The translations under genes were made by a program, and so were the position numbers. From positions 1-33,654 of the forward strand of contig CAMDUT010000008.1 of assembly GCA_945877905.1 (NCBI GenBank): 33,654 bases of DNA, written 5' to 3'. Source of the DNA: Phycisphaera mikurensis NBRC 102666. Its GTDB lineage: Bacteria; Planctomycetota; Phycisphaerae; Phycisphaerales; SM1A02. The notes under the pieces are model-generated. The model saw only the letters and a list, made by a program, of their open reading frames with translations. It did no database searches and was not told where the DNA came from. Positions 1 through 33,654 of the stretch are shown one piece after another (position 1 is the first letter of the stretch; each line of letters begins with the position of its first letter).

Positions 1-686
1 TCGCGCAGCAGGTCGCGCACGGCCGCACGAAGCGCGTTCGCGACCCGGCGCGCCGCGTTCAGGCACTCGGCCTCGGTGCGCCCGGTGGCGCGCGCGACCT
101 CGCCATAGGTCATGCCGTCGACCACGTGCATCCGGAAGACCGCGTCGTCGTCGCCCTGGTCACGTGCCACGAGGTCGGCTTGCACCATCGCATAGGCCTC
201 GTTCGCGAGCGCGAGCGCCCACGCACGGTCGAACGCGTCGGCCGGCGCGTAGGCATCCGAGGCGAGCGCGCCTTCGATCGCCTCGAGGTCGGCGGGGAAC
301 TCGGTGCCGCGCTCTCGCTCTCGCTGCGCGTCGCGCATGACGCCGCGGCAGTGGAACGCCATCGCGTTCATGAGCCATCGCCGCAGCGGCATGCCGCTCG
401 CGCGCCAGCGCACGAAGAACGATGGGTCCGACATCGTTCGAGCGAAGAACCCGGACACCAGGTCGTCGCGCTCGCCGATGCGCCTGAGCTGCGGGGTGCT
501 GACATAGGCGGTGAGGGCCGTCGCGTACCGCCCCATCACGTGGCGGCGGAGCGCGTCGCGTGCGTTCGATGCACGCGCGGCGCCGGCCGAATCGCCCACG
601 CCCGCCGCGCGGTCACCATCCTCGGCGATGGTCAGCTGCGCATCGATCCAGGTGGCGTGGGTGGTGGGGAAGTGGTCGACTGGCAC
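1..686 (-). CDS. ECF-like RNA polymerase sigma factor (sigma-1), 3' end truncated by window edge; not in the ORF track
   Basis: Own translation of the minus strand from GTG at 684-686: VPVDHFPTTHATWIDAQLTIAE...LRRHVMGRYATALTAYV...DDLVSGFFARTMSDPSFFVRWRASGMPLRRWLMNAMAF...AVFRMHVVDGMTYGEVARATGRTEAECLNAARRVANALRAAV; clearly paralogous to 2428-3144. Confidence 0.85.
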   Translation of the reverse strand, partial: MPVDHFPTTHATWIDAQLTIAEDGDRAAGVGDSAGAARASNARDALRRHVMGRYATALTAYVSTPQLRRIGERDDLVSGFFARTMSDPSFFVRWRASGMPLRRWLMNAMAFHCRGVMRDAQRERERGTEFPADLEAIEGALASDAYAPADAFDRAWALALANEAYAMVQADLVARDQGDDDAVFRMHVVDGMTYGEVARATGRTEAECLNAARRVANALRAAVRDLLR

Positions 687-701
687 GCCACGAGGGTAGC
701 G
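621..701. repeat. 81-bp direct repeat, copy 1 (partner 3079-3159)
   Basis: Hand alignment: 75 of 81 positions identical; spans promoter and first codons of sigma-1 and sigma-2. Confidence 0.8.
687..698 (-). promoter_or_regulatory. Putative leaderless promoter -10: TACCCT-CGTGGC-GTG (sigma-1)
   Basis: TAnnnT exactly 6 nt before the start codon; same layout at five other genes in this window. Confidence 0.55.
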
Positions 702-734
702 GGGCGGTGCGCCCCGGAAGCGGCGCACCGCCCC
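701..734. terminator. Perfect 13-bp inverted repeat GGGGCGGTGCGCC-(8 nt)-GGCGCACCGCCCC between lectin gene stop and sigma-1 -10 element
   Basis: Arms 701-713 and 722-734, loop CCGGAAGC; no T-tract, so an operator is equally possible. Confidence 0.6.
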
Positions 735-774
735 GGCACCATGGCCTTGGGCTCGACGGCGCGACGGAGCCCGC

Positions 775-2421
775 TCAGTTCCCGCACGGCCCCCAGGTCG
801 CGAGCAGCAACCCGAGGTCATTGCCGTCGACCGCGCCGTCGCGGTTGACGTCGGCGGCGGTGCCGGCAGGTGCGGTGCCCCATGAGGAGAGCATGAGCCC
901 GAGGTCGGCGCCCTGGACGTAGCCGTCGGAGTTGAGGTCGGCGAAGCACTCGCAGCCGTCGGGGACGCCGTTGGCGTTGGCGTCGGGCCGCTCGCCACGG
1001 AGGATCTGGCCGTAGTCGACGATGCCGTCGGAGTCGCAGTCGGCGGACCACTCGACTGCGTACGCGCGCTCGCTTCCGTCGAAATCCCACACGTCCGCCC
1101 ATGTGCCCGGTGCTCCGATCGAAATGAACATCTCGACGTGAACGTCCCCGGGATTCCCGGGCTCACCCGGTCCCCATGGTTCGAACGACCACGGCGTCCC
1201 GTCGACCCATCCCCATGGGCAGCCGTCGCAGCGCCTGCCGCCGATGCACACGCGCCCCGCGAACACGCCGGAAGCCCTTGCCATCGTGAACACGAATTGA
1301 TTCTCGTTCCCGTCGGCGATCGAGGCGAGTTCCGCCCCGATGGACCTCGCCGCACCCACCTTGAAATCAAAGTTCGTTCGCGTTGTCGTCCGGAGCGTCC
1401 GGTACCAGTGGCCATTTCCTCCCTCGGTCGCACGCCACTCGACCGGATAGGCGCCCACCTCGCACGCAACGCCCCGCTCGCAGCAATCCGGCACGTTGTC
1501 GCCGTCGTAGTCGGGAAGCGACCCGTCGCGGCACTGGCCGTAGTCCACGATGCCGTCGTTGTTGCAGTCGGCGGACCATTCGATGACGAACGACGGGACG
1601 AGCCATGCGCCAAAGCACTCTCGCACATCCTGGACGTCGTTCCATCCATCGACGAGGAACGCGAGGAACCGCTCGTCTCCGCCGGGCCCGCACTCTGCGT
1701 GGTCGTTCGGTTCTCCGTCGATCCACTTCTCGAGTGCCCACGACTCCCCGGTGACCCATGTCCAGTTGGCCGCCGGACCGCCGTTCGGAATCGGTTGGAA
1801 CCCGCCGAGGACGGGTCCGAACCCACCGCTCCACGCTCCGGCGGTCGCCTGTGCCTGAGCGAGCACGAACGCGTGTTCGCTCGCGTTCGTGAGCGATGCG
1901 AGATGCCCACCTTCATGCAGCGCCGTCACGCGGCAGTCGTTCCACGTACGGGGGAAGCCTGCGGTTCTCACCGCATACCAATGCCCGTTCCCCCCATCCT
2001 CCGTGCGCCACTGCACCGCCTGCTGCGCGTTCGCCCCCGCCGCCATCGCCGCACCGGCGATCACCGTCGCTGCCTGGAACTTCATCGGAACGTCTCCTGT
2101 GGGATCACGGCGGGCAAGGGCGCCCGTCCTGGGGAGAGATCCGCGAATCACCGCTCCATGCTCCGGGCGCCCCGGAAGCGTCCTGCCCGCGCCCCACGCG
2201 ACGAGCACCGAAGCGGCGAGGAATGCCGCCATCCCTGTGATTCTCGGCCAACGGACCCCGGACGCCTGGCGCATGAACGGCGGTTCCTCGGCGACCGGAC
2301 GTGGCCCTGCGACCTCGGGCCACCCTGCGATGGCATCGTCCCACACACCCGCGAGGCGTCGCGCCGCCGGCCGGTCGATCGTCGTGCCCACGCCCGAGTG
2401 ATCCGCGCGACGGCCCTGCAT
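775..2421 (-). CDS. Tandem C-type-lectin-like domain protein with dockerin-like/EF-hand C-terminal tail; N-terminal TM extension 2086-2421 may be a fused or separate sigma-linked membrane segment (alternative start 2085, MKFQAATVIAGAAMAAGANAQQ)
   Basis: Two repeated modules (VQWRTEDGGNGHWY.../VEWRATEGGNGHWY...), each ending EWSADCxxDGIVDYGQ; tail DLNSDGYVQGADLGLMLSSWG...DVNRDGAVDGNDLGLLLATWGPC. Internal AGGAGA SD just upstream of ATG 2085. Confidence 0.75.
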   Translation of the reverse strand: MQGRRADHSGVGTTIDRPAARRLAGVWDDAIAGWPEVAGPRPVAEEPPFMRQASGVRWPRITGMAAFLAASVLVAWGAGRTLPGRPEHGAVIRGSLPRTGALARRDPTGDVPMKFQAATVIAGAAMAAGANAQQAVQWRTEDGGNGHWYAVRTAGFPRTWNDCRVTALHEGGHLASLTNASEHAFVLAQAQATAGAWSGGFGPVLGGFQPIPNGGPAANWTWVTGESWALEKWIDGEPNDHAECGPGGDERFLAFLVDGWNDVQDVRECFGAWLVPSFVIEWSADCNNDGIVDYGQCRDGSLPDYDGDNVPDCCERGVACEVGAYPVEWRATEGGNGHWYRTLRTTTRTNFDFKVGAARSIGAELASIADGNENQFVFTMARASGVFAGRVCIGGRRCDGCPWGWVDGTPWSFEPWGPGEPGNPGDVHVEMFISIGAPGTWADVWDFDGSERAYAVEWSADCDSDGIVDYGQILRGERPDANANGVPDGCECFADLNSDGYVQGADLGLMLSSWGTAPAGTAADVNRDGAVDGNDLGLLLATWGPCGN

Positions 2422-2427
2422 GCTCGC

Positions 2428-3144
2428 TCAGTCCGAGCGCACGATGCGCATGACCTCGAGCACCGCCTCCTCGACGTCGGCCGGCGGCACGCCGTCGTCG
2501 ACCAACGCATCGCGCAGCGCGTCGCGAACCCGTGCGGCGACCCGGCGCACCGCGTTCGCGCAGTCCTGGCGGCTCACACCGAGCTCGGCCGCGATCGACT
2601 CGTAGCGCTCGCCGTGGACCACGTGGCGCCGGAAGATCGCGTGCTCGTCGAGCCGCCCCGCCGCGTCGAGGTCCGCGTGGACCCGCGCGTGCGCCGCGTT
2701 GATCATCGACAGCGCCCACTCCGCGTCGAAGGCGCGCACGGCGTCGCGCTCGTCGACCGGCTCGGGGCCCGAGGCGCCTTCCGAACGCCCGCGCTCGCGC
2801 CCACGGTCGCGCGCGACGCCGCGCGCCCAGAACGAGATCCCGTTCATCATCCACCGCCGCAGCGGCTTGCCGCTCGCGCGCCAGCCGCGCAGGAACTCCG
2901 GGTCTCCCACGCGCTCCGCGAAGAACCCGGCGACGAGCTCGTCGGCGTCGCCCACCGCGCGCATCGAGCTCCCGCGCACGTAGGCGCGGAGCGCGCCGTG
3001 GTAGCGCTCCATGAGGTGCCTCCGCAGCGCCGCGACCGCGTTCGTCTCGCCCGGCCCGTCGCCCGCGGCGCGGCTGCGCTCGGCGATGGTCAGCTGCGCG
3101 TCGATCCAGGTGGCGTGGGTGCTTGGGAAGTGGTCGACGTGCAC
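2428..3144 (-). CDS. ECF-like RNA polymerase sigma factor (sigma-2)
   Basis: FPSTHATWIDAQL...ELVAGFFAERVGDPEFLRGWRASGKPLRRWMMNG...FRRHVVHGERYESIAAELGVSRQDCANAVRRV (region 2-like and region 4 HTH-like); GTG start. Confidence 0.85.
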   Translation of the reverse strand: MHVDHFPSTHATWIDAQLTIAERSRAAGDGPGETNAVAALRRHLMERYHGALRAYVRGSSMRAVGDADELVAGFFAERVGDPEFLRGWRASGKPLRRWMMNGISFWARGVARDRGRERGRSEGASGPEPVDERDAVRAFDAEWALSMINAAHARVHADLDAAGRLDEHAIFRRHVVHGERYESIAAELGVSRQDCANAVRRVAARVRDALRDALVDDGVPPADVEEAVLEVMRIVRSD

Positions 3145-3159
3145 GTCACGAGGGTAGCG
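3079..3159. repeat. 81-bp direct repeat, copy 2 (partner 621-701)
   Basis: See copy 1. Confidence 0.8.
3145..3156 (-). promoter_or_regulatory. Putative leaderless promoter -10: TACCCT-CGTGAC-GTG (sigma-2)
   Basis: TAnnnT-N6-start codon. Confidence 0.55.
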
Positions 3160-3168
3160 CCAACCCCC

Positions 3169-3951
3169 TCACTTCCCCTCGCCGACGAGCCCGAGCGCCT
3201 TCAGCGCCTTCGTCCGTTGCGACGCCAGCAGGCCCTCGCGCACCAGCTTCAGCTTCGCACGGGCCTTCGCGACCTCCTCGTGCTTGTCGTCGCCGCGGGA
3301 CGCGACGTACTCGTTGATCGCCTTCAGCGCCCGGATGTCGGCCTCCGAGGCGCGGGCGAGCGCGCGCGCCGCCGGCTCCTCCGCCTCCGGCACCGGTGCC
3401 TTGGCCCGCCGCCCGAGGGCATCCGCCGACCGCTCGAACGCCGCGACGTCCTTCGCGAACCTCGCGCGCGCGCGCTTCGCCTCGAGGTGCCGCGGCGGGC
3501 CGCCGATCGCCGCGCCGTTCGCCGGCGAGCGCTCGCACGTGCTCACCACGTCCTCCGCCTCGAGCAGCACGGTGTCGAGGTCCTCGATGTAGCGCAGCGC
3601 GGCGTCGCGCAGCGCCTCGAGCGAATCGCGACGCTCCTCCTCGGTGGCCTCCGGGTTCACCTCGAACGCGCGCGGCCGCGGGGTGGAGGCCACGGCGTCC
3701 GGCAGCGAGGCGTGCGTCGGCTCGGCGCGCGTCGGTTCCCCGCGCGGCGGTGCCTTCGCGCCCGGCTCCCCGCGCGTGGCCGGTTCCTTGGCGGCGCCCT
3801 TGCCGGGCGCGCCGCTCGAACCACCCTCTGCGCCGTCGCTCGCCGACGTCTTCCCGCCGCCCGCGTCCTGCACCGGCCGCGCCGCCCCGGCCCCGCACGC
3901 GAGCGTGCCGGCCGCCAGGAGGGCAAGGAGGGTGGTTCGCGCGAGGCCCAT
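3169..3951 (-). CDS. Hypothetical exported (possibly lipo-) protein, Ala/Pro/Glu-rich N-terminus and helical C-terminus
   Basis: Internal start MGLARTTLLALLAAGTLACGAG gives a signal-peptide-like N-terminus; the ORF track start at 4473 overlaps the acyl-CoA dehydrogenase and is unlikely. Confidence 0.65.
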   Translation of the reverse strand: MGLARTTLLALLAAGTLACGAGAARPVQDAGGGKTSASDGAEGGSSGAPGKGAAKEPATRGEPGAKAPPRGEPTRAEPTHASLPDAVASTPRPRAFEVNPEATEEERRDSLEALRDAALRYIEDLDTVLLEAEDVVSTCERSPANGAAIGGPPRHLEAKRARARFAKDVAAFERSADALGRRAKAPVPEAEEPAARALARASEADIRALKAINEYVASRGDDKHEEVAKARAKLKLVREGLLASQRTKALKALGLVGEGK

Positions 3952-4056
3952 CGGTCCTGCCTCTACCGCGGCCCCACCGCGCGGTTGCGTCTTCGCGCAC
4001 CAATAACAGCGCGGGACCGCCGATTTCGCGCACGTGTCCGCGCGCACCATGACTCC

Positions 4057-4062
4057 TACAAT
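4057..4062 (+). promoter_or_regulatory. Putative -10 TACAAT upstream of acyl-CoA dehydrogenase
   Basis: TAnnnT hexamer about 50 nt upstream of ATG 4112. Confidence 0.35.
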
Positions 4063-4111
4063 GCCCGACTTCCCCGGACCCTTCCGGAAACGCCCATCCA
4101 CGGAGCGAACG

Positions 4112-6079
4112 ATGACCCAGACCGACCTCGCGAAGGACCTGAAGAACATCTCCGAGAAGGACCGCAAGCAGATCGAGCAGGCGCAGGAGATGCTCGGGCC
4201 CGACCCGAAGACGATGGGCTTCGTGAAGAACGTCTTCTGGGGCAACTTCCGCGAGGACCTCGTCTTCCCGTACCCGACGCAGCCGGCCGATGAGACGGCG
4301 CGCTGCGACCAGCTGCTGGCCGAGCTCGACGCGTACCTCCGCAACGAGCACCCCGCCGTCGAGATCGACCAGAAGCAGGAGATCCCCGACTGGGTGGTCA
4401 AGCGCCTCTTCTCGATGGGCGTGCTCGGCATGACCATCCCGCGCGAGCACGGCGGCCTGGGCCTCGGCATCACGAGCTACAACCGCGTGCTGCGCCGCAT
4501 CGGCCGCACGTGCGGCTCGACCGCGGTGCTGGTGAGCGCGCACCAGTCGATCGGCTGCAAGGCCGTCATGCTCTTCGGCAACGACGAGCAGAAGAAGCGC
4601 TTCCTGCCGCGCATGGCGAAGGACGCCCTGAGCGCGTTCTGCCTGAGCGAGCCGAACGTCGGGTGCGACGCCGGCGGCCAGGAGACCCGCTGCGAGCTGA
4701 GCCCGTGCGGCAACTTCTACGTCGTGAACGGCGAGAAGAAGTGGGCCACGTCGGGCGCGCTCTCCGGCCTCTTCACCGTGATGGCCAAGCAGCGCATCAA
4801 GGACCCCAAGTCCGGCAAGGAGAAGGACGCGGTCACCGCGCTCATCTGCACGCCCGACATGGAGGGCGTCGAGATCTTCAGCCGCAACCGCTCCAAGTGC
4901 GGCATCCGCGGCACGTGGCAGGCGCGCATCCGCCTCACGAACGTGAAGGTCCCCAAGGAGAACCTCCTGCACAAGGAGGGCCGCGGCCTGAACGTGGCGC
5001 TCACCTGCCTGAACTACGGCCGCTGCACGCTGTCCGCGGGCATGCTGGGCGCCGCGGAGTTCGCCTACGAGCAGGCCTCGAAGTGGGCGAAGTACCGCTA
5101 CCAGTTCGACCGCCCGATCGGCGAGTTCGACCAGGTGAAGGAGAAGCTCGCGCGCATGGCGGCCTACACGTACGCCATGGAGGCGATGCTCTTCATGACG
5201 ACCGGGTTCCTCGACCGTCACGACGAGGACATCATGCTCGAGACCGCCGTGTGCAAGGTGTTCTGCAGCGAGTTCGGCTACCGCACGGTGAACGACGCGC
5301 TCCAGGTCATGGGCGGCGAGAGCTACATGACGGAGAACCACGTCGAGCGCGCGTGGCGCGACAGCCGCATCAACATCATCGTCGAGGGCGCGAACGAGGT
5401 GATGCACACCTTCATCTTCGCGTACGGCTCGAAGCAGCTCGGCGAGTGGATGCTCGGCATCAAGAAGAACCCGTTGGGCAACATCGGCCCCGCGATGCAG
5501 GTCGGCAGCGAGCTGTTCCTGGGCGTGCGCCGGCCGATGCCGTCCTTCAGGTCGGCGAACCCGCGCCTGGCCGCGCAGATGCACGCGCTCATGTCTCGCA
5601 TCCGCGAGTTCAGCCACCAGGTCAAGCTCATGTTCAAGGAGTGGGAGGACCGCCTCGTCACCGAGCAGACGGTGCAGGCCCGCCTCTCGATGTGCGCCAT
5701 CTACATCCACGCGATGACGTGCGCGCTCTCGAAGCTCGACCACAACATCCGCAAGGGCCTCGACGGCGACGCGCTCGCCTACGAGACCAGCGTCGTCGAG
5801 CACCTGTGCGCGATGTTCGGCCTCGGCATCGAGGAGGAGATCCGCGCGCTCCGCGTGAACGCCGACGAGTCGATGAAGCGCGCGGCGGACGCCGTCCTGA
5901 AGCGCATCGACTCGTTCCCGAACGCGGACTTCGCGATCCCCGAGCGCACCATGGACATGAAGGCGCGCGGCTCGGGTCGCGCGAACAAGTCGGCCGACGT
6001 CGCGGCGACCCCGCAGTTCGGCTCCGGCAGCGTGTTCCACGGCGAGGCGGTCCGCCGCGCCGAGCCCCAGCACGCGTGA
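4112..6079 (+). CDS. Acyl-CoA dehydrogenase, long (VLCAD/ACAD9-size) form
   Basis: FCLSEPNVGCDAGGQETRC, KKWATSG, GRCTLSAGMLGAAEFAYEQASKWAKYRYQF, VMGGESYMTENHVERAWRDSRINIIVEGANEV; start MTQTDLAKDL. Confidence 0.9.
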   Translation: MTQTDLAKDLKNISEKDRKQIEQAQEMLGPDPKTMGFVKNVFWGNFREDLVFPYPTQPADETARCDQLLAELDAYLRNEHPAVEIDQKQEIPDWVVKRLFSMGVLGMTIPREHGGLGLGITSYNRVLRRIGRTCGSTAVLVSAHQSIGCKAVMLFGNDEQKKRFLPRMAKDALSAFCLSEPNVGCDAGGQETRCELSPCGNFYVVNGEKKWATSGALSGLFTVMAKQRIKDPKSGKEKDAVTALICTPDMEGVEIFSRNRSKCGIRGTWQARIRLTNVKVPKENLLHKEGRGLNVALTCLNYGRCTLSAGMLGAAEFAYEQASKWAKYRYQFDRPIGEFDQVKEKLARMAAYTYAMEAMLFMTTGFLDRHDEDIMLETAVCKVFCSEFGYRTVNDALQVMGGESYMTENHVERAWRDSRINIIVEGANEVMHTFIFAYGSKQLGEWMLGIKKNPLGNIGPAMQVGSELFLGVRRPMPSFRSANPRLAAQMHALMSRIREFSHQVKLMFKEWEDRLVTEQTVQARLSMCAIYIHAMTCALSKLDHNIRKGLDGDALAYETSVVEHLCAMFGLGIEEEIRALRVNADESMKRAADAVLKRIDSFPNADFAIPERTMDMKARGSGRANKSADVAATPQFGSGSVFHGEAVRRAEPQHA

Positions 6080-6151
6080 CGCCGCGCTAGCCTCCCCCCG
6101 CGCCGCCGGCCGTACGGCGGGGCACCCCGGTCACCCCACGCCAGGAAGCAC

Positions 6152-7231
6152 ATGAAGCTCTTCGAGACGATGAACCAGCACGGCCACGAGCGCGTGGCGT
6201 TCCATGTCGACCCGGCCACAGGCCTGCGCGCGATCATCGCGCTGCACTCCTCGGTGCTCGGGAACGCGCTCGGCGGCACGCGCCGCTGGGCGTACTCGGA
6301 CGAGAGCGAGGCGATCCGCGACGTGCTGCGGCTCTCCGAGGGCATGACCTACAAGTCGGCCGCGGCGGACCTGCCGATGGGCGGCGCCAAGAGCGTCATC
6401 ATGATCGAGAAGGGCAAGGCGCCCACCGAGGCCGAGGCGCGCGCCATGGGCCGTTTCGTGGACACGTTCGGCGGCAAGTACATCGCCGCCGAGGACGTGG
6501 GCGTCAACACGCAGTACTGCGACTGGATGGCGCAGGAGACCGCGCACATCATGGGCGGCGAGACGGTGAGCCACGGCGGCGACCCCAGCCCCTACACCAG
6601 CCAGGGCTGCTTCAACGCGATGAAGGCGTGCCTCGCGCACCTGGGCCGCAAGGTCGAGTTCTCCGGGCTGAAGGTCGCCGTGCAGGGCCTGGGCGCCACC
6701 GGCTACCGGCTTGCGAAGATCCTCCGCGAGCACGGCGCGACGGTCGTCGGCACCGACGTGAACCCCGCCGCGGTGGAGCGTGCGGTGAAGGAACTCGGCG
6801 TGGTCGCGCTCGAGCCCGGCACGGACATCTTCGCGCAGGAGTGCGACGTGCTTGCGCCGTGCGCGCTGGGCGCGGTCCTCAGCAACGAGACGATCAAGCA
6901 CCTGAAGTGCGCCGCGATCTGCGGGACCGCGAACAACCAGCTGCACGTGCCGGACGTCGACGGGCCGGCGCTGAAGCAGCGCGGCGTCCTCTACGGCCCC
7001 GACTTCATCGTGAACGCCGGCGGCGTGATCCGCCTGGCGGGCCTCTACCTCGGCATGACCGAGGCGGCCCTCGACAAGAAGATCGAGCAGATCGAGCACA
7101 CGACCGCCGCCGTCCTCAAGGAAGGCAAGAACGACCCGAGCGAGCACGTGGCCGCGGTGAACTACGCCAAGCGCCGCATCGAGGCCGGCCGCAAGGCGAA
7201 GGCCCAGGTCAAGCAGCCGGCGATGGCGTGA
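6152..7231 (+). CDS. Glu/Leu/Phe/Val dehydrogenase family, leucine dehydrogenase-like
   Basis: HVDPATGLRAIIALHSSVLGNALGGTRRW, LSEGMTYKSAAADLPMGGAKSVI, VQGLGATGYRLAKILREHGATVVGTDVN, GPDFIVNAGGVI. Confidence 0.92.
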   Translation: MKLFETMNQHGHERVAFHVDPATGLRAIIALHSSVLGNALGGTRRWAYSDESEAIRDVLRLSEGMTYKSAAADLPMGGAKSVIMIEKGKAPTEAEARAMGRFVDTFGGKYIAAEDVGVNTQYCDWMAQETAHIMGGETVSHGGDPSPYTSQGCFNAMKACLAHLGRKVEFSGLKVAVQGLGATGYRLAKILREHGATVVGTDVNPAAVERAVKELGVVALEPGTDIFAQECDVLAPCALGAVLSNETIKHLKCAAICGTANNQLHVPDVDGPALKQRGVLYGPDFIVNAGGVIRLAGLYLGMTEAALDKKIEQIEHTTAAVLKEGKNDPSEHVAAVNYAKRRIEAGRKAKAQVKQPAMA

Positions 7232-7260
7232 CGCCTGCCGCGCGGCGGTGCGGCGTCACG
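7227..7260. terminator. Hairpin (9-bp arms CGTGACGCC/GGCGTCACG) between two convergent genes
   Basis: Arms 7227-7235 and 7252-7260; contains the stop codons of both flanking convergent genes. Confidence 0.55.
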
Positions 7261-7711
7261 GCGTGAGGAACGAGCGTCCCACGGCGGCGGCCATCGCCCC
7301 GCCCGACGCGAGGACCACCGCGACCACCGTCGCGGCCGCGGCGGCCAGGACCGGGAACACGACGACCCGCGGCACGACGAGCAGGACAGGTGCCCACCTC
7401 GCGCGCCGCGGCATCCTCCGCATGAGCCTCACCGTCGTGAGGGCGGTGGCGGCCGTCACGAGGAGGAACCCGGATCCCGCCACCAGCGCACCGAACAGCA
7501 TGTCGCTGCCATGGGTGCGTGACGTCAACCCGAGGGCCAGCGTGACGCCGAGCGCGACCAACGCCATCGGCCATGCGCACTCCGCCACCACGGCGACGAC
7601 GTTGACGGGCGGGTGCGTGCGCCGCGCGTCCGGCGTGACCACGCCGCACTCGGAGCACGGCGCGCCCGACGGGACGCCTGCCAGCGAATGCCCGCATTCA
7701 TCGCATCGCAC
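7256..7711 (-). CDS. Zinc-ribbon membrane protein, hypothetical
   Basis: Start re-assigned to GTG 7711: VRCDECGHSLAGVPSGAPCSECGVV (two CxxC) followed by hydrophobic helices; TACCGT-GCCGCC-GTG directly upstream. Confidence 0.65.
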   Translation of the reverse strand: MRCDECGHSLAGVPSGAPCSECGVVTPDARRTHPPVNVVAVVAECAWPMALVALGVTLALGLTSRTHGSDMLFGALVAGSGFLLVTAATALTTVRLMRRMPRRARWAPVLLVVPRVVVFPVLAAAAATVVAVVLASGGAMAAAVGRSFLTP

Positions 7712-7723
7712 GGCGGCACGGTA
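7712..7723 (-). promoter_or_regulatory. Putative leaderless promoter -10: TACCGT-GCCGCC-GTG
   Basis: TAnnnT-N6-start codon. Confidence 0.5.
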
Positions 7724-7799
7724 CCGGATCGCGCCGAATATCGGCCATGCCCGGGCGGGGAAGCGTCTCTTCATGGACCTCCCCTAGACTGCCCGCTCT

Positions 7800-8939
7800 A
7801 TGCCCATCACCATCGCGTTCAAGACCGAGATCCCCCGAATCTCGATCCTCGACGAGCAGGGGAACTTCGACGAGAAGCTCGGCAAGGGACTCATTCCCGA
7901 CGCCGACCTCGTCAAGCTCTATGAGGCGATGTTCCAGTGCCGTCACCTCGACGGCGTGGCGTTCCGCCTGCAGCGCTCCGGGCGCATGGGCACCTATCCG
8001 CAGAACATGGGGCAGGAGGCGACCAGCCTGGGCGCGGCCTACGTGCTCGCGAAGAACGACTGGCTGGTCACGTGCTACCGCGAGAACTGCGGCCTGTTCT
8101 GGCGCGGCGTCCCGATGGAGTCGATCCTCCTGCACTGGATGGGCGACGAGCGCGGGAACGCCATGCCGCGCGAGCACTTCGCGACGCCGATCGCGGTTCC
8201 CATCGGCACGCAGATGCTGCATGCCACCGGCCTCGCGTGGGCCGCCAAGTACCGCGGCGAGAAGCAGATCGCCTGCACGTTCTTCGGCGACGGCGCCACC
8301 AGCGAGGGCGACTTCCACGAGGCCGCGAACTTCGCGGCGAACCTGGACATCCCGGTGGTCTTCGTCTGCCAGAACAACTTCTGGGCGATCAGCGTGCCCG
8401 GGCACATCCAGTGCAGCGCGCCCACGGTGGCGCAGCGCGGCATCGCCTACGGCATGCCGTGCCTGCAGGTGGACGGCAACGACATCTTCGCCACCGTCTA
8501 CGCGATGAGGATGGCCAGCGAGCACGCCCGCACGCAGGGCAAGCCGTACTTCATCGAGATGGTGACGTACCGGCTCGGCGACCACACCACCGCCGACGAC
8601 GCCAGCCGCTACCGCGACAAGGCCGAGGTGGAGTCGTGGAAGGGCAAGGACCCGCTCATCCGCGTGCGCAAGCACATGGAGCGGCTCAAGCTGTGGGACG
8701 ACAAGAAGGAGGCCGAGCTCCTCGAGCGCACCGAGAAGCTGGTCGCCGAGGCCGTGGCCCGCGCCGAGAACATCGCCGCGCCGCACTCGGTGGACTTCTT
8801 CAACAGCATGTACGCCGAGCTGCCCGCGGACCTCGCGCTGCAGCGCGACACCATGCAGACCCACTCGCTCGGGCAGGACCCCGGGCAGCTGGCGAGCACC
8901 GACCACCTGAACGCGCCCGCGGAGCACGCGCACCACTGA
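7800..8939 (+). CDS. pdhA: 2-oxoacid (pyruvate or branched-chain) dehydrogenase E1 component, alpha subunit
   Basis: TPP-dependent E1a motifs: RMGTYPQNMGQEATSLGAAYVL, GDGATSEGDFHEAANFAANLDIPVVFVCQNNFWAISVP, YRLGDHTTADDASRYR. Confidence 0.92.
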   Translation: MPITIAFKTEIPRISILDEQGNFDEKLGKGLIPDADLVKLYEAMFQCRHLDGVAFRLQRSGRMGTYPQNMGQEATSLGAAYVLAKNDWLVTCYRENCGLFWRGVPMESILLHWMGDERGNAMPREHFATPIAVPIGTQMLHATGLAWAAKYRGEKQIACTFFGDGATSEGDFHEAANFAANLDIPVVFVCQNNFWAISVPGHIQCSAPTVAQRGIAYGMPCLQVDGNDIFATVYAMRMASEHARTQGKPYFIEMVTYRLGDHTTADDASRYRDKAEVESWKGKDPLIRVRKHMERLKLWDDKKEAELLERTEKLVAEAVARAENIAAPHSVDFFNSMYAELPADLALQRDTMQTHSLGQDPGQLASTDHLNAPAEHAHH

Positions 8940-9022
8940 ACGAGCGGATGGCGTCGCCCGGCCGCGCCGGGGCACGCGCAGTGACCAGATAAAGGAGTAC
9001 GGGGATATCCCGGACGGAATTT

Positions 9023-9991
9023 ATGGCAAACCTCAACATGGTCCAGGCAATCAACCTCGCCCTGATCCAGGAGATGGAGAAGGACGAGCGCGTCCTCCTC
9101 CTCGGCGAGGACGTCGGCAACAACGGCGGCGTGTTCCGCGTCACCGAGGGCCTGCAGAAGCGCTTCGGCCCCAAGCGCGTGGTCGACACGCCGCTCGCCG
9201 AAAGCGGCATCATCGGCACGGCGATCGGCCTGGCGATGGGCGGCCTGCGACCCGTGCCCGAGATCCAGTTCGAGGGCTTCCTCGGGCCGGCCTACGACCA
9301 GATCTGCAGCCATGCCGCGCGCATGCGCACGCGCACCCGCGGCGCGTTCCCGGTTCCGCTGACCATCCGCGTGCCCGTGGGCGGCGGCATCCACGCGCCC
9401 GAGCTCCACAGCGACTCGCCCGAGGCGATCTACGCGCACACGCCCGGCCTGAAGGTCGTGATGCCGAGCTCGCCTTACGACGCCAAGGGCCTGCTGGTGG
9501 CCTCGATCCGCGACCCCGATCCCGTGATCTTCTTCGAGCCCAAGCGCATCTACCGCGCGTTCCGCGAGGAGGTGCCCGAGGACGAGTACGTGCTGCCCAT
9601 CGGCAAGGCGCGCACCGTGTGCGAGGGCAACGACCTCACGATCGTCAGCTGGGGCGCGAGCGTCATCCAGTGCATGCAGGCGATCGAGAAGAGCGGCAAG
9701 TCGATCGAGCTCATCGACCTGCGCACGATCTACCCCTTCGACGCCGACGCCGTCGAGACCAGCGTCCGCAAGACGGGCCGCTGCGTCATCGTGCACGAGG
9801 CCCCGCTCACCGGCGGCTTCGGCGCCGAGATCTCCTCGCGGATCATGGAGCGGTGCTTCCTGCACCTGGAGGCCCCCGTGCAGCGCGTGGCCGGCTTCGA
9901 CACGATCATGCCGTACTACAAGCTCGAGCTCGACTACATGCCCGACGCCGCGCGCATCGGGCGTGCGATCGACGACGTGATGGCGTACTGA
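9023..9991 (+). CDS. pdhB: 2-oxoacid dehydrogenase E1 component, beta subunit
   Basis: NLALIQEMEKDERVLLLGEDVGNNGGVFRVTEGLQKRFG, DTPLAESGIIGTAIGLA, HSDSPEAIYAHTPGLKVVMPSSPYDAKGLL. Confidence 0.93.
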   Translation: MANLNMVQAINLALIQEMEKDERVLLLGEDVGNNGGVFRVTEGLQKRFGPKRVVDTPLAESGIIGTAIGLAMGGLRPVPEIQFEGFLGPAYDQICSHAARMRTRTRGAFPVPLTIRVPVGGGIHAPELHSDSPEAIYAHTPGLKVVMPSSPYDAKGLLVASIRDPDPVIFFEPKRIYRAFREEVPEDEYVLPIGKARTVCEGNDLTIVSWGASVIQCMQAIEKSGKSIELIDLRTIYPFDADAVETSVRKTGRCVIVHEAPLTGGFGAEISSRIMERCFLHLEAPVQRVAGFDTIMPYYKLELDYMPDAARIGRAIDDVMAY

Positions 9992-10016
9992 ACACCGCCC
10001 CGACGAGGGAACGACG

Positions 10017-11381
10017 ATGGCCGGAATCAAGCAGCCGAGCGACAAGAGCCACTTCCTGCTCCCCGACCTGGGCGAGGGCCTCGCCGAGGCCGAGCTCATC
10101 TCATGGAAGGTGAAGCCCGGGGAGACCGTCAAGGAGAGCCAGACGCTCGCCGAGATGCAGACCGACAAGGCGCTGGTGGAGGTGCCCTCGCCGTGGGCGG
10201 GCACCGTCTCCGAGCTCTGCGGGAAGGCCGGCGAGATCATCAAGGTCGGCGCGGTGCTGGTGCGCTACGGCGCCGCCGGTGCGCCCGGCAAGCAGCCGGC
10301 ACCGACCTCCGGGACGTCGTCGAACGGCACCTCGGGCGCGGCGTGCCTGTCCTCGCAGGTCGCCGCGGGCGCGCCCGGGTCAGGCGAGGACCAGGGCACG
10401 GTCGTCGGCACGATGAGCGGCACCCTGACCGTGAGCGACCGCTTTGCGCGCCGCGCGCCCGAGGCAGCCGCCGTCACGCGCGACGGCAAGGCGCTCGCCA
10501 CCCCGGCCGTGCGGCGGATCGCGCGCGAGCTCGGCATCGACATCCAGCGCGTGCCCGGCAGCGGCCGCGGCGGCCGCGTCACCGCGAGCGACGTCGAGTC
10601 GTTCGCGGGAGCGGGGTCCGCGGCGGCCCCCGCGGCGGGTGGCTTCGCCCCGCGCGCCGCGACGATCGCCCCCGGCAGCGTCTACATCGACCCGCAGGGC
10701 GTGGTGCAGCGCGTGCCGTTCCGCGGCGTGCGCCGCAAGATCGCCGAGAGCCTCGACCGCAGCGTGCGCACCACCGTCCACTTCACCGTGGTCGACGAGG
10801 CGGACGTCACGGCGCTCGAGGCCAAGCGCAAGGAGTACGGCCGCGTGACCGGGCAGAAGCTGAGCATGCTGCCCTTCATCATGACGGCGATCTGCAAGGC
10901 GCTCCGCAGGCACCCGACGCTGAACGCCATCACCGACGACGCCAACAACGAGATCCTCGTGAAGGGCCCCGTCAACCTCGGCTGCGCCGTCGACACCGAC
11001 AACGGCCTGATGGTGCCGGTCATCCGCGACGCGGGCGCGAGGAGCCCGGTGGAGCTCGCCGCCGAGGTGAAGCGCCTCGCCGCGGCGTGCAAGGACCGCA
11101 CCATCAAGCGCGAGGAGTCGCTCGGCGGCACGTTCACCATCTCGAACGTGGGCAGCTACGGCGGCATGTTCGCGACGCCGGTCATCAACTACCCCGAGGT
11201 CGCCATCCTGGCCGCCGGGCGCGCGAAGGAGCGCGTCATGGTGAAGGACGGCCGGTTCTACGCGGGCCTGTCGCTGCCCCTCTCCCTCAGCTGCGACCAC
11301 CGCGTGGTGGACGGCGCCGAGGGTGCGCGGTTCCTGAACACCGTCGTCGGATTGCTCGAGAATCCCGAACAATTGATCTAA
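10017..11381 (+). CDS. pdhC: Dihydrolipoamide acyltransferase E2 (one lipoyl domain, PSBD, catalytic domain)
   Basis: FLLPDLGEGLAEAELISWKVKPGETVKESQTLAEMQTDKALVEVPSP; ATPAVRRIARELGIDIQRVPGSGRGGRVTASDV; LSLSCDHRVVDGAEGARFL. Confidence 0.93.
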   Translation: MAGIKQPSDKSHFLLPDLGEGLAEAELISWKVKPGETVKESQTLAEMQTDKALVEVPSPWAGTVSELCGKAGEIIKVGAVLVRYGAAGAPGKQPAPTSGTSSNGTSGAACLSSQVAAGAPGSGEDQGTVVGTMSGTLTVSDRFARRAPEAAAVTRDGKALATPAVRRIARELGIDIQRVPGSGRGGRVTASDVESFAGAGSAAAPAAGGFAPRAATIAPGSVYIDPQGVVQRVPFRGVRRKIAESLDRSVRTTVHFTVVDEADVTALEAKRKEYGRVTGQKLSMLPFIMTAICKALRRHPTLNAITDDANNEILVKGPVNLGCAVDTDNGLMVPVIRDAGARSPVELAAEVKRLAAACKDRTIKREESLGGTFTISNVGSYGGMFATPVINYPEVAILAAGRAKERVMVKDGRFYAGLSLPLSLSCDHRVVDGAEGARFLNTVVGLLENPEQLI

Positions 11382-11427
11382 GCAACCCATCGCGAAGGCC
11401 GATGAACTCCGCAACCCGGACCACACC

Positions 11428-12759
11428 ATGAACCAGCTCGCCACCGAACTCCTCAAGAAGATCGAATCCAAGACCGCCACCGTCGGCATCGTCGGCCTCG
11501 GATACGTGGGCCTGCCGCTCTCTGAGGCCTGCCTCCGCGCCGGCTTCAAGGTGGTCGGCTTCGACATCGACCGGCGCAAGATCGACTGCATCAAGGCGGG
11601 CACGCCCTACATCCACCACCTCGGCCAGGAGTTCTTCGACTACCTGAAGTCGAACGCCGGCTTCCTGGGCACCACCGACGCGAAGGACCTCCAGAAGGCC
11701 GACGCCATCCTGCTCTGCGTGCCCACGCCGCTCGGCCACCACAAGGAACCGGACCTGTCGTTCGTGCTCGACTCGACCAAGCTGGTCGCCGGCGTCCTCC
11801 GCAAGGGCCAGCTCGTGGTCCTCGAGAGCACCACGTACCCGGGCACCACGCGCGACGAGATGGGCCCCATCCTCGACGCCACGGGCATGAAGCGCAACGA
11901 GGACTACTTCCTCGCCTACAGCCCCGAACGCGAGGACCCGGGCAGCGCGAAGTTCAGCGCGGCCACCATCCCCAAGCTCGTGGGCGGCACCGACGAGGTG
12001 TCGGGCAAGCTCGCCTTCGCGCTCTACTCGCGCGTGGTGAAGCAGGCGCACTTCGTGTCGAGCGCCGAGGTCGCCGAGACCGCCAAGCTCCTCGAGAACA
12101 TCTTCCGCGCGGTGAACATCGCGCTCGTCAACGAGATGAAGACCGTCCTCGCGGACATGAACATCGACGTGTGGGAGGTCATCGCCGCGGCCAGCACCAA
12201 GCCCTTCGGCTTCATGCCCTTCTACCCGGGCCCGGGCCTCGGCGGCCACTGCATCCCGATCGACCCCTTCTACCTGACGTGGAAGGCGAAGGAGATCGGC
12301 CGCTCCACGCGCTTCATCGAGCTCGCGGGCGAGGTGAACACGGCGATGCCGCACTACGTCATCGAGCGCACCCAGGGCGCGCTCAACGACGACCGCAAGA
12401 GCATGAAGGGCGCGAAGGTCCTCGTGATCGGCGTGGCCTACAAGAAGAACATCGACGACTCGCGCGAGAGCCCGAGCGCCGAGATCATCGAGCTGCTGCG
12501 CGACCGGGGCGCCGAGGTCTGCTACCACGACCCGCACATCCCGACGTACCCGTCGATGCGCAAGTACCGCATCGACCTGAAGAGCGTCGCGCTCACGCCC
12601 GACACCCTGCGGTCGATGGACTGCGTCCTGATCCTCACCGACCACGACGCGGTCGACTACGGCGCGCTCGCCGAGCACGCGGTGCTGGTGGTCGACACCC
12701 GCAACGCGATGGCGCAGGTGCCGGCGGCCCGTCGCAAGGCGCGCGTCGTCAAGAGCTGA
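11428..12759 (+). CDS. wbpA: Nucleotide-sugar dehydrogenase (UDP-N-acetylglucosamine 6-dehydrogenase, WbpA/TviB-like)
   Basis: VGIVGLGYVGLPLSEACLRAGFKVVGFDID; VLESTTYPGTTRDEM; PFYPGPGLGGHCIPIDPFYLTWKAKE; IGVAYKKNIDDSRESPS. Confidence 0.9.
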   Translation: MNQLATELLKKIESKTATVGIVGLGYVGLPLSEACLRAGFKVVGFDIDRRKIDCIKAGTPYIHHLGQEFFDYLKSNAGFLGTTDAKDLQKADAILLCVPTPLGHHKEPDLSFVLDSTKLVAGVLRKGQLVVLESTTYPGTTRDEMGPILDATGMKRNEDYFLAYSPEREDPGSAKFSAATIPKLVGGTDEVSGKLAFALYSRVVKQAHFVSSAEVAETAKLLENIFRAVNIALVNEMKTVLADMNIDVWEVIAAASTKPFGFMPFYPGPGLGGHCIPIDPFYLTWKAKEIGRSTRFIELAGEVNTAMPHYVIERTQGALNDDRKSMKGAKVLVIGVAYKKNIDDSRESPSAEIIELLRDRGAEVCYHDPHIPTYPSMRKYRIDLKSVALTPDTLRSMDCVLILTDHDAVDYGALAEHAVLVVDTRNAMAQVPAARRKARVVKS

Positions 12760-12761
12760 AC

Positions 12762-13613
12762 GTGGGCACGGCCGGCGCGCAGGACCTGTTCGATTGGGGG
12801 GTCCTGCGCGCCGGCGGCTTCCGCCTCGACGGCGGGGGCATGTTCGGGATCATCCCGAAGTCGATGTGGTCGAAATGGGTCGAGCCCGACGCGGAGAACC
12901 GCATCGGGCTCGCCATGAACTGCGTGCTGCTCGAGCGGCCCGGTGCGGGCCCCGGCGGGCGGCCCCTGCGCGTCCTGGTGGAGTGCGGCGCGGGAGGCAA
13001 GTGGGGCGAGAAGGAGCGTGCGATCTACGCCTTCGAGACGGCTCCCGACGGGTCCGTGCGGACCGTCGAGCATGCGCTGGCGGAGGCGGGCGTCGCGCCC
13101 AGCGAGATCGACCACGTCGTGCTGACCCACCTGCACTTCGACCATGCGGGCGGGCTGACGCGCCCGGGCCCTGGCGTGGAGCCTGAGCCGGTCTTCCCCA
13201 ACGCGCACGTCCACGTGCAGCGCGGCGAGTGGGAGGACGCGCTCGCGAACCGCAGCACGATGACGCGCACGTACCTGCGAACGCACCTTGACCCGGTGGC
13301 GCGGCAGGTGGTCCTTCACGAAGGCGCGGCCGAGCCGCTTCCCGGGCTGCGGCTCATCCCTGCACCGGGGCACACGTGGCACCACCAGGCGGTGGCGTGG
13401 CACGACCGGGAAGGCACCGTCTGCTTCCCGGGCGACGTGATGCCCACCGTGCACCACGCGCACCCGGCCTCGAGCCTGGGCTACGACATGCTTCCGTACG
13501 ACACCATGCACACGAAGCGCATGCTGCTCGAGCGCGCGGACGCGGGTCATTGGCGGCTGGTGCTCGATCACGAGCCCGGCGAGTGCGTCATCCGGCGCCC
13601 GGTATCCTCCTGA
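12762..13613 (+). CDS. MBL-fold metallo-hydrolase
   Basis: VVLTHLHFDHAGGL; PGHTWHHQAV; CFPGDVMPT; LDHEPGE; GTG start 2 nt after wbpA stop. Confidence 0.85.
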   Translation: MGTAGAQDLFDWGVLRAGGFRLDGGGMFGIIPKSMWSKWVEPDAENRIGLAMNCVLLERPGAGPGGRPLRVLVECGAGGKWGEKERAIYAFETAPDGSVRTVEHALAEAGVAPSEIDHVVLTHLHFDHAGGLTRPGPGVEPEPVFPNAHVHVQRGEWEDALANRSTMTRTYLRTHLDPVARQVVLHEGAAEPLPGLRLIPAPGHTWHHQAVAWHDREGTVCFPGDVMPTVHHAHPASSLGYDMLPYDTMHTKRMLLERADAGHWRLVLDHEPGECVIRRPVSS

Positions 13614-13653
13614 CTCCCGGCGCACGCGCGCCCGGGGCACCCAGGAGGCCACC

Positions 13654-13941
13654 ATGAAGCGCTCGTCGGTCCGCTCGCTCGTCATCCTCAACGGCTGCCT
13701 GCTGGCCGCGCTCGTCGCGGTCACCTTCGGCCCCTCCGCCGTCGCCCAGCTGCGCCCGCGCTCCACCTACAGCATGGCCGCGGGCACCGTCAACGGCATC
13801 GTGCAGGGCGTCGTCTACATCAACGACGAGACCACCAACGAGGTCGTCGCGCTGAGCTGGTACGAGAACCAGAAGCGCCTCGTCGGCCTCGGGTACCGCA
13901 ACATGTCCATGGACGCGGCGCAGGCCGCGCAGAACCGGTGA
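13654..13941 (+). CDS. Small exported hypothetical protein
   Basis: AGGAGG RBS; signal peptide MKRSSVRSLVILNGCLLAALVAVTFGPSAVAQ. Confidence 0.7.
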   Translation: MKRSSVRSLVILNGCLLAALVAVTFGPSAVAQLRPRSTYSMAAGTVNGIVQGVVYINDETTNEVVALSWYENQKRLVGLGYRNMSMDAAQAAQNR

Positions 13942-13961
13942 CCACCGGGAAAGGCGCACCC

Positions 13962-14318
13962 ATGCAGCAGAACGAATCCACGCGTCCCGGCCACGAAGGC
14001 ACCGCCACCGCGCGCATCGTGCTCGTCGCCACCGCGATCATGCTCGCGGCGCTCACGATCATCCAGGCCGGCCGCATCGACCTGAACGCGGCCCACGCCG
14101 GCACCGCCAACGCGGGCCCGCAGGGCTCGTCGATGGTCACCATCGACTCGGGCCTGGGCCCGAAGGAGCGCCCCTACGAGAGCCTCTGGGTGCTCGACGG
14201 GCGCGGCGAGATGCTGTTCATCTACTACGTCGAGAACGCGAACGCGGGCGAGAAGGCGCTGCTCCTGCGGCAGGTGATCTTCCTTCCCGACCTGTTCCGC
14301 AAGGCCCGCGGCGGCTGA
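13962..14318 (+). CDS. Small membrane-anchored hypothetical protein
   Basis: TM helix IVLVATAIMLAALTII; ESLWVLDGRGEMLFIYYVEN...LFRKAR; alternative GTG start at 13938 overlapping the previous gene. Confidence 0.65.
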   Translation: MQQNESTRPGHEGTATARIVLVATAIMLAALTIIQAGRIDLNAAHAGTANAGPQGSSMVTIDSGLGPKERPYESLWVLDGRGEMLFIYYVENANAGEKALLLRQVIFLPDLFRKARGG

Positions 14319-14430
14319 CGCGCACGCGATGCGCGGCGTCGACGCCACCATGGCCGCGCGCCGCGCGGAGTCGTTCACGAAGCGGTCCATCAAGTCCGCG
14401 TCGAAGCGCCATGCGCTGCGCTGCGCCATG

Positions 14431-15279
14431 TCGATGCTGGACCTCACCACGCTCGAGGGCAAGGACACCCCCGAGAAGGTGCGGGCGCTGTGCCGCAAGG
14501 CACGGCAGCCGGTCGACCTGCCCACCGGCGCGAAGCCGCTGGACCCGCCGATGCCCCCGGTTGCGGCGGTCTGCGTCTACCCGACGATGGTGCCCGTGGC
14601 GCGCGAGGCACTCGCGGGCAGCACGGTTCGCGTCGCGGCCGTCGCCACGGGGTTCCCGAGCGCGCAGTACCCGCTGGACATCCGCCTGCGCGACTGCGCC
14701 GACGCCATCGCGGCCGGCGCCGACGAGATCGACATGGTGATCAGCCGCGGGCTGTTCCTCGCGGGGCGCCTCGACGAGATCGCGCACGAGATCCGCGAGA
14801 CGCGGGCGATGTGCGCCCGCCCGCCCGCGGGCCGGCCCGCGCACCTCAAGGTGATCCTCGAGACCGGCGAGCTCGAGACGCTCGACAACGTGCGCCGCGC
14901 GAGCGACCTCGCCATCGAGGCCGCGTGCTCGGTGCCCGGGCTCCCGCAACCGGCGGACGGCGAGGTGTTCATCAAGACATCCACCGGCAAGGTGCAGCCC
15001 GCCGCCACCATGCCGGTGACGCTCGTCATGCTCGAGGCGATCCGCGACCGCTTCATGGCCTCGGGCATCCGCATCGGCATGAAGCCGGCGGGCGGCATCC
15101 GCACCGCGAAGCAGGCGATCGCGTACCTCGTGATGGTGAAGGAGACGCTCGGCGACGAGTGGCTCTCGCCGCACCTCTTCCGGTTCGGGGCGAGCGCCCT
15201 CGCCAACGACATCGCCCGCCAGGTGCTGCGCATGGAGTCGGGCGGCTACTCGGCGGCGTACGACGTCACCGAGGCGTGA
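14431..15279 (+). CDS. deoC: Deoxyribose-phosphate aldolase (start uncertain; ORF open from 14329)
   Basis: LDLTTLEGKDTPEKVRALCRKA, VAAVCVYPTMV, VAAVATGFPSAQYPLDIRL, ADEIDMVISRGLFLAG, LKVILETGEL, VFIKTSTGK, GMKPAGGIRTAKQAI. Confidence 0.92.
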   Translation, partial: SMLDLTTLEGKDTPEKVRALCRKARQPVDLPTGAKPLDPPMPPVAAVCVYPTMVPVAREALAGSTVRVAAVATGFPSAQYPLDIRLRDCADAIAAGADEIDMVISRGLFLAGRLDEIAHEIRETRAMCARPPAGRPAHLKVILETGELETLDNVRRASDLAIEAACSVPGLPQPADGEVFIKTSTGKVQPAATMPVTLVMLEAIRDRFMASGIRIGMKPAGGIRTAKQAIAYLVMVKETLGDEWLSPHLFRFGASALANDIARQVLRMESGGYSAAYDVTEA

Positions 15280-16072
15280 CAGGCGGCTTCGACCGCGCGT
15301 TCCAGAACGCGCGCAGCATGGTCGCGAACTCGTCGCCTCCCGCGGCGGCGGCGCTCGCGAGCTCGGCGTGCAGGTGACGCACCTCGTCGGCGGAGCCGTC
15401 CAGCTCGTTGAGCCAGCGCTTGGTGGCGCGAAGGGCCGTCGGCCCCTTGGATGCGAGCGAGTCCGCGAGCGAGTCGACGTGCTCCGAGAGCGAGGCCGCG
15501 CCTGCCGCGCAGTGCGTTGCCAGGCCCGCGCGCACCGCGGATGGGCCATCGTGCATCTCGCCCGCGAGCGCGACCGGCCGCGCGCGCCCGTGCCCCGCGT
15601 TCGCGGTGAGCGCCGGCAGCGTCACCGCCGGGCTCACGCCGATCCGGTGGACCGGGTAGCCGAGCTGGGCGTCAGGCGCGACGACGACGAAGTCGCAGCC
15701 CGCCAGCAGCGCGCACCCGCCCGCGGCCGCGGTGCCCCGGACCTCGGCGACCACCGGCACCGGAAGCGTGCGGAGCGCGCGCACGGCGCGCGAGAGCTCG
15801 TGCACGTAGGCGCGCAGGGTGTCGGGGCGCTCGACGCACGCGCCGAGGTCGAAGCCCGAGCAGAACGACGGACCCTCTGCCCTGAGAACGACGACGTCGG
15901 CGCCCTTCGCGTTGCCGTCGGCACCCAGCAGGCGACCGTCGGCCGCGAGCGCCGCGACGAGCAGGCGTTCGTGCAGCGCGGCGAACATCGCCTCGCCGAG
16001 CGCGTTGCGGCGCGCCGGGTCGCAGAGCGTGATCTCGAACCGGCGATGGTGGCATGCGCTGCGCGCGAGCAT
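15266..16072 (-). CDS. Enoyl-CoA hydratase/isomerase family
   Basis: RNALGEAMFAAL, VVLRAEGPSFCSGFDLG, VVAEVRGTAAAGGCALLAGCDFVVVAPDAQLGYP. Confidence 0.85.
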   Translation of the reverse strand: MLARSACHHRRFEITLCDPARRNALGEAMFAALHERLLVAALAADGRLLGADGNAKGADVVVLRAEGPSFCSGFDLGACVERPDTLRAYVHELSRAVRALRTLPVPVVAEVRGTAAAGGCALLAGCDFVVVAPDAQLGYPVHRIGVSPAVTLPALTANAGHGRARPVALAGEMHDGPSAVRAGLATHCAAGAASLSEHVDSLADSLASKGPTALRATKRWLNELDGSADEVRHLHAELASAAAAGGDEFATMLRAFWNARSKPPVTPR

Positions 16073-16235
16073 GGGTGGACCGGGAACCTACACGAATCGC
16101 GGGGATTCCCGAACCGGACCGATCCTCGTTCGTAACGGTGGATGCCAGGGCATCGCACCGCAGTGCCTCGGCAAGCACCCTGCCCGTCCACACACAGGGT
16201 GGGGCGCATGGCCCGGAAGGTCCGGTGTCATGCGC

Positions 16236-16910
16236 CTATTTTTGCGCGAAGCGCACGCAGAGCCCGGCCACGCGCCCGACGATCGCCCGCATCGCGTCCA
16301 CCATCTCGTCGAGCGGCATCGGCCGCGCGTCGACGGGCCGGAGCGCATGCTGCTCGGGGAGCTGCGGCAGGTGGATGAAGCCGGCGAACGCGGGAGTCCC
16401 GTTCCGCGCGCGCCGCTCGAGCACGTGGAACATCACCTCGTTGCAGAGGAACCGCCCGGCGTCCGACGAGCACTCGGCCGCGATGCCGTGCGCGCGCACC
16501 GCGGCGAGCAGGTCGTCGACCGGCAACGCGGCGGCGTGCGAATCGGGCGCACCTTCCGCCACCGGCATCGCCCGCGCCACCGCGCCCGCGTTGTCCGCGA
16601 TCGGGTACTCGCGTGCGTTGAACGCGACCCGCTCGATGCTCACCGCGCCGCGCGAGCACGCCTCGCCGAGGAGGAGCACGGCGTGCGGGCGGTGCGCGTC
16701 GATGGCCCCGTCGAGGCGCCGGCGCGCGGAGCCCGCCCCCGCCCCGCCTACCACGGGGAGGACGCATGCGGCGACCGCGGCCGCGGGCCAGCGGAGCGCG
16801 GCGAGCGCCCGGGCCACCAGCATCGAGGGATTCACCGGGCTCCCGCCGAACGGCTCGAACCCGGTCACGAGGATGCGGGCGAAGCCGGGATCGTGGCGAG
16901 GGACCGTCAC
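16236..16910 (-). CDS. pcp: Pyroglutamyl-peptidase I
   Basis: ILVTGFEPFGGSPVNPSMLVARAL; VSIERVAFN; DAGRFLCNEVMFHVLE; GFIHLP. Confidence 0.85.
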   Translation of the reverse strand: MTVPRHDPGFARILVTGFEPFGGSPVNPSMLVARALAALRWPAAAVAACVLPVVGGAGAGSARRRLDGAIDAHRPHAVLLLGEACSRGAVSIERVAFNAREYPIADNAGAVARAMPVAEGAPDSHAAALPVDDLLAAVRAHGIAAECSSDAGRFLCNEVMFHVLERRARNGTPAFAGFIHLPQLPEQHALRPVDARPMPLDEMVDAMRAIVGRVAGLCVRFAQK

Positions 16911-16922
16911 GCCGGAAGGCTA
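16911..16922 (-). promoter_or_regulatory. Putative leaderless promoter -10: TAGCCT-TCCGGC-GTG (pcp)
   Basis: TAnnnT-N6-start codon. Confidence 0.5.
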
Positions 16923-16951
16923 TCGCGCCATGCACCGGTCGATGCTAGAAC

Positions 16952-17617
16952 ATGGCCGTGGCGACGCCCCTGCATCACGCGGTCATCCCGGTCCTGGCCG
17001 TCGCGCCGCTGGCGATCGCGGCGGTGGCCGCGGTCACGGTGCTCTCCGTCGTGGGGTTGTGGCTGATGGTCACCTACAACGGCCTCGTGTCGCGCCGAGT
17101 GCGCGTTCAGAACGGCTTCGCGCAGATCGACGTGCAGCTGCGCCGGCGGCATGACCTGGTCCCGAACCTGGTGGCGACCGTGAAGGGTGCGATGGCGCAC
17201 GAACGGCAGACGCTCGAGGCCGTGACGCAGGCCCGTGCCGCCGCCGTGGCCGCCGAGCGGCGCGCGAGCGCGGCCGGGGGCAGCGACGCGGCCGCGACCG
17301 GAGCGCTCGCCGGCGCCGAGGGCGCGCTCGCCGCGGCGCTCGGTCGCCTCATGATCGTGATGGAGCGATACCCCGAGCTCAAGGCGAACGCCTCGGCGCT
17401 GCAGCTCCAGGAGGAGCTCGTCAGCACCGAGAACCGCATCGCGTTCGCGCGGCAGGCGTACAACGACGCGGTGATGACCTACAACACGCGGCTCGCGGTC
17501 TTCCCCGACCTGCTGGTCGCGCGGCTCTTCTCGTTCATGCCCGCCGCGCTCTTCGAGACGGACGACGCCGCGCGCGCGCTGCCGAACGTCGATTTCGGCG
17601 CGAACAGCGCCTCCTGA
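16952..17617 (+). CDS. lemA: LemA family protein
   Basis: LWLMVTYNGLVSRRVRVQNGFAQIDVQLRRRHDLVPNLVATVKGAMAHERQTLEAVTQAR; ENRIAFARQAYNDAVMTYNTRLAVFPDLLVA. Confidence 0.93.
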   Translation: MAVATPLHHAVIPVLAVAPLAIAAVAAVTVLSVVGLWLMVTYNGLVSRRVRVQNGFAQIDVQLRRRHDLVPNLVATVKGAMAHERQTLEAVTQARAAAVAAERRASAAGGSDAAATGALAGAEGALAAALGRLMIVMERYPELKANASALQLQEELVSTENRIAFARQAYNDAVMTYNTRLAVFPDLLVARLFSFMPAALFETDDAARALPNVDFGANSAS

Positions 17618-17620
17618 GCC

Positions 17621-19384
17621 ATGTCGAGCGAACGCACGCTCGAGCGCGCGATGCAGGATGCGCGGTCCGGCCGCCTCGAGGCGGCGATCGCGTCGGTCCG
17701 CACGGTGCTGCGCGTCCAGCCGCGCAACGCCGACGCCCTCCAGATGCTCGGGCTCCTCCTGACGCAGAACGGGCAGCAGGCGCAGGCCGTCACGCAGCTC
17801 GAACGGGCCGTCGCGATCGCGCCCCAGGTCGCCGGATACCGGAACAACCTGGGCAACGCGCTGATGGCGGCGGCGCGCAACCGCGAGGCGGCCGAGCAGT
17901 TCCGCGTGGCCATCGGGCTCGACCCGTCGTACGCGCGCGCGCACCTCGGCATGTCGCTGGCCCTGCTCGCGCTGCGCGACTCCGACGGCGCGCATGCCGC
18001 CTGCATGGAGGGGCTCGCCATCCGCCCCGACTGGCCCGAGATGGCGATCAGCGCGGGATCCGCGCTCGAGGCCGGCGACCGCATGGACGAGGCGGTGGAG
18101 TTCCTCCGTGCGCAGGTCGCGCGCCATCCCGCGCACCGGCCGTTGCGGACCCGGTACCTGTTCGCGCTGAACTACCCGTCGATTCCCGTCGACGAGGTCG
18201 CCGCGGCACATCGCGCGTTCCGTGACGAGTTCCGGCGCGCGATGCAGGAACCTCCGGCGCGAGAACCCGACCCGGCGCGCCCCTTGCGGATCGGGATTCT
18301 CTCCGGCGACCTCCGGACGCATTCCGTGGCGTTCTTCGCCGAGCCGATCGTCCTCACGAAGCCGCGAGGCGACACGATCACGTGCTTCGCGACCGATCCG
18401 CGCGCGCCCGGCGATCCGATGACGCGGCGGTTCATCGACGCCTCGGACGCCTGGGTCGAGTGCGCCCTCATGGACGATGCGGCACTCGACGGTGCGATCC
18501 GCGAACGCGGCATCGACGTCCTGGTCGACCTCTCGGGGCACTCGAGCGGCGAACGGCTGTCCGCCCTCGACCGCAAGCCCGCGCCCGTGATCGTGACCGC
18601 GATCGGGTACCCGAACACGACCGGGCATCCCGCGGTCGACGCCCGAATCGTCGACTCGGTGACGGACCCCCCGGGGAGCGAGGGTGCGTGCACCGAGCGC
18701 CTCGTGCGCATCGATCCGTGCTTCCTGTGCTACCGACCGCCTGAGTCTGCTCCTGAACCCGTGCCCCCGCCCTTGGAGGCGCCGGTCACGTTCGGGTCGT
18801 TCAACCTCACCTCGAAAGCAGGGCCCGCGACGCTCGCGTTGTGGGCGGGCGCGATGCACGCCGTCCCGGGCTCGCGGCTCATGGTGAAGTCGCGCTCGAT
18901 GGGCGACGCGTCGGCGCGCGCGCGGCTCCTCTGCCGGCTCGCGGCGGCGGGCATCGATGGCTCGCGCGTGGAGGTCGTCCCGTTCACGAGCACGATCGAC
19001 GAGCACCTGGCGCTGTACGGGCGCGTGCACGTGGCGCTCGACACGACGCCCTACAACGGGACGACCACCACCTGCGAGGCCCTGTGGATGGGCGTTCCGG
19101 TGGTGACCCTCGCTGGTGATCGCCATGCCGCGCGGGTTGGAGCCAGCCTGCTCGCGGCCGCCGGGCTCCCGGAGCTGGTGGCGCAGGACGCCGCGTCGTA
19201 CGTGCGCATCGCGGCGGGGCTCGCGCAGGACCGCGCGAGGCTCGGGTCGATGCGAGCCGGGCTGCGCGCCACGCTGCGCGGGTCCGCGCTCATGGACGAG
19301 GCGGCGTACGGCGCGCGTTTCCACGGTGCGCTGCGCGAGGCGTGGTCGGACTGGTGCGGGCGTGCCCGCGCAGGAGGCACATGA
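17621..19384 (+). CDS. TPR-repeat protein with O-GlcNAc transferase/SPINDLY-type glycosyltransferase C-terminus
   Basis: TPRs (NADALQMLGLLLTQNGQQAQAVTQLERAVAIAP...); VTFGSFNLTSKAGPATLALWAGAMHAVPGSRLMVKS...DEHLALYGRVHVALDTTPYNGTTTTCEALWMGVPVVTLAGDRHAARVGASLL. Confidence 0.9.
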   Translation: MSSERTLERAMQDARSGRLEAAIASVRTVLRVQPRNADALQMLGLLLTQNGQQAQAVTQLERAVAIAPQVAGYRNNLGNALMAAARNREAAEQFRVAIGLDPSYARAHLGMSLALLALRDSDGAHAACMEGLAIRPDWPEMAISAGSALEAGDRMDEAVEFLRAQVARHPAHRPLRTRYLFALNYPSIPVDEVAAAHRAFRDEFRRAMQEPPAREPDPARPLRIGILSGDLRTHSVAFFAEPIVLTKPRGDTITCFATDPRAPGDPMTRRFIDASDAWVECALMDDAALDGAIRERGIDVLVDLSGHSSGERLSALDRKPAPVIVTAIGYPNTTGHPAVDARIVDSVTDPPGSEGACTERLVRIDPCFLCYRPPESAPEPVPPPLEAPVTFGSFNLTSKAGPATLALWAGAMHAVPGSRLMVKSRSMGDASARARLLCRLAAAGIDGSRVEVVPFTSTIDEHLALYGRVHVALDTTPYNGTTTTCEALWMGVPVVTLAGDRHAARVGASLLAAAGLPELVAQDAASYVRIAAGLAQDRARLGSMRAGLRATLRGSALMDEAAYGARFHGALREAWSDWCGRARAGGT

Positions 19385-21312
19385 CGATGGCGATGGACTT
19401 CTTCGAGAGCCAGGAGCGCGCGAAGCGCAACGCGGGCGTGCTGGTCGCGCTCTTCGTGGTGGGCGTGGTGGCCACCGTCGCGTCGGTGCACCTCTTGCTC
19501 TCCTTCACCATCGGCCGGGGGAATCCCATGGATCCCCGCATGCTCCTCCTCGCCGGCGGTTCGGTGGGCGCCATCGTCCTCGTCGGGACGCTCGTGAAGC
19601 AGGTGCAGATGTCGCACGGAGGCCGCGCGGTCGCCGAGGCGCTCGGCGGGCGGATGATCGACCCCGGTTCGCGCGACCCGTCCGAGCGCAAGATCCTCAA
19701 CATCGTCGAGGAGATGGCCATCGCCTCGGGCATGCCCGTGCCCCCGGTCTACGTGATGGACGACGACGCGATCAACGCGTTCGCCGCGGGCAACTCGCCG
19801 AAGGACGCGGTGATCGGCGTGACGGCCGGATGCATCCGTGAGCTCGACCGCGACGAGCTTCAGGGCGTGGTCGCACACGAGTTCAGCCACGTATTCCACC
19901 AGGACATGCGCCTGAACATGCGGCTGGTCGCGTGGCTCGGCGGCATCTTCGCCATCTCGATGGTCGGGCGGCTCATCCTGCGCTCGATGCGCGGGGTGCG
20001 GTCCTCGCGCGACAAGAACAATGGCGCCGCGGTCGCGGCCATGCTCGGCATCGGGCTGTTCCTCATCGGGATCGTCGGGTACTTCTTCGGCCGCATCATC
20101 CAGAGCGCCGTCAGCCGCCAGCGCGAGTACCTGGCCGACGCGAGCGCGGTGCAATACACGCGCAACCCGGAGGGCATCGCCGGGGCGCTTGAGCGGATCG
20201 GGCGCTCGGCCGCGGGAAGCCGCGTGTCCGCGCCGGCCGCCGCGGAGTTCAGCCACTTCTTCTTCGCGGACGGGGTCGCCGCGCTCTTCTCCACGCACCC
20301 GCCGCTCGAGGAACGCATCCGGCGGATCCGCGGGCTGCGGCCGCCGGCGGATGCGGGTGTGCCCGCCGCGATCGGCACCGCCACGGGCGGCGACGTCCCG
20401 GCGCGCACGGCGCCCGTTGCGGCGGGGGCCGCGGCGCTCGCGGCGCCGCCGCCGTCGGTCGGCACCTGGGCTCCACCGGCTCCTCGCCCCGTCGGCGCGA
20501 CGGTCGACGCGAGCCGCGTGAGAGCCGCGCGCGCGGAGATCGGCTCGCTCGACGCGACGCGGATCGAGGCGGCGCGCTCGCTCGTCGGGTCGATCGACCC
20601 GCGCATGCTGGCCGCCGCGCATGAGCCGTTCGACGCGCGCGCGGCGGTGGTGCGGCTCCTGCTCTCGGCGGACCTCGGCGAGCGCTTGCGGCAGCTCGCG
20701 ATCGTGCGCGCGAACGACCGCGGGCTCGCCGAGGCCGCGGCGGGACTCGCCGGATGCACGGTGCGCCCCGCGGACCGGCTTCCGATCCTCGAGCTGTGCG
20801 CGCCGTCGATCGCCATGCTCGCGCCTGCGCAGTACGCCGCGTTCCGGGTCTCGCTCGCCCAGTTGATGGCGGCCGACGGCGAGCTCGACCGCGTCGAGTG
20901 GATGGTCCGCGTGGTGCTTCGCCAGGCGGTGGAGGGCCGTGGCGCGGCTCCCGTGCCGAACGGGCCCCGGCCGACCGTCGATGACGCGGCGCTCGTGGCC
21001 TCGGTGCTCGCGTGGAGCGGCGCGTCCGACGCCGCCGCGGCGCGGCGTGCATGGTCCGACGTCCGTTCGGCGGACCCGGGCTTGCCGGCCGATCCCGTGC
21101 CCGCCGCGCGCTGCACGCTCGATGCGCTCGATGCCGCGCTTCGGGCGCTTTCGCAGGCGGGCCCCGCATTCAAGCGGCGCGTGGTGGATGCTTGCGTCGC
21201 GGCGGTCGCGGCGGACCGCCGCACGACGGTCGAGGAAGCCGAGCTGCTGCGCGCGATCTGCGCGTCGATCGGCGTGCCGATGCCGCTGATCGCGGCGGCG
21301 GTGCCCGCGTGA
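19381..21312 (+). CDS. M48 family (HtpX-like) metallopeptidase with C-terminal TerB-like region
   Basis: VVAHEFSHVFHQDMRLN (HExxH), SRQREYLADASAVQYTRNPEGIAGALERI, FSTHPPLEERIRRI; C-term LMAADGELDRVEWMVRVVL...; start ATGA-overlaps previous stop. Confidence 0.88.
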   Translation: MTMAMDFFESQERAKRNAGVLVALFVVGVVATVASVHLLLSFTIGRGNPMDPRMLLLAGGSVGAIVLVGTLVKQVQMSHGGRAVAEALGGRMIDPGSRDPSERKILNIVEEMAIASGMPVPPVYVMDDDAINAFAAGNSPKDAVIGVTAGCIRELDRDELQGVVAHEFSHVFHQDMRLNMRLVAWLGGIFAISMVGRLILRSMRGVRSSRDKNNGAAVAAMLGIGLFLIGIVGYFFGRIIQSAVSRQREYLADASAVQYTRNPEGIAGALERIGRSAAGSRVSAPAAAEFSHFFFADGVAALFSTHPPLEERIRRIRGLRPPADAGVPAAIGTATGGDVPARTAPVAAGAAALAAPPPSVGTWAPPAPRPVGATVDASRVRAARAEIGSLDATRIEAARSLVGSIDPRMLAAAHEPFDARAAVVRLLLSADLGERLRQLAIVRANDRGLAEAAAGLAGCTVRPADRLPILELCAPSIAMLAPAQYAAFRVSLAQLMAADGELDRVEWMVRVVLRQAVEGRGAAPVPNGPRPTVDDAALVASVLAWSGASDAAAARRAWSDVRSADPGLPADPVPAARCTLDALDAALRALSQAGPAFKRRVVDACVAAVAADRRTTVEEAELLRAICASIGVPMPLIAAAVPA

Positions 21313-21319
21313 CCGCCGT

Positions 21320-21949
21320 TCAGGCTGCGCGCAGCGCGCGTGCGTCGCGGTCGCGCCGCCACGCACGGATCGCCTCGGCGACCTGCAGTGCCACGCGCTC
21401 GGCTTGCCATGCGTCCGGCGGGCGCGTGGGGTCCGGCACCGTCAGGGACGCGATCCACGGCCCTTCGTCCGCGGCGTTCCATGCGTCGACCGTGCGCAGG
21501 GCGGCGACAGTGGCCTGGTAGATCATCGGGTCGCCCGAGATCGACCCCGGGTACTGCGTCGCGGGCGCCGCGACGACCAGCGGAAGCGACAGGTCGCCCG
21601 TGGGAACGATGACCGCGGCGCCGCACGGGAGCTCGCCGTCGAACTCCTGGCCGATCCGCTCCTGGAGGATGCGCTGCAGGCGGCGACCGAACCTGCGCGC
21701 GAACGCGCCATCGATGCCGGCATCGAGGTAGCCGAAGCCATTGGTCGGCACGAACGCCGCGTCCGCGGCGCACCCGTCCAGGAGCGGGCCGTCGACGATC
21801 GCCACGGCCGGGTCGTCGCCCAGCGCGTCGCGGAAGATCGCGGCGTGCGAGGGGATGCAGGTGCGCAGCTCGATGCGACCGAGCCGGGGCGCCCGCGGCC
21901 CGTCGCGGGGTTCGTCATGTCCCCGCGGCCGGTCCGTGAATGCGCCCAT
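21320..21949 (-). CDS. Macro-domain-like protein
   Basis: FVPTNGFGYLDAGIDGAFARRFG...LPCGAAVIVPTGDLSLPLVVAAPAT; AGGAGGTGAAGG RBS before ATG. Confidence 0.65.
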   Translation of the reverse strand: MGAFTDRPRGHDEPRDGPRAPRLGRIELRTCIPSHAAIFRDALGDDPAVAIVDGPLLDGCAADAAFVPTNGFGYLDAGIDGAFARRFGRRLQRILQERIGQEFDGELPCGAAVIVPTGDLSLPLVVAAPATQYPGSISGDPMIYQATVAALRTVDAWNAADEGPWIASLTVPDPTRPPDAWQAERVALQVAEAIRAWRRDRDARALRAA

Positions 21950-21975
21950 CCTTCACCTCCTCGACGTTGCTCGTG

Positions 21976-22040
21976 CCCCGCGCGGCACGCCTTCTCTCCG
22001 TGCCGCGCGGGGACAGGACCACGGTCGATTCCCGACCGTG
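21976..22040. terminator. Two consecutive perfect hairpins: 14-bp stem (21976-21989/21999-22012) and 8-bp stem (22020-22027/22033-22040)
   Basis: CCCCGCGCGGCACG-(9)-CGTGCCGCGCGGGG and CACGGTCG-(5)-CGACCGTG between two minus-strand genes. Confidence 0.65.
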
Positions 22041-22123
22041 AAGGTCAAGCACCGCGAGGGGCGGAATGCGTCGGATGCCGGGGAAATGTCCGGATATCGG
22101 CGGCGTGGCCGGAACGAACGGCC

Positions 22124-23008
22124 TCAGCGGCGGCGCCGCCGTGCGGGGGCGGGTGCCGCGGCGACCCCGGCCGCAGGTCGGGCCGTACCGCGCGCCGCGC
22201 CGCCTTGCTGGGCCTGCACCTGCGCCGCAAGCTTCCGTGCCGTCTCCTCGGCCGCCTGCTGCAGGGCGTCGGCACGCTTCAGCGCGAGCTCGAAGTGCTC
22301 GACGGGCGCGCCCTGCAGGAAGGCCGCGGCCAGGGCCGCCTCGCGGCTGAACGCCGCGATCCGCAGCTGTCGCGAGACCGTGTCGACCCACATCGCGCGG
22401 ATGCCGAGGTCGGCCGCGAGCTCGAGCGCCGCGCGCAGGCGCAGGTCGTTGATGTCGGCGCCGCCGGTCATCAGCTCGGCCACGTAGCGAGCCGCGGCCA
22501 TCGACGGGTCGTGGCTCTCCTCCTGGCGGCGCTTGTTCATCTCCTCGGACTGCGCCCGGATCAGCTCGAAGTCGTTGATGCGCACCGGGATCTCGGTGCC
22601 GTTGAGGTTGATCCGGCGGTTCCCGGCGATCGCGAGCGACGCGGCGAGCGTGCGCCCGTCGCGGACGGCATCGGCCGAGAAGCAGTCCATGACCGGCGAG
22701 GCGTCGATCCCCGCGTGCTCGCCCTTGTCCCACTTGATCTGCTTCGACTCGCCCTCGCCCTCGACGCGCGATCCCTTGAGCCCGAGCTGCCAGAGCGTCC
22801 ACATGATCGCCTGGATGCGCGGGTCGGTCGGCGCGATGCCCTGCGCGGTCGTGCCCTCGTGCGCGAACATCGTGAGGATCGCCGGCAGCGGCGGCGGCTG
22901 GTTGCCTGCGTGCATGCGCCGGTACACCTGCGACGCGAGCCACATGAAGGGCTCGCGGTCCTGGGGCTGCAGCTCGATCGTGGCGCCGTTGAGGGTGTAG
23001 CTCGGCAT
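22124..23008 (-). CDS. Conserved-looking hypothetical protein with Arg-rich C-terminus
   Basis: Intact ORF with non-repetitive body MPSYTLNGATIELQPQDREPFMWLASQVYRRM..., fits between the fucosidase and the macro gene; family not recognised. Confidence 0.7.
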   Translation of the reverse strand: MPSYTLNGATIELQPQDREPFMWLASQVYRRMHAGNQPPPLPAILTMFAHEGTTAQGIAPTDPRIQAIMWTLWQLGLKGSRVEGEGESKQIKWDKGEHAGIDASPVMDCFSADAVRDGRTLAASLAIAGNRRINLNGTEIPVRINDFELIRAQSEEMNKRRQEESHDPSMAAARYVAELMTGGADINDLRLRAALELAADLGIRAMWVDTVSRQLRIAAFSREAALAAAFLQGAPVEHFELALKRADALQQAAEETARKLAAQVQAQQGGAARGTARPAAGVAAAPAPARRRRR

Positions 23009-23021
23009 GGGGCGGACGAGG

Positions 23022-24833
23022 TTACTTCACGGGCGCCATGCGCACGCTTCGCAGGTTGATGAAGGAATCGCCCGCCTTGCGCCTCGCCTTCACCGCGAAT
23101 TCGCATGGGCCCGCCGGGAGCGCGATGCGCCCGAGCGGCAGGGCGGCGAAGTCCCCCCATCCCGCGCGCCCGGGCAGCTCGGCGGTGCCTCGGGCGACGT
23201 CCTTGCCCCCGGCGCGCACGATCCACTCCGCGGTGCCGCCGCACTCGGCGCTCGCGGCGTAGTCGATGGTCGCGTCGAACGTGCCCGCGGCCGGCATCGA
23301 GACGGGCCAGCGGGCCTCGCTCGCCATGTCACGCCACCAGCCGAGGTTCGCGAATCGGTCCTCGTACTGGATGCTGCCGGTGACGACGGCGTCGGCGGCC
23401 ATGCACGTGACCGAGCCGTCGGCCGCGGGCGTGACGGCGAAGGGCGTGACCTCGGGTTCGCCCTTGAGGTCGATGCGCACGACCGTGCAATCGGGGTCCG
23501 CGGGCGTCGCCCCGAGCCCCGAGACGACGATGGCGCCCGCGTCCTGCCTCACCGCGGGCGCGCGGTCCGTCGCACCGAGGACCTGCGCGCCCCACGCCGC
23601 GTTCGAGATGCCCTCGAGCCGCAGGGTGCCGTCGGCCGGCCAGTCGAAGACGTGCAGGTAGAGCCGGGTGGCGTCCTTCCACTCGCCCTTCAGGCTGCGC
23701 ATGGTGGCGCGTCCCCACGGCAGCTTCTTCGTGAAGGGCGAGGCCTGCGTGCCGCGGATCGACTCGCCGTTGACGCGCATCCACTCGCCCATGCGCCTCA
23801 GGCGCTCGACCGACTCCGCGGGGATGGTGCCGTCGCCCTTCGGGCCCACGTTCAGGAGGAAGTTCCCGCCCTTCGAAGCGATGTCGCAGAGCATGCGGAT
23901 CATCGCCTGCGCGCTCTTCCAGTTGCCGTCCGACGCCTTGTACCCCCAGGTGTCGTTCATGGTCATGCACGTCTCCCAGTCCTTGCCTGGCATGCCGTTG
24001 GGGGGAATGGTCTGCTCGGGCGTGCCGTAGTCGCCGCGCGCGTGCTCGTCGGCCGTGAAGCCCTCCATGCCGGCGCGGCCGCTGTCGACGCGGTTGTTGA
24101 CGATGATCCGCGGCTGGAGCGATCGCACGAAGTCGTCGGTCCTCTTGCCCCAGTCATGGTTCCAGGTGCCCTCCCACTCGCCGTCGAACCACAGGATGCC
24201 GATGTCGCCGTAGTTCGTGAGGAGCTCGCGCAGCTGCGCGAACATGAAGTCGACGTAGCGCGGGAACGACGCCGGGTCCACGGGCCGCGCGTCCCATTCC
24301 CGGCGCGGCTGGTAGTCCGGGTGGTGCCAGTCCATGATCGAGTGGTACCAGCAGATGCGGAGCCCCTCGGCGCGCACCGCATCGGAGAGCTCCTTCATGA
24401 TGTCGCGCCGGAAGGGCGTGGCCATCACGTCGTACTCGCCGGCGGCGCTGTCCCACAGCGCGAACCCGTCATGGTGCTTGGTGGTGATGACCACGTAGCC
24501 CATGCCCGCGTCCTTGGCGATGCGCGCCCATTCGCGCGCGTCGAAGTTCACGGGGTTGAAGCGCGGGACCAGCTCCTTCTCGTACGCGATCGGGTCGATG
24601 CGCGCGTTCTGGAGGAGCCATTCGCCGACGCCCCCGACGGGCTTGCCGTCCCACGTTCCGGCGGGCGTCGAGTACAGCCCGAAGTGGATGAACATCCCGA
24701 AGCGCGCGTCGCGCCACCAGGCGAGGCGCTCGTCCTTCGGCGGCACGGCGGGCGGTGCGCCGGGGGGTCCGGACGCGGCCAGGAGCAGGGCAGCGACGGC
24801 GGCGGCGGAAGCGGCGGCGAGCGGGGTGCGCAT
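23022..24833 (-). CDS. Alpha-L-fucosidase, GH29, exported
   Basis: WWRDARFGMFIHFGLYSTPAGTW, YVVITTKHHDGFALWDS, ILWFDGEWEGTWNHDWG, GGNFLLNVGPKGDGTIP; N-terminal signal peptide. Confidence 0.92.
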   Translation of the reverse strand: MRTPLAAASAAAVAALLLAASGPPGAPPAVPPKDERLAWWRDARFGMFIHFGLYSTPAGTWDGKPVGGVGEWLLQNARIDPIAYEKELVPRFNPVNFDAREWARIAKDAGMGYVVITTKHHDGFALWDSAAGEYDVMATPFRRDIMKELSDAVRAEGLRICWYHSIMDWHHPDYQPRREWDARPVDPASFPRYVDFMFAQLRELLTNYGDIGILWFDGEWEGTWNHDWGKRTDDFVRSLQPRIIVNNRVDSGRAGMEGFTADEHARGDYGTPEQTIPPNGMPGKDWETCMTMNDTWGYKASDGNWKSAQAMIRMLCDIASKGGNFLLNVGPKGDGTIPAESVERLRRMGEWMRVNGESIRGTQASPFTKKLPWGRATMRSLKGEWKDATRLYLHVFDWPADGTLRLEGISNAAWGAQVLGATDRAPAVRQDAGAIVVSGLGATPADPDCTVVRIDLKGEPEVTPFAVTPAADGSVTCMAADAVVTGSIQYEDRFANLGWWRDMASEARWPVSMPAAGTFDATIDYAASAECGGTAEWIVRAGGKDVARGTAELPGRAGWGDFAALPLGRIALPAGPCEFAVKARRKAGDSFINLRSVRMAPVK

Positions 24834-24845
24834 GGGGGGAGGGTA
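24834..24845 (-). promoter_or_regulatory. Putative leaderless promoter -10: TACCCT-CCCCCC-ATG (GH29)
   Basis: TAnnnT-N6-start codon. Confidence 0.5.
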
Positions 24846-24896
24846 CGCACCGCAGTAATTCGCGCAGCCGCGCCGTCGCCCCGCGGCGGGAAGGCG

Positions 24897-26522
24897 TCAG
24901 CCCGGGCAGGGGCCCCAGGACTCCAGCATGGTCGCCAGATCGGCGCCGTCGACGATGCCGTCGCCGTTCATGTCCGCCTGCTCGGCGACGGGTGCCGCGC
25001 CCCATCGCGCAAGCAGCAGGCCGAGGTCCGCGCCATCCACGGTGCGCGATCGGTCTACGTCACCCTCGCAGCACGCGTTCGACTCGACGAGGCCGGAGAC
25101 CGAGATCTCAGGTCCGGTCACGTCGCACTGAAGCGCGCAGAACGTGGAGCGTGCGATGATCGAACCAGGCGCCGCGGCGGACACGGGCGCGCGCACGCAT
25201 CCCGACCATGAGCCGAAGCCAGGAAGTGTCTTGAGGAGCGAAGAAGCGAAGGAACCCGCGAAGCGTGAATCCTGGACGATCGCTCCCGAGTCGAAGACGC
25301 ACGCGACGTCCGCGATGGCTGAACCATTCGTGTCCGGCGCCTTCTCGGCGCGGTTGGCGTTGAAGTCGCAGGAGCGCACTTCGTGCAGCGCGGCTGCACC
25401 GTCGATTCCGAAGCAGATGGCGCCGTTCGCGGAGCCGGCACCTTGGTAATAGCTGTTGTTCGAGATCGTGTGCGCGAGGTTCCCGGTGATTGCGCACGAG
25501 TCAACGATGAACCGCTGACCCGTCGGGCTCGCGAGCGAGAGCGCCGACCCAAACGCGCTTGCGATCGGACCGAGCCCGTTCACGGACGAATGCACCCGGT
25601 TCGCGTCGAATCGGCAGCGTGAAATGACGCCGCTTGACCACCGTGCCGCGATGGCACCGCCGTTCGCCCTCGCCTCGGCCCACGAGGCGCCGGGGACGAC
25701 CGTCGATACGAGGTTCTCGGCGAACACGCAGTCCTCGACCAGCACGTCACAATGGTCGAGCATCACGGCGCCGCCGAATCCGAACGGGTAGCCGTTGGCG
25801 GACAGATCAACGCGATTGTCGAGGAAGGTGCTCGACGCGATCGTGACCGCACATGTCGATGCGTACACCGCGCCTCCGCCGTATGTTCCATGCCCGCCGG
25901 TCACGCGATTGCCGGTGAACTCGCACTCGCTGATCTCGAGCACGGAATTCGACGCACGGAGCGCCGCACCGAGTGGACCAGCATCGCACCCGATGACCCG
26001 CAGGCCGCTGATTCGCACGCCAGGCGAAGGAACGTCGTTGATGATGAGCCCCGACCCACCGCCGCCATCGATGGTCACGGCGGGCCCCGAAGACCGAATC
26101 GTGAGAGCCTTCCCGTTGATCGTGATTCCACCGGCGTGCGAGCCATCCGCAACGATGATCTCATCACCGCTCATGGCGGCCGCGACGGCATCTTGAATCG
26201 TCGGATACTGCTCAGGAACCCGGATCTCGGAAGCCAGGACGGGGGAGGCGGCGCAGATCAGCGACTGCGCGCACAGCAGCAGCGTGCGGTTCATGCAGGG
26301 TCTTTCCTTGTCGTGCGAAATCAACTCGGTACGGCCGTCGAGAGAGGCCGACCGAAGGGATTTCGACGGCATGATTCCCGCAAAAAGAAGTGCGATGGCG
26401 ACGATTCCCCCAAGCAGGCGACTCAAGGAAGCCGCGGGGCCCCGGCCGGGCTCATCGAGGGCAATTCGCCGGAAGGCCGCAAGTTCTCGGTCACCGGGCC
26501 TGAGGGAGCTAGGCACGGGCAT
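24897..26522 (-). CDS. Right-handed parallel beta-helix surface protein with dockerin-like WGPC tail; N-terminal TM extension from 26522, alternative signal-peptide start at 26294 (MNRTLLLCAQSLICAASPVLA)
   Basis: IRVPEQYPTIQDAVAAAMSGDEIIVADGSHAGGITINGKALTIRSSG..., CEFTGNRV, CVFAENLV; tail DVDRSRTVDGADLGLLLARWG...DMNGDGIVDGADLATMLESWGPC. Confidence 0.78.
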   Translation of the reverse strand: MPVPSSLRPGDRELAAFRRIALDEPGRGPAASLSRLLGGIVAIALLFAGIMPSKSLRSASLDGRTELISHDKERPCMNRTLLLCAQSLICAASPVLASEIRVPEQYPTIQDAVAAAMSGDEIIVADGSHAGGITINGKALTIRSSGPAVTIDGGGGSGLIINDVPSPGVRISGLRVIGCDAGPLGAALRASNSVLEISECEFTGNRVTGGHGTYGGGAVYASTCAVTIASSTFLDNRVDLSANGYPFGFGGAVMLDHCDVLVEDCVFAENLVSTVVPGASWAEARANGGAIAARWSSGVISRCRFDANRVHSSVNGLGPIASAFGSALSLASPTGQRFIVDSCAITGNLAHTISNNSYYQGAGSANGAICFGIDGAAALHEVRSCDFNANRAEKAPDTNGSAIADVACVFDSGAIVQDSRFAGSFASSLLKTLPGFGSWSGCVRAPVSAAAPGSIIARSTFCALQCDVTGPEISVSGLVESNACCEGDVDRSRTVDGADLGLLLARWGAAPVAEQADMNGDGIVDGADLATMLESWGPCPG

Positions 26523-27282
26523 CCGGATCGATGAACGAGGCGATGCGCCGAAGCTCCGTTTCGACGTCATCGGCCGAGATCCCGTCTCGGAGGATCAGGC
26601 GACGCAACGCCGCCCGCACGCGGTTCGAGATCGTCCGCACCACCACCGCCGCGCGCGCGGGCTCGAACCCGGTCTCGTCGACGAGCAGCGCGTACGGTTG
26701 CCCGTCGAGCACGTGCCGACGGAAGAGGAGCCAGCGGTCGGACTCGCCGTCGGCGTTGCAGATCGTCTCGACCTCCTCGCACGCCTCGCGCAGGATCGAG
26801 ACCGCCCACGCACGCTCGAAGGCGGCCTCCGCCTCGGGCTCGGGAGATTCGAGCAGGTCGATCGGGTCATCGTCGCCGGAGCCCGGCTCCGCGAAGGCCC
26901 TTGCCTCGCGCACCTCGTTCATGCCGCGCCTCGCCGCACGCCTGCGTCGCCGCACCTCCTCGCGCATGCTCAGGATCAGTCCGTTGATGAGCCATCGTCG
27001 TAACGGCATCCCGCTCGCGCGCCACGCGTCGAGGTAGTCGTCGCGCGCGAAGCGGCTCACGAAGAACGCGCTGACCAGCTCGGCGCTCTCGCCGAGCCCG
27101 CGGTACGAGCTGCCCTTCACGTAGATGCGCAGCGGCTCGAAGTAGCGCGCCATCACCACGCTTCGGAGGGCGCGACGCGCCTCCTCGTCGCGGTCGAGCT
27201 GCTGATGCATCCACGTGGCGTCGGTGGTCGGGAATGCGTCTTCGGCGGGCATGGGGCGCTCGAGATAGGCCGGATGCAACAT
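26509..27282 (-). CDS. ECF-like RNA polymerase sigma factor (sigma-3)
   Basis: FPTTDATWMHQQLDRDEEARRALRSVVMARYFEPLRIYV...ELVSAFFVSRFARDDYLDAWRASGMPLRRWLINGLILSMREEV...LFRRHVLDGQPYALLVDETGFEPARAAVVVRTISNRV. Confidence 0.83.
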   Translation of the reverse strand: MLHPAYLERPMPAEDAFPTTDATWMHQQLDRDEEARRALRSVVMARYFEPLRIYVKGSSYRGLGESAELVSAFFVSRFARDDYLDAWRASGMPLRRWLINGLILSMREEVRRRRRAARRGMNEVREARAFAEPGSGDDDPIDLLESPEPEAEAAFERAWAVSILREACEEVETICNADGESDRWLLFRRHVLDGQPYALLVDETGFEPARAAVVVRTISNRVRAALRRLILRDGISADDVETELRRIASFIDPDARA

Positions 27283-27375
27283 GTCCGGTCATTAGATCAT
27301 CATCCAACGTGCACTTTCGCCTGAATTGGCGTTGGCGGTCATGAACGGGGGATCATGGGTCTGCACATTCACGCA

Positions 27376-27398
27376 TTCCGGTCAGTGTTTGACCGGAA
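27376..27398. promoter_or_regulatory. Perfect inverted repeat TTCCGGTCA-GTGTT-TGACCGGAA upstream of sigma-3 (operator or hairpin)
   Basis: 9-bp arms, 5-nt spacer; half site TCCGGTCA repeats at 27284-27291 next to the sigma-3 start. Confidence 0.55.
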
Positions 27399-27531
27399 CG
27401 TACCTCCCGCCACCGACGCACCGCTCTGGTGCGGGCGGCCCGCGGCGAAGGTGTTCCGGTCGCGTCGCTGTGCGGTGGAGCAGACCTCACATGCGACGTG
27501 ATCAGGATCCGAGGATCGCGACTCCCGGAGT

Positions 27532-28602
27532 TCAGGCGTCGAGGAGCACTACGTCAGCGGGATCCGCCGTCACGGCCACGGGCTCGCCCACGCCCACCCC
27601 GTGCCTCGGACGGAGTTCGAGCACCGTGACCAACGTGCCGGCGCAGTCGATTCGGAACTGGGTGAACGCGCCGAGGTACGTGGTCTCCGCGATGGTGCCG
27701 CGAAGGCTCGGGCGATCCGTCGGCGAGGCGTCGCCTCGGTGCAGGCGCAGGCACTCGGGGCGGACGCTTGCGAAGACGCGCACCCCCGCCTGGCGCGGTC
27801 CGGCGCCGCTCGCCTCGAGCATGCCGCCCGCCACGCGGATGCCGCGCGCACCGTCGGCCGACGGCCCTTCGACGGTCGCGGCGAGCACGTTCGTCTCCCC
27901 CATGAACTCCGCGACGAACCGGTTCGCGGGGCGTTCGTAGACGTCGCGCGGGCCGCCGACCTGCTCGATGCGCCCCTCTCGCATCACGATGATGCGGTCG
28001 GCCATGCTGAGGCTCTCGTGCTGGTCGTGCGTGACGTGGATCGCGGTCAGGCGCGCCTCGTCCACCACGCGCCGGATCTCGCGGCGCATCTCGGCTCGCA
28101 GGCGCGCGTCGAGGTTCGAGAGCGGTTCGTCGAGGAGCAGCACGTCGGGCCGGTAGACGACCGCGCGCGCGAGCGCGACGCGCTGCTGCTGGCCGCCCGA
28201 GAGCTCGGCGGGCCGCCGTGCGGCATAGGTCGACATGCGGACCATCTCGAGCGCCTCTCCGGTGCGGCGGCGAACCTCGTCGCGCGGCAGCTTGCGCGAC
28301 TCGAGCCCGAATGCGACGTTCTCCGCGACGGTCATGTGCGGCCACAGGGCGTAGCCCTGGAACACCATGCCGCACCCGCGCCGCTCGGCGGGCAGCGCCG
28401 TGACGTCGCGCTCGCCGAAGCGGATCGCGCCGCCGGTCGGCTCGAGCAGCCCGGCCACCATGCGGAGGACCGTGGTCTTGCCGCACCCCGACGGGCCGAG
28501 CAGGAAGGTGAGCTTTCCCCCCGGTGCCTCGCACGTGATGCCGTCGACCGCGACGGTGGATCCGAACGACTTCGACAGGCCTTCGAGGCGGACGGGGAGC
28601 AT
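27532..28602 (-). CDS. ABC transporter ATP-binding protein (sugar/MsmK-UgpC-PotA-like with TOBE)
   Basis: LGPSGCGKTTVLRMVAGLLEPTGG, ELSGGQQQRVALARAVVYRPDVLLLDEPLSNLDARLR, VTHDQHESLSMADRIIVM, FMGETNVL. Confidence 0.92.
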   Translation of the reverse strand: MLPVRLEGLSKSFGSTVAVDGITCEAPGGKLTFLLGPSGCGKTTVLRMVAGLLEPTGGAIRFGERDVTALPAERRGCGMVFQGYALWPHMTVAENVAFGLESRKLPRDEVRRRTGEALEMVRMSTYAARRPAELSGGQQQRVALARAVVYRPDVLLLDEPLSNLDARLRAEMRREIRRVVDEARLTAIHVTHDQHESLSMADRIIVMREGRIEQVGGPRDVYERPANRFVAEFMGETNVLAATVEGPSADGARGIRVAGGMLEASGAGPRQAGVRVFASVRPECLRLHRGDASPTDRPSLRGTIAETTYLGAFTQFRIDCAGTLVTVLELRPRHGVGVGEPVAVTADPADVVLLDA

Positions 28603-28645
28603 CTGGCGAAGGAGGTTACCCCTCGGGAACGGGAGCGCCGCGACC

Positions 28646-28657
28646 TACCATGCCTGC
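28646..28657 (+). promoter_or_regulatory. Putative leaderless promoter -10: TACCAT-GCCTGC-GTG (DUF721)
   Basis: TAnnnT-N6-start codon. Confidence 0.5.
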
Positions 28658-29110
28658 GTGGCTGCTCCGCGCGAGGAATCCCCGAAGCCTTCACGGGCGG
28701 TGAAGAAGCCCGCGCCCGCGCGCACGGCCTCGCGCCCGAACGTGATCCCCGCCGCGGCCACCGACCCGCGCCTCGCGCGCGTGCAGCGCATGTGCGAGCG
28801 CCGCGCCTTCCGCGAGCGCGAGACGTCGATCACGCGCGAGGTCGGCGAGATCGCTCGGCAGGCCGCGCGCGACCTCGAGCGCCGCGGGTCCTTCGCCGAG
28901 GCATGGGCGGAGTCGATGCCCGCCGAGCTCGTCGCCGAGACGTGGATCGAGTCGGCGACGCCCGTCCAGCTCCTGGTGGGCGTCACGGGATCCGCCGCGG
29001 CGTTCGCCGTCGACCGCGCGCTGCGGGCGGGCGCCCTTGCGCTCCTGCGAGCCCGGCTCCAGGCGCCGGGCCTTCGCGTGCGCACCCGCGTGGGCCGCTC
29101 ACCCGCCTGA
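28658..29110 (+). CDS. DUF721 / DciA-like protein
   Basis: GTG start; FAEAWAESMPAELVAETWIESATPVQLLVGVTGSAAAFAVDRALRAGALALLRARLQAPGLRVRTRVG matches the DUF721 pattern. Confidence 0.65.
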   Translation: MAAPREESPKPSRAVKKPAPARTASRPNVIPAAATDPRLARVQRMCERRAFRERETSITREVGEIARQAARDLERRGSFAEAWAESMPAELVAETWIESATPVQLLVGVTGSAAAFAVDRALRAGALALLRARLQAPGLRVRTRVGRSPA

Positions 29111-29500
29111 GGCGGACGGCGCCGTGCCCAGCGCTCCGTCCGGCAGCGCCCGCGCGCGGCCATCGCGGTCGAGGCACGCCAGGACGGTCGAGCCCGTCAC
29201 CAGCAGGTCGTCGCCCCGGAACAGCTCGTAGGAGTGCTGAATCTTCACCGCCCCGACGCGCTCAAGCGTCGTGCGCAGCGTGACGAGGTCGTCGTAGCGC
29301 GCCGGCGCGCGGTACGTGACCTCGAGCTTCACGACCGCGAGCAGCAGCCCGGCGGCCTCCATGTCGCGGTACGTGCGGCCGGTCGACCGCAGCAGCTCCG
29401 TGCGCCCCATCTCGAACCACACGGGATACGCGGTGTGGTGCACCACGCCCATCGGGTCGCACTCGCAGTAGCGCACGCGGATGTCGATGGAGCCCTGCAT
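29099..29500 (-). CDS. Acyl-CoA thioesterase (4HBT hot-dog fold, YbgC-like)
   Basis: IRVRYCECDPMGVVHHTAYPVWFEMGRTELLRSTGRTYRDMEAAGLLLAVVKLEVTYRAPARYDDLVTLRT. Confidence 0.88.
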   Translation of the reverse strand: MQGSIDIRVRYCECDPMGVVHHTAYPVWFEMGRTELLRSTGRTYRDMEAAGLLLAVVKLEVTYRAPARYDDLVTLRTTLERVGAVKIQHSYELFRGDDLLVTGSTVLACLDRDGRARALPDGALGTAPSASGG

Positions 29501-29525
29501 CGCGGGAAAGGTACCGCGCGCGCCG

Positions 29526-30926
29526 TCACTTCCCGACGCAGAAGCGCGCGAAGATCCGCCCGAGCACGTCGTCCGGGGGAATCGCCCCCGACACCTCGCC
29601 GAGGCGGTCGAGCGCCGTTCGCAGCCACGCGGCGACCAGCTCGGGTGCCTGCTCGGCGCACGCGGCGCGAAGCGCGGACGCGGCCTCCGCGAGCAGCACG
29701 GCACGGGCCGAGCCGAGGGCCGCGGTGCCGGTGGTGCGCGAACGGGTGCGCGCGCACTCGTCGCGGATCGCGGCCCGGAGCGGGTCAAGCCCGGCGCCCG
29801 TGCGGGCGCTGGTGGCGATGCGCGGGGCCGGCGCGCCCGCGTCGTGATCGGGTTCGCGCGGGCCCGCGACCGGGAGGTCGCACTTCGTGCGCGCGCGGAG
29901 CACGGGGACGGTGGCCGGGATCGGCAGGGTGCCGCGGAACGCATCCCACGCGTCGCGGACCGCGTCGTGGCCCCGGGTTTCCTCCGCCCCGCGCCCGTCG
30001 TCGCACGCCACGACCACGTCCGCCCGCGCGATCGCGTCCATGGCGCGTCGCTGCATGAGCATGTCGATGCGCTCGACCGCCTCCTCGAGGCCCGGGACGT
30101 CGACCAGCACCGCCTCGGTGCCGTCGCCGAGCGTCATCGCGGCCTCGATCGCGTCGCGCGTGGTGCCGCGGAGCTCGTGCTCGACGCTCCGCGCGCGCCC
30201 GAGGAGCGCGTTGAAGAGCGAGCTCTTGCCTGCGTTCGGTGGCCCGCACAGCACCACGCGCGGCGCGTGGATCGCGCGTTCCACGCCCTCGGCGGCCCGG
30301 AGCGCGGTGTCGATCGCGGACCCGACCGCGGCGAGGCGGCGTTCGAGGTCCTGCCGTTCGATCGCGACCACGCCCTCCTGGTCCGTGAAGTCGATGCCCG
30401 CCTCGACGAGCGCCAGGACGTCGGCGATCTCGCCGGACCATGCGCGCCGTGCATCCGCGGGGTCGTCCGTCTCCATCGAGCGTGCGGCCGCGAGCGCCGC
30501 GTCCGTCTCCGCCGCGATCGCGTGCGCCACGGCGTCGGCCTGCGTCGCGGTCATGCGGCCGTGCAGCACCGCTCGCACGCTGAACTCGCCCGGGTGCGCG
30601 CGCCGCGCGCCGCCTGCCGCGCGCGCGATCACCGCGTCCACGATGCGCTCGAGGAGCGCGGGGTTCCCCGGGGCATGCACCTCGACGCAGTCCTCGCCCG
30701 TCGCGCTGCGGGACGCGGGCATGCACGCGACGAGGACGGGGATGGGCGGGTCGGCGAGCCGCGCGACGTGGATGCCGCGAGCGCGCGCGGCGATGGCCTG
30801 CGCACCCGGCCCGGTGAGGGTCGCCGCGACGTGCGCGCATGCGTCGCGGCCGCTCGCCCGCACCAGCCCGCGCGGCGACGGCCCCGGCGGGGACGCGACG
30901 GCGAGGATGGTGGAAGCGGCGTCCAA
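29526..30926 (-). CDS. mnmE: tRNA uridine-5-carboxymethylaminomethyl modification GTPase MnmE
   Basis: HPGEFSVRAVLHGRMTATQADAVAHAI, GPPNAGKSSLFNALLGR, GTTRDAIEA, C-terminal FCVGK; TTG start 12 nt after yidC stop. Confidence 0.9.
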   Translation of the reverse strand: MDAASTILAVASPPGPSPRGLVRASGRDACAHVAATLTGPGAQAIAARARGIHVARLADPPIPVLVACMPASRSATGEDCVEVHAPGNPALLERIVDAVIARAAGGARRAHPGEFSVRAVLHGRMTATQADAVAHAIAAETDAALAAARSMETDDPADARRAWSGEIADVLALVEAGIDFTDQEGVVAIERQDLERRLAAVGSAIDTALRAAEGVERAIHAPRVVLCGPPNAGKSSLFNALLGRARSVEHELRGTTRDAIEAAMTLGDGTEAVLVDVPGLEEAVERIDMLMQRRAMDAIARADVVVACDDGRGAEETRGHDAVRDAWDAFRGTLPIPATVPVLRARTKCDLPVAGPREPDHDAGAPAPRIATSARTGAGLDPLRAAIRDECARTRSRTTGTAALGSARAVLLAEAASALRAACAEQAPELVAAWLRTALDRLGEVSGAIPPDDVLGRIFARFCVGK

Positions 30927-30938
30927 CGCGCGGCGGCC

Positions 30939-33209
30939 TCAGCGGTCCCGGAACGGGCGCTTCGGCGCGTTGCGGCGCGCCTCGGCGGCGCGCTGCGTCT
31001 CCTGCACGCGCTTCATGGCCTTCTCGTACGCGCCCTGCAGCCAGCCGCCCTTGCCGGGCCGCGGCTTCGTGAAGTCCATCTTCTCGACCTCGGCACGGAC
31101 GCGCTTGCTCTCGTAGATGCCGACCAGCGTGCTGGTGGCGATGTAGAGGGTCAGCCCGCTCGGCGCCGAGTACAGCATCAGCGGGAACATGATGACCATC
31201 ATCCACTTCATGATCTTCTGCTGCTGCTCCTGCTCGGGCGTCATGTTCGGCGAGGGCGGCGGCGACATGTACTTCTGCTGCACCCAGAACACGAGGCCCA
31301 TGAGGAGCGGCACCAGGTTCACCGACGACAGCTCGAACACGTAGAGGTTCACCGAGAAGGGCAGGGGGATGAACCGGTCCTGCGCGCTCAGGTCCGCGAG
31401 GAAGGGCCAGTCGCCGAACCTCTGGAAGACGCCGAAGAACGCCGGCTGCTGCCGCAGCTCGAACGCGTAGTAGAGGACCGCGTAGAGCGCGATCCAGATC
31501 GGCATCTGCAGGAACGTCGGCACCATGCCGCCGGCGCACCCGAGCGGGTTGATCCCCTTCTCGCGGTACAGGCGGATGGTCTCCTCCTGCACCTTCTTCG
31601 GGTCGTCCTTGTGGCGCTTCTGGATGGCCTCGAGCTCGGGCTTCACCGCGGCCATCTGCTTGGTGACGCGCATCATCGAGATCTGCGATCGCCGCGTCAG
31701 CGGGTGCAGCAGCCCGCGCACCACGATCACCAGCGCGATGATGGCCAGGCCCCAGTCGAAGACGACGTAGTCGTGCAGGAAGGCCAGGAACCACACGAGG
31801 AGGTCCGCGAGCCACGCGAACGTGCACCACGAGCAGCAGCCGCTCATCAGGTACAGGATCAGGCCCTGCATGTTGAGCGCGGCGTACGGCTCGGTCGACG
31901 CGAGCAGCGATCGCTCGAGCGGGCCGGCGAACACCCCGACGTCGAACGCCGCGGCGGTGCCCGGCGCGGCCGTGACCGCGTCGCTCGTGAGGTCGGTGAA
32001 GAGCACGCGGTCCGGGGCGCCCCGGAAGGTCGACTCGCCGGCCTGTGCCTGAACGACGCCGATCGCGGGCGCGACGGCGCGCGAGGTCGAACCGGGCGGC
32101 GCGTACGGTGCGTGCACCGCGAACGCGAAGTAGCGGTTGGTGGCGCCGAACCACGAGAGGTTGTAGCGCTCCTGCTGCTGGCGCTGGTCGGGCCAGACGC
32201 GGTAGTTGCCCCCGTCGATCTGGCCGATCACCGTGGCATGGTCGAGCGTCGCGCCGTGCACGATCACCGTTGCCTGGCCCGGGTCCCGCTCCTTCGACAT
32301 CAGGTAGCCGGCGTGGAAGCGCCGCGCGTCGACGAGGTCGCCGCCGCCGGTGCCCGTGCCGGGCTGCGTGCCCGGGGCCTCGCGCGGCAGGTCGGTCGGT
32401 CCGAACTGGATCCAGCGCACGGTGCGCGGCGACGCCGAGAGGTTCTCGACGCGCTGCTCGCAACGGAGGTCGTACGAGCCGGCGTCGACGCGCCACGTGC
32501 GCGTCACGCGCATCTGGAGCGCGCCGGTCGAGTCCGCGAGCTCGCTGACGAAGGTGCCGGGCGCGGTCTCCGCCCAGACGTTCCCCGCGAGGCTGACGGC
32601 CTGGCCGTCGACCTCGACCTCGCGCGCGGCGAGGAGCGACACGGAGAAGCCCTGGAGCGTGCCGTGCGCGACGAACGCGTAGCGGCCCGCGAGCACGTCC
32701 TCGGCGGTGCCCGCCGCGCGTGCGCGCGCGGCGGCGCGGCTGTCGGCACCCGTCCACCAGAGGTCGCTGAACGTGATGCGCGAGATGCCGGCGCCGCGCG
32801 GGTCGAACTCGACGAGGAAGCGCGCCTTGGCGGGATCGACCGACCCGATCGGCGTCGGCTGCGCGGTCGGCGAGCCGGGCGCGCGCGCGGACCAGCGGTC
32901 CATGGGCGCGGGCTTCGCGGCGGTCGCGGACGGCGCTGGGGCAGGGGCGGTCATTGGCGCGTTCGGCTCGGTGATCGAAGCCGGCGCGGTCGCCGTGGAG
33001 GTGGTCGCCTGCGTCGCGGAAGCAGGCGACCCGGCGGTGGCCTGCGGGGCCGTGGCCGCGGTCGCCGACGAATCGCCGTTCCCGGAGCCCGCGCCGCTGA
33101 CGATGACCGCCACGATGCCCGCGGCCACCGCGAACACGGCGAGGGTGGCGACGAACCGTCGGACGTTGAACGCTGGGGCCTTGCGGCCGGCCGGGTCGGT
33201 GGTCTTCAT
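30939..33209 (-). CDS. yidC: Membrane protein insertase YidC
   Basis: YVVFDWGLAIIALVIVVRGLLHPLTRRSQISMMRVTKQMAAVKPELEAIQKRHKDDPKKVQEETIRLYREKGINPLGCAGGMVPTFLQMPIWIALYAVL. Confidence 0.95.
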   Translation of the reverse strand: MKTTDPAGRKAPAFNVRRFVATLAVFAVAAGIVAVIVSGAGSGNGDSSATAATAPQATAGSPASATQATTSTATAPASITEPNAPMTAPAPAPSATAAKPAPMDRWSARAPGSPTAQPTPIGSVDPAKARFLVEFDPRGAGISRITFSDLWWTGADSRAAARARAAGTAEDVLAGRYAFVAHGTLQGFSVSLLAAREVEVDGQAVSLAGNVWAETAPGTFVSELADSTGALQMRVTRTWRVDAGSYDLRCEQRVENLSASPRTVRWIQFGPTDLPREAPGTQPGTGTGGGDLVDARRFHAGYLMSKERDPGQATVIVHGATLDHATVIGQIDGGNYRVWPDQRQQQERYNLSWFGATNRYFAFAVHAPYAPPGSTSRAVAPAIGVVQAQAGESTFRGAPDRVLFTDLTSDAVTAAPGTAAAFDVGVFAGPLERSLLASTEPYAALNMQGLILYLMSGCCSWCTFAWLADLLVWFLAFLHDYVVFDWGLAIIALVIVVRGLLHPLTRRSQISMMRVTKQMAAVKPELEAIQKRHKDDPKKVQEETIRLYREKGINPLGCAGGMVPTFLQMPIWIALYAVLYYAFELRQQPAFFGVFQRFGDWPFLADLSAQDRFIPLPFSVNLYVFELSSVNLVPLLMGLVFWVQQKYMSPPPSPNMTPEQEQQQKIMKWMMVIMFPLMLYSAPSGLTLYIATSTLVGIYESKRVRAEVEKMDFTKPRPGKGGWLQGAYEKAMKRVQETQRAAEARRNAPKRPFRDR

Positions 33210-33243
33210 GTCTTCTCGTGCGTGGGTCGTGCTGGCGCGCCGG

Positions 33244-33654
33244 TCACTGACCGTCAAGCAGGCGGCGGCCGAGGCGGCCGTCGAGCTCGGTGATGCCGTC
33301 GATCCGGTCGACGGTCTCCTGGACGTCGTACTCGACCCGGAGGAAGCGGAACGACTTCGGCGCGCCGGCGTCGTCCGTCTCCATGATCGCGTAGGACGCG
33401 CGCGGGTCGAGGTCGCGCGGCTGTCCCACGGAGCCCGGGTTCACCACGGCCTTCTGGCCCGCGCGGACGACGTAGGTCTCGTCGGGCAGGTCGCCGGGCT
33501 TGTAGAACTCGAGGTCATCGGTGAACACGCCCGGGACATGGGTGTGGCCCACGACGCACACCGACTCGACGAGGTTGAAGATGCTCTGCATCATCTTCGG
33601 GTCGTCGTAGGGGCTGTTCGGCGTGATGTACTCGTTGATCTGGCGGCGCGGCGA
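33244..33654 (-). CDS. Metallophosphoesterase (YfcE/calcineurin-like), 5' end truncated by window edge
   Basis: VCVVGHTHVPGVFT...VVNPGSVGQPRD; frame stays open to the window end (SPRRQINEYITPNSPYDDPKMMQ...). Confidence 0.85.
   Translation of the reverse strand, partial: SPRRQINEYITPNSPYDDPKMMQSIFNLVESVCVVGHTHVPGVFTDDLEFYKPGDLPDETYVVRAGQKAVVNPGSVGQPRDLDPRASYAIMETDDAGAPKSFRFLRVEYDVQETVDRIDGITELDGRLGRRLLDGQ

Follow-up and report, generated by a model that had tools for sequence, protein, structure and literature searches.

A candidate sigma-linked membrane sensor in a planctomycete, with an internal start for a secreted form and exchanged outer domains

Results

The window analysed here, a stretch of 33,654 nucleotides, is an entire contig (C8) of a draft genome of 2.47 Mb. 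It contains a sigma gene followed by a long open reading frame (ORF), a second such cassette, and part of a third. The features of the first cassette are the following:

3151-3156, minus strand: TACCCT, −10-like, of a predicted leaderless-type promoter, 6 nt 5′ of the sigma-2 start codon
2428-3144, minus strand: sigma-2, a predicted ECF-type sigma factor, from a GTG start at 3144 to a TGA stop at 2430-2428
775-2421, minus strand: long ORF of 548 aa, stop-free through a cytoplasmic stretch, a transmembrane helix (TM1), a linker, an internal signal peptide, two C-type-lectin modules and a dockerin
2233-2421, minus strand: cytoplasmic N-terminal stretch of 63 aa with the helix motif IDRPAARRLAG, common to the cassettes; candidate sigma-binding segment
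2185-2232, minus strand: TM1, MAAFLAASVLVAWGAG, residues 64-79, with a positive-inside bias for N-in
2086-2184, minus strand: extracytoplasmic linker, differing in length by steps of 3 among cassettes
2134-2160, minus strand: DNA element CATG-N14-GGATCTCTC, candidate internal promoter within the coding sequence (from the Gibbs motif, codon bias and an own-genome match)
2094-2098, minus strand: Shine-Dalgarno sequence AGGAG for the internal start, of a kind enriched in the cassettes
2026-2085, minus strand: internal ATG (2085-2083) and signal peptide MKFQAATVIAGAAMAAGANA
1699-1950, minus strand: C-type-lectin module 1 (Pfam Lectin_C, 8e-4, slightly under the cut-off)
1051-1449, minus strand: C-type-lectin-like module 2, approximate limits, with the YPVEWRATEGGNGHWY repeat of module 1
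805-939, minus strand: type I dockerin (Pfam Dockerin_1, 2.3e-5)

A sequence-only reading of this stretch had described sigma-2 as ending 6 nt before the ATG at 2421, and the frame opening there as running without a stop through a TM helix into two lectin modules and a dockerin-like tail. All of this is found to be correct, with the Lectin_C score of module 1 just short of the cut-off (20.5 vs 22.6 bits) and that of Dockerin_1 above it (25.0 vs 22.9 bits). That reading does not mention the internal ATG at 2085, which has a Shine-Dalgarno sequence and a signal peptide of its own and is a second start in the long-ORF gene that should yield a secreted form.

The second and third cassettes are represented by these features:

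26509-27252, minus strand: sigma-3, second cassette
24897-26522, minus strand: long ORF of the second cassette, beta-helix and dockerin, with its ATG at 26522 overlapping the sigma-3 end
26417-26373, minus strand: TM1
26348-26340, minus strand: DNA element GCCTCTCTC
26309-26305, minus strand: Shine-Dalgarno-like AAGGA
26294-26232, minus strand: internal ATG at 26294 and signal peptide
3-683, minus strand: sigma-1, third cassette, truncated by the contig end

The layout had earlier been said to recur at 24897-27282, and it does so, with the sigma start now at 27252 instead of 27282. The repeat is not exact, as the ORF here overlaps the end of the sigma gene and the ectodomain has no lectin, consisting of a beta-helix and a dockerin below the cut-off (20.4 vs 22.9 bits, Pfam). 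Sigma-1 continues on contig C32 (locus L011) with a 100% overlap, and the same layout is found 3′ of it, the ectodomain there being of the LamG/CTLD/dockerin kind. On another contig of the same genome (C50, 7700-8830, L009), a DUF433/PIN-like pair lies between a sigma paralogue and an anchor-lectin ORF.

TACCCT stands at the equal position 5′ of most sigma genes in the window's genus. Immediately 3′ of the second cassette, and likewise on the minus strand, lies an alpha-L-fucosidase gene (23022-24833; Pfam PF01120, 8.7e-95), whose ATG at 24833 is preceded by TACCCT (TACCCT-N6-ATG), as in these sigma genes. Since TACCCT precedes the fucosidase gene too, it looks general in this genus.

We modelled sigma-2 with AlphaFold (AF2) on an alignment of 66 relatives, obtaining a pLDDT of 93.8. 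The top PDB matches of the model in Foldseek are the ECF sigmas SigL, AlgU/MucA and sigmaE/RseA (prob 0.84-1.0, best E 0.014), and anti-sigma factors are present in several of the matched structures. The TIGR02937 profile matches 36 of the 66 family members, the window copy lying under the cut-off, and Pfam finds region 4.2 alone in sigma-2, likewise under the cut-off. In the N-terminal FPxT helix of these sigmas F, P and T are invariant. According to the model, sigma-2 is an ECF-type sigma factor with a two-domain sigma2-sigma4 fold.

We now turn to the relatives, from which 61 cassettes were collected in three main genera (g1, g42 and g45) and at a few single loci. TM1 and the internal start share a stop-free frame in 59 of the 61, a count that, like the other counts and p-values given here, takes related loci as independent and hence overstates the support somewhat. 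Between the DNA element and the internal ATG, 22 different spacings occur, of which 20 are divisible by 3; the other two belong to the frame-broken loci L057 and L127. The frame between sigma gene and ORF varies freely, being distributed 23/18/7 over the three phases. For a held-out set of loci, the start was picked by a fixed rule that ignores the upstream frame, and all of those with a strong TM1 (13/13) turned out to be in frame and open; among the held-out loci without a start that qualified under the rule, no case was seen in which a TM protein is closed by a stop and a secreted protein follows. By these frame counts the layout exceeds chance, which the sequence-only reading had called less likely on the grounds of the recurrence within the window.

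The N-terminal stretch together with TM1 is under purifying selection (pooled pN/pS 0.38, p = 7e-10). Lys and Arg are commoner on the N side of TM1 in 48 of the 53 informative loci, as expected for N-in, which is the predicted topology. On this comparative evidence, the long frame is under selection.

The sequence-only reading had named a stop between the TM stretch and the secreted protein in relatives as one observation that would speak against it. The outcome is mixed, mostly favourable. At L062 there is a stand-alone TM protein of 68 aa with a related motif, closed by a stop and lacking an ectodomain, and at L057 and L127 the frame is broken exactly at the internal start with both parts intact; the remaining cassettes are continuous.

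A separate arrangement is seen at L116 (genome G148). Here the sigma gene is followed by an anchored RCC1 protein of 397 aa without an internal signal peptide, and a second gene encodes a separate secreted RCC1/beta-helix/dockerin/FGE protein. Over 298 aa, the RCC1 parts of the anchored and the secreted protein share 50% identity. The DNA element is in this case located in the intergenic gap 5′ of the secreted gene, where 5 of 300 shuffles reach its score. This split into two genes supports the notion that both products are wanted.

The internal ATG is preceded by a Shine-Dalgarno sequence in 49 of the 61 cassettes (80%), as compared to 12% of 1309 control ATGs, and it stands in one codon phase at 24 loci and in another at 21. 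A signal peptide follows the internal ATG in the cassettes. Unbiased Gibbs sampling of the 280 bases upstream of the internal ATG in the 61 cassettes gave one element, with the end G[GC][AC]T[CT]T[CA]TC and with CATG 14 bases before it. The Ser codon at the element is TCN in 39/39 cases and TCT in 22/39 (56% vs 8% background, p = 9e-15), the Gly wobble positions are A or C only, and synonymous change is lower in the linker (0.109) than in the N-terminal stretch plus TM1 (0.222, p = 5e-4). Judging from these codon patterns, the constraint on the element acts at the DNA level, and we therefore reject the alternative that the GS[ILFVP] of the linker is mainly a protein site, such as a protease or sorting signal.

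In one g45 subclade both boxes, 16 bases apart, are found about 6 bases before the sigma start codons, and 16 nt is a box spacing typical of ECF promoters. When 12 g45 genomes are searched with ACATG-N14-GCAT[AC]TCTC, 10 of the 11 matches fall within cassettes, either about 6 nt 5′ of the sigma start codon or at the internal site. Because it adjoins the sigma start codon in this subclade, the element looks like an ECF-type promoter, and its positions fit a use as such at both the sigma start and the internal site. The recurrent element CATG-N14-GGATCTCTC contains neither AAC nor CGT, a feature of ECF promoters; an AAC/CGT-type promoter is now not a requirement for ECF sigmas (PMC8103513). For the window's genus, the idea of a common element 5′ of the sigma genes and inside the ORF was discarded, as none was found and TACCCT stands at the start codon instead, and autoregulation is hence suggested only for the one g45 subclade. 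The strict element pattern gave few scattered matches in the genomes of the genus, and no further target genes of a regulon were recognised among them.

We have also compared close pairs of cassettes. In most of them the sigma genes share 91-96% of their DNA sequence, and the anchor heads share 85-96%. Beyond the signal peptide the value falls to 40-60%, within 60-150 bases of the internal start codon. The loci L048, L050 and L052 have 95-96% identity in both the sigma gene and the head at the DNA level, and three unrelated ectodomains (FGE-like/unknown, RCC1 and lectin, respectively). Of the pairs whose sigma proteins are 93% identical or more, L101/L104 alone keeps its ectodomain. The ectodomains comprise LamG, CTLD, RCC1, FGE-sulfatase, TIG, beta-helix and DUF642 domains (Pfam), mostly with a dockerin. 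According to these alignments, the sigma and the anchor form a constant head, and the ectodomain is swapped between species just past the signal peptide. The earlier proposal of a membrane-anchored lectin signalling to the sigma factor is in part retained: an anchored surface protein is the conserved partner of this sigma clade, but its outer domain is not necessarily a lectin.

A number of further arrangements were observed around the sigma genes. One contig (C4 of G013, L041) has four sigma/anchor/ectodomain cassettes in tandem over about 10 kb. At six g45 loci (L061, L106, L107, L109, L112 and L134) a nucleotidyltransferase/HepT pair, a toxin-antitoxin-like insertion, sits between the sigma gene and an intact anchor ORF; the two domains are Pfam-confirmed in L061 and assigned by position and similarity only in the other five. 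Sister sigmas at L063, L064, L066, L068, L074, L076, L079, L117, L121 and L132 are followed, with an ATGA overlap, by a conserved soluble protein of 155-200 aa, which may be their partner and which has no Pfam match in L068. At L010, L073 and L196 the genes after the sister sigmas encode Ser/Thr kinases with one TM helix.

The cytoplasmic stretch is generally short, 25-60 aa. No Pfam match at E <= 1 is obtained for the N-terminal 113 aa that contain it: neither a known anti-sigma domain nor the RsgI N-terminal domain is present there, and Pfam finds no FecR domain in the long ORF. A conserved single-TM protein adjoins the sigma, and the divergence of the sigma correlates with that of the anchor head (r = 0.71) and less with that of the ectodomain (r = 0.32). 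The conserved helix motif under purifying selection and this co-divergence suggest a contact between sigma and anchor, although physical linkage also yields co-divergence. By eye, the soluble proteins of 155-170 aa that accompany sister sigmas seemed to contain a helix like this motif; their motif score is not significant, and a shared sigma-binding helix is thus not established.

Discussion

The reading that we consider, by a small measure, probable is an RsgI-like membrane sensor linked to a sigma factor, whose gene also gives a secreted form. In this model the cell would co-produce an ECF-type sigma and a membrane protein with a single TM pass. The helix in the short cytoplasmic part of that protein would hold the sigma, and its exported outer domain would probe the environment. 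Once a ligand is bound outside, the sigma would be set free, possibly by way of the site-2 proteases that are encoded in the genome, as they are in nearly all genomes. The released sigma would raise the expression of its own cassette, including the secreted form. This form would arise from the second control region within the gene (promoter-like element, Shine-Dalgarno sequence, ATG and signal peptide) as a copy of the outer domain lacking the anchor, and it may serve as part of a surface adhesin or enzyme, or weaken the signal by competing in soluble form. The outer domains would be exchanged by recombination, with the head of sigma, anchor and internal start kept. Several points weigh against the sensor model. 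The cytoplasmic stretch contains no anti-sigma domain of a known kind and is short; the soluble partners of sister sigmas do not share its helix motif by score; the internal signal peptide would be a second hydrophobic segment in the long form; the sigma genes of the window's genus carry TACCCT at the start codon and not the internal element; and no targets beyond the cassettes were recognised.

It is a possibility, to which we give somewhat less than even weight, that the entire family works in this manner, i.e. that a single frame, by means of an internal start and of a promoter that lies within it and is used by the paired sigma, gives both a sigma-controlling receptor and a secreted version of the receptor's sensing domain, the domains being exchanged between species while the head stays constant.

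Several other explanations have to be weighed. The anchor might be nothing but a tether for secretion or display in a repertoire of surface proteins, with a sigma that only activates its own neighbour and no sensing at all. The diverse, dockerin-tailed ectodomains would suit this, as would the fact that no regulon is recognised outside the cassette; the conserved cytoplasmic helix motif under purifying selection suggests contact with the sigma, and so does the co-divergence of head and sigma, with the reservation about linkage made above. We regard this explanation as somewhat unlikely. Unlikely, too, is a chance in-frame joining of two ordinary adjacent genes, one for a small membrane anti-sigma factor or other peptide and one that is read from a promoter of its own and encodes a secreted dockerin protein, of which only the small protein and the secreted form would matter. 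The secreted part does have its own Shine-Dalgarno sequence, signal peptide and promoter-like element, L062 has the small TM protein alone, ending in a stop, and in L057 and L127 the frame is broken at the internal start with both parts kept intact. Against this stand the frame conserved in the cassettes and the held-out loci over linkers of 16-63 aa, the anchored ectodomain without a signal peptide in L116, and the fact that a single mutation could place a stop after TM1, which is seen in no cassette with a secreted domain.

The opposite view, that the long form is the sole product, with the internal ATG and Shine-Dalgarno sequence incidental and the second hydrophobic stretch a cleavage site releasing the ectodomain, would also account for the frame conservation, and there are AxA-type sites in the hydrophobic stretch 3′ of TM1. 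We find it very unlikely, considering the enrichment of the Shine-Dalgarno sequence in two codon phases, the constrained synonymous sites and the split genes of L116. As to the DNA element, it lies in the constant head just 5′ of the exchanged part, and could for that reason be no promoter but a site at which recombination, or some other DNA binding linked to the exchange, takes place. However, the identity breaks 60-150 nt past the internal ATG and not at the element, the CATG and ATCTC boxes have the spacing of ECF promoters, and in g45 the element is placed before the sigma start codons like the −10 of leaderless genes, which makes this option rather improbable.

Sigma-based surface sensing via carbohydrate-binding receptors is best known from cellulolytic clostridia. 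The cassettes resemble the SigI/RsgI systems of Clostridium thermocellum and relatives in having many paralogous pairs, a single-TM anti-sigma position with a short cytoplasmic part, diverse carbohydrate-binding outer modules and a dockerin/cohesin setting; in SigI/RsgI the sigma autoregulates (PMC6056542, PMC12203970). The anchor follows the RsgI layout of cytoplasmic segment, single TM and outer substrate-binding-type module, according to its predicted topology. It differs in that the sigma is ECF-type and not SigI, that the cytoplasmic part has no Pfam match, that the linker of 16-63 aa is too small for the autocleaving periplasmic domain of RsgI, that an internal start and a promoter-like element are present for a secreted copy, and that the ectodomains are exchanged behind a constant head. 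CnrY, of the class II anti-sigma factors, whose two helices wrap around sigma4 and sigma2, has to our knowledge no large exchangeable ectodomain. The CnrH/CnrY pair is otherwise similar, with a very short cytoplasmic segment, one TM helix and an adjacent ECF sigma, and CnrY demonstrates that a segment as short can inhibit an ECF sigma (PMC7406223).

FecI/FecR-type pairs, including the FecR-LamG proteins of Planctomycetes, also combine an ECF sigma with a neighbouring membrane protein that senses through an outer domain. They are alike in this pairing, whereas the cassette anchor lacks the FecR domain; in layout the anchor is like RsgI and FecR, and by its domains it is neither. Planctomycetes ECF sigmas are known to be paired with Ser/Thr kinases or to bear N-terminal extensions (PMC8103513). 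Sister sigmas with kinases (L010, L073) and the conserved N-terminal FPxT helix recall these, while the partner in the cassettes is an anchored surface protein. In the open-access literature we found no paper that combines Planctomycetes, an anti-sigma factor and a lectin, or an anti-sigma factor, an internal promoter and an ectodomain. We know of no such sensing system with a nested promoter and start for a soluble receptor twin, or with rapid exchange of the sensing domain.

If the sensor model is true, a further group of bacteria would join those with sigma-linked surface sensing by carbohydrate receptors, and in it a soluble twin of the receptor would be made from a nested promoter and start. 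The sensing domain would exchange rapidly with sigma and anchor constant, and since the head is kept while the outer domains exchange, the repertoire of sensed surfaces could change fast. The cassettes would constitute a naturally occurring collection of sensor heads that have repeatedly been fitted with outer domains, and would offer a testable account of a part of the numerous sigma factors in such genomes that lack an explanation.
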